A stretch of DNA of 64,000 nucleotides from Psychrobacter sanguinis (lineage in GTDB: Bacteria > Pseudomonadota > Gammaproteobacteria > Pseudomonadales > Moraxellaceae), in NCBI RefSeq assembly GCF_020736705.1, contig NZ_CP085990.1, positions 2,728,001 to 2,792,000 on the forward strand, read 5' to 3'. The translations under genes and the position numbers were made by a program. The notes beneath the pieces are model-generated. The model was not told where the DNA came from. It saw nothing but the letters and a program-made list of their open reading frames with translations, and did no database searches. This document shows, one piece after another, positions 1 through 64,000 of this stretch; position 1 is the first letter of the stretch; the number at the start of each line of letters is the position of its first letter.

Positions 1-1427
1 GTGCTCAAAGTTTGTACTACCAGTTTTTAGGCACGGTCTCTAGCTTATATTGCGAACATGTGGTGATTGTCTCTGGTAACCATGACTCCCCTACTTTTTT
101 GGACGCGCCGGCCAATGTTCTTAAATTCTTAAATGTTCATGTGATTGGGACGGCATGTGAGAATATAGAAGATGAGGTGTTGGTATTAAAAGATAAAAAT
201 AATCAACCTCAATGTGTGATAGCAGCGGTACCTTACCTTCGTGATCGAGACGTGAGAAGTAGCCAAGCGGGTGAATCAGGACAAGACAAAGACGCCAATG
301 TTCTGACCGGTATTAATCAGCACTATGATAAGGTTGCTGAAATTGCCAAAGCTAAGCAAAGTCAGCTTATTGAACAACATAACTATTATGTGCCAATCAT
401 AGCCACCGGTCATCTTTTCACCGCTGGGGGCAGAACCACAGAAGATGATGGGGTACGTGACCTTTACGTCGGCTCTTTAGGCAAGGTTTCGGTCGATATG
501 TTTGATAAATGCTTCGATTACGTGGCACTAGGTCATCTACATGTGCCACAAAAAGTGGGGAACTGTGAACACATACGCTATAGTGGCTCCCCTATTGCCA
601 TGGGCTTTGGGGAAGCTCGTCAACAAAAGCAGGTGTTACTTATCCAATTTGCGGAAAGCGTTAGCTTAGACAGTTTTATTACACAACCGCTTAAATCTGA
701 ACCATTGGCTGAGCTTTCTTCATCTGCACCTAATAATCAATCTTCTAATGAGCAATCTTCTAACGACAAGCTCTCCAATAACAAACCATCCAAAAGTACT
801 GCATCGAAAAAAGACAGTTTCTTCGTCGGAGATTTATTTGCTGATTTGGAAGAAGACTTAGATGATGGTTTGAACCTAGACAGTAGCTTAAATGATAAGT
901 TAGACGATGCGTCAGAAAATGAATTTCATATTGATTCAAATGAGACATGGGCGGATGAGGTAATAACTCATAGCCCTTCAACCGAACAAATAAAACTGCT
1001 GCATTCAGATGACGATAAGCAAATGCACGTCATTTCTTTGGCCATTCCTTGCTTCCAAAAATTGCAGCAAATCTCAGGTGATTTGCAGCAAATAACCTCT
1101 CACATTCAACAGTTGCCTAAGTCTGAAAGTATTTGGTTAGAAGTTATTTATAAAGGCGATGAGGTTGTTAGTGATTTACGTGAGCAAATACATGCTTTGA
1201 TTGAAGATACCTCGTTTGACGTACTGAAAATCAAAAACATCAATGTGTACAATAAAATTCTCACTGCTGAATCAACTTCTGAAACGCTACAGGACCTTAA
1301 CGAACAGCAGGTATTTGAACGCTGTTTAACTTTAAATAAAATTCCTGACTCTCAGCGACCTAGCTTACTAGAAGCTTACTCTGAAATACTTCATGAGATT
1401 CATCATGAAGATAAAATGGCAGAGTAA
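1..1427 (+). CDS. sbcD: Exonuclease SbcCD subunit D, 5'-truncated by window edge
   Basis: This is the nuclease subunit of the SbcCD (Mre11-Rad50-like) complex, which cuts hairpins and protein-blocked double-strand ends. The reading frame is open to base 3, so the real start and the first metal-binding motifs lie upstream of the window; the first possible internal start (TTG) is at 12. Visible calcineurin-like phosphoesterase motifs are GNHD (residues 23-26 from that TTG), a TGHLF histidine and the GHLH motif (about 175). Between the catalytic core and the C-terminal domain lies an unusual Asn/Ser-rich then Asp/Glu-rich stretch of about 100 residues (roughly 225-330) that is not part of the usual family. 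sbcC follows after 109 bases on the same strand, so the two subunits are probably co-transcribed. Identification is firm; the function of the insert is unknown. Confidence 0.93.
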   Translation, partial: AQSLYYQFLGTVSSLYCEHVVIVSGNHDSPTFLDAPANVLKFLNVHVIGTACENIEDEVLVLKDKNNQPQCVIAAVPYLRDRDVRSSQAGESGQDKDANVLTGINQHYDKVAEIAKAKQSQLIEQHNYYVPIIATGHLFTAGGRTTEDDGVRDLYVGSLGKVSVDMFDKCFDYVALGHLHVPQKVGNCEHIRYSGSPIAMGFGEARQQKQVLLIQFAESVSLDSFITQPLKSEPLAELSSSAPNNQSSNEQSSNDKLSNNKPSKSTASKKDSFFVGDLFADLEEDLDDGLNLDSSLNDKLDDASENEFHIDSNETWADEVITHSPSTEQIKLLHSDDDKQMHVISLAIPCFQKLQQISGDLQQITSHIQQLPKSESIWLEVIYKGDEVVSDLREQIHALIEDTSFDVLKIKNINVYNKILTAESTSETLQDLNEQQVFERCLTLNKIPDSQRPSLLEAYSEILHEIHHEDKMAE

Positions 1428-1536
1428 CTGATTGGCAGTGAGCAACAGATATTAAAATTAAACAGTGATACTGAATAAGTCCTATCTATAAAACACATTT
1501 AATGAGTATTAAATACAACCAACGGTTTCCAAATCC

Positions 1537-4500
1537 ATGCGACTGATTGAATTACGACTAAAAAATCTAAACTCTCTCAAGGGAGAATGGCACATTGACT
1601 TTAGTGATGATGCCTTTGTTAATGAAGGTATATTTGCCATTACCGGTCAAACGGGTGCTGGCAAGACCACTATTTTAGATGCCATTTGCCTAGCATTATA
1701 TGGCGAAACCCCGCGTATTAGTAATATCAGTAAGTCGACTAATGAAGTGATGACCCGTCAAACTGCCGACTGTTTTGCCGAAATAGTCATTGATATAGAT
1801 GGCTTTCACTATCGCTGTCATTGGAGCCAACGCCGTGCGCATGGTAAGGTTGATGGCAACTTACAAGATGCGACGCATGAAATCTCTCATGCCAACAGTC
1901 AGGGCTCGGTCAAGGCGGGCGAGATTATCGAACATAAGTCTTCATTGACGAAGAAAAAAATTATTGAATTGACCCGCATGGATTTTCAGCAGTTCACTCG
2001 GTCTATTTTATTGGCTCAAGGTAGTTTTGCGGCATTTTTAAGCGCCAAAGCGGATGAACGTGCCGATATCTTAGAAAAGATTACCGGTACCGATATTTAC
2101 GCGACTATTTCCCAACGTACGTTTGAGAAGGTGCGTGATAAACAAGCTAAGTTGAGCGAACTGGAAGCCACATTGAAAGGCTTAGCGTTACTAGATCCAG
2201 AACAAGAAGCTCAATTAAAGACAGAGGCTAACACTCTAACCAAAACCCTTAATGAGCATCGCCTTGAGATTGATAGCCTCAACAAAAAAATAAAATGGTG
2301 TGAAGACGTCAGTGAATTGAGCGAACAATTGGTTCAGTTTCAGGAAACTTTAGTACAAAGCAAACAAGCTCAAGCAGACTTTACTGCTGAAGCGCAACGT
2401 TTGGACAATGCCAATAAAGCATTAGAGATTGAGGGTGTATTTAATCAATTACAACATAAACGCCAAGCGCATGAGTCACTAGCCAAAGAGTTGCATACTG
2501 TAGATGAACAACTTCCTGTCGTCCAACATCAACTGACCACAGAGTCTGAGCAGCTATCACAGTCTATAAAGGCTGAAAAAGAGGCTGCTGATAAATTAAA
2601 TAAAGCGTTGCCAATCATTGCCAAAACCCGTGAACTAGATGCCGAGATTGCTCAGCAACAATACAGCTTTGATCAAAACAATGCTCAGAAAAACAAGCTT
2701 AGCAATGCATCAACCGCTCTAAATCAACAACTTCAACAGTACCGTAATGAGTGCGATAATAAGCACCTTGAATTGGCTAGTCTTAACCAATATTTCACGG
2801 AAAATAGTCAGTATCAGCAATTAGCAGAAGACATTATAAGTCTCGACAAACTTTGCGTTCAATTAAAGGGTACGCTTCAAAGCGCCCAAACCGCTTATGA
2901 AAATAAAAAAAATAAGCTTAATGAACAACATGAACAACATGCCAAGTTAGAGTCATTAATCACTACTCAAGCGGATATAGAAACTGAACTTAAGCAAAAG
3001 CAGTCCAAGCTATTATCTTTACAACAACGCCAAGAAGCCTTATTGCAGGGTCAATCAATAGCCAACCTTAGAGAGCAACAAGAATATATTGATCATACCT
3101 CTGCCCTTTTGCAACAGCTCAACCAGCAATTAAACGACATTGAACAGTTACGAGACCAACTTGACGCCAATCAGCAGACCACAGCAGCGTTAAAAATCAA
3201 AACTGATGAAGAGCAACAGCAAATAAATGAGTATGAGCAAAAGTTGTCTGACTTAAAGTCACAACGTAAAGATAAACAGCTTACTCTAGAGCAACAGCGA
3301 CAAATCTTCCAGCTTCAAGCTAAGCTAGAGGACTATATAGACCTACTTGAGACGAATAAGCCCTGCCCTCTGTGTGGCTCTACGAAACATCCCTATTTGG
3401 ATAGCGAAGATGACAATCTTACTCACCCTGCTAATAAGAGCGACTCTGAACAACAGGCAATTTTGGCCGAAATAAACCAACAAATACAGACTGTTGACGA
3501 TCAAATCGAACAGCTTGATACTCACTTAAGTCAATGCAGAGTCAATTTGGCGACTGCAGAGCATGATCTGAACCAAAAGCAAAATCAGTTTAACGACTTT
3601 ATCAATCAGCTCAATACCAAAGTCAGTCAATGTCAGCAGCAAGTTTTTAGTGTTAAAGACAGCGCTACTGACTATGGCAATAATGCAGTCTCAGTGCAGA
3701 GTTTGCTCGCTAAATTCCAAGTTATCGCGCCTATTGAAATGCTAGTGACTCAGCTTAATGGTTTGGACGGTAATAATTTAAGTCAACTTCAGCAAACACT
3801 TAGTGCGGTTAAAGATAGCCCACAATCCGCTATTGAATCGATAAGATTGACTATTGAAGCCTTAACCACGCTTAAACAAGGCATTAAAAAGACAATAGAA
3901 GATGATAGTGAACTGACAACTGAGAAACAGCAGGTTGAAGACGATGTCAGAGGCCTTGATTCTAAGCTGAAAATTATTATAAGTGATAGTAATAATATTA
4001 AATATGGCTTGGATTATTTACAAAAAGGCTTGCTAGAAGTAGATCAACAAATCACTGGTTTTTATGATTCTATTTCTACTGGTGTTGATCAGTTACAGCA
4101 ATTAGTCGCTAAATATCAAACCCATAAAGATCATACTGATGATGAGTCTAATAATGTGCAACATTGCCTGCAGCAAACCTTTGAGACCTTGAATCGATTA
4201 CACGGCAGTATTGCTAATAAACAAGGTTTATCCGAGAATCATGAAGAGTCAGTACTTACGCCACTGCGTAATCTGCGCACCTCGTTAAAAGCAATGCTCG
4301 ACACCTATAAGGCAAAATCTGACCTTAAACTGCAAATTACCAATCAGCTTGAAACCTTATCGGTGCAAATTACAGACAGAGAACATCGAATCTCAGAGAC
4401 TGAAGTAGACATCAAACAGTTAAGCCAAACTATCTCAGCGCAGTCGCAGCAGATTGAACAATTGCGCCAACGACGTAGCGTATTATTTGGAGAAAAAGAC

Positions 4501-5553
4501 TTACAGTCAGAAGAAAACCAATTACGCTCACAGCTTGATATAGCGAGAAACACGCTAACGAAAATCAAAGAAAAACACTCTGCTACTGAGTATCAAATTA
4601 AACAATTGACTGACAGTAAGACCCTAAAAGAAGATCAACTGGGTGTGTTAAATACTGACCTAAGCCAGCAAGAAACAGTGTTTACCTCAATGCTTGCTGA
4701 ACAATGTTTTGACAATGAACAAGACTTCTTACAAGCTCGCCTGCCTAAACACGAACGTGACCAACTGAGCAGCCAAAAGCAGCAAATCGCTCAAGCATTA
4801 CAGTTGGCACAAAACTCGGTCTCAACGACTGAAACCAAGCTTAGAGAGAAACAGGAAAACCCATTAACCACAGAAGATAAACTCGTACTTGAAAATCAAC
4901 GTGCTGAAAAACAGAAGTTGGCTGATCAACTAATCGAACAATTAGGCGCTATTAATCAGCAGCTTAAAACCAATGAGGAACGTAAAGGCGAGCAGCAATC
5001 ACAGCTTGCAATCATTGCTCAACAGAAGCAAGACCTTAAAGTCTGGCAACAGTTAAATGAACTAATCGGCTCTGCTACCGGTAAGAAATTCCGCACCTTT
5101 GCTCAAGGGCTGACGTTTGACATCATGGTTGCCAATGCCAATACCCAACTTCAGAAGATGAGCGATCGTTACTTGTTAATACGAGATGAAGAAAGTCCGT
5201 TAGAGCTAAATGTTATTGATAATTATCAAGCTGGCGAGGTTCGCGGTACCAAAAACTTGTCTGGTGGTGAAGGCTTTATTATCAGTCTGGCTTTAGCGTT
5301 GGGACTGTCTAATATGGCTAGCCATAATATCCGAGTTGATTCACTGTTCTTAGATGAAGGATTCGGTACATTAGATGAGGATTCGTTGGATATCGCCCTT
5401 AACACCTTAACTGGCCTACAACAGGAAGGGAAACTAATCGGGGTTATCTCTCACGTTCAAGCCTTGAAAGAACGTATTCATACACAGATTAAGGTGGAGA
5501 AACTTTCAGGTGGGCACAGTCAGATTAGTGGTCCTGGTTGTTTGCGGGTTTAG
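1537..5553 (+). CDS. sbcC: Exonuclease SbcCD subunit C (SMC/Rad50-like ATPase)
   Basis: This is the ATPase subunit that drives SbcD opening and processing of DNA ends. At 1338 residues it is somewhat longer than typical SbcC. The N-terminal lobe carries the Walker A motif GQTGAGKTT (about residues 37-45). Two long coiled-coil arms rich in Gln, Leu and Glu follow, joined by a Rad50-type zinc hook CPLC at about residue 609. The C-terminal lobe has the ABC signature LSGGE (about 1240) and a Walker B SLFLDEGFG (about 1269). The ATG start gives the classic N-terminus MRLIELRLKNLNSLKG. The Gln-rich coiled coil is typical of Moraxellaceae orthologues. It lies downstream of sbcD in an apparent operon and is convergent with the minus-strand oxidoreductase gene. 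Confidence 0.96.
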   Translation: MRLIELRLKNLNSLKGEWHIDFSDDAFVNEGIFAITGQTGAGKTTILDAICLALYGETPRISNISKSTNEVMTRQTADCFAEIVIDIDGFHYRCHWSQRRAHGKVDGNLQDATHEISHANSQGSVKAGEIIEHKSSLTKKKIIELTRMDFQQFTRSILLAQGSFAAFLSAKADERADILEKITGTDIYATISQRTFEKVRDKQAKLSELEATLKGLALLDPEQEAQLKTEANTLTKTLNEHRLEIDSLNKKIKWCEDVSELSEQLVQFQETLVQSKQAQADFTAEAQRLDNANKALEIEGVFNQLQHKRQAHESLAKELHTVDEQLPVVQHQLTTESEQLSQSIKAEKEAADKLNKALPIIAKTRELDAEIAQQQYSFDQNNAQKNKLSNASTALNQQLQQYRNECDNKHLELASLNQYFTENSQYQQLAEDIISLDKLCVQLKGTLQSAQTAYENKKNKLNEQHEQHAKLESLITTQADIETELKQKQSKLLSLQQRQEALLQGQSIANLREQQEYIDHTSALLQQLNQQLNDIEQLRDQLDANQQTTAALKIKTDEEQQQINEYEQKLSDLKSQRKDKQLTLEQQRQIFQLQAKLEDYIDLLETNKPCPLCGSTKHPYLDSEDDNLTHPANKSDSEQQAILAEINQQIQTVDDQIEQLDTHLSQCRVNLATAEHDLNQKQNQFNDFINQLNTKVSQCQQQVFSVKDSATDYGNNAVSVQSLLAKFQVIAPIEMLVTQLNGLDGNNLSQLQQTLSAVKDSPQSAIESIRLTIEALTTLKQGIKKTIEDDSELTTEKQQVEDDVRGLDSKLKIIISDSNNIKYGLDYLQKGLLEVDQQITGFYDSISTGVDQLQQLVAKYQTHKDHTDDESNNVQHCLQQTFETLNRLHGSIANKQGLSENHEESVLTPLRNLRTSLKAMLDTYKAKSDLKLQITNQLETLSVQITDREHRISETEVDIKQLSQTISAQSQQIEQLRQRRSVLFGEKDLQSEENQLRSQLDIARNTLTKIKEKHSATEYQIKQLTDSKTLKEDQLGVLNTDLSQQETVFTSMLAEQCFDNEQDFLQARLPKHERDQLSSQKQQIAQALQLAQNSVSTTETKLREKQENPLTTEDKLVLENQRAEKQKLADQLIEQLGAINQQLKTNEERKGEQQSQLAIIAQQKQDLKVWQQLNELIGSATGKKFRTFAQGLTFDIMVANANTQLQKMSDRYLLIRDEESPLELNVIDNYQAGEVRGTKNLSGGEGFIISLALALGLSNMASHNIRVDSLFLDEGFGTLDEDSLDIALNTLTGLQQEGKLIGVISHVQALKERIHTQIKVEKLSGGHSQISGPGCLRV

Positions 5554-5555
5554 AG

Positions 5556-5592
5556 TTTTGGGGTTTTGGACTATGATGCCACTACCCCAAAA
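5556..5592. terminator. Hairpin between convergent genes
   Basis: A 9-bp perfect stem, TTTTGGGGT paired with ACCCCAAAA, with a 19-base loop starts three bases after the sbcC stop. No clean T-run follows on either strand, so intrinsic termination is only likely, not certain. Confidence 0.35.
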
Positions 5593-5664
5593 CAAAACCG
5601 CTCAGATAGATCACTTCAAATGAAATTGCTCAAACAACACAACTCAGATTTAAAGAGCTAAATT

Positions 5665-7629
5665 CTATATCCAATTAGCAGCATCATAGGCAGTTTTTAT
5701 CGCATGCGAGATATCCGCTACCTTCACACAGTCTCCCACCTCAACAACCTCAATGCCTTGTGCCAATAAGTCACTGCTATCAAAGACTTGTGGACGTGCT
5801 CCACTAGCGATAACCGCATAATCCGCAAAAAAAGGAATAATGTTGCCTTGCTGATCTTCACAAGCAATATTTAATTCATACGATGATAATTGATTTTCTT
5901 GAGCCTCCTGAAAGTGCTTTGGCTCAATGCGAGTCACCTTAAGACCTGGATGCTGAGTAACCCCATAACGACGGTAGGTTTCTAGGACACTCGGCAATAC
6001 TGTAATACCGATGCCCGCCCCTACTTTATCACTCATCTCGATAATCGCTACTTGGCATCCTTGCTCTGCAAGGTATTCAGCAGTCTCACAGCCAACGATG
6101 CCACCACCGATGATAACCACACGCCCTGCAACTTTTTGCTCACCTGCCAGCACTTTCCAAGCATCGAAAACTTGAGAGTCGTCTATACCAACAATAGGCG
6201 GCATAAAGCTATTGGCACCAGTAGCAACGATTACTGAATCTGGCGATAAAGCGAGAATACTATCCGTATCAGCTTCAGAACCTTGGTGAATCTGTACGCC
6301 AGTTTGATGACAGGCCTGAGTTAAATCTTCGATACTGCGACGAATTTCAATCTTCCGAGGTGGTATTGAGGCAATATTAAGCTGACCGCCCAGATAGTTT
6401 TGCTTTTCAAACAGCGTCACTTCGTGACCTTTAGTAGCGGCCACTCGAGCCGCCTCTAGTCCAGCAGGACCACCGCCAATTACCACTACCTTTTTACGCT
6501 GCTCAGCAGGGGTAATGAATCGAACCGCTTCGAAACCATTCTCGGCATTCACCACACAAGCGATAAACGAACGATTGAGGACAGTATCAACACAGCCTTC
6601 ATTACAGCCTATGCAGCGGATGATGTCTTGCGGACGACCAGCAACAGTTTTATTTACCCAATCAGGATCAGCAAGTAAAGCGCGGCCTATACCGATCATA
6701 TCCGCTTTGCCCTCATTCAGTAGTGCTTCTGACATAGCAGGGTCTATAATGCGTCCAGAAGTACTGACTGGAATTGAAATCACCTGCTTTACTGAGGCAG
6801 TGATATCTGCAAAGAAACAATAAGGCTGCACACCCATCGGCGGAATAGTATCCGCCATATTACCCGTGTGATTCGCCTGAGCCACATGCAGCATATCTAC
6901 GCCAGCCTGCTCAAGCCACTGAGCAAATATCGGTGCTTCATCAATGCTTACCCCACCCTTGCCTCGTTCAGGCGTAATTACCGGTAGCTTGTATTCAATG
7001 ACCATTTCAGGCACAGTAGCCCTCATGGCTTGTACCAGCATCAGAGCAAATCGAGTACGGTTCTCTAAAGAACCCCCAAACTCATCGCTACGGGTATTCA
7101 TGATTGGACTACACAATGCTCCGACCAATCTGTCTCCATGAATACTAACCACATCAACACCCGCCCGCTGAGCACGTAAGGCACAGGCACACATCTTATC
7201 GATAATTTGATCTAGTGTCTCTGGCGTTACCTCATTCACAAAATGATCCATGTCATGATGCAGTTGAGATCGCACTTCCTGCATTTTACCCGCCGCAAAT
7301 AAGGCATTAAGCGCTTCACTGTTATATTCAGGATGGAATATCTGTACCCCAAGTTTTGCGCCATAAGCATGGACATTGTCAGCCAATTGTCGAAAGCTGT
7401 CGATTTGACTGTCCTCATAAAGTTTTGGGGTAACTGCAAAGCTAGGAATGGGCGCCACATCGCCTAACACGATATAACCGACACCGCCCTCTGCTAGGCG
7501 AGTATAAAAGGCGCGACTTTGCTCACTGATGGTGCCGTCTTTGTCTTCGTAACCCGTAGTTAAAGGGGGAAATAAGACGCGGTTTTTAAAAACGTGACCG
7601 TTAATGGTGATAGGCTGTAATATATTCAT
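5665..7629 (-). CDS. NADH:flavin oxidoreductase, 2,4-dienoyl-CoA reductase (FadH) type
   Basis: A 654-residue two-part flavoenzyme of the FadH/trimethylamine dehydrogenase group. The N-terminal half is an Old Yellow Enzyme TIM barrel that would bind FMN. Around residues 337-357 the pattern CIGCNEGC followed by a further Cys is the usual 4Fe-4S site. The C-terminal half contains two Rossmann glycine motifs, VVVIGGGPAGLEAA (about 374) for FAD and VVIIGGGIVGCETAE (about 500) for NAD(P)H. The family reduces conjugated C=C bonds, classically 2,4-dienoyl-CoA during oxidation of unsaturated fatty acids, but members acting on other enones or amines look alike. No beta-oxidation gene is adjacent, so the substrate is inferred only loosely. 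It stands alone on the minus strand. Confidence 0.85.
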   Translation of the reverse strand: MNILQPITINGHVFKNRVLFPPLTTGYEDKDGTISEQSRAFYTRLAEGGVGYIVLGDVAPIPSFAVTPKLYEDSQIDSFRQLADNVHAYGAKLGVQIFHPEYNSEALNALFAAGKMQEVRSQLHHDMDHFVNEVTPETLDQIIDKMCACALRAQRAGVDVVSIHGDRLVGALCSPIMNTRSDEFGGSLENRTRFALMLVQAMRATVPEMVIEYKLPVITPERGKGGVSIDEAPIFAQWLEQAGVDMLHVAQANHTGNMADTIPPMGVQPYCFFADITASVKQVISIPVSTSGRIIDPAMSEALLNEGKADMIGIGRALLADPDWVNKTVAGRPQDIIRCIGCNEGCVDTVLNRSFIACVVNAENGFEAVRFITPAEQRKKVVVIGGGPAGLEAARVAATKGHEVTLFEKQNYLGGQLNIASIPPRKIEIRRSIEDLTQACHQTGVQIHQGSEADTDSILALSPDSVIVATGANSFMPPIVGIDDSQVFDAWKVLAGEQKVAGRVVIIGGGIVGCETAEYLAEQGCQVAIIEMSDKVGAGIGITVLPSVLETYRRYGVTQHPGLKVTRIEPKHFQEAQENQLSSYELNIACEDQQGNIIPFFADYAVIASGARPQVFDSSDLLAQGIEVVEVGDCVKVADISHAIKTAYDAANWI

Positions 7630-7742
7630 GGTGTTCTCTAAGTGTCTCTGGCTTGAGCCAATGATGGCTTCAATATCTATAATGCCAATATCTGTCGGGG
7701 TAAATTCATAAATGTTAATCTTATAGAATCTTAGATCAATTC

Positions 7743-8024
7743 TTAAATTATTTTATCTAACTTCAATTTATCTAACTCTAATTTAACATTTAAACGCAAT
7801 TTATCTTCATCAAATTCATAATCCTCTCTATCAGACTCAGGATTATAAAGATCTGCCATTAAAAATATTGTTGAGTTGACCTGACTTAATATCCCTGAAT
7901 CCTTAGAAGCTAGATCTAAATCCCTTTCAATTTTCCATAATTCAATGTAAGCATCTGCAAATATATCAGCAGTTAGTCTTTCGTTGACAAAGGATTCAGC
8001 AAACTTAGATAAAACTATACTCAT
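7743..8024 (-). CDS. Colicin D immunity-like protein (orphan)
   Basis: A 93-residue acidic cytoplasmic protein. The C-terminal half, with the pattern N/P-E-x-D-R-x-x-Y-E-F/I-D followed by an alternating Lys/Leu helix, resembles the colicin D immunity protein ImmD family (self-protective colicin-like immunity), and the length is nearly the same (ImmD is 87 residues). ImmD proteins neutralise tRNA-cleaving toxin domains by covering the active site with acidic residues. A GGAG ribosome site lies 7-8 bases before the ATG. No toxin, CDI or secretion gene is near; the neighbours are metabolic. It therefore looks like an orphan immunity gene, either defence against neighbours' toxins or a remnant. 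The family call rests on motif likeness by eye. Confidence 0.68.
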   Translation of the reverse strand: MSIVLSKFAESFVNERLTADIFADAYIELWKIERDLDLASKDSGILSQVNSTIFLMADLYNPESDREDYEFDEDKLRLNVKLELDKLKLDKII

Positions 8025-8167
8025 CTTAGCACTCCGTTTTTAGTTACTTTGGTTAATTAATCCTGCAACTATCCCCTAAAATAATATCTCTAAAAATATA
8101 TTTGAATAAAACATTCAAAAAAAGTCATATGTTAAAACAGATAAGTCAGTTAAAACTTCTAACAATA

Positions 8168-8198
8168 AAAATCCCCCTTTAACTAAAAGAGGGATTGT
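8168..8198 (-). terminator. Intrinsic terminator of the glutamate dehydrogenase gene
   Basis: Read on the minus strand, the stem AATCCCTCTTTT pairs with AAAGGGGGATT around a 4-base loop and is followed by TTTATTG, about 30 bases past the gdh stop codon. Confidence 0.7.
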
Positions 8199-8229
8199 TT
8201 ATGGTTTGGCTTATAAATTATAAAGTGTC

Positions 8230-11200
8230 TTACTCAGCAATCAGCTTATTAATCTCACTAATCATCACCGATAAAGCCGACAAGCTTACTTGTGTGCCAT
8301 TAAGCTTAGACATTTGGCTCGCCATCGTATCAATAGCCTGCTGGTGCGTTTTTTGCCACTGCTGCAATGCGTCAACCGGTTGTTGCTGCGACAATAGCGT
8401 GGTCATCATCTGACGCAAGCTACGACTTAACTCATTAAATAACGCATAACGAGCCCTTCTGTCCCAGTGATCCTGCTGTGGTAACTGCTCCACTTGCAGC
8501 ATTAGCCAGTCAATATGAAGATTTTGGTAAACCTCAAAATACAGCTGAGTAATCTCTTCAACAGGACGGTCATATTTCTCTGCCAATAAAGCCGTGTCCA
8601 ATGCATCGATAGCATAAGGCAATATAGCGAAGATTTGCGCATTATCATTATCTAAGCCTAAATCAGTTAACTCAGTCACATCTTGTTCTAAATGCGACTC
8701 AAATTGAGTAGCAATGATACCTTGAGGCTGGATTAGTTCAGCGACGCTATTTTGGAAACGCTCAATAGTATCGGCCACTTGCAGCTCACTACCAAAGGCA
8801 TTTATTAACCACACAATACCCTGTTCCATTACCGCACGAATTCTCAATTCTAGCTGTAATAAGGTTGCCGCATCTACTTGGTTATCAAGTGATTCAAGCG
8901 TTTTCCAGCTATCACTAATTTGGAAGATATCTCTAACAATGGCATAGGCACGACTCAATGTCGCCACACCTTGATCGGTCTCTTCAAACAGGCGGAATAT
9001 AGCTTCAATGCCCAAACGATTAACCACGCTATTGGTCAAATAAGTGCTGATGATTTCACGATGTAAGCGGTGACGGGTCATCTCATCGAAAAATTCACCT
9101 GCCAGCTGATCAGGGAAGTATTTACGCAGCTCATTAGCAAAGTACGGATTATCAGGTAAGTCAGACTCTAACAGTTGCTCATAGACCCACATTTTGCCAT
9201 AAGCTAATATTACCGACAGTTCAGGACGCGTCATGCCAGTGCCCGCTGCCATACGCTGCTCAATAATCTCATCACTCGGCAAGAACTCTATCGCTCTGTC
9301 CAATCGACCTTCTGCTTCTAAATAGTCAATGATGCGCTTATGATCGGTCAGGTTATCTGCCCCATCAAGATGGCTTAACTCTATGGCTTGAGGTTGTAAG
9401 TAGTTTTGGCGCAACACCAGCTGAGCCACCTCATCGGTCATACTCTTTAACAGCTCATTACGCTGCTTGGTGGTCATGTCCCCTTGTTCAACGACTTTGC
9501 CCAGTAAGATTTTGATATTAACTTCATGGTCTGAGCAGTTGACACCCGCTGAATTATCGATAGCATCAGTATATAACTGACCGCCTTGGTTATCAGGACC
9601 ACCCTGTAAGGCGAATTCAATACGCCCTCGCTGAGTACAGCCTAAGTTACCGCCTTCACCAAGCACTTTGGCTCGAATATCTTCTCCATTAACACGTACT
9701 GCGTCGTTGGCACGGTCACCCACATCAGCATGGCTCTCGTCCTTGCTTTTGACATAAGTACCAATGCCGCCATTCCAGATAAGGTCAACAGGGGCTTTTA
9801 GTAAGCGACTGATTAACTCATTGGGATTTAGGCTGTCTTCTTCTATATCAAAAGCCGCTTTCATCTCATCACTGATGCTAATCGACTTATCTTGACGAGA
9901 AAACACCCCGCCGCCTTGGCTAATTAAGGACTTGTCATAATCATCCCACGTTGAACGGGATAGGTTAAACAAACGCTCACGCTCTGCATAAGAGGCTTGG
10001 GTATCAGGGTTAGGATCAATAAAGATGTGTAGATGGTTAAAGGCGGCTTGTAGTTTGATGTGCTTCGATAACAGCATGCCATTGCCGAATACATCACCAC
10101 TCATATCGCCAATACCGACCACGGTAAAGTCATCTTTATTTTGAATATTCATTCCGAGCATTCTAAAGTGACGCTTGACTGATTCCCATGCGCCGCGAGC
10201 AGTGATACCCATCGCTTTGTGGTCATAACCTACTGAGCCACCTGACGCGAAAGCATCATCTAACCAGAATCCGTATTCTGCGGCTACGCCATTGGCAATG
10301 TCTGAGAAGCTGGCTGTGCCTTTATCGGCGGCCACTACCAAGTAAGGGTCGTCCTCATCGTGGCGCACGGTATTGTCAGGATGCACTACCTTACCATCGA
10401 CTAAGTTATCAGTCACATCAAGCATACCGCGTAAGAAGGTCTGATAACACTCGATTCCCTCTTTTTGGAATGCGTCTCGACCATCAGCTGGGCTTTTTTG
10501 TTTAACAATAAAGCCGCCTTTGGAACCGACTGGCACAATCACCGCATTTTTAACCATTTGTGCTTTGACAAGGCCCAGTACTTCGGTACGGAAGTCCTCC
10601 ATACGATCTGACCAACGCAAACCACCACGGGCCACTTTGCCACCGCGTAAATGAATGGCTTCTACGCGAGGCGAATACACAAATATTTCAAACATAGGTT
10701 TGGGTTTGGGTAAGTTAGGAATTTCGCTGGCAGCAAACTTAAAGGACAAGCGGTCTTTACGGTTGCCATCGCTATCACACTGGTAGAAGTTGGTGCGCAG
10801 CATCGCATTGATTAAATCTAAATACCAACGCAAGATTCGGTCTTCATCTAAGCTTTCAACGTTGGCCAATGCGGTTTTTAATTGCTCTTGGCAGGCTGCT
10901 GTTTTTGAAACTCGTTCCTGCTCACTGTATTCAGGATTCATACGGGCATCAAACAAGTCGGCTATCATTACCGCAATGTCGCCATTTTTGACTAAAGTTT
11001 GTTTGATATATTGGCTTGAGAAAGGCGCTTTGGCCTGCAAGATATAACGCATTAACGCACGTAGTATCACGACTTCGAAAGTACCTAAGCGGGTTGCCAA
11101 AATCAGCTCGTTAAGCGAATCGCTTTCTACTCGACCTGCCCAAATCTGTGCCAAGCTGTCTTCAAATTGCTCGCGTACCACGGCCAAATCAATGCTTTTG

Positions 11201-13095
11201 GCATTGTGCAGAGTCAGCTCATATTCTTGTAGCCACATAGGCTGCTCTGGCACTTCAAACTCGTAAGTTTGCGCAGAAACAACGGATACCCCAAAGTCTT
11301 CTAAAATAGGTAAAATATTGGATAAAATAGTTGGCTTATCTAGACCATATAGCTTTAAATGTAGTTGATTACTCTCATCCCCTGTCGACTGGTACAGTTT
11401 CCAAATCATTGGGTTGCTGCGACTTAAACTGGCCAAGCGCTTGGTATCTGTTACCCCTGTGCGTACATCGAAGCGCTCTTTATAAGCGGCGGGAATAGTA
11501 TGTAGATAACGCTTGAACAAACTATTGGCTTTTTGCTCCCCTAACGTCTCTAGCATCACCTGCTGATATTGATCGCTCCAGCCTTCCATTAAGGCATTAA
11601 GATCATCTTCTAATTGTTCTAAATCAACGTCATTAATCTGGCCAGGCTCAGTACGGACGTGGACATGAACGCGGGCATGATCTGACTCGTCAAATTCCGT
11701 GGTAAAGCCAGAGGAGATACCATTAAAGGCATCTACCAACGCTTGCTGCATTCGCATACGCATACTGGTGTTAAATTTATCGCGTGGAATATAGACCAAG
11801 CACGACACAAAGCGCTGATAGTGATCGACACGGCTAAATAAACGCAGACGTTTTTTGTCTTTTAATTGAGCAATGCCTGATACGATTGGATACAGCTCAT
11901 CAATACTTGCCTGGAATAAGTCATCGCGCGGCAAGGTATTAATAATATGCATATATTTATGGTAGTTGTAGCCATTGGTTGGAAAATCAGCTTTTTCCAT
12001 GATTTTATTAGCTTTTTCACGCAGTAGCGGAATGTGCTGTACACTTAACTGGTAGGCTTGTGAGGTGAATAAACCAATAAAGCGATATTCTCCAACCAGA
12101 CGACCCGAGGCATCGTATTTGTGTATGCCCAAGAAGTCCATGTACACAGAGCGGTGAATCGGAGACATCTGGCTGGATTTCGATAGCAATACCACACGCG
12201 GAATGGTCAGTAGCGCTTTTAAACTATTGGGCAATTGGGCAAAGCTTCTTGAAGGTGTGTCTTCAGAAACCCCATTTAATAGACCCAGTCCACTATGGGC
12301 CACAGAGATTAAATCTATGTCAGCCGCCGCTTCTTCAGAGAGCACTGCAGATGCCTGTTTTTCAGTATTGTCTACACCTTCAATACGATATTCTCTAAAA
12401 CCTAAGAAGATAAAATTATCCTCTGCAATCCACTGCAAAAAGGCTTTAATTTCCTCAGTAGTATGATAAACCTCAGGAACTTGGACCGTGTCCATCTCTT
12501 CGGTAATTTGTTTCAGCTTACTGCACATGGCCTGCCAGTCACCGACCACCGTGTCCAAAGTGGTGATTCTCTCTTTGATAACTCGCTGTAAGGCATCCAT
12601 GGTCTCGCTATCGGTACGTTCAATCTCACAATGTATCAACGACAGATAATGAGTATCACTGTCTTGCACATCTTCAATACTCATAATTTCACCTGATTCA
12701 TTACGCTCTATATCAATAATGGTGTTGTGAATACGGTGTACTTCAAGCCCTTCTTCTTCGATACACATAGTTAACGTATCTACTAAGAATGGACGGTTAA
12801 AGGCGACCACTTGCAAGATAGTATGACTGCTATGAAAGTGCTGCTCTTCAACACAGGGGTTAAACAAGCGCAGTATCGGCTGATTGTCCTGATAAGATTT
12901 CAACAGCACAAAATGATGCAGTGCCATGCCTGCCAAATCTGCATCAGACTCCCTTTGAGCGATACGAGCTTCAAGATTGTGGTAATAGACAGCGATAAAC
13001 TCTTGTACTAGATTCTGGTCTTTATTAACATAGCCACTGGCAATATTGCTAATGTTTTCAAGACGTTCAGCGCTTAAAGAAAACGTGTTCTTCAT
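8230..13095 (-). CDS. gdhB: NAD-specific glutamate dehydrogenase, 180-kDa class
   Basis: A 1621-residue giant glutamate dehydrogenase catalysing L-glutamate + NAD+ to 2-oxoglutarate + ammonium + NADH, feeding amino-acid carbon into the TCA cycle. Long N-terminal regulatory segments with ACT-like parts (about 1-650) precede the catalytic core. The core is recognised by GGLRWSDRMEDFRTEVLGL and the adjacent SKGGFIVK lysine motif (about residues 825-865) and by the nucleotide-binding region with GIGDMSGDVFGNGML. The length agrees with the class (about 1600). The ATG at 13095 has a GGATTCCAAA-like leader and no better alternative upstream. The gene is monocistronic, with its own terminator, and divergent from the nemR-like regulator across a 620-base gap. 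The symbol follows Pseudomonas usage (gdhB) and is a family-level label. Confidence 0.93.
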   Translation of the reverse strand: MKNTFSLSAERLENISNIASGYVNKDQNLVQEFIAVYYHNLEARIAQRESDADLAGMALHHFVLLKSYQDNQPILRLFNPCVEEQHFHSSHTILQVVAFNRPFLVDTLTMCIEEEGLEVHRIHNTIIDIERNESGEIMSIEDVQDSDTHYLSLIHCEIERTDSETMDALQRVIKERITTLDTVVGDWQAMCSKLKQITEEMDTVQVPEVYHTTEEIKAFLQWIAEDNFIFLGFREYRIEGVDNTEKQASAVLSEEAAADIDLISVAHSGLGLLNGVSEDTPSRSFAQLPNSLKALLTIPRVVLLSKSSQMSPIHRSVYMDFLGIHKYDASGRLVGEYRFIGLFTSQAYQLSVQHIPLLREKANKIMEKADFPTNGYNYHKYMHIINTLPRDDLFQASIDELYPIVSGIAQLKDKKRLRLFSRVDHYQRFVSCLVYIPRDKFNTSMRMRMQQALVDAFNGISSGFTTEFDESDHARVHVHVRTEPGQINDVDLEQLEDDLNALMEGWSDQYQQVMLETLGEQKANSLFKRYLHTIPAAYKERFDVRTGVTDTKRLASLSRSNPMIWKLYQSTGDESNQLHLKLYGLDKPTILSNILPILEDFGVSVVSAQTYEFEVPEQPMWLQEYELTLHNAKSIDLAVVREQFEDSLAQIWAGRVESDSLNELILATRLGTFEVVILRALMRYILQAKAPFSSQYIKQTLVKNGDIAVMIADLFDARMNPEYSEQERVSKTAACQEQLKTALANVESLDEDRILRWYLDLINAMLRTNFYQCDSDGNRKDRLSFKFAASEIPNLPKPKPMFEIFVYSPRVEAIHLRGGKVARGGLRWSDRMEDFRTEVLGLVKAQMVKNAVIVPVGSKGGFIVKQKSPADGRDAFQKEGIECYQTFLRGMLDVTDNLVDGKVVHPDNTVRHDEDDPYLVVAADKGTASFSDIANGVAAEYGFWLDDAFASGGSVGYDHKAMGITARGAWESVKRHFRMLGMNIQNKDDFTVVGIGDMSGDVFGNGMLLSKHIKLQAAFNHLHIFIDPNPDTQASYAERERLFNLSRSTWDDYDKSLISQGGGVFSRQDKSISISDEMKAAFDIEEDSLNPNELISRLLKAPVDLIWNGGIGTYVKSKDESHADVGDRANDAVRVNGEDIRAKVLGEGGNLGCTQRGRIEFALQGGPDNQGGQLYTDAIDNSAGVNCSDHEVNIKILLGKVVEQGDMTTKQRNELLKSMTDEVAQLVLRQNYLQPQAIELSHLDGADNLTDHKRIIDYLEAEGRLDRAIEFLPSDEIIEQRMAAGTGMTRPELSVILAYGKMWVYEQLLESDLPDNPYFANELRKYFPDQLAGEFFDEMTRHRLHREIISTYLTNSVVNRLGIEAIFRLFEETDQGVATLSRAYAIVRDIFQISDSWKTLESLDNQVDAATLLQLELRIRAVMEQGIVWLINAFGSELQVADTIERFQNSVAELIQPQGIIATQFESHLEQDVTELTDLGLDNDNAQIFAILPYAIDALDTALLAEKYDRPVEEITQLYFEVYQNLHIDWLMLQVEQLPQQDHWDRRARYALFNELSRSLRQMMTTLLSQQQPVDALQQWQKTHQQAIDTMASQMSKLNGTQVSLSALSVMISEINKLIAE

Positions 13096-13277
13096 TTGGA
13101 ATCCTTTCTAATTATTTATTATAAATTTTAAGATAAGAGTCTTTGGCAATATAGACTGTTGACTCTATGCCTATATTCTACTTGATGCATTAACGCTACT
13201 GAGTATTGATTTGAGACAAAAGTGTTTAAAAAGGTTGCACTACTCTACATTGGCCTATACTGGTTTATAACGCTTAT

Positions 13278-13291
13278 TAACTTATAAGTTA
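13278..13291. repeat. 14-bp perfect palindrome TAACTTATAAGTTA
   Basis: This is a perfect dyad in the gdh/nemR intergenic region, 183 bases upstream of the gdh start. It could be a regulator site, but no matching family was recognised. Confidence 0.35.
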
Positions 13292-13437
13292 GGGTGTCAG
13301 GTGTCGTTGATAACAGCATGACAGTAGCGATGAAAAATGGATATTTGAACAGAAATAACATTCATAGCTGTTCACTATCATATAGACGACTGTACTTAAG
13401 ACTGCCATTAGAACTATACATTTCCATTCATACTCAC

Positions 13438-13453
13438 TAGACTGAATGGTCTA
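13438..13453. promoter_or_regulatory. NemR-like operator upstream of the TetR gene
   Basis: TAGACTGAATGGTCTA has half-sites TAGAC and GTCTA separated by six bases. This matches the TAGACC...GGTCTA pattern known for NemR-type TetR regulators with one mismatch. A closely related site lies upstream of the yqhD-like gene, which supports autoregulation by the adjacent regulator. Confidence 0.6.
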
Positions 13454-13715
13454 AAAGCAACCTACGCCTATAGAAATATGCAAATTCGTCACCATATAAA
13501 AGGTATACTCTCTATTTAACTGTCTTAACTTTATTATTTCTATTGCCTTACTTTTATTGCATCATTTTATTTTTTGGATAAAGTCTCCTTTTTAGTTAAA
13601 CATGTTTAATGCATTGTCTCAATGACACTTCATTTATTACACCGTACAGTGAATAGACTTTTTCTATTTAGACTTTTAAATCAATTATTAATTAAATATC
13701 CAACTTGGACACGCT

Positions 13716-14405
13716 ATGACTACCTCTAACCTGCCTGCCTCTGATCTAGATCATTCTAAACTAGAGAATCATGCAGAAGATAAGACGCCAGTTACCCTAA
13801 AAAATACTGAGTTTTTCCAACAAGCTGCTAGCGATACTAAATCGCATTTAATAGCGACTGGCTATAAACTATTGGCCCAAAAAGGGTTTACCGCTGTGGG
13901 TATTAAACAAATACTCGATACCGCTGGCGTACCCAAAGGCTCTTTTTATCATTACTTTGCTTCCAAAGAAGCGTTTGGCGAAGCCATTATTCAAAGCTAC
14001 TTTGAGCACTACAAACACCGTTTACAAGCCATATCGGCTCAAGATATTAGCGCGCAACAAAAGCTGTATAACTATTTTCAGTATTGGTATGACACTCAGC
14101 AAAACGAGTGCGACCATGAAAAGTGCTTAGTGGTTAAGCTAAGCGGTGAGGTATCGGATATCTCAGAGCCTATGCGAGAAGCTTTAGAGGGCGGATATCA
14201 ACAAACCCTTAATTGGATAGGCGAACAAGTCAAAGCAGGCTGGGCGGATGGCTCTATCCCTAAAGTAGCTAATATTGCCGCCGAAAGTATCGCCAAGCGT
14301 TGGTACTATGCTTGGCTAGGTGCCAGTCTTATCGCTAAGACCAGCCGTAGTAATTTACCTTTAGCTGAAGTCTGGCAAATGACAGCCACTGAGCTGGGCC
14401 GTTAA
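13716..14405 (+). CDS. nemR: TetR-family electrophile-sensing repressor, NemR-like
   Basis: A 229-residue repressor with a TetR helix-turn-helix near residues 41-87 containing the very conserved VPKGSFYHYFxSKEAFG. The body aligns well with E. coli NemR. The segment ECDHEKCLVVKLSGEV carries Cys132 and Cys137, and Cys137 sits where NemR has its redox-sensing Cys106. The AKTSRS lysine matches the NemR lysine that tunes the cysteine. NemR is released from DNA by reactive chlorine, quinones and methylglyoxal. The first 35 residues are an extra disordered extension. Matching operators lie upstream of this gene and of the aldehyde reductase 850 bases downstream, so it probably represses itself and the detoxification genes that follow. 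The symbol is by orthology judged by eye. Confidence 0.82.
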   Translation: MTTSNLPASDLDHSKLENHAEDKTPVTLKNTEFFQQAASDTKSHLIATGYKLLAQKGFTAVGIKQILDTAGVPKGSFYHYFASKEAFGEAIIQSYFEHYKHRLQAISAQDISAQQKLYNYFQYWYDTQQNECDHEKCLVVKLSGEVSDISEPMREALEGGYQQTLNWIGEQVKAGWADGSIPKVANIAAESIAKRWYYAWLGASLIAKTSRSNLPLAEVWQMTATELGR

Positions 14406-14911
14406 TTAAAGCCGCTTTGATTAACTGCTGCGTTGCTTATTAAACCCCCTTATAAAACGTAACTACTATTGGTCAAAGTCTGCCTTTGATCAATAGCCAA
14501 TCCTCTAGTCTGCCTGTCTTCGACCAATAGCCAAGCCTGTGTGCTATCTATAACCTTCTCTGTTATATCTCTTAATCGGTTATAACCTGTTCATCTTTGA
14601 ATAAAGCTTGTCTTTTCTATTGCTTATTGTCTTCCTCTTATCCGCTTTATTTGATCCTTATCTACTTTATGTTTATATAGTTTTCTTTGTACTTATATAG
14701 AGGATTATCTAGCTTATTGTCTAAATAATTCTTTAATCTTTTATCTAACATAGTATGTTGGCTTATCTAACGAAATTGTCATATTTGAACGATAAACTTA
14801 CTTAACCAAGACTCTATTTTGAACCTCAACCTCACTTAAGGACTCTAGCCCAGCGTGAACCGCATCCTGATTTAGACAATATTCCTGAAGTATATAGTTT
14901 TGTAGACTTAC
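14406..14911. other. Gene-free stretch after nemR with a two-copy imperfect repeat
   Basis: No open reading frame looks genuine here. An imperfect tandem repeat of about 30 bases lies at 14476-14537, both units beginning AGTCTGCCT and ending CAATAGCCAA plus two or three bases. The rest is AT-rich. No convincing terminator for nemR was found. Confidence 0.45.
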
Positions 14912-14941
14912 TAGACGACCGGTCTAATCTATCTATATAAT
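14912..14941 (+). promoter_or_regulatory. Promoter of the yqhD-like gene with overlapping NemR-type operator
   Basis: The dyad TAGACGACCGGTCTA (14912-14926) is a near copy of the site upstream of nemR. It directly covers a -35-like TAGACG, which sits 18 bases before a perfect -10 TATAAT (14936-14941). A repressor bound there would block RNA polymerase. Transcription would begin near 14948, leaving a leader of about 300 bases before the ATG at 15252; the leader has no gene but contains an AATCAAA...TTTGATT hairpin and a CTAGTACTAG dyad. Confidence 0.62.
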
Positions 14942-15251
14942 ACTTACCAACAGTTAATCAAACTCAGATGACGCCATTGTATTTGATTAGCTAGTACTAG
15001 CGTTAAGCCATCACATAAATGGCAACTTAGGATTGATTGTTACGTCAACTTTAGATTGATTTACGTTGTTGCTAACAAAGCTAACAGGCCTAGCCTGTAA
15101 CTTATTGAGTTAATATCCCATACTCAATTTATTCAATCCTTAGTTGCTAGTGATTTAATGTTCGGTTATTTACAGACTTAACGCTTAGCCAATAAATCTT
15201 ATCTAATAAATATAGTTATCAATATAATCTCTCAAAAATCAAAGGACATTT

Positions 15252-16460
15252 ATGAACAATTTTCAATATTACAACCCAGTACGCATTGTATTTGGTGAAG
15301 GTCAAATCAAACAATTGGCGGACTTAGTACCTGCCAAAGCTCGTGTATTAATCACTTATGGCGGTGGCTCTGCAAAACGCACCGGTACCCTTGATGAAGT
15401 TAAGACCGCTTTAGAGAATGGCGGCGAGCGTCAAATATTTGAATTTGGCGGTATTGAGCCAAACCCTGAGTTCACCACTTTATTAAAAGCGGCTGACATG
15501 GTGAATGAACAAAATATCGACTTTATTCTAGCGGTAGGCGGCGGTTCAGTTATCGATGGTAGTAAATTTGTGGCGTTAGTTTCACACTTAAAAGAAGAAG
15601 ATGGCACAGTGTCTCGTGACCAAGCTTGGGATGCGTTGACCAGCTATACTAGAGACATAGATTCAGCGGTAGACTTAGGCGCAGTCTTAACCATTCCGGC
15701 GACTGGCTCTGAAATGAACTCAGGTGGCGTAATCAACTATAGTGAGCGTCAAGCGAAGCTACCTTTTGGCAACCCTCTTGTTTATCCAAAATTCTCTATC
15801 CTTGATCCCACTAAGACTTTAACCCTTCCTGAACGTCAAGTAATGAATGGCGTGGCTGATGCCTTTGTCTATGTTATGGAACAGTATTTGACCTATCCAG
15901 TGAATGCGAAAGTACAAGATGCCTTTGCTGAAAGCCTACTTAAGATTCTTATTTCTGAAGGCCTAGCGGTTAAAGAAGATCCAGAAAACCTAGAAATCCG
16001 CAAAAACATTATGTGGACTGCAACCATGGCACTGAATGGTCTAATTGGTACTGGGGTACCACAAGACTGGACCACTCACATGATTGGTCATGAGCTAACC
16101 TCTTTGCATAGCATTGATCATGCCCGCACCTTAACCATCGTGTTGCCATCCGTTATGCGTGAGTTAAAAGACAGCAAAAAAGACAAGTTACTTCAATATG
16201 CTCGCAATGTTTGGAACATCACTAACGATGATAAGCAATTAAGCGAGGATGATATCATCGAGAAGGCCATTACCCTTACTGAAGAGTTCTTCAGAACTTT
16301 AGATTTACCTGTCAACTTTGCCGATGTAGAGCTAGATGAAAGCGCCATTGACCCTATTGTTAGCCAACTTAAAGAACATGGCATGGTGGCATTAGGCGAA
16401 CATAAAGCCAATGACTTAGACGTGTCACGCCGTATTTTACAACGTGCAGCTACTGCTTAG
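15252..16460 (+). CDS. yqhD: YqhD-like NADPH-dependent aldehyde reductase (iron-containing ADH family)
   Basis: A 402-residue group III alcohol dehydrogenase that should reduce short reactive aldehydes such as methylglyoxal, glyoxal and acrolein with NADPH. It aligns along its whole length with E. coli YqhD: start MNNFQYYNPVRIVFGEG, VLITYGGGSAKRTG, the nucleotide loop AVGGGSVIDGSKF and GVPQDWTTHM. Of the four metal ligands of YqhD (Asp194, His198, His267, His281), the Asp and the last two His (IGHELT, IDHAR) are present. The His198 position reads Tyr (DAFVY), a TAT codon where CAT is expected. AAAGGA precedes the ATG by six bases. It is controlled by the operator-promoter at 14912 and followed by strong hairpins. 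Whether the Tyr variant keeps activity is unknown. Confidence 0.9.
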   Translation: MNNFQYYNPVRIVFGEGQIKQLADLVPAKARVLITYGGGSAKRTGTLDEVKTALENGGERQIFEFGGIEPNPEFTTLLKAADMVNEQNIDFILAVGGGSVIDGSKFVALVSHLKEEDGTVSRDQAWDALTSYTRDIDSAVDLGAVLTIPATGSEMNSGGVINYSERQAKLPFGNPLVYPKFSILDPTKTLTLPERQVMNGVADAFVYVMEQYLTYPVNAKVQDAFAESLLKILISEGLAVKEDPENLEIRKNIMWTATMALNGLIGTGVPQDWTTHMIGHELTSLHSIDHARTLTIVLPSVMRELKDSKKDKLLQYARNVWNITNDDKQLSEDDIIEKAITLTEEFFRTLDLPVNFADVELDESAIDPIVSQLKEHGMVALGEHKANDLDVSRRILQRAATA

Positions 16461-16475
16461 TTATTGAGCATTCTG

Positions 16476-16546
16476 TCCTATTGAACTTGCCTTATTCAAT
16501 AGGAAGATAATAATAAATTACCCATGGGCTAATCGTTCATGGGTAA
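16476..16546. repeat. Two successive hairpins after yqhD
   Basis: The first stem is TCCTATTGAA / TTCAATAGGA (16476-16504, 10 bp). The second is TTACCCATG / CATGGGTAA (16518-16546, 9 bp). Neither has a T-run; they precede a third hairpin that does. Confidence 0.55.
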
Positions 16547-16547
16547 G

Positions 16548-16612
16548 CGCCATACAAAAGCACCACAGGTCTGTTCTATGGGCTCTTTACAATACATTTG
16601 TATGGCGTTTTT
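16548..16612 (+). terminator. Intrinsic terminator or attenuator between yqhD and curA-like gene
   Basis: An 11-bp perfect stem, CGCCATACAAA / TTTGTATGGCG, with a 38-base loop is followed immediately by TTTTT. It ends only 45 bases before the next start codon, leaving very little room for a separate promoter, so it may work as a partial terminator setting the expression ratio of the two genes. Confidence 0.6.
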
Positions 16613-16657
16613 ATAACAAATAAATTACAACCAATAATAAGACAAAGGATTAGCACT

Positions 16658-17737
16658 ATGAGCTCTAATAATACTAAATTTGATAATACCAAATTCGATA
16701 ATACTCAATCAGACAATATCAATCGTCAAGTTAAACTGCCTAGCCGTCCGCATGGCAAACCCTCAGATGACAACTTTGAGTTGGCCACCAGTGAGGTGCC
16801 TAGTGCTGGCGACAATGAAATGCTATTACGCACTTTATATCTGTCATTAGACCCTTATATGCGTGGTCGTATGAGTGATGCCGAAAGCTATGCTGACCCT
16901 CTAGAAGTAGGTGACGTAATGCTAGGCGCTACTGTTTCACAAGTAGTAACTTCAAATCTTAAAGACTTCAGCGAAGGCGACTTAGTTATTGCCGGTTCAG
17001 GCTGGCAAGACTATAGCGTTAGTAATGGCGAAGGCGTCTATAAACTAACCAAAGATATGAGCCAACCTTCATATGGTGTTGGTGTGTTAGGTATGCCAGG
17101 CTTCACCGGTTATATGGGCTTAACAGATATCGGTAAACCAAAAGCAGGTGAAACTTTAGTGGTAGGCGCGGCAACCGGTCCAGTTGGTGCTACTGTCGGC
17201 CAAGTGGGCAAACTACATGACCTTAAGGTTATCGGTGTTGCAGGCGGCGAAGACAAATGCAAATTTGCAGTAGAAGAGCTTGGCTTTGATCAGTGTATCG
17301 ATCACCGTGCCGATGACTTTGAAGAGCAATTAGCCGCAGCGTGTCCAAATGGTATCGATATTTACTACGAAAACGTTGGTGGCAGAGTATTTGACGCGGT
17401 ATTACCTTTATTAAATGCCCATGCTCGTATCCCAGTATGTGGTCTTGCTGCTCATTACAATGAAACCGAGTTACCAGAGGGCAAAGACCGTCTAAGTCTA
17501 CTGATGAGTAATATCCTAAGAAAACGCCTGACTATGAAAGGCTTTATTATCTTTGAAGAGTATGGTGACCACTTCCCAGAGTTCTTACAGACTATGGGCA
17601 AATGGGTATCAGAAGATAAAGTAAAAACCAAAGAACATATCGTTGATGGTCTACAAAACGCGCCTCAAGGTTTCGTCGATATGTTGTACGGCAATAACTT
17701 TGGTAAAACAGTGGTTAAAGTGGCAGATCCAAAGTAG
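16658..17737 (+). CDS. curA: NADPH-dependent curcumin/2-alkenal reductase-like oxidoreductase (MDR family)
   Basis: A medium-chain dehydrogenase/reductase without the zinc sites, of the CurA/YncB and 2-alkenal reductase group. Such enzymes use NADPH to saturate the C=C bond of alpha,beta-unsaturated carbonyls. Diagnostic segments are LSLDPYMRGRM, GMPGFTGYMGL, the cofactor loop GAATGPVGATVGQ and YYENVGG. AAAGGA eight bases before the ATG at 16658 sets the start; an in-frame start 60 bases upstream lies inside the terminator stem and is unlikely. The protein has 359 residues. The N-terminus carries a short degenerate repeat of about five residues (NTKFD, NTKFD, NTQSD) encoded by 15-bp units. 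It lies in the electrophile-detoxification cluster, with the DJ-1-like gene 69 bases downstream. Confidence 0.85.
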   Translation: MSSNNTKFDNTKFDNTQSDNINRQVKLPSRPHGKPSDDNFELATSEVPSAGDNEMLLRTLYLSLDPYMRGRMSDAESYADPLEVGDVMLGATVSQVVTSNLKDFSEGDLVIAGSGWQDYSVSNGEGVYKLTKDMSQPSYGVGVLGMPGFTGYMGLTDIGKPKAGETLVVGAATGPVGATVGQVGKLHDLKVIGVAGGEDKCKFAVEELGFDQCIDHRADDFEEQLAAACPNGIDIYYENVGGRVFDAVLPLLNAHARIPVCGLAAHYNETELPEGKDRLSLLMSNILRKRLTMKGFIIFEEYGDHFPEFLQTMGKWVSEDKVKTKEHIVDGLQNAPQGFVDMLYGNNFGKTVVKVADPK

Positions 17738-17806
17738 TAGTTGAGCACGAAATCTATAACATGAAATCTATAAAACAATAAATTTACAATAAATAATGGA
17801 TAAATT

Positions 17807-18484
17807 ATGAAAATTTTAATGGTATTAACCTCACATGATCGCTTAGCGGACACTGGTAAAAAGACTGGCTTTTGGTTAGAAGAATTTGCAGCACCCTATT
17901 ATGCTTTCAAAGATGCAGGTGCCGATATTACCTTAGCCTCTCCAGCAGGCGGTCAACCTCCTTTAGACCCTAGTAGTGATACGCCGGATGCTCAAACTGA
18001 ATATACTGATCGCTTCAAACAAGATACCGCGGCTCAAGAGCATTTAGCCAGCACTCATAAATTGGCTGAAATCAACAGCGATGATTACGATGCTGTATTT
18101 TATCCTGGTGGTCATGGGCCATTGTGGGATTTGGCCGTGGACAAAAAGTCAATTTCGTTAATTGAAGACTTCGTAAAATCTGACAAGCCAGTGGCCTTTG
18201 TTTGTCACGCGCCTGCCGCCTTGAAAAATGTAAAAGTTGATGGCGAATATCTTGTTAAAGATAAGAAAGTAACCGGCTTTAGTAATACCGAAGAAGAAGC
18301 CGTTGGCCTAAGCGACGTGGTACCTTTCTTACTAGAAGATGCACTGAAAGAAAATGGCGGTCATTATGAGAAAGGCGCAGATTGGCAGTCTTATGTGGTC
18401 GAAGATGGCTTATTGATCACTGGTCAAAACCCAGCTTCTTCTGAAGACGCTGCTAAATATTTGATTCGCAAACTACAAGCTTAA
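17807..18484 (+). CDS. DJ-1/PfpI (Hsp31-like) glyoxalase III-type protein
   Basis: A 225-residue class I glutamine amidotransferase-like protein of the DJ-1/PfpI superfamily, of the Hsp31/HchA kind. The nucleophile elbow is VAFVCHAPAAL with Cys before His, and an N-terminal KTGFWLEE glutamate and the YPGGHGPLWDL oxyanion region are present, as in enzymes that convert methylglyoxal to lactate without glutathione or repair glycated proteins. A chaperone or generic stress role is also known in the family. It lies between the curA-like and glutathione transferase genes, 11 bases from the latter, so co-translation in a detoxification operon is likely. Confidence 0.83.
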   Translation: MKILMVLTSHDRLADTGKKTGFWLEEFAAPYYAFKDAGADITLASPAGGQPPLDPSSDTPDAQTEYTDRFKQDTAAQEHLASTHKLAEINSDDYDAVFYPGGHGPLWDLAVDKKSISLIEDFVKSDKPVAFVCHAPAALKNVKVDGEYLVKDKKVTGFSNTEEEAVGLSDVVPFLLEDALKENGGHYEKGADWQSYVVEDGLLITGQNPASSEDAAKYLIRKLQA

Positions 18485-18495
18485 GGAGCTAATGA

Positions 18496-19125
18496 ATGAT
18501 TAAATTACATCATTTAAATCAATCTCGCTCGTTACGTACGTTGTGGTTACTCGAAGAGCTGAATCAGCCTTATGAGGTGGTGAGCTATCAGCGTGACGCC
18601 CAGACGAATTTAGCGCCGCAAAGCTTAAAGCAGATTCATCCTTTGGGAAAATCGCCCGTTATTGAACTAGATGGTCAAGTCGTTGCAGAGTCTGGCGCGA
18701 TTACTCAAGTACTGATTGAACGCTTCGCAGCAGATCGTCTACGTCCTACAGTTGACTCAAATGACTATGCCCAATACTTGCAGTGGATGGACTTTGCCGA
18801 AAGTTCGATGATGGTGCCTTTACTGCTTGAGTTATTCACCAACAAAGCAGGCGTGGCGGACAATGAATTTTTATCGGCCTATATCGCCAAAGAGAAGCAC
18901 AATCTACTGGCTTATCTAAATGATGAGCTTGAAGGTAAAACTTACATTGTCGGTGACAAACTAACCGGTGCTGACTTTATGCTATCGTTCGACTTAATTA
19001 TGTTGGCGCAGCGTGGCCTATTGGATGACTATCCGCACATTAAAGCCTATGCCGATGGTCTGTCTAACATTGACAGCTATCAACGTGCTTTGGCTTTAGA
19101 AGCTGAATATGACGAGTCAAAATAA
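18496..19125 (+). CDS. Glutathione S-transferase
   Basis: A 209-residue cytosolic glutathione transferase. The N-terminal thioredoxin-like domain begins MIKLHHLNQSRSLRTLWLLEEL and contains the cis-Pro and glutathione-binding LGKSPVIELDGQVVAESGAI; the helical C-terminal domain contains the GADFMLSFDL capping motif. The Ser/Asn-rich turn SRSLR suggests a Ser-type catalytic centre like beta or YfcG-related classes. AAGGAG lies seven bases before the ATG, and the gene follows the DJ-1-like gene after 11 bases. Its place in this cluster suggests conjugation or reduction of electrophiles. It is the last gene of the operon, with a good terminator behind it. Confidence 0.88.
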   Translation: MIKLHHLNQSRSLRTLWLLEELNQPYEVVSYQRDAQTNLAPQSLKQIHPLGKSPVIELDGQVVAESGAITQVLIERFAADRLRPTVDSNDYAQYLQWMDFAESSMMVPLLLELFTNKAGVADNEFLSAYIAKEKHNLLAYLNDELEGKTYIVGDKLTGADFMLSFDLIMLAQRGLLDDYPHIKAYADGLSNIDSYQRALALEAEYDESK

Positions 19126-19150
19126 ATTGTACTGAACCAATTAAACAAAA

Positions 19151-19179
19151 AAACAGCTCCTTTTGGGGCTGTTTTTTTT
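19151..19179. terminator. Bidirectional intrinsic terminator (gst / WG-repeat gene)
   Basis: The stem ACAGCTCC / GGGGCTGT with loop TTTT is flanked by A-runs on the left and eight T on the right. It serves the plus-strand operon and the convergent minus-strand gene. Confidence 0.85.
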
Positions 19180-19228
19180 AATTAAGGTCAAGGTAATTAT
19201 AGTTAAAGGTTCAATGCATGACCACTGA

Positions 19229-20347
19229 CTAACAACCGACAAAGTCACCTTTAGTATCAACACACATTTGCGCACCATTAGGTGCGTTACCCACCCAGGC
19301 TTTACCACCAGTGAACACAAAAGGTTGCACCCCTTTGTAAGTGGCGCCTCTATTCCGGCGAACTTTTGATTCTTCGAATTTAAATGGAATAATCAGCTCC
19401 CCTGCTAAGTTCACAAATCCCCATTTATTTTCCATACGCACCCCAGCCAATCCTTCTGAGAAGGGAGCAGCTTGCTCGAATAAAAACTTAATCATAGGCA
19501 CGCCATTACTGTTCACAAAGCCCCATTTACCATCACGCTGTTCTACTTGCCAAATCTCACTATTTGCATAGCTTGAATTTGTAATAGGCGGTTGAGTAAT
19601 CGTTGTACTTTGCGCGACCGTTGGCGTCTGTACCACTCGTTTAAGAGGCGTTGAAGTCTTATTATTAGACGATGATGCTGTCATTGTATTGTTGCGAGCA
19701 GGCACAGTCTTAACGGGATTATTGGTAGGTCTTCCATTAATATCAACCCACTGAGTACCGTTTCGGGTAGTGATACTTGCCAAGTAGCCACTAAAATCAC
19801 TGATACTTTGGTTGTTGGCTGAAAAAGGAACAATGACTCGGTTACTGGTGTCGATCACGCCAAAGTTACCGGCTTTTTTTACCACGATACGGTTATTGTT
19901 TACCGCGCGTGCCCAGCCTTTATTTTTACCATCTCCGGTAATGACATCATAGATAGCAGGAATGACCTCTCGGCCTGCAGTATTAATGTAGCCTACTCTG
20001 CCCATTCTTTGAACAGGAATAAGTCCGTCTTTGAGTTTACTGACATCGATACCATTGTAGCGTGATAAATCAGCCACCCTCCTGCCCTTTTTATCAATTA
20101 AGGCGACGGGCTGACCTGAATCTTTTAGTGCCAAGAAGTACTCACTACTTGAGGTACAAAAGACATTGGAATAATAGCTTTTCGGAACCTGACAGGCATA
20201 GGCAGGGACGCTTATTACCCCTAATGCAGCGCAAAATGAAAGCGATTTTATGGTGCGTGAAGAGTTAAACACCAATCGTTTAGAACGATCAGCGAATTTA
20301 ATAAGGTTAGATTGAGGTTCTATTTTATCAACTGTATTTAATATCAT
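19229..20347 (-). CDS. Secreted WG-repeat protein
   Basis: A 372-residue exported protein built of WG (KWGFVN-type) beta-hairpin repeats. There is a long basic N-terminus, then a hydrophobic segment ending VPAYA before Cys at about residue 52, consistent with a signal peptide. Repeats include VGYINTAGREVIPAIYD, FGVIDTSNRVIVPF, KWGFVNSNGVPMIKF and KWGFVNLAGELIIPF. A Ser/Thr-rich linker (about 210-265) splits two repeat blocks. WG proteins are common surface or periplasmic proteins of unknown biochemical role. It is monocistronic, and its stop faces the bidirectional terminator. A start further downstream is possible because the first 30 residues are unusually long for a signal n-region. Confidence 0.75.
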   Translation of the reverse strand: MILNTVDKIEPQSNLIKFADRSKRLVFNSSRTIKSLSFCAALGVISVPAYACQVPKSYYSNVFCTSSSEYFLALKDSGQPVALIDKKGRRVADLSRYNGIDVSKLKDGLIPVQRMGRVGYINTAGREVIPAIYDVITGDGKNKGWARAVNNNRIVVKKAGNFGVIDTSNRVIVPFSANNQSISDFSGYLASITTRNGTQWVDINGRPTNNPVKTVPARNNTMTASSSNNKTSTPLKRVVQTPTVAQSTTITQPPITNSSYANSEIWQVEQRDGKWGFVNSNGVPMIKFLFEQAAPFSEGLAGVRMENKWGFVNLAGELIIPFKFEESKVRRNRGATYKGVQPFVFTGGKAWVGNAPNGAQMCVDTKGDFVGC

Positions 20348-20514
20348 ATCTCAAAGAAGTAATAAAAGTATTATGTGTTTATTGAAAAATAACAGAATTT
20401 AAATAGATATACCATGTTTATAATAAAACATTGCAATCAAGTAGCAATAACGAAACTCTGTTTCACATACTTTAAGCGCATATAAATTGATTATGTTTGT
20501 TTGATAATCAGTTT

Positions 20515-21842
20515 TTAAGATAAGAACTTTTGTTCAAGCCAAGTATTCATAAACACATTATCGGGGTCATATTGCCTGCGAATTTCTAAGAATCGCTCCA
20601 TTTGTGGATATAACTCACGAAGTTCGGTGGCACTGAGTTTATTAACTTTGCCCCAATGAGGACGACCTTGCCATTGCTTCATATAATCATAAACCCAATC
20701 AAATAGTGGCTCACAATCCATACCTTTATAGACATGAAATGATCGGCACAGTCCTCACCTTGAGTCGGACTGAGTATGCCTGTCTCCCCTTTATGAGTTC
20801 GGACTTCTATCGGAAAGTGGGAGTTTTTGTTATTAGCAAGCAAGATATTGTTGATTTCAGTGATGCAGGCTTCAAAGTCGGATAACTTAATAAAATACTC
20901 AGTTTCATTAAACCTTACGCCACGTGGCGTTGGGAAGACTTGGTAGCTATACCCTTCTCTAAAAGTGTTAGGAATAGAACTGGCAGATATTTGACTGACT
21001 TTTTTGGTTAGCTTGGGCTGAAAACGTGCCAATTCTGACAGCAGATAAAAAGCACCATTTAGCATAAATAAGCTTTGAAACTGGTCTTTTATTTTCTGAC
21101 CCTGTTTCATGGCCTTAGGCGGTATCACAGACAAAGTTTTTTGTTGTAGCTTATTGGTCCCTGGAAACAAAAACCATTCCATATGGCGGTGGTCATGCGT
21201 CATCTCATGAAAGCTTGCCAGCCCTTGCTCAAATTCCAAACGCTGATTGATTTCTCTTAACCCATATAGCTCGACTACCTTTAGAGTCAGCTTAGTGAAG
21301 ATACCGAGCATACCTAGGCTGACATGCAGTGCATTGCCCAGCTCGTCGCTCACAGGGTCGCCTCGGTGATGAGTATGCACTTTACCTGTACCATCTATCC
21401 ACTCCCAAGCCACAACTTGGTTGGCGACGGAACCTAAAGTAATGCCGGTACCATGGGTGGCGGTACTTACTGCCCCTGCAACGGTTTGCGCTTGTACATC
21501 TCCCATATTTTCCAGCGCCAAACCATGCTCAGCCAAAGCAGGCCCAATTTCATATAAATAGGTGCCAGCGTGTAATGTAGCGAATTTATTGACTTTATCT
21601 ACTGAAATAAGCCCTCGCATGTTGTGCAAACTCACTGCTATCTCTTCTGGCCTTGCACAGCCACTAAACGAGTGAGCCGCACCAGTAACTCGGATTCGCT
21701 TTTTAGCAAGACGTGCCTGCTTCACAATGTTCTGTAATTCCTCTACTGAATGGGGGGTTAACTTCTGCTCTGGCTTAGCCGTTACGTAGCCGACCCAGTT
21801 TTTCCATTTGGCATTCCCTTGCCACTGGCTTAATGAAAACAT
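20515..21842 (-). pseudogene. D-arabinono-1,4-lactone/alditol oxidase family protein, frameshifted near C-terminus
   Basis: An FAD-linked oxidase of the aldonolactone oxidase (VAO) family. It starts at the ATG at 21842 (MFSLSQWQGNAKWKNWVGY), overlapping the upstream gene by 13 bases. The FAD-binding part contains VTGAAHSFSG and the GAVSTATHGTG loop. The frame breaks near 20725-20735: the upstream frame reads ADHFMSIKV then drifts to a stop at 20679, while another frame resumes with YKGMDCEPLFDWVYDYM and the family's C-terminal GRPHWGK motif, ending at 20515. Both pieces are clearly one gene of about 440 codons. A sequencing error is possible but the lesion is not in a homopolymer. If real, the protein loses the conserved HWGK end and is probably inactive. 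Confidence 0.8.
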
Positions 21843-23038
21843 TTCCCCTCTCCTCGATAGGTAGTCATGGTATAGGCAGTTCCTTCTGCCTCTAATTGAG
21901 CATCTTGTCGATAACAATACAGCACATTAAAATGTTCACACAACTCGCCCGCTTTGGCATGACGACACCAGACAGCCTCCCCAATTGTGGGCGCATTGCC
22001 ATTTTTTATAAGGTTGGAGTCGATAGCAAGCGGCGTTTGCACTTCCCCAAAGCCTTCATCGGTCAAAAAAGACAACCCTGTTGGGTAATGAATGACGGGC
22101 GCCTTATCAATACCAATCGACCCTGACGCAATAAAGCCGCCACCCTGACAAGTAACCACACCTTTTTCAGGTTGCCGAGTGATGGGTAAAACAAATCCTG
22201 CAGCAGGCTTAAATTCTTTCATGCTGTCCATATAGTCAAAGTAAGCTGGCTTGTAATAGGCTGACCCCACCGTAATCTCGGTCACTTCAGGCTGGCTTGA
22301 GGTGAAATCCATACTGCCACTGCCACCACCATTGACTAGATCAAGCTGATGCCACTGCTCAGTGATCCAGCGCACTATGCTTGAGCGACGTCGGCTGACT
22401 TGCTTTTTTGAGCCATTTTTCAATACTTTAATGGCAGGCGTGAGCAGTGATTTACCGGGCAGATACTCTGGCAATCCAGCAATCTGAGCCTCATAACCCA
22501 TCACCGAATTTAGCTTAATATGCGATAGACCGCCTGCCTTCTCCATTAGCTTTTTGACATCACTTTTACGCATCAGTGCTGAACGCTTAGTGCCAAAATA
22601 CAGCTTCGGCAATGGCATCGACATATTAATATCCAAACACACCTCAATATTTTGACTATGCTGCTTGCCTATCTCATCCAGCAGACGCAAATGCTCAATG
22701 CGATCGGCCATCCAAATCATGGTGGCACCTTGCTGAGTATATTCAAGCGTCTGCGCCACGCTTTGAGCGTCTAAAGTGGGATAAGCACATAAGATATTAT
22801 TAAAGCCATTTTGCAGCAAATACACAGACTCGGCAGCACTAAAAGACATGAGGCCAATAAAATGAGGGGTCTTTTTTTGAATGTAACGCAGAACATCAAT
22901 AGAACGAATTGACTTGGTTGCGATGCGTAAATTGATCGCTTGAGTCTTTTGATTAACCAGTTCAATATTATGATCTAGCGCATCCATATCTAGCCAGGCA
23001 CTTACCATAGACGGTGCAGGTAGTTGGGCAAAATCCAT
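21830..23038 (-). CDS. PLP-dependent amino acid deaminase/aldolase (alanine racemase N-terminal fold)
   Basis: A fold-type III PLP enzyme of the D-threonine aldolase/D-serine dehydratase group, about 402 residues. The N-terminal barrel has the PLP lysine in RIATKSIRS; the region with NGGGSGSM binds cofactor phosphate, and the C-terminal beta-domain contains the metal-site type sequence EAVWCRHAKAGELCEHF with His and Cys. The family cleaves or deaminates hydroxy amino acids, but the substrate cannot be told from sequence. The ATG at 23038 has AAGGA eight bases before it; a TTG 21 bases upstream is less likely. The frame overlaps the lactone oxidase start by 13 bases, so the two are translationally coupled, a pairing seen in related genomes. 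Confidence 0.8.
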   Translation of the reverse strand: MDFAQLPAPSMVSAWLDMDALDHNIELVNQKTQAINLRIATKSIRSIDVLRYIQKKTPHFIGLMSFSAAESVYLLQNGFNNILCAYPTLDAQSVAQTLEYTQQGATMIWMADRIEHLRLLDEIGKQHSQNIEVCLDINMSMPLPKLYFGTKRSALMRKSDVKKLMEKAGGLSHIKLNSVMGYEAQIAGLPEYLPGKSLLTPAIKVLKNGSKKQVSRRRSSIVRWITEQWHQLDLVNGGGSGSMDFTSSQPEVTEITVGSAYYKPAYFDYMDSMKEFKPAAGFVLPITRQPEKGVVTCQGGGFIASGSIGIDKAPVIHYPTGLSFLTDEGFGEVQTPLAIDSNLIKNGNAPTIGEAVWCRHAKAGELCEHFNVLYCYRQDAQLEAEGTAYTMTTYRGEGKCFH

Positions 23039-23130
23039 TTTTATGGTCCTTAACAACAATTTAAAAACTATTAAAGTGCGATTCTATAGCAGTCCCTTTA
23101 TGCTAACAGATTACGTTAATCATAAAGCAT

Positions 23131-23169
23131 AAAAAAGCAGCAAGACAAATTGAGTTTTATCTTGCTGCT
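23131..23169 (-). terminator. Intrinsic terminator of the HIBYL-CoA hydrolase gene
   Basis: On the minus strand a perfect 10-bp stem AGCAGCAAGA / TCTTGCTGCT with a 14-base loop is followed by TTTTTT, about 45 bases past the stop at 23214. Confidence 0.85.
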
Positions 23170-23213
23170 ATTGTCACATATAACCCGCCTAATTTGGCAT
23201 TAAGCTTGTTAAT

Positions 23214-24452
23214 CTAGTGTAGTTCCTCAAAATGACCTTGAATATAAGCCTGACCTTCAAGATCCAAACACTCTTCCATGGTACGGCTCCATTTTGGATT
23301 GCGGTCTTTATCTATTAACAAGGCTCTTACCCCTTCACTAAAGTCAGGATAGACAATGCAATGTAGTGCGACGTTGGTTTCTAAGGCCATTACTTCACTT
23401 AATGACAAATTGTGCGCACGTTGGTACATCTCATAAGTAATGGCTTTAGTCACTGGGCAACCGTAACGGTAATTGCCAAGCGCTGATTTAAACCAAGGAT
23501 CGTTGGCTAAATTGGGACAAAACTGTTGTAGCTGTTCATCTGACATCAAAATACTATCGATTTTATCCAAACCCCCACAGGTCATAAGATTCTGAATAGA
23601 AGACAAGTGCTTGGCAATATTACTCGGCGCAAAGTCTGTATTTTTGATCGACTCCATACTGCATTGACTCAATGCTTTAGTCACGACATTATTTAGCTTT
23701 AAGCTTTGGAACTGTTTGTTTTTTAATGTGACCACATTACTCCAGTCCGCCTCTGCCAAACATTGAACCATCTTGTCAAAATCTTGGCTGTTCATTCTGA
23801 AGTCAGCTAGGTTACACAGTAAGGCATCATTGGCATTGGCATCTGCGCCTGTTAAGCCCATAAATAGTCCTGACTTTGCTGGAAAACGCTGTAAGAACCA
23901 ACTTCCTGTTGCGTCAGGAAATAAGCCAATATTCACCTCTGGCATCGCCGCCCGAGTGGTTTCAGTCACAATACGATGGCTACTGCTGCTGAGTACGCCC
24001 ATACCGCCGCCCATCACGATACCATTGCCCCAAGTAATAATAGGCTTATGATATTCATGCATTTGGGTGTCTAGATGGTACTCATTAGTGAAGAAATCCA
24101 CCGCTTCTGGAGGCGCAATACCTTCCCCGTCCCATTGCTGGCGTGCAGCGTATAGATTGCGAATATCTCCACCAGCGCACAGAGCTCGCTCGCCCGCGCC
24201 GCGCAAAACTATCGCAACCAAACTATCATCGGTCTCCCATATCGTCAGCTGGACACTAATAAGTTGACACATGGAAGTGGTTAACGCATTGAGTGATTTT
24301 TCTCGATTTAACGTTATTAAGCCTATTCTGAGCCCTTGTTGAATATCAATCGTCTCAAACAGCACTTCATCGTTATCAGTAACCGAGCTTAAAGAGTGTG
24401 TCGCTGCCCCCTTCGATGTCTTAGTCACAGACACGTTTTCATCATTTCTCAT
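23214..24452 (-). CDS. 3-hydroxyisobutyryl-CoA hydrolase (enoyl-CoA hydratase superfamily)
   Basis: A crotonase-fold thioesterase of valine catabolism, 3-hydroxyisobutyryl-CoA to 3-hydroxyisobutyrate + CoA. Features are LNREKSLNALT near the start, the oxyanion-hole loop GAGERALCAGGDIRNLY, and KPIITWGNGIVMGGGMGV with MPEVNIGLFPDATGSWFLQR, typical of HIBCH rather than plain hydratase. The C-terminal HIBCH extension with a WSRT-type motif is present. AGGG sits 11 bases before the ATG at 24452; further in-frame starts exist at 24461 and 24551, the last adding a hydrophobic tail that is not part of the family. Length with the chosen start is about 412. It is a single gene with its own terminator. 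Confidence 0.85.
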   Translation of the reverse strand: MRNDENVSVTKTSKGAATHSLSSVTDNDEVLFETIDIQQGLRIGLITLNREKSLNALTTSMCQLISVQLTIWETDDSLVAIVLRGAGERALCAGGDIRNLYAARQQWDGEGIAPPEAVDFFTNEYHLDTQMHEYHKPIITWGNGIVMGGGMGVLSSSSHRIVTETTRAAMPEVNIGLFPDATGSWFLQRFPAKSGLFMGLTGADANANDALLCNLADFRMNSQDFDKMVQCLAEADWSNVVTLKNKQFQSLKLNNVVTKALSQCSMESIKNTDFAPSNIAKHLSSIQNLMTCGGLDKIDSILMSDEQLQQFCPNLANDPWFKSALGNYRYGCPVTKAITYEMYQRAHNLSLSEVMALETNVALHCIVYPDFSEGVRALLIDKDRNPKWSRTMEECLDLEGQAYIQGHFEELH

Positions 24453-24653
24453 AACTATCATTGCCCTGATTTTATGGTTGTTTTGATATGAATTATAGTT
24501 GCCCACTGTCATCATAGGCAGGCAAATGAGGTACAAGGCAACCGAATACAAGTACTACTATGGTAGGCTTAGTCAGGTTAACGCTGTAACTTTTATCTTG
24601 CCTATGACTCTATAATAAAAGGGTGGTTATACTAGCATACTGCCTGACATACA

Positions 24654-24684
24654 AAAAGCCGCAGCATATTATGCGGCGGCTTTT
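24654..24684. terminator. Terminator-like hairpin between divergent genes
   Basis: A 9-bp perfect stem AAAAGCCGC / GCGGCTTTT with an inner GCATATTATGC dyad. T-runs follow on both strands (TTTT plus, TTTTT minus). It lies in the gap between two divergent genes, where no upstream gene would need termination. Confidence 0.5.
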
Positions 24685-24900
24685 AGTGATAGATAAATGC
24701 ATACTACTTTTATAGAAACGGTTTATATAGACCTTGGGTAATAATTATTCATACTCCTTATTAATTAATTTACCATTTCATATTCGAATGTATCTTGTCT
24801 ATTTTAGCTGGTCTATTATCCAATTAGAGGCAGCACCTGAATGGTTCAGCTAGGGTATACTTGCATATTCTAAAAAAACCTTTTAAAGGAAATAATTGTA

Positions 24901-25692
24901 ATGTCGTATTGCAAAGAAGCTAAGCCGATAATTACTATAGCGGCCATTTCTGATATACACAGTAATGTTTTCGCTCTCGAAGCTGTACTAGAAGATATTA
25001 AACAAAGAAATGCTACTCATATTGTAAACCTTGGAGATATTTTATACGGTCCAATTGCGCCTAAAGCCACTTATGAATTATTGATGAAACATCAAAAAGA
25101 TATTACTACTATTCGTGGCAACCAAGATAGGCAGATTTATGAAGCTACAACGGCTGATATTAATAGCAACCCAACGCTACAGTTTATTGTAGAGGACTTA
25201 CCCAATGAGGCTATTCAATGGATGAAAGGTTTGCCTTTCGACTATGAATTAGATGAGGATGTTTATCTATGCCACGGCTCACCAACTGATGACATGGTAT
25301 GTCTGTTAGAAAATGTAGAAACTGGGCAGCCAATAGTTCGTAGTGATTCAGATATTTTGAGCCTACTTAACGATATTGATAAGCCCATTATCCTATGCGG
25401 TCATACTCACACCCCCCGTATGGTAAAGTTATCGACAGGTCAAATTGTAATTAATACTGGGAGTGTAGGCTACCCTGCCTATACTGATGATTTGCCCGTT
25501 GTCCATAAGATGCAAAATTACTCCCCTGATGCAAGCTATGCTCTTGTAAAAGCTATTGAAACCGAACAAGGTAAACATTGGAAAGTCGAACATATCAAAG
25601 TCCCTTACGATTTTGAAGCAGCAGCTAAACTAGCCTTAGAAAACAATCGCAAAGATTGGGAGTTTGCGTTAAGAACTGGACGAACTTTATAA
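24901..25692 (+). CDS. Calcineurin-like metallophosphoesterase (YfcE/MJ0936 type)
   Basis: A 263-residue cytoplasmic phosphoesterase with the full set of dimetal motifs: SDIHSN (about residue 19), NLGDILYGP, RGNQD with the usual GNH replaced by GNQ, LCHGSP and CGHTHTPRM, ending with VINTGSVGYPAY. The family hydrolyses phosphodiesters; cellular substrates vary and cannot be inferred here. The His-to-Gln change in the third motif occurs in some members and may alter metal preference. AAAGGA precedes the ATG by ten bases. It stands alone with no terminator in sight. Confidence 0.82.
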   Translation: MSYCKEAKPIITIAAISDIHSNVFALEAVLEDIKQRNATHIVNLGDILYGPIAPKATYELLMKHQKDITTIRGNQDRQIYEATTADINSNPTLQFIVEDLPNEAIQWMKGLPFDYELDEDVYLCHGSPTDDMVCLLENVETGQPIVRSDSDILSLLNDIDKPIILCGHTHTPRMVKLSTGQIVINTGSVGYPAYTDDLPVVHKMQNYSPDASYALVKAIETEQGKHWKVEHIKVPYDFEAAAKLALENNRKDWEFALRTGRTL

Positions 25693-25897
25693 GTATAGTA
25701 AATTAATAATAATCTCGTAATATCAGCCATATGTACACTCACAAGTAACTAAGACAATTTTATTCAAACAAACCATTGGGGCTACTAGCCAAAATATTTA
25801 AGCATCTATTTTGAATGAGAACGATTCATGTGGTCATAGCTATTAAGCTCTTTTCAGCATTTTATTCCCAATGTTCAACACACCCTAAGGAAATATT

Positions 25898-27397
25898 ATT
25901 AAAACCAGTCGGTCAACGTCACATCCAAAGTGCCAATTCGCAACATTGTTGCCGATGAGTTTACTGGTATTAGCATTTTTTACCTTACCGGCTTGTGGCG
26001 CTGGTTACTCGGTGGAAGATTCCAGTGCTTCAAACCTGCCTGCTACTTCTGAACTGAGCACAGTCACAGCTCTTACAACGCTAAATGTACCACCGATATC
26101 TAGTGGCCAGGCGTTTTATGATAGCAGCTCAGCACTTGATAATTTACAACTCGATGACAGTACCCGTCAGCATATCTACGTGGCGACAACGGGCAGTGAT
26201 ACCGCATCAGGTAGTGCCAGCTCACCTGTTCTGACTCTACAAAGAGCCGCAGATCTGGCAACTGCGGGTACGACGGTACATATTGCCGCAGGCACTTATA
26301 AAGGCCCTGTGTATATTGAAAATTCTGGAACACTGGCGAAGCCGATTATTTTTGAGCCAATGCAAGCTGCCAAAGTTATCATTACCGGCACGCCAAGCGT
26401 GGCTGATGAGCATCTGTTCCATATCGAAAATCAAGCTTATGTGATCATTCGCGGCTTAGAATTTACTAAATTTTGGACAAATAACGAGCAGATTACGCCC
26501 ACTGCCATCTATGTTACTGGCAGTAGTCATAACCTCCTGATCGAGAACAATTATATTCATGATCTAGGTACGCGTGTTAACAATGACAAGGGTAATGCGC
26601 ATGGCATTGCGGTTTACGGTACTCGACCTATTAAAGACATTCAAATTAATAATAATCGAGTAGAAAACCTCAGCTTAGGTCATAGTGAAGCGGTGGTCAT
26701 AAATGGGGATGTCACTAACTTTGAAGTGAACAACAACCAAGTCAATAATAACAATAATATTGGTATCGACATCATTGGTTTTGAAGGGACAGCCACGACC
26801 GATAACGACTATGCTAGACGTGGCGATATCATCGGCAATACGGTCACGCGCAATAGTATCAGTGGCAATCCCGGCTACAAAGGCGAAGACCCTTCAGCGG
26901 GTGGTATTTATGTCGATGGTAGCAAACAGGTATTTATTCAGAACAATACCGTGACTAACAATGATATTGGTATCGAAGTCGCCAGTGAAAACTTCCAAAA
27001 GCTGACAGAAGAGGTCTGGGTAGAGAGCAATACGGTCATCAACAGCATCTATGCTGGTCTTGCAGTGGGTGGCTATGATGAGCAACGCGGCGGCGTCAGA
27101 CAAATCACCCTTGTTAATAATACGGTCACAAACAATGACCTTGGTAAACAGCAAGGTGGACAGCTACTACTGCAATTTAATATTCAACAGTTAGCTATTA
27201 AGGATAATACATTTACCAGCTCACCATCACGCTATATTATCATTGCCAATCAGCTTGATCGCGGCGAAGTTAGCTTCCAAAATAACCGTTATCTGCCTCA
27301 CAATAGTAATTCGTCCTTAATATGGGTACTAGGTAATAAAGAGTTTAACAGTAGTAGGGCTTTTGAGAAATGTGCAGTATTGCAACAATGCAAATAG
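25898..27397 (+). CDS. Parallel beta-helix lipoprotein, probable ATT start
   Basis: A secreted right-handed beta-helix protein. After a hydrophobic stretch comes a lipobox LPAC, so it is likely a lipoprotein anchored by Cys. The body begins with a DUF1565-like segment (IYVATTGSDTASGSASSPVLTLQ) and continues with about ten turns rich in NNxxxN typical of carbohydrate-lyase-like or NosD folds. The first ATG at 25952 and the TTG codons at 25946 and 25949 give a signal peptide without positive charges and no ribosome site. Extending in frame to ATT at 25898 adds IKTSRSTSHPK, a normal basic n-region, with AAGGA six bases upstream. I therefore place the start there, a rare initiator. The substrate is unknown. 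Confidence 0.7.
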   Translation: MKTSRSTSHPKCQFATLLPMSLLVLAFFTLPACGAGYSVEDSSASNLPATSELSTVTALTTLNVPPISSGQAFYDSSSALDNLQLDDSTRQHIYVATTGSDTASGSASSPVLTLQRAADLATAGTTVHIAAGTYKGPVYIENSGTLAKPIIFEPMQAAKVIITGTPSVADEHLFHIENQAYVIIRGLEFTKFWTNNEQITPTAIYVTGSSHNLLIENNYIHDLGTRVNNDKGNAHGIAVYGTRPIKDIQINNNRVENLSLGHSEAVVINGDVTNFEVNNNQVNNNNNIGIDIIGFEGTATTDNDYARRGDIIGNTVTRNSISGNPGYKGEDPSAGGIYVDGSKQVFIQNNTVTNNDIGIEVASENFQKLTEEVWVESNTVINSIYAGLAVGGYDEQRGGVRQITLVNNTVTNNDLGKQQGGQLLLQFNIQQLAIKDNTFTSSPSRYIIIANQLDRGEVSFQNNRYLPHNSNSSLIWVLGNKEFNSSRAFEKCAVLQQCK

Positions 27398-27614
27398 CAT
27401 GCAGATGTTAAATGTGGTTTTTTTAACTGTGCCTTAGTTAACTACCAAAAGTTAATTCCCAAAGATTAGCGCGATTGTTTTATCTACTACATTGTTATGA
27501 TGAAAAATTAGGCTTGAATAAGTATTTGAGTTTAATTTCGCAAGTTAAGCATACGATAACTGCCTTCCTTTAATCAGTTCCGATTTAAAGTTACAAATCA
27601 TAGCTGTATAAAAA

Positions 27615-27764
27615 TTACTCTAGCTTTCCGAGTATTCCTAATAATACTAGGCCTAAACATATTGGAATCGTAATTAAACGTATTATAATTAGATATTTAC
27701 TGTCTTTTAAATGGGTTTCTGCAAGTATTATGATAGCAGCACTAACAAAAAATAGTGTAGGCAT
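27615..27764 (-). CDS. Small two-helix membrane protein (49 residues)
   Basis: A short frame starting MPTLFFVSAAIIILAETHLK and ending GLVLLGILGKLE, with two hydrophobic segments (about 2-15 and 25-45) separated by a basic loop KDSK. AAGGA lies nine bases before the ATG, which argues for real translation. It follows the decayed lipoprotein gene by 33 bases on the same strand, suggesting they formed one small operon. I do not recognise a family. Confidence 0.5.
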   Translation of the reverse strand: MPTLFFVSAAIIILAETHLKDSKYLIIIRLITIPICLGLVLLGILGKLE

Positions 27765-27797
27765 TTAAGTTATTCCTTAATTGGAATTTAAATTATA

Positions 27798-28036
27798 TTA
27801 AATGATAGGCAATTCTAATATTATGCCACTATACTTAACTGTGTTTCCGCTTGGATTACCTACATAAGGATCTATACCGCATTCTTTCATTTCTTATCTA
27901 TATATTCATTACCTTTAAATCCCATATTTTCAAGTCCAAGTAATATCTAACAATAAGGACTAGTTGCAGGTTTAAAACCCCTAAAGCTACAGGCGGTTAA
28001 AGCTACTGCCATTAAGACAGTTATTATCTGTTTCAT
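27798..28036 (-). pseudogene. Decayed small lipoprotein gene
   Basis: The start MKQIITVLMAVALTACSF is a textbook lipoprotein signal with lipobox LTAC (Cys16). After 29 codons there is an in-frame TAG (27949-27947), then readable sequence LGLENMGFKGNEYIDK, another stop, and a frame change near 27890 into MKECGIDPYVGNPSGNTVKYSG ending at 27798. The layout FKPATSPYC ... KxMKECGID resembles small cysteine-containing lipoproteins of Neisseria and Moraxella that are encoded in tandem copies. Two or more lesions mean it is a remnant. Confidence 0.6.
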
Positions 28037-28092
28037 ATTATTTGATCTCTTAAGGTTTATATACCCCTTACTTTAATACAGATCACTCACTC

Positions 28093-28130
28093 CTTAAACA
28101 AAATAGCCGCCACAAAATCATGTGACGGCC
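28093..28130 (-). terminator. Intrinsic terminator of the downstream acyl-CoA synthetase
   Basis: On the minus strand GGCCGTCACA pairs with TGTGGCGGC (one mismatch) across a 6-base loop and is followed by TATTTTGTTT, about 55 bases past the stop. Confidence 0.7.
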
Positions 28131-28183
28131 ATTAAGTCTATACAACATTCAAATGTTAAGACTGTTGGTATATAAAAAAGAAA

Positions 28184-29854
28184 TTAAACACCAGTCTGAT
28201 TGGCATACAGTTCACGCATCACTTTTTTATCATGTTTACCCACCGAAGTTTTAGGTAATTCATCAACAATCATGTAGTTTTCAGGAACGCCGTATTTAGC
28301 AATTAGTCCATTTTCGGCGGCTTGTTCTACCAAGGCAATAATGTCTTTTGGATTGGTATCTTCAGCGCCTGGTTTTAACACGATAGCAGCAAGCGGACGC
28401 TCGCCCCATTTTTCATCTTGAATACCAATCACCGCGACATCGGCTACTGATGGATGTAGTGATAAAATCGTCTCAATCTCCAGTGATGAAATCCACTCAC
28501 CGCCCGTTTTGATGACGTCTTTTAATCGGTCAGATATGTTTAACCAGCCATTTGCTTTAATCGAAGCGATGTCTTGAGTGTGCATATAGCCACCTTCCCA
28601 CAATTCATCGCCAGCATCTGCATTTTTGAAATAGCTTTGAGTCAACCAAGGGGCTCTTAGTACCAGCTCACCGGTCTCTTTTCCATCATGAGCCACTGCC
28701 TTACCTTCACCATTCCATAGCTGCTGCTCAACCAACATTACAGGCTTACCACTTAAGCAGCGACGTTTGACATCTTCTTCAAAGCTAAGTTCACCCTCAT
28801 CACTACTAAATTCGGTAATACTGATCAGTGGTGCAGTCTCTGACATGCCATATCCAGTATATACCTCGATGCCACTTGATAGCGCCGCCGAAGCCAGACC
28901 TTCGGTTAAGCGAGAGCCACCGATAATCATTTTTAGACCATTAAACTTCTTGCCTTCTGCCTCTGCCTGTTTTAATAGCATCTGCAGGATAGTCGGTACA
29001 CAATGGGTAATGCTGACTTTTTCAGTTTCAATCAATTTCAGCAGTAAGTCTGGTGCATAACGTCCTGGATAAACTTGTTTTAAACCTAACATGGTGGCGG
29101 TATATGGGAAGCCCCAAGCCATAACATGGAACATTGGGGTCATTGGCATATAGACATCACCAAGTACCACGCCTTGTTTTTGAGGTAAAGTACCTAAAGA
29201 GGCGGCCTCAACAAGGGTATGCAATACCAATTGACGATGGCTAAAGAACACTCCCTTTGGATTACCGGTTGTGCCTGAAGTATAGAAAGTTACAGCAATG
29301 GTATTCTCATCAAAATCTTGGAACTCAAACTCATCACTGGCCGCTTCTAATAGTTCTTCATATTCGCCCAGCACCATAGATTTTCTTCCAGGTAAAACAT
29401 CTTCACAGGTCACACCATTATCATCAAGCCAAATGATGTGCTCGATAGAAGAGTTTTCAAATTGATAATCTTTTACCATCGGTGCAAATTCAGAGTTTAA
29501 TAGCAAAACTTTAGGCTTAGCATGATTGATGGTGTACAGAATTTTTTCGGGAGAGAGTCGCACGTTTACGGTTTGCAAAACGTATTGCGACATAGGAATA
29601 GCAAAATATGATTCGAGGAATCTAGGAGTATCCCAGTCCATTACGGCAACAACATCGCCTTTATCAAGGTTTAACCCATCTAACACATTGGCAAGTTTAG
29701 CAATACGGCCAAAAAGTTGCTCATAAGTCATACGCTGTTTATCTGCAAAGACCACTTCTTGTTGTGTAGAGGTCATTCTAGCGCGGTTAAGTAATTGCTT
29801 GATTGTTAGAGGATAGTTATAAGCTTGTGCTGCAGAAGGGTAAAGATTACTCAT
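28184..29854 (-). CDS. Medium/long-chain acyl-CoA synthetase, copy 2 of a tandem pair
   Basis: A 556-residue AMP-forming acyl-CoA ligase of the AlkK-like group, activating fatty acids with ATP and CoA. Key motifs are the P-loop FYTSGTTGNPKGV (about residues 190-203), the adenylation motif YTGYGMSETAPL (about 337) and the C-terminal GGEWISSLEIE and lysine motif SVGKHDKK. It is a close paralogue of the gene at 30262 and begins with nearly the same N-terminus (QAYNYPLTIKQLLNRA). The start ATG is preceded by GGACTAT, also seen before the paralogue. The 340-base gap to the upstream copy contains no gene but holds the terminator of that copy, so the two are probably separate transcription units. 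Confidence 0.9.
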   Translation of the reverse strand: MSNLYPSAAQAYNYPLTIKQLLNRARMTSTQQEVVFADKQRMTYEQLFGRIAKLANVLDGLNLDKGDVVAVMDWDTPRFLESYFAIPMSQYVLQTVNVRLSPEKILYTINHAKPKVLLLNSEFAPMVKDYQFENSSIEHIIWLDDNGVTCEDVLPGRKSMVLGEYEELLEAASDEFEFQDFDENTIAVTFYTSGTTGNPKGVFFSHRQLVLHTLVEAASLGTLPQKQGVVLGDVYMPMTPMFHVMAWGFPYTATMLGLKQVYPGRYAPDLLLKLIETEKVSITHCVPTILQMLLKQAEAEGKKFNGLKMIIGGSRLTEGLASAALSSGIEVYTGYGMSETAPLISITEFSSDEGELSFEEDVKRRCLSGKPVMLVEQQLWNGEGKAVAHDGKETGELVLRAPWLTQSYFKNADAGDELWEGGYMHTQDIASIKANGWLNISDRLKDVIKTGGEWISSLEIETILSLHPSVADVAVIGIQDEKWGERPLAAIVLKPGAEDTNPKDIIALVEQAAENGLIAKYGVPENYMIVDELPKTSVGKHDKKVMRELYANQTGV

Positions 29855-30195
29855 GATATAGTCCGTTATTTCATAAATTAAAGGGGGATATTTAGTATTA
29901 TCACTATTAGGTCCACTAAGCCTATTTAACCGTTACAAGTAAAAATTACAAACAAGTAAATTTTAACAATAAGAAAAATTTGATAAGTTAGGTTAAACAG
30001 TCTGAAGTGCTGTCACTATAGCAGTATTTGTTAAGAGCAAACTGACACTTAAAATCAGAATAATGACAATACTGTCCAAATCCATGTGACAGTAATTAAT
30101 CATAGTCAATTAATTCAACGATGTAAACAGAAAAAACTAGTAGAACAAAAAATAGAGTAAAAAACGATAAAGCGTTGATTACTTATAGAATTAAA
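29855..30195. other. Gene-free gap between the two acyl-CoA synthetases
   Basis: AT-rich DNA with no credible reading frame. It must hold the promoter of the downstream copy (minus strand); no clear -35/-10 pair was singled out. The upstream half contains scattered A-runs only. Confidence 0.4.
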
Positions 30196-30240
30196 AGGAG
30201 TGAGAACAGATTATTGTTTTAATATTCTGCGCTCACTCCT
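30196..30240 (-). terminator. Intrinsic terminator of the upstream acyl-CoA synthetase
   Basis: A 9-bp stem AGGAGTGAG / CTCACTCCT with a 27-base AT-rich loop; on the minus strand it is followed by TTTTAATTC. It ends 22 bases past the stop of the gene at 30262. Confidence 0.7.
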
Positions 30241-30261
30241 CGGCTGTCAATTTAATAGAAA

Positions 30262-31932
30262 TTAAACTTCAGTTTGGCCCACAAACATTTCTCGGATCAA
30301 TTTTTTGTCATGTTTACCCACAGAAGTCTTGGGTAATTCGTCAACAAACTTGAAGTATTCAGGTACGCCATATTTAGGAATCATACCCTTCTCTGCAGCT
30401 TGCTCCGCCATGGCTTTAATGTCATCTACCGTTGTATTTTGGCATTGGGGCTTAAGAATGATGGCAGCCAATGGACGCTCGCCCCACTTTTCATCACGAA
30501 CGCCGATGACAGCCACATCCGCTACTGAAGGATGCAGCGATAAGATCGTTTCAATCTCCAATGAAGAAATCCACTCGCCACCTGACTTAATCACGTCTTT
30601 TAGACGGTCTGTGATTTTCATTACGCCAGTTTCATCCATGTTGGCAATATCTTGGGTGTGCATATAGCCGCCTTCCCATAACTCATTACCCGCATCGGCA
30701 TTTTTGAAGTAGCTTTGAGTTAACCAAGGAGCACGCAGTACCAACTCACCGGTTTGCTTGCCATCATGTGGTAATGATTTATTGTCACCCTCCCAAATTT
30801 GTGCATCGACCATAAAGATAGGCTTACCAGTAAAGCTACGACGCTTAGCCTCTTCCTCTAATGTCATCTCCGGATCATCAGCTCTAAATTCAGTTAACGC
30901 AATAAGCGGTGCTGTTTCTGACATACCATAACCGGTATAGACCTCGATGCCAGCGCTAAGTGCTTGTTTGGCCAAGCCTTCAGTAAGACGCGAACCGCCA
31001 ATAACCATTTTAAGCCCTTCGAACTTATACCCTTCGGCCTCAGCCTGCTTCAATAGCATTTGCAAGATGGTAGGCACACAGTGAGTGATCGACACTTTTT
31101 CTTCTTTAATAAGTTTGACCAACACATCTGGTGCATAACGACCAGGATAAACTTGTTTTAAGCCTAGCATAGTGGCGGTATAAGGCAGACCCCACGCCAT
31201 CACATGGAACATAGGTGTCATTGGCATATAAACATCACCCAATACCAATCCCTGCTTCTGTGGCTGTACCCCCAAAATAGCGGTTTCCGCTAAAGTATGT
31301 AGTACCAATTGACGGTGGCTAAAGAACACCCCTTTTGGATTACCGGTCGTACCTGAAGTATAGAAAGTTACGGCAATGGTATTTTCGTCAAAATCTTCAA
31401 ACTCAAACTCATCACTGGCCTCTTCAAGTAGAGACTCATACTCACCTAATACCCATGATTGGTTTTTACCAAAAACCCCATCGCTACTCATACCGGCATC
31501 ATCCATCCAAATGATGTGCTCAATTGATGAGTTCTCAAACTGGTAGTCTTTTACCATCGGTGCAAATTCAGAGTTTAACAGCAACACTTTAGGTTTGGCA
31601 TGGTTGATGGTATACAATACTTTTTCTGGAGACAGTCTAATATTTACGGTCTGTAATATATATTGCGACATAGGTACCGCATAATAGGCTTCTAAAAAGC
31701 GGTGCGTATCCCAATCCATAACAGCAATAACATCGCCTTTTTGCAAATTTAAACCGTCAAGGACGTTGGCCAATTTGGCAACGCGCTTAAACGCTTCTGT
31801 GTAAGTCATACGTACTTTATCTGCATAAACAATTTCTTCATGCATTGAAGTGGCTTTTGTACGGTTTAATAATTGCTTGATAGTTAAAGGAAAGCTATAA
31901 GCTTGAGGGGCGGAAGTGTAATGATTGATCAT
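30262..31932 (-). CDS. Medium/long-chain acyl-CoA synthetase, copy 1 of a tandem pair
   Basis: An AMP-forming fatty acyl-CoA ligase, paralogue of the gene at 28184, with the same P-loop FYTSGTTGNPKGV, YTGYGMSETAPL and GGEWISSLEIE motifs in the same order. The start chosen is the ATG at 31932 (MINHYTSAPQAYSFPL, 556 residues), because it aligns with the paralogue's start and the conserved GGACTAT lies just upstream; an ATG four codons earlier would lie inside the region that aligns with the paralogue's ribosome site. Differences are concentrated in surface regions (for example the stretch after WMDDAGMSSD), suggesting different chain-length preference rather than decay. It is divergent from xseA across a 313-base gap. 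Confidence 0.9.
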   Translation of the reverse strand: MINHYTSAPQAYSFPLTIKQLLNRTKATSMHEEIVYADKVRMTYTEAFKRVAKLANVLDGLNLQKGDVIAVMDWDTHRFLEAYYAVPMSQYILQTVNIRLSPEKVLYTINHAKPKVLLLNSEFAPMVKDYQFENSSIEHIIWMDDAGMSSDGVFGKNQSWVLGEYESLLEEASDEFEFEDFDENTIAVTFYTSGTTGNPKGVFFSHRQLVLHTLAETAILGVQPQKQGLVLGDVYMPMTPMFHVMAWGLPYTATMLGLKQVYPGRYAPDVLVKLIKEEKVSITHCVPTILQMLLKQAEAEGYKFEGLKMVIGGSRLTEGLAKQALSAGIEVYTGYGMSETAPLIALTEFRADDPEMTLEEEAKRRSFTGKPIFMVDAQIWEGDNKSLPHDGKQTGELVLRAPWLTQSYFKNADAGNELWEGGYMHTQDIANMDETGVMKITDRLKDVIKSGGEWISSLEIETILSLHPSVADVAVIGVRDEKWGERPLAAIILKPQCQNTTVDDIKAMAEQAAEKGMIPKYGVPEYFKFVDELPKTSVGKHDKKLIREMFVGQTEV

Positions 31933-32245
31933 TGAATAGTCCATTATTTGGTTATCGATATGGGCTGATGAACTTAGATGGTCTAAGCTTTGTATGTTTT
32001 TTAATCGCGAATAATCATAATCAACTCAAAGAGATATGTAAAGAAAAGTATTACTTTGAGCGATTTTAAAGCGACGCTAACCTTATTGGTTGTTATTTTT
32101 AACGAACTATTGTTTTTAGCCAGACTATGCTTAAATACCGCCTTTTTAAAAGCCTAGCTTAAGTGCTATGCTATTGCAGACCTATTTGTATGCTCTCCCT
32201 ATTACAGCCACTGAAGTATAAACTTTAAGATTAAGACTAATAACT

Positions 32246-33757
32246 ATGCCTAAGCCAGATTTGTCTCGCCTTGATACTTTATCCTCACAGGATAGCGACT
32301 TTGATGTTGATAGTTTTGATGCAGATAACTTTAATGACTCAATCGACAATGAGCTTGAGAATACCGTTCTCAGATTAAGCGACTATTTAGCCGCGGTTGA
32401 GCTGGTAATTAAAGAAACTTTTCGCCACAGCGTTTGGGTCAAAGCAGAGATTCGCAATCTGTCTAGTAAGGGCGGCCATTACTATTTTGAATTGGCCGAA
32501 AAAGACGATGATGGTAAGGTAATCGCCAGTTGCCGTGGTAACTTGTGGCGCTTTAAAGCGGCTCGGGTACTTACTAAGTTTGAACGTGCGACAGGTATGA
32601 AACTTGAGCGTGATGTCACCGTATTGCTTAATGTTACCGCAAGCTTCCACCCTCTTTATGGCTTTTCTTTGGCCATTAATGACATCGATCCCAGCTACAC
32701 CTTAGGCGATTTGGCGCGTCAATATGCGGCCATGCTTGAGCGTTTAAGCGGTGAAGGGCTGCTCAATTTAAACAAGCAACTCCCTGCCCCATTTGATATC
32801 GAGCATGTCCTAGTTATCGCGCCAGAGAAAGCCGCAGGGCTTGGTGATTTCCGAGCCGATGCGGATAAGCTTGAGAGTACCAACGCTTGTCATTTTCACT
32901 ATCATTACGCCACTTTCCAAGGCAATCATGCGCCCAAAGAGCTTAGACATGCCATTACCAAAGGCATGCTCACCTTTAGGAAGCAATATGAGCGTGACCC
33001 AGATGTGATGGTTATTATTCGTGGCGGTGGTGCCGTTGGGGATTTAGCTTACTTAAATGATTACGAATTGGCAGCCTTGGTGGCCGAGCAGCCTGTCCCA
33101 GTTTGGGTAGGTATTGGTCATGAGCGGGATTCGGTGATTTTAGATGAGGTGGCGCACACCAGTTTTGATACTCCCTCAAAAGTTATCGCCGGTATCGTTA
33201 ACCATCTTGCCAGCCTAATGCAGCGTACCCAAAGCTATGCTGATGCGATTCAACATTTGAGCCAACAGCAGTTGACGCAAGCTGCCATGGCCACTGAACG
33301 CCAGTTTTCGGCGATACAAAGCTCAAGCACTCATAATTTGCAGCATTGGCAACACTTAAGTGACCGTCATTTTACCAGCATTGAACAGCATACGAAGTTT
33401 CAGCTGCGTGAAGTGTCCATGACAACCGAAAGCAATATGCATCGCATTCGTCAGATGAGCTATAACCAGTTAGCACGTACCACTGATTCTATCGAGTCGC
33501 TTCATCACAGTACTAAATACAACAGTCAAAAACTGCTCAGCGAAGTGGCAAAACAAGTCCGTTACTACCAACAAGTGGTATTAATTCAGAACCCTGCCCG
33601 TTTGCTCAATCAAGGCTATGCGTTTGTCAAAAATGCTGAAGATACTTACCTCAATTCAGTGGAAAGCATCGACAAAGGCGACTTCGTTACTGTCGCCATG
33701 AGCGATGGCCACTTTAAGGCAGTGGTCTATGATGTCCTTAATGACCAAAACTCATAA
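32246..33757 (+). CDS. xseA: Exodeoxyribonuclease VII large subunit
   Basis: The catalytic subunit of exonuclease VII, which degrades single-stranded DNA in both directions and takes part in mismatch repair and removal of damaged ends. It has 503 residues. An acidic N-terminal extension (about residues 5-40) precedes the OB-fold (LSDYLAAVELVIKETF, VWVKAEIRNLSSKGGHYYFEL). The catalytic domain shows IRGGGAVGDLAYLNDYELA and the GIGHERDSVILDEVAH motif, followed by a long Gln-rich coiled coil and the C-terminal NPARLLNQGYAFV segment. The small subunit gene is 157 bases downstream on the same strand. The 313 bases upstream hold no gene, only the divergent promoters. Confidence 0.95.
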   Translation: MPKPDLSRLDTLSSQDSDFDVDSFDADNFNDSIDNELENTVLRLSDYLAAVELVIKETFRHSVWVKAEIRNLSSKGGHYYFELAEKDDDGKVIASCRGNLWRFKAARVLTKFERATGMKLERDVTVLLNVTASFHPLYGFSLAINDIDPSYTLGDLARQYAAMLERLSGEGLLNLNKQLPAPFDIEHVLVIAPEKAAGLGDFRADADKLESTNACHFHYHYATFQGNHAPKELRHAITKGMLTFRKQYERDPDVMVIIRGGGAVGDLAYLNDYELAALVAEQPVPVWVGIGHERDSVILDEVAHTSFDTPSKVIAGIVNHLASLMQRTQSYADAIQHLSQQQLTQAAMATERQFSAIQSSSTHNLQHWQHLSDRHFTSIEQHTKFQLREVSMTTESNMHRIRQMSYNQLARTTDSIESLHHSTKYNSQKLLSEVAKQVRYYQQVVLIQNPARLLNQGYAFVKNAEDTYLNSVESIDKGDFVTVAMSDGHFKAVVYDVLNDQNS

Positions 33758-33914
33758 TCAGAACGTTCACCAATAGTGTTATTTGTCTTTACTTTGCCTT
33801 AGCCCTATTCGTTTTTTAATCCCATTTACCGTTGATGTTAACTTTTTAAACTTTAGTCTTTTTTAAAATCATTTATTTTTATTATATTTCTGCCCAACAT
33901 TTTATAAGGAGTCT

Positions 33915-34190
33915 ATGATGGCTGTTCGTAAGAAAGTCGCCCCAAAAACGTTTAAAGCTGCTTACCAAATCCTAAAAACCAATGCAGAAGAACTGCAAAA
34001 CTCAAATGAGCCAGATATTGATAATTTAATGGATACGGTTGAGCAATCTATAGCCGCTTATAAAGTTTGCCAAGCTCGCATTGAAGCAGTACAGCAAGCC
34101 TTAGATGCTGCTTTTGATGAAGAAACAGAGACTGACTCTGATGATGTGGATGAAGCTGAAAACGACAGTGTCGATAATAGAGCTGAATAA
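33915..34190 (+). CDS. xseB: Exodeoxyribonuclease VII small subunit
   Basis: A 91-residue helical protein that coats the XseA coiled coil. The core runs FKAAYQILKTNAEELQ ... DNLMDTVEQSIAAYKVCQARIEAVQQAL, matching the XseB pattern with the conserved YKVCxARIxxVxxAL. A very acidic 25-residue tail follows, longer than in E. coli. AAGGAG precedes two consecutive ATG codons (33915 and 33918); either may be used. An AT-only 10-bp inverted repeat lies just after the stop (34204-34231). It follows xseA, its obligate partner. Confidence 0.88.
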   Translation: MMAVRKKVAPKTFKAAYQILKTNAEELQNSNEPDIDNLMDTVEQSIAAYKVCQARIEAVQQALDAAFDEETETDSDDVDEAENDSVDNRAE

Positions 34191-35093
34191 ACCGCTAATA
34201 CTCATTAAAAATTAAGCCACCAATTTTTAATATTGAAACAAAAATCGACGAAATAGCTAGTTAAATAGCTGCACCAGCCTGTCACTGCTTGGGGAATACT
34301 ATGACCGTCATTTGGTTACTATTGACCATTATTTTTATTATTTTTACCACTGCAAAATTAAAATGGCATCCCTTCTTAGTGCTAATCTTGTCGGCATTTT
34401 TGGTGGCTTTGTTTTACCAAGTACCTATTGCCGATGTGGCTAAGATTATCTCCGATGGCTTTGGCGGCATCTTAGGCTATATTGGCTTAGTTATCGTTTT
34501 TGGGACGATTATTGGTTTAATTTTGGAGAAGACAGGCGCGGCCATCGTTATGGCTGAGTCGGTGATTAAGCTGATTGGAAAACGCTTTCCCACTTTGACC
34601 ATGTCTATAGTTGGCGCGGTGGTTTCTATTCCTGTTTTTTGTGATTCAGGTTTCGTGATTCTAAACTCTTTAAAAGAATCACTAGCAAAAAGCATGAAGG
34701 TATCTAGTGTGGCAATGAGTGTGGCGCTAGCAACCGGACTTTACGCCACCCATACCTTTGTGCCACCCACCCCAGGCCCTATTGCAGCAGCGGGGAACTT
34801 AGGCTTAGAAAACAACCTAGGTTTGGTCATTATGGTCGGAGTAGTCGTGACCTTTGTTGCGGTTATGGCTGGCTGGTGGTGGTCCAATCGATTTTTAAAT
34901 GTAGAGCCGGATAATACCAATGCAGTAAATGCTCTCGATTCAATATTGCCTGAAAATCAAAAAACTCGAGCTGATTATCCTTATATGCCTTCAGCATTGA
35001 TGGCCTTTTTACCGATTATCGTACCCATTGTTTTAATTTGCTTGTCCTCAGTGGCTAATATCCCGAGCAAACCATTCGGCGATGGCAGTTTAA

Positions 35094-35102
35094 TTGATAT
35101 TA
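35094..35102. repeat. Left 9-bp target site duplication TTGATATTA
   Basis: Identical to the nine bases directly after the right end of the element (36295-36303). A 9-bp duplication is usual for ISAba1 and other IS10-group IS4 elements. Confidence 0.93.
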
Positions 35103-35122
35103 CTCTGCACACGACAAAAAAA
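35103..35122 (+). repeat. Left terminal inverted repeat of the IS
   Basis: CTCTGCACACGACAAAAAAA, an exact reverse complement of the right end. Confidence 0.95.
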
Positions 35123-35178
35123 ACAAAAAAGTCTGTTAAAGCAAAGGCATAATAGTAATTTTTAAGACGAATCAGACC

Positions 35179-36274
35179 ATGCCAAACTTTAACAGACTTA
35201 GTGAAACTTTAACCCAAAACCTGAGTATGAACAAGGCAAGAATCACATGTTTGAGCTTAATGATAATAGCCCTGATTACTGCTCAAAGCAGTAATCTTAA
35301 AAAAAATAGCAAGACACATTCCTAAGGGTGGCAAGACCGACAGTCACTATCGCAGACTACAGCGATTTTTTGCCGAAGCGAGGATAGACTATGATCAATT
35401 AGCTTTAATGATATATCGACTGTTTGGGCTAGGCAAAGTCACCTTAACCATTGACCGCACCAACTGGAAATGGGGTAAAAGTAACCTCAACATCTTTATG
35501 CTAGGGGTGGTATATAAAGGGATAGCCATCCCCTTATACTGGCAAATGCTAGATAAGCGAGGTAATACAAACCATCTTGAACGCTGTGAACTTATTGAGC
35601 GGTTTATCAAACAATTTGGCAAAGATAACCTTGAGATGATAGTAGCAGACAGAGAGTTTGTTGGCGAAAAATGGTTTAACTGGCTCACCAATAATCACAT
35701 ACCCTTTGCCATACGGATTAAGAAGAACAGTAAAGTTAAGAATCATCATGGCAAGTTGGTACAGATTAAAGAGTTATTTCGCCATGTTGGCCATCAAGAA
35801 ACATATCGACATGGGCGAATACTGACTGTCGATGGTTGTTTGGTTCGAGTATTTGCCAAGCGTGATAAAGACTACGGTTTAGTGATTGTGGCAACCAATC
35901 AACTAGAAACAGTGGATGCGATGATAAGCTATGGCAAGCGTTGGGAAATTGAGACTTTATTTGCTTGTCTAAAGGGGAGTGGCTTTAATCTTGAAGATAC
36001 CCACTTAACCCATCTTGATCGGGTCAGTAAATTAGTCGCAGTGAACGCCTTAGCATTTTGTTGGGCTTATCATGTCGGTATTTATAAAGACAAAGATAAG
36101 CCGTTAAAACGCAAGTTGAAGTCAAACGCTCGACCTCAAGCCAGTTTGTTTGCGCTTGGTCTGGATTTATTGATTGAAGGTCTTCGTTTGGTGTTTTTTA
36201 ACAATGATAAGACTGTCTTTCGACAGTTAGTTAGCTTTTTAACCCCTAAACCTATGAAAATCCGGTGGGGATGA
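35179..36274 (+). CDS. IS4-family transposase, frameshifted at an A8 run
   Basis: A DDE transposase resembling that of ISAba1. The first frame (35179-35325) reads MPNFNRLSETLTQNLSMNKA and stops soon after an A8 run at 35299-35306. The rest continues in the +1 frame (IARHIPKGGKTDSHYRRLQRFFAEA...) to 36274. Removing one A restores a single protein of about 364 residues. Catalytic features are in the second part: TIDRTNWKWG (first Asp), VADREFVGEKWF (second Asp) and the IS4 signature Y-2-R-3-E-6-K in YGKRWEIETLFACLK. The shift may be a genuine mutation, a sequencing slip, or transcriptional slippage on the A-run that still yields active enzyme. The largest single frame begins at 35408. Confidence 0.85.
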
Positions 36275-36294
36275 TTTTTTTGTCGTGTGCAGAG
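36275..36294 (-). repeat. Right terminal inverted repeat of the IS
   Basis: TTTTTTTGTCGTGTGCAGAG, the exact reverse complement of the left end; it begins right after the transposase stop. Confidence 0.95.
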
Positions 36295-36303
36295 TTGATA
36301 TTA
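36295..36303. repeat. Right 9-bp target site duplication TTGATATTA
   Basis: Identical to 35094-35102; part of the permease coding sequence. Confidence 0.93.
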
Positions 36304-36860
36304 TTATCTTTTTAGGCAATCCATTAACTGCTCTGTTAATTGGTCTATTTTTGTCGTTTTTACTGATTCAGGGCGAAAATAAAACTCAACGAGTCAGCAC
36401 TTCTATTTCAGAAGGTCTGGTAGTGGCCGCCCCTATTTTATTAATTACTGGCGCTGGTGGTGCTTTTGGCGCTATGTTGAAAGTGACACCCATTGGTGAC
36501 TATTTAGGCACTACGCTTTCAGGTTTAGGCTTGGGTATATTCATGCCATTTGTAGTCTCTGCGGCATTAAAGACAGCCCAAGGCTCAACCACAGTGGCAT
36601 TGGTGACCACCTCGGCCATGGTGGCTCCGCTACTGAGTCAAATTGGCTTGGACAGTGAGCTGGGCAGAGTCTTTGTGGTCATGGCCATTGGTGCCGGTGC
36701 GATGACTGTCTCTCATGCAAATGACAGCTTCTTCTGGATTGTCAGCCAATTTAGCCGTATGAGTGTGTCTCAAGCGTATAAAACCCACTCTGTGGCAACA
36801 GGTATTCAAGGGGTCACCAGTATTATCTTTATCTGGTTATTGACTCTTGTTTTCTTATAA
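36304..36860 (+). pseudogene. GntP-family permease, C-terminal part
   Basis: The rear half of the interrupted symporter. It begins in frame with FLGNPLTALLIGLFLSFLL and contains conserved GntP stretches such as GAGGAFGAMLKVTPIGDYL, AALKTAQGSTTVALVTTSAM and SHANDSFFWIVSQFS. No start codon with a ribosome site is available after the IS, so it is not expected to be translated on its own unless the element provides signals. It is followed after 40 bases by the glycerate kinase gene. Confidence 0.88.
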
Positions 36861-36900
36861 TCTGACCTCTTAATAATATGCTGTGAATGGTTAAATAAAT

Positions 36901-38130
36901 ATGAACATCCTAATCGCCCCAGATTCATTTAAAGAGAGCCTAGAAGCCATTGAAGTGTGCGAAGCAATAAAAGCAGGCTTTAGCAACGTGTTCCCCGAGG
37001 CCGCCTACACGCTTTTGCCCCTTGCTGATGGGGGCGAAGGCACCTCTGCCGTCTTATCTTACGTTTTAGACGGTCAATGGCGACAGATTCAGGTTCATGA
37101 CCCCTTAATGCGGCCGATTACTTCAAAGTATTTTCTTACCGCTGATGGTATAGCTGTTATTGAAATTGCTGAAGCTTGTGGCCTACATTTATTAACTAAA
37201 GATGAGCGCAACCCCCTAATTGCCAGTAGCTTTGGTGTGGGCGAGATGATTGTCGATGCAATTGATCAAGGGGCGACAAATATCCTAATCGGTCTAGGAG
37301 GTAGCGCGACCAATGATGCGGGGGCTGGCATGCTTCAAGCGTTGGGGGTCAAATTACAAGATGCTAAAGGCACTGCGCTAAAACCAGGAGGCAGTAACCT
37401 CATTCAGCTGCACAGTATTGAGCACCAAGCACTTTATAATCTACTGTCTGACGTTACGATTACTGTTGCTTGTGATGTGACAAGCCCGCTATGTGGCCCT
37501 ACGGGTGCCAGTCATGTCTTCGGTCCACAAAAAGGCGCAACACCTGAACAGGTTCAGAGCTTAGATAACGCCTTAGGAATCTTTGCACAAGTAACTAATG
37601 CCCATAATATCAGCAAGACTGACTGCCGTGAGTTTGAGGGTGCCGGTGCTGCTGGCGGTCTAGGCTTTGGCTTAATGGCTTATTGTAATGCTAAGCTCAA
37701 ATCTGGATTTGATACTATTGCTGATATCGTTGAATTAGACAAACATTTAGCATTAGCCGATGTGGTTATCACAGGAGAAGGCATGTTTGATGCTCAAACA
37801 GCGATGGGTAAAGTTGCCAGTGGCGTGGCGAAATGTGCCAAGCAACATAACGTACCTGTCATTGCTATTTGCGGCGCCGTTGATCGACCCAATGAGCTGT
37901 CTGCTGCCACTACGAACGACATAAAGTCCGCCAGCATCGATGAGTCTCCATTATTAACGTCTCTGCAATTTGAGACCGATTTATTTGATATAGTGGTTCC
38001 TAGTCTTCAAAAGCTCGATAGCTTAGAACAAGTTTTTGCCAACGCTAACCGTAATGTGGCACATACCGCGTATCAGATAGCCACTGCCTTAAAACTTGGT
38101 AAGAATATTGCAGCCATTAAGTCTCGATAG
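36901..38130 (+). CDS. glxK: Glycerate kinase (GarK/GlxK type)
   Basis: A glycerate kinase type 1/2 family enzyme, 409 residues, phosphorylating D-glycerate with ATP and so channelling glyoxylate or glucarate breakdown into glycolysis. It begins MNILIAPDSFKESLEA, with the family signatures PLADGGEGTSAVL, GLGGSATNDAGAGMLQALG and the C-terminal ITGEGMFDAQTAMGKVASGVA. An extra loop near residues 335-365 (DRPNELSAATTNDIKSAS) makes it slightly longer than E. coli GarK. It lies 40 bases behind the permease, which suggests a glycerate uptake-and-use operon now interrupted upstream by the IS. Expression may be reduced or taken over by an IS promoter. Confidence 0.92.
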   Translation: MNILIAPDSFKESLEAIEVCEAIKAGFSNVFPEAAYTLLPLADGGEGTSAVLSYVLDGQWRQIQVHDPLMRPITSKYFLTADGIAVIEIAEACGLHLLTKDERNPLIASSFGVGEMIVDAIDQGATNILIGLGGSATNDAGAGMLQALGVKLQDAKGTALKPGGSNLIQLHSIEHQALYNLLSDVTITVACDVTSPLCGPTGASHVFGPQKGATPEQVQSLDNALGIFAQVTNAHNISKTDCREFEGAGAAGGLGFGLMAYCNAKLKSGFDTIADIVELDKHLALADVVITGEGMFDAQTAMGKVASGVAKCAKQHNVPVIAICGAVDRPNELSAATTNDIKSASIDESPLLTSLQFETDLFDIVVPSLQKLDSLEQVFANANRNVAHTAYQIATALKLGKNIAAIKSR

Positions 38131-38195
38131 CCAATGAAATAGATTTTGAAAATAAATTTACAGCACCCCACTCTCAAAGGAAATGAGTAGCTCAT

Positions 38196-40061
38196 ATGAA
38201 AAATAATCCAGAAAAATCAATGACAGCAAAAAATACGCCTCATCAAGTGGGTAAAAAGCTGGTGTTAACCTTTGTATTCGGTATAGGACTAGGGCTAGCA
38301 AGTCTAGCAAGTGCAGACAGCCAATCGTTGCAAATATCTGAGAACAAAACCTATAAAGTCCTGCCTCCTATTCACAACAGCGCTGTGGCTACAAGTCAAC
38401 CCACTGTTGATTCAGCTATATTCTCATCAAATGCTATTGAGCATCCTTTGTGGGCTAAAAATGGCATGGTGGCCTCACAAGAAGCATTGGCCTCAGATAT
38501 TGGGCTGCAAATTCTAAAAGATGGGGGCAATGCGGTGGATGCTGCCGTCGCTGTGGGGTTTGCTTTAGCCGTTACCCTTCCTCGTGCCGGTAATATCGGT
38601 GGCGGTGGTTTTATGCTTATTTATGACGCCAAATCTGGCAAAACCATTGCGCTAGATTATCGTGAGAAAGCCCCAAGCAAAGCTTACAAAGACATGTATC
38701 TAGATAAACAGGGTAATGCAGATAGTGATCTGTCTCGTTACCATGGTTTAGCAGTGGGCGTTCCCGGTACGGTGGCTGGGTTGGTTAGCGCTTTAGAGAA
38801 TCACGGAAGCCTTCCCCTTAAGACAGTCATGGCTCCAGCAATTAAACTGGCTGAAGAAGGTATTGAAGTCACTCCTGGGCTAGCAGATTCTTTATTAGCA
38901 CTAGAAAAAAGACTCAAAAAATGGCCGAGTACCGCTAAAATCTTCTTTAAGCCCGATGGAAGTGCCTATCAAGTAGGCGAACGCTTATATCAACCAGAGT
39001 TGGCTCAGTCTTTGAAACTTATTTCAAATCAAGGCGCTGATGGATTTTATAAAGGTAAAACTGCCGAACAAATTGTTAAAGCTATTAACGAGGCAGGTGG
39101 AATCATGAGTTTAGAAGATTTCGCTAATTATAAAGCCATTGAACGCGAACCGGTTCGGGGTACTTACCGCGGTTATGAAATTGCCTCAATGCCCCCACCT
39201 TCTTCGGGTGGCGCACATATCATCCAGATTCTAAATATATTAGAAGGCTACCCTCTCAAAGACTACGGACATAATAGTGCACAAACCATTCATTTAATGT
39301 CCGAAGCGATGCAACTGGCCTATGCGGATAGGTCTGAGTATTTAGGCGATGCAGATTTTATTGACGTACCTTTAACAGGCATTACTTCTAAAGCCTATGC
39401 TCAAAAGCTTCGCAGTGGCATTAATCCTGATAAAGCCACGCCAGCTACCGCTATTAAACCCAATAATCCTTTACCTTACGAAAGTGATGAAACCACTCAT
39501 TTTTCAGTGGTGGACAGTCTAGGTAATGCGGTCTCTAATACTTACACTCTGAACTTCTCGTATGGGACAGGGTTGGTGGCTGAAGGAACGGGGATTTTGT
39601 TAAACAACGAAATGGATGACTTCTCTGCCAAACCTGGTACAGCTAATGCCTATGGACTTTTGGGCAACGATGCCAATGCCGTAGCGGGTAATAAACGCCC
39701 TCTTTCTTCTATGAGCCCGACTATTGTGTTCAAAAATAGCCAACCTTATATTGTGACCGGTAGCCCTGGTGGTAGTCGAATAATCACCACAGTGACTCAA
39801 ATTATTTCTAACGTAATCGATCACGATTTAAATATTGCCGAAGCGACGCACGCACCGCGAATACATGACCAATGGATGCCAGATGAAATTCGCATTGAGA
39901 AGGCACTCAATATTGATACCATCAAGAAGCTTGAGTCTATGGGCCATACAATAACACCGAAAGAAACCATGGGCTCTACTCAATCGATTATGATAACGCC
40001 ATCAGGAAAATATGGCTCGACTGATCCGAGACTTGTTGATTCAGCAGTCGTAGGATATTAA
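38196..40061 (+). CDS. ggt: Gamma-glutamyltransferase (periplasmic)
   Basis: A 621-residue N-terminal nucleophile hydrolase that cleaves glutathione and other gamma-glutamyl compounds in the periplasm. The signal peptide is KKLVLTFVFGIGLGLASLASA (about residues 22-42). The large-subunit core has HPLWAKNGMVASQEALAS and RAGNIGGGGFML; autoprocessing occurs before the Thr in DETTHFSVVDSLGNAVS, producing the small subunit with its GTGILLNNEMDDFS and GSPGGSRIITTV segments. AAAGGA and a short ATGAGTAG motif precede the start. The length is typical (about 580) plus a longer N-terminus. It may supply cysteine and glutamate from external glutathione. Confidence 0.93.
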   Translation: MKNNPEKSMTAKNTPHQVGKKLVLTFVFGIGLGLASLASADSQSLQISENKTYKVLPPIHNSAVATSQPTVDSAIFSSNAIEHPLWAKNGMVASQEALASDIGLQILKDGGNAVDAAVAVGFALAVTLPRAGNIGGGGFMLIYDAKSGKTIALDYREKAPSKAYKDMYLDKQGNADSDLSRYHGLAVGVPGTVAGLVSALENHGSLPLKTVMAPAIKLAEEGIEVTPGLADSLLALEKRLKKWPSTAKIFFKPDGSAYQVGERLYQPELAQSLKLISNQGADGFYKGKTAEQIVKAINEAGGIMSLEDFANYKAIEREPVRGTYRGYEIASMPPPSSGGAHIIQILNILEGYPLKDYGHNSAQTIHLMSEAMQLAYADRSEYLGDADFIDVPLTGITSKAYAQKLRSGINPDKATPATAIKPNNPLPYESDETTHFSVVDSLGNAVSNTYTLNFSYGTGLVAEGTGILLNNEMDDFSAKPGTANAYGLLGNDANAVAGNKRPLSSMSPTIVFKNSQPYIVTGSPGGSRIITTVTQIISNVIDHDLNIAEATHAPRIHDQWMPDEIRIEKALNIDTIKKLESMGHTITPKETMGSTQSIMITPSGKYGSTDPRLVDSAVVGY

Positions 40062-40167
40062 AAAATCATCAATTAAAGCATTTATATGCAATATAATTTA
40101 GACTATACCTAATTAACACCGTACAGGCCTAAGGCCAGATTCATAAAAGACGACAAAGGAACTTAAA

Positions 40168-41322
40168 GTGACAACTCAAACCTCTAGCAGCTCTCAAAAA
40201 AAACACGTTGCTATTATTTTAGGTGGTCAATCACCTGAACATGCCGTTTCTATAAACTCGGGATGTTCCTTATTGAACCATATTGATCGAAATCGATTTA
40301 ATGTAGAAGCCATCTATATCGATATCGAAGGACGTTGGTGGCAATACCCTCACCAAGAGTCTTATACCTCAGATATTTTTACTATCGAGACGGCACAAGC
40401 CATAGCTCAACGCTGCGTCATCATCCCTGATGAGACTTATCAGTTGGTTAAACTTCCAAGCCTTGAAAAGATAGTCTGTGATGTCTGCTTTTCAATTGTG
40501 CATGGATCTACTGGAGAGGATGGCAAGCTTCAAGGGGTCTTTGAAGTTGCCAATTTGCCTTATGTAGGCACTGACGTCGCAGGCTCAGCAGTGGGAATGA
40601 ACAAGGTTATTATGAAAGACATTCTTAATGCCAATGATATTCCAACTGCCAACTACCGAATTGTTGATGCCCGTAGTTGGAAGGCCGATGCCGCTTCACT
40701 TATTGAAGACGTACGAAGTCTTAAGCTACCTATCTTTGTTAAGCCTGCAAATACAGGATCAAGCGTCGGAATCAGCAAGGTAGATAGCTATGACGACTTA
40801 CAATCCGCCATTGAAGTTGCTTTAAAATTTGATCCCCAAGTTTTGGTTGAAGAAGGCATAACGCCGGCACGTGAACTTGAAGTGGCGGTCCTGGGGAATC
40901 ATAATCCAGAGGTCAGTTGCATCGGCGAAATTAATCCACCAGATGGCTTTTATGACTACGCTTCAAAGTATTTGAATGATACTGCTAAGCTGTCCTACCC
41001 TGCGACAGTAGAGCCTGAAGTCGAAGCTAAAATGCGAGACATAGCGGTTAAAACCTATAAAGTTCTAGGTCTTAAAGGACTCAGCCGTGTTGATTTCTTA
41101 TTAGATCAGGCTACAAATGAGCCTTATATTATTGAAGTGAACACCTTACCTGGCTTTACCAATATTAGTATGTATCCTAAATTATGGGATGTATCAGGCA
41201 AACCATATTCAACGCTAATTACTGAGTTGATTGAATTGGCTTTAGACGCACATAAAGACAAGCAGCAACGCCAACTGGATTTTGCCAGAGAGCTAAGCGA
41301 ACTTCAGAAATCAGCCCATTAA
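40168..41322 (+). CDS. ddl: D-alanine-D-alanine ligase (DdlA type)
   Basis: An ATP-grasp ligase forming the D-Ala-D-Ala dipeptide of peptidoglycan. It has 384 residues, closer to the DdlA/VanA length than to DdlB. Motifs are VAIILGGQSPEHAVS (usually EHEVS), HGSTGEDGKLQG, KPANTGSSVGISKV, GFYDYASKYLND and the metal-binding IIEVNTLPGFTNISMYPKLW. The start is GTG with AAAGGA seven bases upstream. It does not sit in the dcw cell-division cluster, consistent with a second or stand-alone ligase. A bidirectional terminator follows 130 bases downstream. Confidence 0.93.
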   Translation: MTTQTSSSSQKKHVAIILGGQSPEHAVSINSGCSLLNHIDRNRFNVEAIYIDIEGRWWQYPHQESYTSDIFTIETAQAIAQRCVIIPDETYQLVKLPSLEKIVCDVCFSIVHGSTGEDGKLQGVFEVANLPYVGTDVAGSAVGMNKVIMKDILNANDIPTANYRIVDARSWKADAASLIEDVRSLKLPIFVKPANTGSSVGISKVDSYDDLQSAIEVALKFDPQVLVEEGITPARELEVAVLGNHNPEVSCIGEINPPDGFYDYASKYLNDTAKLSYPATVEPEVEAKMRDIAVKTYKVLGLKGLSRVDFLLDQATNEPYIIEVNTLPGFTNISMYPKLWDVSGKPYSTLITELIELALDAHKDKQQRQLDFARELSELQKSAH

Positions 41323-41454
41323 CGTCTGTTTTGAGTGCTGTTTAAAGATATAATTTAAAGTCTTTAATAGCTGATTCTATTCTTTACTGCTCGGTTTTGC
41401 GAAGATAACAGTTAAACACGAATAGCAGACAAGTAATTCTATTAGTCATTTCCC

Positions 41455-41489
41455 AAAAAAACTCCCTGCTATTAAGCAGGGAGTTTTTT
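41455..41489. terminator. Bidirectional intrinsic terminator (ddl / DUF4178 gene)
   Basis: A perfect stem AAAAAACTCCCTGCT / AGCAGGGAGTTTTTT with loop ATTA; A- and T-runs make it work for both convergent transcripts. Confidence 0.9.
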
Positions 41490-41568
41490 AATATCAGTCA
41501 TTTATTTGTCGAAGTTCGCTATTTACCATATTTCTAATAAAGATTAATCTAATTCATTATATTTATCT

Positions 41569-43425
41569 TTACTTATGTGATCCACCAGAGCTATAACCGG
41601 TACGACCATTACTGTTACTATTGCCTCCCCCGACACCACCAGGAATAATAATAATCCCGCCACCTCCTCGGGTCGCTTCTTCATCAGGGTTAGGGCCAGT
41701 TACCGCCGGTCTCGAAGCAGCACCAATAAAGAAACTTACGATTAAAGCAATCACTATAATGACCACAGATAACCCTTGAGCGCCCGCAGAGTGATAGTTG
41801 AATGGTCCAGTCTCTACCTCATCATTCACATAATCTTTCTCAGATTCGCTGGCTCTAAAATAGACAATATAAATCAAGATAGCAGCAATAATACCGACAA
41901 TAAGTGAGCCTCCTGCCAGCAGCCACACAGCCGCTTGCAAAATAGTATGCCAAATCAGCAAAGTCTTTAAACTTCCTGACTCACTAAACCCACTATGAGT
42001 GGCTGTTGAATTCTTTTTATTTAAATAGCTGCCAAACCATTCTTCCAGCTTGCTATAACTTATAGGTTTGGCACGGGTATAGGTAATTTCACGCTCAGTT
42101 TGCTCCGAGGTAATGACCTCATCACCGCTGACATAATCTATTAATAAATCACTATCATCGGTTTTAACTTTCCAGTTAAATGCGCCCATCGCAAAGGTCA
42201 CCCTATTGCGATAGCCTGAATCAACCTGACGCCATTGCTTATTGTCGTACAGGAGCTGTCCTCGCTCAGGTACTGGCATTTCACTGAGCACCCTTGCCAC
42301 AAACCAGCCTCTAGACTCCTCGGATAACCACAGAAAACCATCCGTCAGACTATAGAGTAAGTATTCTGTCCAAGTCGCAAATTCACCAACTTCATTCAAG
42401 CGCATGATGCCAATGACCACATAATCATGGTAACTATCACTCACGGCTCTGTTGGCGATCTCATCCTCTGCTAAAGAAAACTTATTAACCTCAATAAGAT
42501 CAGTAGCAGAGATACGCGCTTTAGCACCCAATGGCAACGTACTGTCAAAATGCTGCATTGCTGCATGCATTTCTATGATTTCAGCTTTGCTACCGGTGAG
42601 CTTACTTTCACTGTGACAAGCCGGACAAACTAAGTAATCAGTCGCACCCTCGACATAAGGAATAGGACTACCACAATTAGGACAGTCAATCTTACTAATA
42701 ATCAGTGATGACCCTGCTGCCCTACTTTGACCTGCCTGCTCGTTAATTTGACGCTCATCTTTAAGCAGCTGCATTTGTAGCGCAGCTAACTCAATCGCTT
42801 GACCTTGGTGCACCACAGGTGGATAATCTGGACCTAATTCCGCATAATCTAGGGTAATAAACTCACGTTTATATTGCGCATCTATGACCCAAGTTTCCCA
42901 GCCCTCACCCATGACGAAAGGTAGCTCGCCCTCACCAGCGATGGCATAGGCCTCACGTCTATCACTAACTTGATACCGTACTTGGTTAAACTCTACGCTA
43001 TCAGTAATCGATAGATTATCGTAAGTAGGCAGATTACTAGACTGACCTGAACCAATGGTAATACTGTATTGTCCAAGCGCCTCAGATAGCCATCCTGTGT
43101 CACCATTGGCAAACTGTAAGTACCACTCGTTCCATACCCCTTGCCCATACTGCAATTGCACTCGGCCAATTACAGCAAAATCGTCGCCTTTAAAGCGACC
43201 GACACTGCCTATCTGTACTGGTGAGTAATCCTCAATAGTCAGTGATTGTTTGCCTTGAGCCTTTAAAGCTTCGCCTTCACGCAGCACGGTTGTCTGACAA
43301 TATTCACACACAGCCATGACAGAACCTGGAGAGGCAAACTCTACAGGTGCACCACAAGAGGGACAAGGCGCGGTGAACGTCAGTACGTTAAAGTTACTGG
43401 GTAGCTTAGGCGTTGAGTTGGACAA
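41569..43425 (-). CDS. DUF4178 membrane protein with two zinc ribbons
   Basis: A 618-residue protein of unknown biochemical role. It holds two similar halves, each a zinc ribbon (CPSCGAPVEF...CEYC at about 19-42; CPNCGSPIPY...CPAC at about 246-269) followed by a DUF4178-type beta domain. A first hydrophobic stretch lies at about 490-525 and a second at about 550-573; the tail is Gly/Ser-rich (GGGGIIIIPGGVGGG), like Sec-independent membrane proteins of envelope stress loci. The start is probably the TTG at 43425, with AGAGAG seven bases upstream inside a duplicated 18-bp unit. It is the last gene of a minus-strand set with SPFH, DUF350, AdoMet decarboxylase and aminopropyltransferase genes. 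The zinc-ribbon plus SPFH pairing suggests an assembly at the membrane. Confidence 0.8.
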   Translation of the reverse strand: MSNSTPKLPSNFNVLTFTAPCPSCGAPVEFASPGSVMAVCEYCQTTVLREGEALKAQGKQSLTIEDYSPVQIGSVGRFKGDDFAVIGRVQLQYGQGVWNEWYLQFANGDTGWLSEALGQYSITIGSGQSSNLPTYDNLSITDSVEFNQVRYQVSDRREAYAIAGEGELPFVMGEGWETWVIDAQYKREFITLDYAELGPDYPPVVHQGQAIELAALQMQLLKDERQINEQAGQSRAAGSSLIISKIDCPNCGSPIPYVEGATDYLVCPACHSESKLTGSKAEIIEMHAAMQHFDSTLPLGAKARISATDLIEVNKFSLAEDEIANRAVSDSYHDYVVIGIMRLNEVGEFATWTEYLLYSLTDGFLWLSEESRGWFVARVLSEMPVPERGQLLYDNKQWRQVDSGYRNRVTFAMGAFNWKVKTDDSDLLIDYVSGDEVITSEQTEREITYTRAKPISYSKLEEWFGSYLNKKNSTATHSGFSESGSLKTLLIWHTILQAAVWLLAGGSLIVGIIAAILIYIVYFRASESEKDYVNDEVETGPFNYHSAGAQGLSVVIIVIALIVSFFIGAASRPAVTGPNPDEEATRGGGGIIIIPGGVGGGNSNSNGRTGYSSGGSHK

Positions 43426-43461
43426 GTTGTTACTCTCTATTATGTTGTTACTCTCTATTAT
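43426..43461. repeat. Direct duplication of an 18-bp unit at a gene junction
   Basis: GTTGTTACTCTCTATTAT occurs twice head-to-tail (43426-43443, and 43444-43461). One copy overlaps the SPFH stop codon, and the other carries the AGAGAG ribosome site of the DUF4178 gene on the minus strand. Confidence 0.85.
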
Positions 43462-44516
43462 TTAGACAATTGAGCTAAAATCTTGGCTTTAGTTTCATCA
43501 TAATCTTCTTGGCTTATTAACCCTTGATCTAGCAAAGTTTTTAGCTGAGTTAATCTTGCCATAAAGTCAGGTTCAGCTGCTTGTGGCTGTGTTGTAGATG
43601 GCTGCTGCTGATTTGACTGTTGGTTTGCTTGCTGGTTTTGAGAAGGCATATTAGAACCCCTAGGCTGCATCGCCTCGCTCATTACCTGACCCATATTCAT
43701 ACCCACTCCAAGACCTGCGCCTATGCCTGCCATGCCGCCTTCATTTTTAGCAGCATGTTGAATCGCTTCAGCCGTCTGATAACGGGTATATTCGTTGATA
43801 TCGCCAATCATGCCCATAGAGATGCGTTTATCTAAAGTTTTTTGCAGCTCATCAGGTAATGACACGTTCTCTACCACAAAAGACTCAAGCGACAGACCAT
43901 ATTTAGCAAAATCAGGTTGCAGCTCTTTTCTAATCTCTTCTGCCATTAATCCTTGATTGGCTGCCAGATCAATAAACGCAATCTCACTCTGACCTAAGCC
44001 CGATGCCAAATCTGAAACAATTAAATTACGTAGCTGTGGCTCAATTTGCTCGGCACGATAGTTGTCATTCATACCTGTAATGGTTTGATAGAACTGAGTC
44101 ACATCATTAATTTTGTAAGAGTACATACCGAAAGCACGCAAGCGAACCATACCAAATTCTGAATCTCTGACGGTGACAGGCTGCGTTGTTCCCCATTTAC
44201 GACCTTGTTGTAGACGGGTACTGAAAAACAAAACGTCTGACTTAAAGGGAGAGTCAAAGCCCATGCGCCAATTTCTTAAATTAGTCATCACTGGCAAGGT
44301 TTCAGTGGTCAAAGTATAGCGACCAGCCGTAAAGACATCTGCTATTTGGCCTTCATTAACAAACACCGCCACTTGACCATCGCGCACAGTCAGTGTCGCC
44401 CCATTTTGGATTTCATTATCCGCCATAGGAAATTTCCACATCAATACGTCATCGTCCTGCCAATCCCATTCTATGGCATCAATAAATTGTTTTTTAATAA
44501 AACTTCTAAGTCCCAT
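43458..44516 (-). CDS. SPFH-domain protein with C-terminal SHOCT domain (virion core protein type)
   Basis: A 352-residue protein of the SPFH/Band 7 YdjI-like group. The N-terminal GLRSFIKKQFIDAIEW is an amphipathic lead. The SPFH body contains TLTVRDGQVAVFVNEGQ, TENLP-type TTETLPVMTNLRNW and SLESFVVENVSLPDELQKTLDKR. A Met/Gly segment and a Gln/Asn/Pro linker (about 285-315) lead to a SHOCT domain, FMARLTQLKTLLDQGLISQEDYDETKAKILAQL, a known oligomerisation and membrane-proximal module. Family members are scaffolds near the inner membrane. It lies upstream of the DUF4178 gene, overlapping its 18-bp repeat, and downstream of the DUF350 gene, supporting a shared complex. Confidence 0.82.
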   Translation of the reverse strand: MGLRSFIKKQFIDAIEWDWQDDDVLMWKFPMADNEIQNGATLTVRDGQVAVFVNEGQIADVFTAGRYTLTTETLPVMTNLRNWRMGFDSPFKSDVLFFSTRLQQGRKWGTTQPVTVRDSEFGMVRLRAFGMYSYKINDVTQFYQTITGMNDNYRAEQIEPQLRNLIVSDLASGLGQSEIAFIDLAANQGLMAEEIRKELQPDFAKYGLSLESFVVENVSLPDELQKTLDKRISMGMIGDINEYTRYQTAEAIQHAAKNEGGMAGIGAGLGVGMNMGQVMSEAMQPRGSNMPSQNQQANQQSNQQQPSTTQPQAAEPDFMARLTQLKTLLDQGLISQEDYDETKAKILAQLSK

Positions 44517-44674
44517 GAGAGTTATCCTTTATATTAATTTGATTGAAAATTTTAATTGAATATCAATGATTAACTGGCATTGATTCAGTAGCATTTATAC
44601 AGATACTGCTATTAACCAGCTGTGATTTTAATCTTGATAATAAGTAAATGAATGTCAACGTCAAATCTTAGCGT

Positions 44675-45082
44675 TTAAGATAAGATCCCAGCATTAATAA
44701 TCCCTAATACCAACGCACTTACGCCAAGCAGTCCGCCTACAGCAGTATTATTACGTCGTATATGTTCAGGCACATTACCGATAACTTTTGCCATGATAAA
44801 ATAGCCCACAATCTGTACCGCCATTGCCACCGCACTCCAGATTAAAAAGGCCACAAAGCCCGTGTTGTAGATAGCACTGGCGGCTAACGGCAATGAGAAG
44901 CCCAAGATAGCACCACCAAAACTTAAGGCGGCTGATCCCGATCCCTTACGGATGAGGGCAATTTCATTGTAGGGCGTAAGGGCCATATAAATCATCGAAA
45001 ATACAATGAGCATCACCACGCCGCCACCAAAGTAGATGGCGTAATAAAGTAGTTCCGTCTGCAAGCTGTCAAAATTCTGCAT
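44675..45082 (-). CDS. DUF350 (YjfL-like) membrane protein
   Basis: A 135-residue integral membrane protein with four predicted helices (about 12-33, 50-69, 76-98, 112-133). It shows the DUF350 features NEIALIRKGSGSAALSFGGAILGFSLPLA and a repeat of similar Gly-rich helices. In E. coli the relative YjfL is encoded with a PspA-like protein and a glutathionylspermidine-synthetase-like ATP-grasp enzyme; here it sits with SPFH and polyamine genes. Function is unknown. A 158-base gap separates it from the SPFH gene and 249 bases from the AdoMet decarboxylase gene; I saw no gene or terminator there, only a threefold short repeat of GGTGCTTRTTAAATTG type at 45120-45170. Confidence 0.8.
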   Translation of the reverse strand: MQNFDSLQTELLYYAIYFGGGVVMLIVFSMIYMALTPYNEIALIRKGSGSAALSFGGAILGFSLPLAASAIYNTGFVAFLIWSAVAMAVQIVGYFIMAKVIGNVPEHIRRNNTAVGGLLGVSALVLGIINAGILS

Positions 45083-45331
45083 TAAGTGCGTCCTAAGTTT
45101 TTATTACTTTTATTAAGTTTGGTGCTTATTAAATTGGGTGCTTGTTAAATTGAGTGCTAAATCGAGCGTTGAAGAAGTGATTTGTTAAGTTTAAGCATTT
45201 TTTGGCTGAACTCTAAAATCTAATGCTAACAGCCTAGTATTAATATTAAACTTAAACTTTTATTAAATCCTTAACAGACCCTTTATAAAAATATGACTAC
45301 TTACTCTCTATCATAAAGTAAATATATTGAA

Positions 45332-45841
45332 TTAATGTTGAGAATTGTTTGGTATCTGGTGTTGGCGTGAAACATTATTAACATGGTGTTGTAAAGGCTT
45401 AAAGATATTTTTACATACTTCATATAACGCATCTGCCTTGCCGCTATTGTCTTGTGTGACATTACACACATAGATGTCTAGCGTCACCGTTTGATACTCG
45501 CCCCAAGTGTGCAAACACAGATGAGACTCCGCTAACAACAGAGTCAGGGTGATACCACTGACTTGATTCTCTATGTCGTGGTTTAGGTTAGAGCTTTGGG
45601 TCGTTTCTTCAACTTTGACAGTGTCAGTAGTATTGTCCTGTTGAAACTGCTGACCAAACTCATGTACTGCATTACCGACCAAGGTCAAACCCACCTCTTC
45701 TACTGCCGCTATTAACAAACCTAACAGAGGCTCAGTACGGGTCAAAACTTCAGGCTCGCACTGACATTGCCAAAACTCGGCCAATATATGTTTACCTGTC
45801 ATAGAAGTGCTCTGCATGGGTTCAACCTGTGTCAGTTTCAT
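45332..45841 (-). CDS. speD: S-adenosylmethionine decarboxylase proenzyme (SpeD, Thermotoga-like class)
   Basis: A pyruvoyl enzyme giving decarboxylated AdoMet, the aminopropyl donor. It has 169 residues. The cleavage site is LAESHLCLHTW: Ser106 would become the pyruvoyl group, His111 (Ser+5) and Cys126 (Ser+20, in YVCN) match the spacing of the catalytic residues in the small archaeal/Thermotoga class. The N-terminus includes GKHILAEFWQCQ. An extra stretch of about 25 residues rich in Thr, Glu, Asn and Gln (about 66-92) precedes the cleavage region and is not usual. All key residues remain, so it should be active. It is 113 bases downstream of the aminopropyltransferase gene. Confidence 0.88.
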   Translation of the reverse strand: MKLTQVEPMQSTSMTGKHILAEFWQCQCEPEVLTRTEPLLGLLIAAVEEVGLTLVGNAVHEFGQQFQQDNTTDTVKVEETTQSSNLNHDIENQVSGITLTLLLAESHLCLHTWGEYQTVTLDIYVCNVTQDNSGKADALYEVCKNIFKPLQHHVNNVSRQHQIPNNSQH

Positions 45842-45953
45842 ATTTATAATATTTTCCAGTTACTCATTCTCATTTTGCTTTAACATTTTTATTTAGCTAA
45901 TTTACCAGCTAAATATTTTTATCTAGTTCAAATTCTCGCAGTATTGTTATGAC

Positions 45954-47579
45954 CTACTCATCTGACCAATCTTTTAGATAATAATGCACCAATATTTGCT
46001 TATCTAAAGTATTTGGCTCAACCTCAATCGGCTGCATGTCCGGTGGAAAACTGAACATCTCTCTACTCACAGATGGGGTCAAGAAAGCCATAGGCAAATC
46101 ATAATGAGTCGGTGGCTCAAAGGTAGTATTGGGACTACCCACAATAAAGCCCCACTCTCCAAAAGATGGCACATAAGCATGATAAGGAGTGGTCTTAAAA
46201 CCTGCTAACTGTAAGGTTTTATCAATAGACCAAAACGACCTTGGCGCATAATAAGGTGAGGTAGACTGCACCACCACCAATCCTTCAGCGGTTAAATGAT
46301 CTCGAACCTGATGGTACATAGGCTCCGAATACAGCTTCGCCAAGCTATAATGAGAAGGGTCTGGCAAATCTATAATAATCGCATCAAATAGTCCTTGATT
46401 GCTCTCAAGCCATTTATAAGCATCAGCATTAATCACTGATACCCTTGGATCATTCATCGAATTGCTATTTAACTTCTGAAAACGCGGGGTATTGGCAAAA
46501 AAATCAGTCATTTTTGGGTCTAAATCGACCAAAGTAATATGCTCAACAGAGTCATACTTGAGTACCTCTCGAGCCGCCATACCATCACCACCGCCTAAAA
46601 TAAGTACCTTTAATTTCGGCTTAGTGGCTCGCGTACTGTCACTGAGTTTTTGCATTATTGGATGCACTAAGGCTTCATGATACCGGTATTCATCGCGGGT
46701 AGAAAACTGCAAGTTGCCGTTCAAAAACAACTGAATATAACCATTCTTTTCAGTGACTATCAGACGCTGATAAGGAGAATTGGTGGCAAAAATGACTGGC
46801 GCTTTAAATAGCTTTTGTTCAGACAGACCTACCAATCGATCCGCATAAAGCATACCTACCAATAACAGTATCATTGCCATCAAAATACGCACGATGAGTC
46901 TATTTCTGACCTTATGATGCTTAATACGTTCCGCTTTTAGTTGCTGTGCAGTCAGCTTTTCACCATTTAATCCTTTGTTACTCAGCACTGCTACTTTAGG
47001 ATAAAAATGCCAAGCGGTCCAACCGGCGACCATTACATTCAAAATACCGAATAACACTGCCGAACGGGCCAACCCAAGCATGGGCGCCAATACCAATGGG
47101 AATAATAAAGAAACCGCCAAAGCCCCTAGGTAGTCAAAGGTTAAGACCCGGCTAACCAACTCATGGAAAGCTTGCTTTTGAGAATTAAAGATACGCATCA
47201 CCAGCGGGATTTCCATCCCCACCAGAATACCTATACACATTACCATGGCATAAAGTATGGCTTTAAAGGTAGGCAACCAGGCAAATGCTAAAAACAGTGC
47301 AATAGCAGACAGACCACCAACCAGCCCCACCAATATTTCAATCTCGATAAAGCGTTGCAACACTTTTTCTTCAGGTACGTACTTTGACAAATGCGATCCG
47401 ATACCCATGGCAAACAAGTAAGTACCAATAATGGTCGAAAACTGTAATACCGAGTCGCCTAGTACATAACTTGCCAGCGCTCCTGCTATCAGCTCGTAGG
47501 CCAGACCACAGGAAGCAACGATAAAAACCGACAGCACCAATAGTGAGTCGGTTTGCAAACGTTTAAAGGACAGTTTCAT
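45954..47579 (-). CDS. Membrane-bound polyamine aminopropyltransferase (spermidine synthase-like)
   Basis: A 541-residue fusion of a membrane domain with a spermidine-synthase domain. The first 200 residues contain about six helices (SLLVLSVFIVASCGLAYELI, FAMGIGSHLSKYV and later ones), and one more helix sits at about 228-248. The soluble part has the decarboxylated-AdoMet site VLILGGGDGMAAREVL (about 322), LVDLDPKM, VSVINADAYKWL and IIIDLPDPSHYSLAKLYS. In soluble SpeE the last motif is usually DSSDPxGPA; here it reads DLPDPSHYS, typical of the membrane-attached subfamily. The polyamine acceptor is unknown and may be putrescine, spermidine or an envelope component. It heads the speD-DUF350-SPFH-DUF4178 series and follows msrAB by 54 bases. 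Confidence 0.87.
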   Translation of the reverse strand: MKLSFKRLQTDSLLVLSVFIVASCGLAYELIAGALASYVLGDSVLQFSTIIGTYLFAMGIGSHLSKYVPEEKVLQRFIEIEILVGLVGGLSAIALFLAFAWLPTFKAILYAMVMCIGILVGMEIPLVMRIFNSQKQAFHELVSRVLTFDYLGALAVSLLFPLVLAPMLGLARSAVLFGILNVMVAGWTAWHFYPKVAVLSNKGLNGEKLTAQQLKAERIKHHKVRNRLIVRILMAMILLLVGMLYADRLVGLSEQKLFKAPVIFATNSPYQRLIVTEKNGYIQLFLNGNLQFSTRDEYRYHEALVHPIMQKLSDSTRATKPKLKVLILGGGDGMAAREVLKYDSVEHITLVDLDPKMTDFFANTPRFQKLNSNSMNDPRVSVINADAYKWLESNQGLFDAIIIDLPDPSHYSLAKLYSEPMYHQVRDHLTAEGLVVVQSTSPYYAPRSFWSIDKTLQLAGFKTTPYHAYVPSFGEWGFIVGSPNTTFEPPTHYDLPMAFLTPSVSREMFSFPPDMQPIEVEPNTLDKQILVHYYLKDWSDE

Positions 47580-47633
47580 AACTTATTTCTTATATTTTAA
47601 TCGGACAGATGCTGTCTTTATTAGCTGCAGTCT

Positions 47634-49412
47634 CTATTTGGTTTTTACCATATCCACAAATACCCCATATCCTGACTGTGGCATCTTATCAACCGGAATA
47701 AACTGTAATGCGCCGCCATTGATGCAATAACGTAACCCAGTTTTGTCTTTAGGACCATCATTAAACACATGACCCAAATGAGAGTCTGCAACACGTGAAC
47801 GTACTTCGGTACGCACCATATTAAAGGCCATATCTTTATGCTCTGTAATAACCTCGGGGGCTATCGGCTGCCAAAAACTCGGCCAACCACAGCCTGAGTC
47901 ATACTTATGAGTGGATAAAAATAAGGGTTCACCACTCACCACATCAACATAGATACCTGGCGCAAATAAGTGATCGTACTCATGGCTAAACGCACGCTCT
48001 GTTCCCGCCTTTTGGGTAATATCATACTGCGATTTGGTCAACGTATTTTTAAGGGCGTTTTTATCAAAATTAGCATAGCGTTTAGGATCTAACGCTTGCT
48101 GTACCGTCGTGGCCTCTGTCAATTTTTTGGTGCCACTGCTACCAGACGCTTGTACTTTGTCATCGGCTAGGCTCAAATCAATGTGGCAATAACCATTAGG
48201 GTTTTTGGCCAAATAATCTTGATGGTACTCTTCGGCCAATGCGAAGTTTGCCAAAGGTTTTTCCTCAACCACAATTTTCTGACTGTATTTACCTTTAAGC
48301 TGCTGCAACGCTCGGTCAATAATGGCTTTATCAGCTGCGTCCGTATAGTAAATACCGGTACGATACTGCACACCCCTATCATTACCTTGCTTATTTAAGC
48401 TGGTCGGATCAATGACCCTAAAGTAATATTTTAATACCGTTTCTAAGTCTATTTTATCCGCATCATATACCACTTTTACAGTTTCAGCATGACCAGAGCC
48501 CGCGATAACTTGTTCATAACTTGGGTCTTTGACGTTGGGATTACCATTGGCATATCCTGAGATAGCATCTACTACCCCATCGACACGCTCCATGTAAGCC
48601 TCAAGACCCCAAAAACAGCCACCTGCTAGATAAATTGTTTTGGTATTAATCGGTGTGCCAGCAGAGTTGTAATATACCCCATTCTTACTTTTAGACGTTG
48701 AAGACTGAGCTTGTTGCTGACTGTCAGCTCCTACCGCTGTGGGCTTGGCTTTGCTATTTTTAAGATCTTTAAAGTCATTGCCTGCGTTTTCCGCTAAAGC
48801 ATACGCTTGCTCATTGGTTAAGTTGCCTTTTACCAAACGCACTAAATTGCCTTTTTTATCTAAAATGGCCCAACTGGGATAAACCTGAACACCCAGTTGA
48901 TTTATCAAGCTGCCTGAGCTGTCAATTAAAACCGGTAGCTTTGGATAATCCGCTTGCACCCCTGCATACCACTGTTTAAAGTCTGACGCCTCTTTTTCAT
49001 TCAAGTGACCGGGACTTGCGACACTAATGACGTTTAACCCGGCAAAGGCTTTATCCTTGCGCCAGCTTTCTGTTTCTTCTAATGTACCTAAGCATAATGG
49101 ACACCAACTCGCCCAAAACTTCACTAAGGTTGGCTTATTGCTATCAATTACCTGACTACCAGTATTACCCAGACCTTGGGTTAATTGAGGCAATTTTTTT
49201 AACTGATTAAGTACGTCGCTTGGCAGCATGTCACGGCTATCGGTAATCCCTGTATTTGAGGACTCCGCTGTGGGCTTAGTACTGTTGTCTTGAGATACTT
49301 TCCCGCAGGCAGGCAATAAGGTGCCGCTCGCGACAATAAACCCCGTTAGTAAAGCGATACGTTTTAATTGTGGACGTTTTTTAGCGAGGGTTTGGGGAGA
49401 TGAATGTGACAT
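47634..49412 (-). CDS. msrAB: Thioredoxin-MsrA-MsrB trifunctional lipoprotein (PilB-like)
   Basis: A 592-residue periplasm-facing methionine sulfoxide reductase. The order is a signal peptide ending in a lipobox LPAC (Cys36); a thioredoxin-like reductase domain with FWASWCPLC (about 103-111); an MsrA domain with [11 protein letters not shown] (about 263-273), which repairs Met-S-sulfoxide; and an MsrB domain with SGCGWPSFW and the catalytic RYCINGGAL Cys (about 568), which repairs Met-R-sulfoxide. It resembles Neisseria PilB, and no CxxC zinc site is seen in MsrB, as in PilB. The domain organisation makes it self-sufficient for recycling. It lies 54 bases upstream of the aminopropyltransferase gene on the same strand, so co-transcription is possible. 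Confidence 0.93.
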
Positions 49413-49642
49413 TGGCGTAGTACCTTATTTATTTGCTTAGGCTATTTTATTAAGCGATTTATAGTGATAACCCTTGAGCTATACTCCTATAATGGTGACA
49501 GTTGATTCTAATTGCAAAGGCTGATTTGTGCAGGATGAAAGATTGGAACAATTTATCTACACAATGAAAGGCAAGCAGTGTTTTCATACTCTAGTGACAC
49601 TAACTCTAATGACTAATAAAGTTTAGACCTTTACTTTCAAGC

Positions 49643-50101
49643 TTATTTAATTGACCTGTTATGAGCTGAGAGGTATTCAGCCATTCCTGAACTAATTAGA
49701 CCAATTAAAAAAGTTAAAATCTTAAATTGGTTTTGAGAATCGGGCAATATCAGCACTGTATATACAGTAGATGCGATACCACCAAAAATCATTATGACAA
49801 TCAGCGAGATTAAATTATGTGTGGGTTTAAATAAATGACAGACTTCAGAAAAAACATAGGTAATAAAAGCTGGGACAATATCAATCAAACCTAACAAAGG
49901 GGCACCTAAAAGAGGCAATACCAAATCACTAAAAATATCCTCCATAGGTATTTTATTATTTAATGAACTAAATTGAACCTCTATAAATATAGATAGCATG
50001 AAAATGAAACCGCCTATAAAAGGAGCAAAAAGACAGTAAGTTATAAACTTCTGTTTTAATATCTCTTTTATAGTCACTTTTATAGTCACTTTTATAGCCA
50101 C
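49643..50101 (-). CDS. Hypothetical four-helix membrane protein
   Basis: A 152-residue protein I do not recognise. It begins with a near-exact duplication KVTIKVTIKE (12-bp DNA repeat), then hydrophobic helices at about 15-36, 55-82, 93-116 and 121-143. AGTG-rich turns and no catalytic motif are visible. It is 26 bases downstream of another unknown gene and so appears to belong to the same transcript as the ABC transporter. The base composition is more AT-rich than that of the transporter, which hints at later acquisition. Confidence 0.6.
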   Translation of the reverse strand: MAIKVTIKVTIKEILKQKFITYCLFAPFIGGFIFMLSIFIEVQFSSLNNKIPMEDIFSDLVLPLLGAPLLGLIDIVPAFITYVFSEVCHLFKPTHNLISLIVIMIFGGIASTVYTVLILPDSQNQFKILTFLIGLISSGMAEYLSAHNRSIK

Positions 50102-50127
50102 TTAATTTTCTTTATCAAATTTAACAA

Positions 50128-50622
50128 TCATTCCAAGTTTAAACTTTGTATATATTTACCACGACAGACCCCTGTTCTATACCAACCAATCTTTACGAAT
50201 ACCTCACCACTATCTTCTTCTAAATAACCGTAGTTAGCCTTCGCGACCAAAGCAGTAAACTGATTATGACAAAATCCTATACCTTCAGATTCTTCTAACT
50301 CAGTCTGTTCCCATATCTTCTGCTGTTTAATATTATCTATTAGCTGATGTTCAATCTCTCCGTTAGGACCTGCATAGTATTTATACATGCTCATAGAGTT
50401 TTGCTTTAAGACATCATCGGTTTTGATAGGTTTTGGCATACCCACTGTGATTTTATCTAGTAATTCAGTCAACTGTTCCTTAGTAGGTTTGTCCTCGATA
50501 GACCAATAAACGTCTTTTTGTTGCTGTACATAACTATCATACACTCGCCATATTCCAAGCCAAGCTAGCGACATAAGTATAATGGCAACAATAGTCTTAG
50601 CAATATTGACGGCTTGTTGCAC
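50128..50622 (-). CDS. Hypothetical membrane-anchored protein
   Basis: An unknown protein of about 165 residues with a single N-terminal helix (about 4-26, IAKTIVAIILMSLAWLGIW) and a soluble Lys/Glu-rich domain that likely lies outside the cytoplasm; two Cys (in GFCHN and GVCRG) could form a bond. The start chosen is GTG at 50622, ten bases after the ABC gene stop, with GAGAG upstream; longer frames start inside the ABC coding sequence and are unlikely. No family recognised. It probably is co-transcribed with the betaine-type ABC importer. Confidence 0.55.
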   Translation of the reverse strand: MQQAVNIAKTIVAIILMSLAWLGIWRVYDSYVQQQKDVYWSIEDKPTKEQLTELLDKITVGMPKPIKTDDVLKQNSMSMYKYYAGPNGEIEHQLIDNIKQQKIWEQTELEESEGIGFCHNQFTALVAKANYGYLEEDSGEVFVKIGWYRTGVCRGKYIQSLNLE

Positions 50623-50632
50623 ACTAAACTCT

Positions 50633-51565
50633 CTAGCTTCTGGCAACCATAAATCTTGCAACGTAATCATCAGCAGGATGTTCACGCAATTGCTGTGAAG
50701 TACCGGTCTGTACCAACCGGCCCCCATTAAGAATACTAATACGACTACCAAGCTTTATCGCTTCGTCGATGTCATGGGTAATGAAGACAATGGTTTTGTT
50801 TAACTTATCTTGAAGCTGTAGCAGCTGATCTTGCAACTGCCCTCTGATTAAAGGGTCTAAAGCAGAAAAGGCCTCGTCCATCAGTAAAATCGGGGTGTCT
50901 ACTGCCAGAGCCCGCGCTAAGCCCACGCGCTGCTGCATACCACCTGATAGTTCATCAGGATAACTACTCTCCACACCTTCAAGACCTACCTCATTAAGCC
51001 AATGCCGAGCAATCTCATGACGCTCAGCTTTGGGTACTTTACGCACTCGCAGTCCATAAGCCACGTTTTGAATCACTGTCATGTGTGGTACCAACCCAAA
51101 ATGTTGAAATACCATACTTACATTATTTTGGCGAAAGCTTTGTAATTGCGGGTCATTTAAGGTCAATACGTTAATGATTGAACGTGATGTGGTCGCTTCA
51201 TTAGGCACTAAAAACTCGACATTATCGCTATGAATAAAGTCATTATTTATTGCCTTGTTTGTGTTGCCCCCAGTCTGTGTTTGTTTGGAATCACAATCAA
51301 TCCAAATCTTTCCCTGCGTCGGATCAATCAAGCGATTAATATGTCGAATTAAGGTAGATTTACCTGACCCTGACAAACCCATAATGCAGTGTAGCTCTCC
51401 GGCTTCAATACTTAGGTCAACATTATACAAGCCAACAGAATGGCCCGTTTTTTCACGCACTTCAGCACTGCTCATGCCTTGCTCAAGCAATGACAACACT
51501 GTATTCGCCTCACTAGGCGTGGCATCAAAAATTTTGCTGACATTTTCTAAACGTATATGGCTCAT
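50633..51565 (-). CDS. Glycine betaine/proline-type ABC transporter ATPase (ProV/OpuAA)
   Basis: A 310-residue ATPase of the osmoprotectant uptake family. Motifs are Walker A GLSGSGKST (63-71), Q-loop VFQHFGLVPHMT, signature LSGGMQQRVGLARAL, Walker B ILLMDEAFSALDPLIR and the switch His in FITHDIDEA. Two features differ from E. coli ProV: about 40 extra residues between Walker A and the Q-loop (about 94-134, rich in Asn, Thr and Ser), and the absence of the C-terminal CBS pair that senses ionic strength. The fused permease/binding protein gene is 187 bases upstream. The substrate (betaine, choline or proline) is inferred from the family. Confidence 0.88.
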   Translation of the reverse strand: MSHIRLENVSKIFDATPSEANTVLSLLEQGMSSAEVREKTGHSVGLYNVDLSIEAGELHCIMGLSGSGKSTLIRHINRLIDPTQGKIWIDCDSKQTQTGGNTNKAINNDFIHSDNVEFLVPNEATTSRSIINVLTLNDPQLQSFRQNNVSMVFQHFGLVPHMTVIQNVAYGLRVRKVPKAERHEIARHWLNEVGLEGVESSYPDELSGGMQQRVGLARALAVDTPILLMDEAFSALDPLIRGQLQDQLLQLQDKLNKTIVFITHDIDEAIKLGSRISILNGGRLVQTGTSQQLREHPADDYVARFMVARS

Positions 51566-51752
51566 AGTGAATTGTCTTAAATTATAGTAACGATGTAAGT
51601 TATATGGATTTCATAAGTTGCGATATATAGTGAGTTCGCTAAAGTAGTTTTTCTTGCTTAGGCTATTTTAACTTATTAACTCAAATCAACGATCAATCGA
51701 AAATATAGGTTTAGAGTCTAATCTCTGCCCCTTAATCTCGAATCACTCCCCC

Positions 51753-53741
51753 TTAATTATGAGGCTTAGGAGTGTTATAATAATGATGACCGTGATTGAT
51801 TAATTCATTACGGGCACGACGTCCCTGACCAAAGGCTTGGGTAATACGGTCAATAATGATCGCCATAATGACAATTGCCGTTCCTGCCTGTAAGCCTTGC
51901 CCTATGTTTAAGGTCTGAATCGACTGCAACACATCCTCACCAAGTCCTGGTGCGCCGATCATAGAGGCCAAGACCACCATAGATAGCGACATCATAACTG
52001 CCTGATTCACGCCCGCCATAATATTAGGCAACGCTTGAGGCAACTTAATCCAAAATAATAACTGGGTATGGGTGCTACCAAAAGAACGACCAGCCTCTAC
52101 CATTTCATGAGGAACCTGTTTAATACCGAGCATGGTCAGACGAATAAGAGGTGGCAAGGCATAAATTACCGTGGCAAATAAAGCAGGTACTTTACCAATA
52201 CCAAATAGCATTAATACCGGAATTAAATACACAAAGCTCGGCATGGTCTGCATGACATCAAGTACAGGGGTCACCACCTTACGTAGCACATTGCTACCTG
52301 CCATCAAAATTCCAATGGGAATACCAATCACCATGGTTACTAAAACTGAGACAATCAATAACGCCATAGTCTGTACCAATGCTGGCCATAACCCAAACGC
52401 ACCAATTAAGAATAGCCCTGCCCCGCATGCCACAGCAAACCAAATCTTACGGGTCGCAAACCATCCGAGCAGTGCAATAAGACCCAAAATGAGCCAAGGC
52501 GGAGTAACCTTTAATAGATTTTCAATGGGTAATAAGAGATACGTGAGTGCCACATGACTAATCGATCTAAAAACTTCTCCAAAGTTCTGTACCACATAAC
52601 TCAATGAATTATTGAGCTTGGTCTCAAAAGACCATTCTGGAAACCATGCAAACGCTGAAGCCGTACTATTAACTGCCATATTATTTTCAGAAGCTTGTGA
52701 TTCTGAATCTGACGTTAAAGAGATATTTAAGTTGCTAGCGAGACGGTTTGCCGCTTCTGGCGTCAACCAGTCTTTCCAAACCTCAGGATTTTGTTGCAAG
52801 AACAGCTTCGCTTGCTCTTCCCCACTACGCTTGCTTTCATTCATCTCCAATATCGCCCCATTAAGCGTATCGGGCGAGAACTGAACTTTATTGAATGCTT
52901 CTAATAACTGCGGCTGTTGACTGATGAATGGCTTAGAGACCGCTATTCCAAGCTCGGAGACTGGAAAGCCGGAAACACAATCTGTGTTACTTTTGGCATC
53001 TAACAACTTATCCCAACATTTTTCATCATGCTCAGGAAAGGCTATCGGAGCAAAGTCATACTTTGCCATCAAACCGGTAGGCTGCCAATAATAAAACAAC
53101 AAGGGCTTGTGCTGCTCGAATGCTGAAGAAATCTCTGCATCTAGGGCAGCGCCGGTACCTGGATGTACATTATTAAACTTTACACCTTGGGCATTGGGCT
53201 GAGTTAAGCCTAAATTCTTCAATATATGACTATTAAATACTTCACAAGTCCAGCCCGTCGGACAATTCATGAATCGGGCGTTTTTAGGATTTTCAGGGTC
53301 GGTAAATAAATGACTAAACTTTGCTAAATTTTTATAGTCTTTTAGCTCAGGATTATCTTCTAGCACATACTTCGGCACATACCAACCTTGAGTTGCACCA
53401 CCTTGCAAGGTACTGCCTATTACCGCAGCCTTATTAGCAGCGATGGCCTCCTCCATGATAGGAGAACGACCTACCCACTGCTCTCCAATAACTTGGATAT
53501 CATCTTGTGCTAAAGCCGTCTCCAAAGCCGGTCCTGTTCCGGGTACAGACTCTGTAGTACAGCCATAGCCCTCTTCAGCAATAATCTGCAGTACAGCAGA
53601 GATGAACTGACCACTCTCCCAAGTCAGGGACCCAAACTTAATAGGACTGTTCTGATCATCACCACAAGCAGCAAATACTTGCGAGGATAAAAACAATAAA
53701 CTAAGAAGCAGCCATCTTCTGAAATTTTTAATTAGATGCAC
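51753..53741 (-). CDS. Fused substrate-binding protein and permease of a betaine-type ABC importer
   Basis: A 662-residue fusion. Residues 1-24 are a signal peptide (LLLSLLFLSSQVFA). A ProX/OpuAC-like binding domain follows to about 335, with conserved aromatic sites (GSLTWESGQFIS, WYVPKYV, LLFYYWQPTG). After a linker, a permease domain (about 385-645) includes VTMVIGIPIGILMAG, MQTMPSFVYLIPVLMLFGIGKVPALFATVIYALPPLIRL and the coupling EAGRSFGSTHTQLLFWIKLPQALPNI. Such fusions occur in osmoprotectant importers. The ATPase follows on the same strand. Trp-rich binding pocket suggests quaternary-amine ligands such as glycine betaine. Confidence 0.9.
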   Translation of the reverse strand: MHLIKNFRRWLLLSLLFLSSQVFAACGDDQNSPIKFGSLTWESGQFISAVLQIIAEEGYGCTTESVPGTGPALETALAQDDIQVIGEQWVGRSPIMEEAIAANKAAVIGSTLQGGATQGWYVPKYVLEDNPELKDYKNLAKFSHLFTDPENPKNARFMNCPTGWTCEVFNSHILKNLGLTQPNAQGVKFNNVHPGTGAALDAEISSAFEQHKPLLFYYWQPTGLMAKYDFAPIAFPEHDEKCWDKLLDAKSNTDCVSGFPVSELGIAVSKPFISQQPQLLEAFNKVQFSPDTLNGAILEMNESKRSGEEQAKLFLQQNPEVWKDWLTPEAANRLASNLNISLTSDSESQASENNMAVNSTASAFAWFPEWSFETKLNNSLSYVVQNFGEVFRSISHVALTYLLLPIENLLKVTPPWLILGLIALLGWFATRKIWFAVACGAGLFLIGAFGLWPALVQTMALLIVSVLVTMVIGIPIGILMAGSNVLRKVVTPVLDVMQTMPSFVYLIPVLMLFGIGKVPALFATVIYALPPLIRLTMLGIKQVPHEMVEAGRSFGSTHTQLLFWIKLPQALPNIMAGVNQAVMMSLSMVVLASMIGAPGLGEDVLQSIQTLNIGQGLQAGTAIVIMAIIIDRITQAFGQGRRARNELINHGHHYYNTPKPHN

Positions 53742-53927
53742 CGTATCGCCTTTTTGAAGAATTAAGAATGAAAAATAAAGAATACACGTTAAATAGACTA
53801 GAGCCAGATACTTGTAGTTTACTTAACTATTGTTTAACCAAGTTACCGCCTATTCAATATTTTTTAGTCTACCTTCATATTTATCCAAATGCGAACGTTG
53901 AGATTATGGCTGTAACATATTACCAAT

Positions 53928-53962
53928 AAAAAAGCCCTCACCTTGGCTTGAGGGAGGGCTTT
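53928..53962 (-). terminator. Intrinsic terminator of the coniferyl aldehyde dehydrogenase transcript
   Basis: On the minus strand AAAGCCCT pairs with AGGGCTTT (plus inner CCCTCA/TGAGGG), followed by TTTTATT; it lies about 170 bases past the gene's stop codon. Confidence 0.7.
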
Positions 53963-54044
53963 CTAGATAAATATAGACACTCGATAACGTCATATTACTC
54001 ATAATTCTAATAAAACCATTAGCAACTTAGAGTTGTGACTAATG

Positions 54045-54104
54045 ATGTTATAGCCAACTATGTTATAGCCATTCATGTTATAGAGGATTATGTTGTAAAA
54101 GTCA
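54045..54104. repeat. Four-copy 15-bp tandem repeat downstream of calB
   Basis: Units ATGTTATAGCCAACT, ATGTTATAGCCATTC, ATGTTATAGAGGATT and ATGTTGTAAAAGTCA, degenerating toward the calB stop. Not coding. Confidence 0.65.
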
Positions 54105-54132
54105 TTTAACGACTGACCATTCAATTAACTGA

Positions 54133-55545
54133 TTATTTGGTTAGAAACTTTAATCCCTTTTTGAACAGCGCACTGTAAGGGGGCAACATAACGTTCATGG
54201 CGTTAAATTTGGATTGAACAAAGATTGGTTTCATATGACTCATACGCTCAAATCCCCACTTACCGTGATAGGCACCAATACCAGAATGACCCACACCACC
54301 AAATGGTAGCTCATGCTGGGCCACATGCATAATGACCTCATTCACGCCCACACCGCCTGAAACTGTGTGATTGCGGACATATTCGATATCGTCATTATCT
54401 TCGCCAAATACATATAGAGCTAAGGGACGTGGACGGTCATTAACAAACTCGATCGCATCTCGAAGACCATTGATATGCACTAGAGGTAACACAGGCGCAA
54501 ATAATTCATTTTGCATAACATCGCTTTCAGGATCAGGATTTACCACGATAACCGGCGGCATCAGACGCGTCTCCGAGTTTGCTGTCACTTCAGTTAAAGG
54601 CACTACCTGTTCGTTAGGTAATTTGTCTAAGTAACCTTGGATTCGTCTAAACTGACTGTCATTGATAATGTGGGTATAGTCTTCATTGTTGGCGATATTG
54701 GGATAATGCTTTTTCACCCACTCTTTAGCAAGTTTCACAAACTTGCTGTGCAAGGAAGAATTTATCAAAACATAATCGGGTGCAATACAGGTCTGACCGG
54801 CATTTAAGGTCTTGCCCATCATCACTCGATTGACTACATTTTCTAAGTTAACGTCATCCAATACGATAACCGGTGATTTACCACCAAGCTCTAGAGTAAC
54901 AGGGGTAAGATTTGGTGCAGCAGCAGCCATAACTTTCTTACCCACACTGGTTGAACCGGTATAAAGCAGATGATCAAAAGCAAGCTCACTAAAAGCAACA
55001 GCTAACTCCACATCGCCTACCACTACCGAGACCATATCTGCTGAGAAATGTTCTGAAACCGCTTGAGCGAAAGCCTCAGCAAATAAGGGAGCCGATTCAC
55101 TCATTTTAATCATGATACGGTTGCCCGCTGCTAACGCATCAATCATAGGACCTATGGCCAAAAATAAAGGATAGTTCCAAGGCACCATAATACCAACCAG
55201 ACCTAGCGGCTGTGGTTGAATTTCATTATGGGCAGGACGATACAAGGCTGATATTCCCACACGTCGTGTTTTCATCCAAGACTTACCATGCTTTTTGGCA
55301 TGGGCGATACCTTGGAAGCTTGGGAATAACTCTGCAAACTGAGTCTCATCTTTGCTACGATGTCCAAAATCCTGACTGATGGTATCTGCAAAAACCTGCT
55401 TATTGTCACTCAGCATATTTTCCAGACTATCGAGTAAAGCCTCTCTGTCCGTCCATGAATTCAGTGGACTTTTGCGGCTTAAAGCATACATATGCTCGAA
55501 CTGATCATTCAACTGCTCAGTGGTGGTAATAATACTCTGACTCAT
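54133..55545 (-). CDS. calB: Coniferyl aldehyde dehydrogenase
   Basis: A 470-residue NAD(P)-dependent aldehyde dehydrogenase closely resembling CalB of lignin-derived phenylpropanoid breakdown (coniferyl aldehyde to ferulate). Family features are FGHRSKDETQFAELFPSF, PLGLVGIMVPWNYPLFLAIGPM, the general base in ELGGKSPVIV (about 218), the nucleophile in NAGQTCIAPDYVL (about 252) and the C-terminal GVGHSGIGAYHGKWGFERMSH. Such enzymes also accept aliphatic or other aromatic aldehydes, so the in vivo substrate is uncertain; no lignin pathway genes are near. It is monocistronic and divergent from lipB across 574 bases with a repeat array. Confidence 0.9.
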   Translation of the reverse strand: MSQSIITTTEQLNDQFEHMYALSRKSPLNSWTDREALLDSLENMLSDNKQVFADTISQDFGHRSKDETQFAELFPSFQGIAHAKKHGKSWMKTRRVGISALYRPAHNEIQPQPLGLVGIMVPWNYPLFLAIGPMIDALAAGNRIMIKMSESAPLFAEAFAQAVSEHFSADMVSVVVGDVELAVAFSELAFDHLLYTGSTSVGKKVMAAAAPNLTPVTLELGGKSPVIVLDDVNLENVVNRVMMGKTLNAGQTCIAPDYVLINSSLHSKFVKLAKEWVKKHYPNIANNEDYTHIINDSQFRRIQGYLDKLPNEQVVPLTEVTANSETRLMPPVIVVNPDPESDVMQNELFAPVLPLVHINGLRDAIEFVNDRPRPLALYVFGEDNDDIEYVRNHTVSGGVGVNEVIMHVAQHELPFGGVGHSGIGAYHGKWGFERMSHMKPIFVQSKFNAMNVMLPPYSALFKKGLKFLTK

Positions 55546-56119
55546 TCAAATATCCTTTTTGACTTGTGTGTGATTGGTGTTAATCATTAAACCATAATTG
55601 AAGGGTTTAATTAAACCTACTCATAGTTAGACATAAACCGGCTATTTAGTTATCGGTTATTTAGTTATCGGTTATTTAGTTATCGGTTATTTAGTTATCG
55701 GTTATTTAGTTATCGGTTATTTAGTTATCGATTCTTTAGTTATCGGGTATTGGGTTATCCGTTATTGAGTGAACGTCTAACTAAAAATCCACTATGCTAA
55801 AAAAATAGCATAAATAGAAGTAACTTTGTGCAATGAATTATTAATGATATACGTTCGATAATATTTAATGCTATTTTATTTACAATAGCGTGAGTTAGCT
55901 TAGTAATAGCATTAATTACCTCGATAAAAGCACTAGTTAGCTTAGCATTAACTGCCTTGTCATCAGTTACCATGACGTCAGATTAGCTACTTTTGACAGA
56001 CATCATCATTAGAGCTATTGAGAACAGTGGCGGCATCAGAGAGGATTACTGTTTTAAGCTATGGCGAGCATTCGAGCCTCGTGATATGCTATAAATTCCA
56101 TAACGAACAATAATTAATC
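55546..56119. other. 574-base divergent intergenic region calB/lipB
   Basis: No gene. It contains an array of eight 15-bp repeats (55642-55761), a short hairpin ATGCTA/TAGCAT (about 55794-55812) and two imperfect copies of AGTTAGCTTAGyATTAAyT-like sequence at about 55893-55955. It must hold both promoters. Confidence 0.55.
55642..55761. repeat. Eight-copy tandem array of 15-bp units
   Basis: Six near-identical units of TTATTTAGTTATCGG (first base variable) run from 55642, with two degenerate units (TTCTTTAGTTATCGG, GTATTGGGTTATCCG) at the right end and a partial ninth. No spacers separate units, so it is not CRISPR; each unit is about 1.4 helical turns. It lies between divergent promoters, 97 bases upstream of calB. 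Confidence 0.92.
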
Positions 56120-56983
56120 ATGACTTCAAATAATATTGTGCCTAACATGACTCCTAATACTTCTACGATTGATGACCCTACCTTGCCTGCTGATTGCACA
56201 TCTAATAATTTGATATTACGTAGTTTAATTAATGCAGATTATCAAGATACCCATAATGAGATGTTGCAAATCACCTTGGATCGTATTGATAAAAAAAGAC
56301 AAGGTATTATTACCCCAGATCAACTGTGGGTGGTTGAACACAATGATGTGTATACCCTAGGGCAGGCGGGCAAAGAAGAGCACATTTTGCAACGCGGCAC
56401 TACCCCTATTATTCACACAGACCGCGGCGGTCAAGTTACTTGGCATGGCACCGGTCAATTGGTGGTCTATTGGCTTATTGACCTACAAAACACAGGATGG
56501 TCAGTACGTGACTTAGTGTCACATGCGGAGCAAAGTATTGAAGACGTGTTGAATAAGGCGCTAAGCTCACAGCCTTCAGGACAAGAGTTTTATGCCAAAT
56601 CTCGTCGCGATGCACCAGGGGTTTACATTTATAACCAAGATGATGTGATGCTAGGTAAGATAGCCTCTTTGGGTTTCAAGATTAAACATGGTTTTAGCTA
56701 TCATGGTATCGCCCTGAATCTGAATTGTGATTTAGCCGTTTTTAACTCTATTAATCCTTGCGGCTATGCTGGTATGCAAATGTTAAAACTGGCAGATTTT
56801 GTTGACTTAGACAAAGTGCCGTCTGCGGCGAGCCATGCAGATAACTTATCTCAACAAGGTTTACAAATAATAGAAGGCTCAGTCTCTGAACTGGGTATTA
56901 CCCATCAACTTATAAAAAATATTATGCAGCGTGAGTCAGGTGACATCGCCCTTCGAGCTTTACAAAGTAATAATGAGAAATAA
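56120..56983 (+). CDS. lipB: Octanoyltransferase LipB
   Basis: Transfers octanoyl from acyl carrier protein to lipoyl domains in lipoic acid synthesis. It has 287 residues, with about 25 extra at the N-terminus and a longer tail than E. coli. Motifs are VEHNDVYTLGQAG, the conserved DRGGQVTWHGTGQLVVY, GKIASLGFKI with the catalytic Lys, and INPCGYAGMQM with the acyl-accepting Cys. The next gene starts three bases after its stop, which points to translational coupling, though lipA is not nearby. Confidence 0.93.
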   Translation: MTSNNIVPNMTPNTSTIDDPTLPADCTSNNLILRSLINADYQDTHNEMLQITLDRIDKKRQGIITPDQLWVVEHNDVYTLGQAGKEEHILQRGTTPIIHTDRGGQVTWHGTGQLVVYWLIDLQNTGWSVRDLVSHAEQSIEDVLNKALSSQPSGQEFYAKSRRDAPGVYIYNQDDVMLGKIASLGFKIKHGFSYHGIALNLNCDLAVFNSINPCGYAGMQMLKLADFVDLDKVPSAASHADNLSQQGLQIIEGSVSELGITHQLIKNIMQRESGDIALRALQSNNEK

Positions 56984-56986
56984 TTT

Positions 56987-57751
56987 ATGACTACTGATAC
57001 CGGCTTTAATACTACCGCGTCTAATACGCCCCAACCAATAAATGTTACCGATGCCGCGGCTGGTGAGTTGAGCCATACTGAAGTCAGCCCTGTGCAAGAC
57101 AGTAATCAAACTGCTTTGAAATCCGATAACTTACTGAACAATCCAAATACCTTGGTACTTAATAGTATATTGGACGACAAAGACATAACTTGGCAGGTGC
57201 ACAATTGTAAAATTATCGATAAGACGGTCACTCAAGATCAGCCGCTACCCTTTATCTATCACTACGACACTTTGCCGGAAGATATCAGAAAACAAAATCC
57301 TTTAAAGGGTGATTTACTCAAGCAGTTCCAAACACTGATGTCTGCGAAACAAGCGGCTCAGTTACTGGGCGTAGACCCTGATTTAATTCCTAGCCCGTGG
57401 ATGGTCAAAGTTACCGGTACCTTGGTCATGTTTAGTGAGCGTCTGCAAATTGCTTTAAGATTAAAATTTACCAATACTGCAAAAACTCATGATCCAGTTT
57501 ATACCACCACAGCGGAGAAAGCGGTGCAAACGTCAATGGAAGATTGGCATTTTTATGGCGATGTATTTGTACTTAACAAAGGCGACAAACCACTGATTAT
57601 GACTACCGATTCAGACTGGATTGAAATCCCGCAGTTGGCAGAGTATCAAGTGCTGCCCGGTGAATATGGATTAGCGGCATTGGCGTTATTAGAAGAAAGC
57701 AAGTCTTTTATCACCCCATTAGAAGACGCTATCAAACAAAGATTGTTATAG
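56987..57751 (+). CDS. Unknown protein coupled to lipB
   Basis: A 254-residue soluble acidic protein that I do not recognise. The first 45 residues are low-complexity and probably disordered. The core has STPF-like conserved-looking stretches FIYHYDTLPEDIRKQNPLKGDLLKQF, MSAKQAAQLLGVDPDLIPSPWMVKVTGTLV and MEDWHFYGDVFVLNKGDKPLIM, without obvious catalytic residues. The ATG is three bases after lipB, so the two are co-translated. The coupling makes a role linked to lipoylation or a general housekeeping role conceivable, but nothing in the sequence shows it. Confidence 0.6.
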   Translation: MTTDTGFNTTASNTPQPINVTDAAAGELSHTEVSPVQDSNQTALKSDNLLNNPNTLVLNSILDDKDITWQVHNCKIIDKTVTQDQPLPFIYHYDTLPEDIRKQNPLKGDLLKQFQTLMSAKQAAQLLGVDPDLIPSPWMVKVTGTLVMFSERLQIALRLKFTNTAKTHDPVYTTTAEKAVQTSMEDWHFYGDVFVLNKGDKPLIMTTDSDWIEIPQLAEYQVLPGEYGLAALALLEESKSFITPLEDAIKQRLL

Positions 57752-57877
57752 TAATTTATTCAAATAAATCATAATATTAAGTTATACATAAACAATATTT
57801 TTTGCTTTAACCAAAATCAGATTAATAAGTTACAATAACCGATAGTAACCGAACCTCAAAGATAAAAAGGATGTTTT

Positions 57878-59818
57878 ATGCAATACCGCTCTAAGACTTC
57901 AACTTCAGGCCGTAATATGGCAGGCGCTCGTGCTCTATGGCGTGCCACGGGTATGACTGATGGTGATTTTGACAAACCAATTATTGCCATTGCCAACTCA
58001 TTTACTCAGTTCGTTCCAGGTCACGTCCACTTAAAAGATATGGGACAGTTGGTCGCAAGAGAAATTGAAAAAGTTGGCGGTGTTGCTAAAGAGTTCAATA
58101 CCATTGCTGTCGATGACGGTATTGCCATGGGTCACAGCGGTATGCTTTATTCGCTACCAAGTCGTGACTTAATTGCTGATTCTGTTGAATATATGGTCAA
58201 TGCGCATTGTGCAGATGCCTTAGTTTGTATCTCTAACTGTGACAAAATTACCCCAGGTATGTTGATGGCGGCTATGCGTCTTAATATCCCTGTGATTTTC
58301 GTTTCAGGTGGCCCTATGGAGGCCGGTAAGGTATTGGCAACAGATTTAGATTCAGGTTTGATTAGTCATAATACTGATGGTTCAGATGATGCTCCAGATG
58401 CTGATATCGTTAAAAATGAGCAAGGAAAAACCATTCGTAAGCTTGACTTAGTTGATGCGATGATTGACGCCGCTGATGACAATGTTAGCGATGCAGATGT
58501 ATTAGAAATTGAACGTTCAGCGTGCCCTACTTGCGGCTCATGCTCGGGTATGTTTACGGCTAACTCAATGAACTGTCTGACAGAAGCGTTAGGTCTGTCT
58601 TTACCGGGTAATGGCTCGTTGCTTGCGACTCACGCCAAGCGTGAAGCGTTATTCTTAGAAGCAGGACGCCGTATTGTTGACTTAGCCAAGCGCCGTTATG
58701 AGCAAGATGATGACTCAGTATTACCACGCTCTATCGCTACTAAGGCCGCTTTTGAAAACGCCATGAGCTTAGATATTGCCATGGGTGGTTCGACCAATAC
58801 TATTCTGCATTTATTGGCTGCGGCTCATGAAGCAGAAGTAGATTTCAAAATGGCGGACATTGATCAATTAAGCCGCCGCGTGCCTTGCTTATCTAAAGTA
58901 GCGCCAGCGACTCAGAAATACCACATGGAAGACGTACACCGTGCAGGGGGTGTTTTCGGTATCTTAGCAGAGCTAAATCGTGCAGGTTTATTGACTACGG
59001 ATATTCCTACTGTTCATAGTAGCTCGCTACAAGAAGCTTTAGAGATGTGGGATGTGATGAATACTGACCATCCAAACCATCAAATTGCTCGTGATTTATA
59101 CATCGCAGCACCAGGTGGGGTACGTACCACCCAAGCGTTCTCTCAAAACAAAGCATGGTCTAATCTTGATCTAAACCGTGAGTCTGGCTGTATTCGCTCT
59201 GTCGACAATGCCTACTCTACTGACGGCGGGCTAGCAGTGTTATTTGGTAATATTGCTGAACGTGGCTGTGTGGTAAAAACCGCCGGTGTTGATGACAGCA
59301 TCTTAACGTTTACGGGTCGTGCTCGTGTGTTTGAATCACAAGATGATGCCGTCGAGGCGATTTTGGCCGATAAGGTTGTGGCTGGAGATATCGTCATTAT
59401 CCGCTACGAAGGACCTAAAGGTGGCCCAGGTATGCAGGAGATGCTCTACCCAACTTCATACCTAAAATCAAAAGGCTTGGGCAAAGAGTGTGCCTTATTA
59501 ACCGATGGTCGTTTCTCTGGTGGTACCTCGGGTCTATCAATCGGTCACGCCAGCCCAGAAGCCGCTGAAGGCGGTGCTATTGGCTTGGTTGAAGAAGGCG
59601 ATACCATTCACATTGATATTCCTAACCGCAGTATCAACCTTGAAGTCTCTGACAGTGAATTAGCAAAACGTAGAGAAGAAATGCAAGCCCGTGGTAGCAA
59701 AGCGTGGAAACCCGTTAGCCGTGAGCGTCATGTGAGCCAAGCTTTACGTGCTTATGCTGCTATGACCACCAGTGCTGATACCGGTGCTGTACGTGATGTT
59801 AGTCAAGTTGAGCATTAA
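57878..59818 (+). CDS. ilvD: Dihydroxy-acid dehydratase
   Basis: An Fe-S dehydratase of branched-chain amino-acid and pantothenate synthesis. It has 646 residues against about 616 in E. coli. Cluster cysteines lie in [13 protein letters not shown] and in [15 protein letters not shown]. Other marks are [36 protein letters not shown] start region, [23 protein letters not shown] and [13 protein letters not shown]. An inserted stretch of about 30 residues (about 155-185, acid-rich, [21 protein letters not shown]) separates GGPMEAGK from [15 protein letters not shown] good terminator follows. AAAGGA is seven bases from the ATG. Confidence 0.95.
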
Positions 59819-59888
59819 GCAACAAAGGATTGGCATTAGTTAGACTTGCAATAAGTTAGATCTAATATTTGTATATTGTAGCTCGTAC

Positions 59889-59915
59889 AAAAAGTCAGCT
59901 TCGGCTGGCTTTTTT
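59889..59915 (+). terminator. Intrinsic terminator after ilvD
   Basis: The stem AAAGTCAGC / GCTGGCTTT (one G.U pair) with loop TTCG is followed by a T-run, 70 bases past the stop. Confidence 0.85.
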
Positions 59916-60080
59916 GATGCTTAAAATATATTATTTTTTTAATCCATAACAACGGCTTAACTTATAGAGTCAGTATCTTGTAGAGTTGAGATCTCATAGA
60001 ATCAGCATCTTGCTCTTTATACGAAATATAGAAACTATACACGTTATAAAACTTAGACCACCTATTAAGTAGGAAATACC

Positions 60081-60539
60081 ATGAAGCTTGCAGAAGCACT
60101 ATTGATTCGAAGTGATTTACAAAAAAAGCTGTTCCAATTAAAAGCACGTATTGCCAATAATGTAAAAGTGCAAGACGGTGATAGCCCAAATGAAGATCCC
60201 AATGCACTCATCATTGAAGCCAATCAAGTCATCACCGAGCTTGCCACATTAATAGAGAAAATTCACCGCACCAATGCGTTAAGTCAAACTAGCGAAGGTG
60301 AATCGCTATTGAGCCTATTAAATAAAAGAGATGAGCTGGAGATGCGTCATAAGCTTTTGAGCGATGCCATCGATATGGCCAGTAACGAAGCTGCCCGTTA
60401 TAGCCCCCGTGAAATCAAATGGAAGGTAATGGTCTCCGTTTCAGCCTTACAGAAGCAAGCCGACGATTTGTCCATGAAGTTACGCAAATTAAATCTTGTT
60501 ATTCAAGCAAATAATTGGCAAATAGATTTGGTTCAATAG
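60081..60539 (+). CDS. DIP1984-family (septicolysin-like) protein
   Basis: A 152-residue coiled-coil protein of the DIP1984/septicolysin family, whose molecular role is not established. It is mostly helical: MKLAEALLIRSDLQKKLFQLKARIANNVKVQDGD gives the family's opening, with the characteristic second half containing LLNKRDELEMRHKLLSDAIDMASN and the conserved REIKWKVMVSVSALQKQADDLS. It has no signal peptide, so the old toxin label is misleading. Transcribed alone after the ilvD terminator; the ATG has AGTAGGAAATACC upstream (AGGA eight bases away). Confidence 0.8.
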   Translation: MKLAEALLIRSDLQKKLFQLKARIANNVKVQDGDSPNEDPNALIIEANQVITELATLIEKIHRTNALSQTSEGESLLSLLNKRDELEMRHKLLSDAIDMASNEAARYSPREIKWKVMVSVSALQKQADDLSMKLRKLNLVIQANNWQIDLVQ

Positions 60540-60589
60540 GCCCTATTACGCTCCTCTAACCTCCCCTTATTTGCTACAATAATAGTTGG

Positions 60590-60695
60590 AACTGACTGGG
60601 CGAGTGTCAGACCCCTTACCGCCACAACAGGGGGTTGAAAATATTCTGTAGTGGTTGCTAAGCGTTGTGGGCAGGCGTGTTTTTTTTACTATTCA
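60590..60695 (+). promoter_or_regulatory. Possible structured leader or small RNA before the Sel1 gene
   Basis: GC-richer than its surroundings. It can fold with ACCCCTT...AGGGGGT (60610-60635) and with a longer pairing GCCACAAC / GTTGTGG(G)C (about 60621-60675) and ends at a T8 run (60679-60686). It resembles a leader or small RNA but matches no class known to me. Confidence 0.25.
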
Positions 60696-60817
60696 TGCCC
60701 AGCACTCCTCACTTTTCATAGGTTACCTGTTATAGCTTACTACCAGACACTGACAGTCAGTTTCCCCCTCATCAATCGCTTGTTTTTTGTGCCTGCTGGA
60801 TTAAACCGTCAACCCTT

Positions 60818-61579
60818 ATGCTCACAATCAATCCTAAAATATTTACCAAAGCCAGTCTCTTTCTTCTATCACTACTATTATCCGCTACATTATGGGCACA
60901 AGACATTCACCAACTCAAAACATTGGCCAATAAGGGTGACAGCGAAGCCCAATTTGAGTTGGGCGTAATTTATGATAATGGCGATCAACTGCCTCAAGAT
61001 TTAAAAAAAGCTGCTTACTGGTATACCAAATCAGCTCAACAAGGTCATGTGGACGCTCAATACAATATTGGTGACATGTACCGTACTGGCGATGGTGTCA
61101 CTCAAGATTATGTCCAAGCCGTGCAATGGCTATCAAAAGCCGCTGATCGAGGCTCAATAGAAGCTCAAAATGACTTAGGCTATTTGTACATGGAAGGTAT
61201 TGGGGTGCCTCAAGATTATCGTAAAGCATTTGAGTTACTTAGCCAATCTGCCAATCAGGGCTATGCCTATGCTCAAAATAATTTGGGCACCTTATACGAA
61301 AAAGGGCTTGGCGTACCTCAAAATTACAAGATGGCTTTAGCATGGTTTGTCATGGCATCAGAGCAACAGCTCGATTTGGCAGAACTAAATTTAGGCAGCT
61401 TGTATTTTATGGGACATGGTACAAAGCAAGACTATCAAAAAGCGGCCAAATGGTATCAAAAAGCCGCTGACCAAGGCTATGGCGATGCCCTAAGCAATTT
61501 AGGGATTATGTATCAACACGGATTATATTTTGAAAAAGACTATGCCAAAGCGTTAGACATGTTTCAAGCGGCCGCATAG
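60818..61579 (+). CDS. Sel1-repeat (TPR-like) secreted protein, truncated by amber codon
   Basis: A signal peptide (about 1-28, FLLSLLLSATLWAQ) followed by about six Sel1 repeats of 36 residues, each with AxxxLGxxYxxGxGVxQDYxxAxxWYxKAA. Such proteins are periplasmic or secreted adapter scaffolds. The frame ends at a TAG at 61577-61579 in the middle of the seventh repeat (AAA then stop). The same frame continues clean for 57 more codons with a further Sel1 repeat, so the gene was about 310 codons long. The truncated product keeps most repeats and could be partly functional. No ribosome site is obvious before the ATG. Confidence 0.72.
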   Translation: MLTINPKIFTKASLFLLSLLLSATLWAQDIHQLKTLANKGDSEAQFELGVIYDNGDQLPQDLKKAAYWYTKSAQQGHVDAQYNIGDMYRTGDGVTQDYVQAVQWLSKAADRGSIEAQNDLGYLYMEGIGVPQDYRKAFELLSQSANQGYAYAQNNLGTLYEKGLGVPQNYKMALAWFVMASEQQLDLAELNLGSLYFMGHGTKQDYQKAAKWYQKAADQGYGDALSNLGIMYQHGLYFEKDYAKALDMFQAAA

Positions 61580-61750
61580 CAAGGCAGTAGCATGGGAAAA
61601 TATAACTTAGGCAATCTCTACCAGTTAGGTTTAGGCGTACCGAGAAATCTCGATACTGCTAGAGATTTGTTCCAAGAAGCCTGTCAAGAAGGCAGTGATC
61701 AAAGCTGTGTGGCTCTCACTCAACTGCTGAAAAAACGATTATCAAAGTAA
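61580..61750 (+). pseudogene. 3' part of the Sel1 gene behind an in-frame TAG
   Basis: The open frame after the TAG reads QGSSMGKYNLGNLYQLGLGV, then PRNLDTARDLFQEAC... ending LLKKRLSK and TAA at 61750. It contains a complete Sel1 repeat and a natural C-terminus, so the TAG is a recent point mutation (for example CAG or GAG to TAG). Confidence 0.72.
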
Positions 61751-62156
61751 TTTCAATTTTACCCAACTGCCGAAACAGCTGGTTAACTGCTCTAATCCAC
61801 TGCTGCTTTAACCAATATGTCAGAAAATTAATTATTAATATTGTTAATATATAATTAAAGAACCTATTAAATAAATTATTCAATAAACTCATTAGTCTTC
61901 TTACTTATAATTTCTAAAGACAGGCCGTTTCAAGATTATAGATTTACCAAATCACTAAGCTTATTTATTCTCATTAACTAAAGAATAACGGTTTTTATTC
62001 GTTATTCCTTCATTATGACTACCCTTGATACTTTATAATTTATTTTACCTGTTCCTAAAATAGCGGGGCTGGCACAATCTAAATATAGGGGTCGGCTTAC
62101 TGTTTTATGCAGATAGAAAATTACTGCCTTTCACCTTCTCAAGTAATCGGGTCATT
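61751..62156. other. 406-base gap before the antiporter gene
   Basis: No gene was found. It contains an 8-bp hairpin GAATAACG / CGTTATTC (61983-62008) without a T-run, and AT-rich sequence where the antiporter promoter should lie (CTTTATAATTTA near 62031-62042 is -10-like). Confidence 0.45.
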
Positions 62157-63401
62157 ATGATAGAGAACTATAACCACTTTTTATTAGTTTGCGGCGTTGC
62201 TTTTTTACTGGGCGGTTTTGCGCCCTATTTTCTAAAACGCTTGCCCGTTTCTTTGCCCATGTTACAGGTGGTATTTGGCTTGATTATGGGCTACTTCTGG
62301 ACCAGCTTTCCTTTTTTAAGCCCCATTGACAATGGCACGTTTGTTGAAAAGCTTTGCGAACTGGTAGTCTTAGTATCGTTGGTTGGTGCCGGTATTAAGC
62401 TTGATACTCCTCTTAAATACAAAAGATGGCGACCCACCATACGTTTATTACTGATAACCATGCCGTTATGTATTGTGGCTATGGCCGCATTAGGCCATTA
62501 TATATTTAGTTTGAGCCTAGGTGCAGCTCTGCTACTTGGAGCGGTACTGGCACCGACTGACCCTGTACTGGCCTCTAGCGTTCAAGTAGGCCCACCTAAT
62601 GATGGTGAAGAAGACACCCCTCGTTTTACACTAACTTCAGAAGCAGGCCTCAATGACGGTCTTGCCTTCCCATTTGTGTACCTTGCTATCAAAATTGCAG
62701 AGCATTTTGCAACGTCCGATAAGGTAACCTCCAGTTTACTACTTGAGTGGTTTACCATGGATGTGGTTTGGCGGATTGCAGCAGGGCTAGTCACGGGTAT
62801 AGCCGTTGGAAAAATTATTGGCCGTATTGTTTTTTCTAACAGAACTAAAGAAACAGCCATGTCTCAAGGCTATGTGGTCATTGCCATTACCCTTTTGGCC
62901 TATGGTTTGGCAGAGTTTATTCATGGCTATGGCTTCATTGCGGTATTTGTGGCAGCATTTGCTTTTAGACGTACCCAACATGGCCACGATTACCATGAGG
63001 AGTTACATGACTTTGCCGAGCAATCTGAAGGCCTATTGATGTCATTGGTGTTGGTTATCTTTGGGATGGCGCTAGGTCAGGGACTTCGCTCTGGCGTAGA
63101 GCTAACTTGGCAGGTTTATGCAGTGAGTCTGATTATCCTGCTGCTGGTACGTCCTATCGCTGGTTGGATAGGACTGGCAGGCTTGAATTTACCTCATAAA
63201 GAACGCTTTGCCATTGCAAGCTTAGGCATACGGGGTATTGGTACTTTTTATTACTTGGCTTATGCGCTCAACAAGGGAGTTTTTGATCCCACTGAAGCCA
63301 GCGACTTATGGATTATTTGTTCGATGGTAGTAATTGGCTCAATCTTTATCCATGGTATAAGTGCGCCCACTTTAATGAAGTTATCTACTGGAAAAAAATA
63401 A
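62157..63401 (+). CDS. CPA1-family cation/proton antiporter (NhaP type)
   Basis: A 414-residue inner-membrane exchanger of Na+ (or K+) for H+. There are about 12 hydrophobic helices, beginning NHFLLVCGVAFLLGGFAPYFL. The ion-binding region is APTDPVLASSVQVG (about 134) and SEAGLNDGLAFPFVYLAIK (about 163); the later AIASLGIRGIGTFYYLAYAL is also characteristic. No C-terminal regulatory domain. It may contribute to salt and pH tolerance along with the betaine importer. It is convergent with the beta-lactamase-like gene, with a 35-base palindrome between them. Confidence 0.88.
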   Translation: MIENYNHFLLVCGVAFLLGGFAPYFLKRLPVSLPMLQVVFGLIMGYFWTSFPFLSPIDNGTFVEKLCELVVLVSLVGAGIKLDTPLKYKRWRPTIRLLLITMPLCIVAMAALGHYIFSLSLGAALLLGAVLAPTDPVLASSVQVGPPNDGEEDTPRFTLTSEAGLNDGLAFPFVYLAIKIAEHFATSDKVTSSLLLEWFTMDVVWRIAAGLVTGIAVGKIIGRIVFSNRTKETAMSQGYVVIAITLLAYGLAEFIHGYGFIAVFVAAFAFRRTQHGHDYHEELHDFAEQSEGLLMSLVLVIFGMALGQGLRSGVELTWQVYAVSLIILLLVRPIAGWIGLAGLNLPHKERFAIASLGIRGIGTFYYLAYALNKGVFDPTEASDLWIICSMVVIGSIFIHGISAPTLMKLSTGKK

Positions 63402-63491
63402 CTTAAAAATAGTCATCGAGCAGGACTTATTTTAACTTACCTATTTAAATGACATGCCCAACTTAAATGACATGCCCTACCCATTCGCTAT

Positions 63492-63526
63492 AGCTTTACC
63501 CACTGTTGATAGAAGTGGGTAAAGCT
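63492..63526. terminator. Long hairpin between convergent genes
   Basis: A perfect 13-bp stem AGCTTTACCCACT / AGTGGGTAAAGCT with a 9-base loop. No T-run on either side, so termination would rely on the stem alone; it may also be a palindromic site. Confidence 0.5.
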
Positions 63527-63618
63527 TACCTAAATGAATCTAATTAAAAAGCCACCTTCTTCAAAACCTCAAACGCAAAGGCCCTGACATAAGAAGCTGC
63601 GATCCAAAAAGCAATCAA

Positions 63619-64000
63619 CTAGTCTTTTTGGTCAAACCATTGCAGAATGGCTTCAGTGAGGGCGAATTGACGAATATCAGTACTCATCACCACATCATAA
63701 TTATGGACGTAGGCCATGGCAAGCTGACGCTCACTGTCACACCAAGCTACTGAACCATTATAGCCCATATGGCCAAAAGCAGTGCTCAAATCATCGCTGC
63801 TATAGCATCGGCTGAATACTCTATGATACCCCAAGCGCCACTGCATGCTGTGCGGATCGGCGGCTGGCATAATTGCATCTCGTCCCTCGACTTCGATTTT
63901 TGACAGCGCATCGAAGACTTCCTCAGAAATAAGCCGTTTCCCCTGCCATACTCCTTTATTGGCAAGCATCGCATACATTTTGACTAAGGCTGTAGCAGAC
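63619..64000 (-). CDS. Serine beta-lactamase-like hydrolase, C-terminal part only
   Basis: The C-terminal end of a class C beta-lactamase/EstB-like serine hydrolase; the N-terminus and catalytic SxxK lie beyond the right edge of the window. Visible is the typical SATALVKMYAMLANKG stretch near the edge, then RLGYHRVFS and the third motif HMGYNGS (K/H-x-G type) that lines the active site. The family includes beta-lactamases, DD-peptidases and esterases; the exact role cannot be told from this part. It is convergent with the antiporter gene. Confidence 0.78.
   Translation of the reverse strand, partial: SATALVKMYAMLANKGVWQGKRLISEEVFDALSKIEVEGRDAIMPAADPHSMQWRLGYHRVFSRCYSSDDLSTAFGHMGYNGSVAWCDSERQLAMAYVHNYDVVMSTDIRQFALTEAILQWFDQKD

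Follow-up and report, generated by a model that had tools for sequence, protein, structure and literature searches.

Gene Content of the Locus

The locus occupies positions 41,569 to 47,579 of the window, by which we mean the whole 64,000-nucleotide stretch of Psychrobacter sanguinis DNA that was analysed. As the initial annotation had described, it holds five families in one direction, all found by domain matches on the minus strand and followed here by their upstream neighbor:

45954..47579, minus strand: aminopropyltransferase (APT) with seven fused membrane helices at its N-terminus (541 aa; Spermine_synth, E 2e-36)
45332..45841, minus strand: AdoMet decarboxylase, SpeD (169 aa; AdoMet_dc, E 2e-21; Ser106/His111/Cys126)
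44675..45082, minus strand: DUF350 (YjfL family) protein (135 aa; DUF350, E 4e-30)
43458..44516, minus strand: SPFH/Band_7_1 protein with a C-terminal SHOCT (352 aa; Band_7_1, E 1e-78)
41569..43425, minus strand: DUF4178 protein (618 aa; TTG start; DUF4178, E 2e-26), containing two zinc ribbons followed by helices at the C-terminus
47634..49412, minus strand: thioredoxin-MsrA-MsrB protein, 54 nt upstream of APT; module membership doubtful

The gaps in the order APT-SpeD-DUF350-SPFH-DUF4178 are 112, 249, 158 and 32 nt, and scans for promoters and terminators at the locus returned sites no more frequently than in shuffled sequence. The full-length APT scored 634.5 bits against NF002956/PRK03612 (NCBIfam; cut-off 472), which places it by score in the membrane-fused polyamine aminopropyltransferase family. 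SpeD scored 76.5 bits against PF02675 (cut-off 25), and the processing Ser and the catalytic His and Cys are all present, at exactly the positions previously claimed. It fell marginally below the cut-off of the SAM_DCase_Bsu equivalog TIGR03330 (71.8 against 75.65 bits) and was therefore not assigned to it. The SPFH protein matched Band_7_1 with 264.3 bits (cut-off 24). The eight Cys of the DUF4178 protein form four CxxC pairs, in agreement with the two-fold zinc ribbon noted earlier. Its AF2 model was mediocre (pLDDT 68.6), and comparison with the PDB gave nothing at E ≤ 0.001 (best E 1.8e-3, prob 0.12), a negative that carries no weight. A PADLOC scan gave a sole match, to Mad2, on the APT domain (E 7e-16, residues 318–468); this was taken as the common methyltransferase-like fold, and a defence reading was dropped.

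Conservation of Gene Linkage

At least 576 APT loci were confirmed in the genome contig collection. We compared the best 80, which are those nearest to the window APT and not a random sample; families were counted by querying with each window protein as a single sequence (E ≤ 1e-5), and some contigs are incomplete. Among these 80 loci, APT, SPFH and DUF350 were each present in all 80, DUF4178 in 76 and SpeD in 71. The complete set of five was found in 71/80, in two arrangements. Profile searches combined with a strict overlap rule gave the full five in 63/80, but this rule had discarded eight genuine DUF350 genes, and the single-query search restored the count to 80/80. A sample of the phylum was less biased: a fused APT scored above the cut-off in 31 of 299 genomes, the 31st being the window’s own, leaving 30 loci, of which 24 had DUF350 and 24 had DUF4178. 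SPFH and PspA did not share a locus in any of the 30. DUF4178 is a rare family, above the cut-off in 3/185 genomes of the class, the window’s genome counted. MsrAB was seen beside APT in Psychrobacter loci; within the fetched flanks it was near APT in 4/80 loci, and it was therefore rejected as a general member.

The five genes constitute a true conserved membrane module, since all five recur together in two arrangements. The comparison of co-occurrence and order across genomes that the initial annotation had proposed thus excludes a chance grouping.

The APT Catalytic Domain and Its Predicted Membrane Topology

We compared 231 APT sequences (120 database matches, the 80 and 30 loci above, and the window), which are not independent and may include some identical proteins. 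Residues Q291, D296, Y300, H301, D332, D386 and D407 were present in 231/231 and D404 in 229/231; we take all eight to have catalytic roles. Within the membrane part, E123, R129, D149 and N181 were likewise invariant (231/231), with E81 in 229 and E29 in 226. This preservation of catalytic residues and intramembrane acids across the variants of the module is a new observation. The loop on the acceptor side, after the catalytic DxxDP, reads DPSxYxLxKLYS and is specific to the family, differing from its SpeE counterpart. In a fold search, which barely probed the helical part, the closest structures were polyamine APTs. Among 19 members, the helical part matched MFS_1 in two (best E 6e-8); the window APT had no such match.

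The mean number of K+R was 2.33 in the N-terminus and 2.72, 3.35 and 3.12 in L2, L4 and L6 (the inside set), against 0.07, 0.94 and 1.22 in L1, L3 and L5 and 1.65 after TM7 (the outside set). The inside sum exceeded the outside sum in all of the 227 APTs that remained when four without an N-terminus were removed. This charge pattern of the seven helices, also new, suggests that the catalytic domain lies outside, a topology predicted from the sequence. Hydrophobicity is only moderate in helices 2 and 6, with family peaks near 1.5, and strong in helix 7. The charge score of the periplasmic topology was +7.6, compared to +4.7 if helix 6 does not span, which leaves the catalytic domain in the cytosol, and about +10.9 if helix 7 does not span. 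The last arrangement scores highest on charge, yet it concerns the strongly hydrophobic helix (peak 2.05).

Cysteine Content

The catalytic part of the APT is nearly free of Cys, and this contrast to soluble SpeE is another new observation. It contains 0.11 Cys per 100 aa, compared to 1.08 in the APT’s own membrane part; 160/231 catalytic parts had none, and none of the 231 had two. In the phylum, 25 SpeE-model proteins contained 1.51 Cys per 100 aa, with one to seven each and none Cys-free; two of them (L166 and L167) score below the cut-off, and L150 carries a long extension at its N-terminus. However, the presumably cytosolic SPFH protein was also Cys-poor (0.21 per 100 aa; 64/80 Cys-free), and the FAD oxidase described below was not depleted (1.15 per 100 aa, 82 counted), and Cys depletion alone was therefore judged insufficient. 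Tat substrates fold prior to export. In the related MFS_SpdSyn family, 21/21 members had four Cys in two close pairs, which could constitute a metal site.

A FAD Oxidase Encoded by Relatives

A FAD oxidase gene was present in 75 of the 80 nearest APT loci (absent from the Psychrobacter ones) and in 9 of the 30 phylum loci. As a further new feature, this oxidase is mostly encoded just after APT and, where its start is readable, carries a predicted Tat export motif. Of 84 oxidases, 66 could be anchored, one of them (L044) with a broken frame. All 66 lie on the APT strand; 62 have the Tat motif by pattern, and twin Arg were recognized by eye in three more. The other 18 were missed by the dinucleotide pattern and stand outside this count; a cruder Tat count gave 69/84. 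The distance from the end of APT to the twin-Arg codons (n = 62) was at most 150 nt in 58 cases and 564 to 5071 nt in four, so adjacency is not universal. The window’s genome had no match to an oxidase like that of locus L007, and the oxidase link is thus drawn from the relatives. Two other PF01593 genes are found in that genome, one of which (L174) has a twin-arginine start and resembles the L007 oxidase at the FAD-binding end only.

Polyamine Genes in the Genome

The whole genome contained one AdoMet_dc match and one Spermine_synth match (E ≤ 0.001), both in this module. The initial annotation had remarked on a speD without soluble speE or speA/C nearby. The first part extends to the entire genome, in which no soluble SpeE was found, the sole Spermine_synth match being the fused APT. 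The second holds for the neighborhood only: an ornithine decarboxylase (PRK13578, 1272.7 bits, cut-off 794) is encoded about 0.12 Mb from the module. A supply of putrescine is therefore possible, and ordinary spermidine synthesis is still a candidate. In the joint draw, 13 of 14 genomes with a fused APT had no soluble SpeE above the cut-off, while one (G139) had both together.

Proposed Mechanism and Alternatives

We tentatively favor, with a little less than even confidence, a dedicated module for aminopropyl transfer in the envelope, with the APT catalytic domain in the periplasm, a compartment in which one would not anticipate this type of chemistry. Decarboxylated AdoMet (dcAdoMet) would be supplied by SpeD in the cytosol. 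Six helices, possibly in a half-MFS arrangement, would hold the APT in the inner membrane, and a seventh would present the catalytic domain at the periplasmic face; the conserved intramembrane acids may ease passage of the cationic dcAdoMet, or of the product, through the membrane. The catalytic domain would then pass the aminopropyl group to an envelope amine, for which our first guess is a lipid head group and our second an exported polyamine. Among the relatives examined, most have a Tat-exported oxidase that might act on this product or acceptor as well; its gene is missing from the Psychrobacter version. SPFH-SHOCT, DUF4178 and DUF350 would form a membrane scaffold, at the position of CesT/PspA in related operons. 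We infer a role in envelope stress.

In favor of the periplasmic placement we counted the linkage in two arrangements, the sole AdoMet_dc and Spermine_synth matches, the catalytic set, the intramembrane residues, the charge pattern, the low Cys content of the catalytic part, the paired Cys of MFS_SpdSyn and the Tat-type oxidase; the MFS_1 matches in 2/19 members were also counted. Against it stand the cytosolic origin of dcAdoMet, the limited hydrophobicity of helices 2 and 6, the positive scores of alternative topologies, the Cys-poor SPFH protein, the absence of the oxidase from the window’s genome, the possible metal site in MFS_SpdSyn and the lack of an MFS_1 match in the window APT. We also know of no exporter for dcAdoMet, which counts against this placement.

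An external catalytic domain would add dcAdoMet to the small group of activated metabolites that are put to use beyond the cytoplasm. The search for the acceptor should then turn to exported amines and constituents of the envelope, and there would be an easy explanation for the reported inability of such fusions to rescue a spermidine synthase mutant. Two orphan families, DUF350 and DUF4178, are also given a shared setting that can be tested. A more specific version, possible but rather doubtful, is an AdoMet-derived alkylation in the periplasm: dcAdoMet would be exported via the acid-lined membrane domain of the APT, an envelope component aminopropylated outside and, in most carriers examined, then modified by the Tat-exported FAD oxidase, with SPFH or PspA/CesT as the scaffold. 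Envelope charge would in effect be remodelled by aminopropyl groups, with a result comparable to that of lysyl or aminoarabinose modification, though reached by new chemistry.

Alternatively, the APT domain could aminopropylate a lipid or membrane protein on the cytosolic face, the product being flipped or staying there and SPFH/PspA-type scaffolds handling the consequences for the membrane. This arrangement fits the presence of dcAdoMet in the cytosol and the limited hydrophobicity of helices 2 and 6. It also fits SpeD, in which no export signal was seen, and the SPFH and zinc-ribbon DUF4178 proteins, both of which look cytosolic by reading. It is also near the proposal in the accessible part of Ravi et al. 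2024 (PMC11237479). The charge pattern (227/227), the Cys depletion and the Tat-type oxidase argue against it, and we consider it somewhat unlikely.

Ordinary spermidine synthesis, by SpeD and a membrane-anchored SpeE with putrescine from the ornithine decarboxylase, appears less probable still. The single SpeD and single SpeE-like domain in the genome, the presence of the decarboxylase, the intact catalytic residues and the polyamine APTs as nearest structures are all consistent with it; the 13/14 genomes without soluble SpeE fit the periplasmic placement equally well. Against it stand the constant company of DUF350, SPFH or PspA, and DUF4178, the family-specific acceptor-side loop, and G139, a genome that encodes a soluble SpeE as well as its fused APT. 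Furthermore, such fusions reportedly gave no spermidine and no complementation in the work of Li et al. 2019. A Tat-exported oxidase would be compatible with a polyamine product, as in SpdH (PMC11107197, in the part available).

The remaining reading, an accidental neighborhood of unrelated genes, has a negligible probability: the wide gaps in the window (112–249 nt) and the chance level of promoter-like and terminator-like sites would suit it, but it is already refuted by the conserved linkage (all five in 71/80 loci, in two arrangements; DUF350 and DUF4178 each in 24/30 phylum loci).

Comparison with Known Systems

Clusters of AdoMetDC, an MFS-SpdSyn fusion and DUF350, with a proposed polyamine-independent role, have reportedly been described by Li et al. 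2019 (Biochem J 476:2579). These share the three genes with the window, but are not known to include SPFH/DUF4178 or to come with an argument about sidedness.

The initial annotation had called the system little-described, which is not supported as stated, since its kind already appears in the accessible part of Ravi et al. 2024 (mSystems, PMC11237479). There, operons with a 7TM-fused spermine/spermidine synthase, DUF350, DUF4178 and CesT/PspA are read in terms of envelope stress, and aminopropylation of other substrates is already mentioned; neither a Tat signal nor a periplasmic position of the catalytic domain comes up in that part of the paper. The PspA-CesT/Tir group (group 2) described there has the 7TM-fused APT with DUF350 and DUF4178 neighbors in common with the window. 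However, a scan of nine window genes at and near the locus found no CesT/Tir-PspA dyad, with SPFH-SHOCT there instead; the module in the window is therefore an SPFH-type variant and not a member of group 2. Compared to the group as presented in that part, the module also has AdoMetDC in the gene row and no lipoprotein gene was seen in it. The association of DUF350 relatives with PspA-like and ATP-grasp enzymes, mentioned in the initial annotation, has its printed parallel in group 3 (PMC11237479, same part), operons of DUF350 and a glutathionylspermidine-synthetase-like ATP-grasp protein, one variant of which has PspA swapped for band-7-SHOCT plus AdoMetDC and a polyamine oxidase. DUF350, a membrane scaffold and amine chemistry are shared with the window, with a ligase in place of the aminopropyltransferase.

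A Tat signal has been reported for SpdH, the spermidine dehydrogenase of Pseudomonas aeruginosa (PMC11107197, available in part). By description and not by sequence, it is similar to the APT-linked oxidase as a folded enzyme of the polyamine oxidase type with Tat export, which for the latter is proposed. The soluble spermidine/triamine synthases (1uir, 3anx) share the catalytic fold and the residues on the dcAdoMet side with the APT, but have no membrane part and a different acceptor loop.

Properties of the five genes

Domain-profile scans of the window showed that the five genes of the initial annotation (41569-47579, minus strand) are real and match its description in detail: an aminopropyltransferase fused to seven N-terminal membrane helices (APT), the AdoMet decarboxylase SpeD, and DUF350, SPFH-SHOCT and DUF4178 proteins. 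Ser106/His111/Cys126 are present in the decarboxylase, as is the two-fold zinc ribbon in the DUF4178 protein (C21, C24, C40, C43 and C248, C251, C267, C270). Between the SPFH stop and the start codon of the DUF4178 gene, TTG, there is a short tandem duplication (43361-43470, minus strand). DUF350 relatives near APT have forms of about 70, 135 and 300 amino acids (loci L115, L119 and L121; window 44675-45082; L132:6977-7879), as if a small unit of two helices were present once, twice or four times. A Thioredoxin-MsrA-MsrB gene (47634-49412, minus strand) lies 54 nt upstream of APT, and such a gene also precedes APT in L004-L006, three further Psychrobacter loci; in total, it was found in four of the best 80 of at least 576 loci. 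A GntP-type permease (34289-36860, plus strand) is apparently split:

34289-35152, plus strand, N-terminal part of GntP (by reading)
35408-36274, DDE transposase between the GntP parts
36285-36860, plus strand, C-terminal part of GntP

Linkage of the five families

With the APT alignment as bait, at least 576 loci were confirmed in genome_contigs, and the best 80 were fetched and searched with the window proteins as single-sequence queries. All five families were found in 71 of these 80 (APT, SPFH and DUF350 in 80, DUF4178 in 76, SpeD in 71). Of the best 80, L003-L007 (four Psychrobacter loci and a Moraxellaceae MAG) have the order APT-SpeD-DUF350-SPFH-DUF4178 on a single strand; in the other 75, mainly Betaproteobacteria as judged by record title, the DUF350-SPFH-DUF4178-(SpeD) genes found are on the opposite strand, pointing away from APT. 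Membership persists although the arrangement differs, which argues for a shared function of the five families. The best 80 gave no PspA match. In L006, which comes from a Psychrobacter MAG, two ORFs match the APT profile and two the SPFH profile, a pattern that would fit split or misassembled genes.

A less biased sample across the phylum had APT over the family cut-off in 31 of 299 genomes. Among 30 phylum loci (the window's own left out, several contigs short), DUF350 and DUF4178 were each found in 24, SpeD in 13, SPFH in 7 and PspA with DUF2170 in 8, while four further loci carried a CesT-type plus PspA-cluster gene (Pfam confirmation in L134 only). SPFH and PspA occurred together in none of the 30, and three, in this set with several short contigs, had none of the tested families. 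Within the genus, APT is patchy (over cut-off in 7 of 100 genomes); one match (L206, G491:C54) has a stop codon within its membrane part. A second membrane-fused SpeE-like protein, with four invariant cysteines in two close pairs, is found in 21 of the 100 genus genomes (L184-L204; NF037959 in L184).

The 3.4 Mb genome carrying the window, whose closest named relatives are Psychrobacter, has one match each to AdoMet_dc and Spermine_synth, and its one PF02784 match is LysA. It also encodes an ornithine decarboxylase with the OKR_DC fold, which scores 1272.7 bits against a PRK13578 cut-off of 794 and, with 1198.7 bits, stays below the 1310 required by the inducible SpeF model. The initial annotation had read the module as a dedicated, scaffolded polyamine pathway at the inner membrane; its observation was confirmed, and this interpretation as a whole was supported in part.

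Predicted extracytoplasmic partners

An FAD-dependent oxidase that the window lacks, a relative of the amine-oxidase superfamily, was found in 75 of the best 80 of at least 576 loci, being missing from four Psychrobacter loci (L003-L006) and one from Neisseria (L078), and in 9 of the 30 phylum loci. PF01593 was over cut-off in all three oxidases scanned. All 66 of the 84 oxidase genes that could be anchored on the dinucleotide motif are on the APT strand. A twin-arginine motif precedes the dinucleotide motif in 62 of these by a permissive pattern and in three more by eye; one appears to have a broken frame. The twin-arginine codons, where their distance from the APT end was measurable (62 genes), lie within 150 nt in 58 and farther in four; in 47 of the 58 they are 6 nt beyond the APT end. 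A lipoprotein-like family was found in 6 of the 8 PspA/DUF2170 loci (8 of the 30 phylum loci overall), with a lipobox in four by eye. With a Tat-type oxidase in SPFH loci and a lipoprotein-like gene in PspA loci, a predicted extracytoplasmic partner is frequent in both locus types. SpdH of Pseudomonas aeruginosa offers a precedent for a Tat-exported polyamine-type oxidase (PMC11107197). The window's own genome encodes another, distinct FAD oxidase, which begins with twin arginines (L174:1477-3117, contig 1 at about 1.048 Mb); the ORF next to it looks like a c-type cytochrome.

Proposed mechanism

The residues that in SpeE serve binding of decarboxylated AdoMet (dcAdoMet) and catalysis of the transfer are kept in APTs of all types. 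Between 226 and 231 of 231 APTs retain each of the intramembrane residues E29, E81, E123, R129, D149 and N181, which would suit a cation path. In view of the kept catalytic and intramembrane residues, we favour a scheme in which dcAdoMet would be made in the cytosol, pass through or along the helical domain of APT, and donate its aminopropyl group at the outer face; SPFH or CesT/PspA, together with DUF350 and DUF4178, would form the scaffold. What we infer here are the acceptor, which may be an envelope component or an exported amine, as well as the transport step and the substrate of the oxidase. This periplasmic reading is the part of the interpretation worth testing.

Comparison with described systems

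Fusions of this kind, in the 2019 work of Li et al., reportedly lack spermidine synthase activity and are said to occur alongside AdoMetDC and DUF350. The literature passages covered mention neither a catalytic domain in the periplasm nor a Tat signal on the oxidase linked to APT. The text of Ravi et al. 2024 (PMC11237479) mentions aminopropylation of other substrates, with Li et al. 2019 as source, and describes a 7TM-fused synthase with DUF350, DUF4178 and CesT/PspA; it also notes that band-7-SHOCT takes the place of the CesT/PspA dyad in a related operon, where AdoMetDC and a polyamine oxidase are encoded too. The synthase, DUF350 and DUF4178 are common to the CesT/PspA operons and the window, whereas the window has SPFH in place of CesT/PspA. 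Since such operons are already described, the kind is known, and the window module is its SPFH-type variant.
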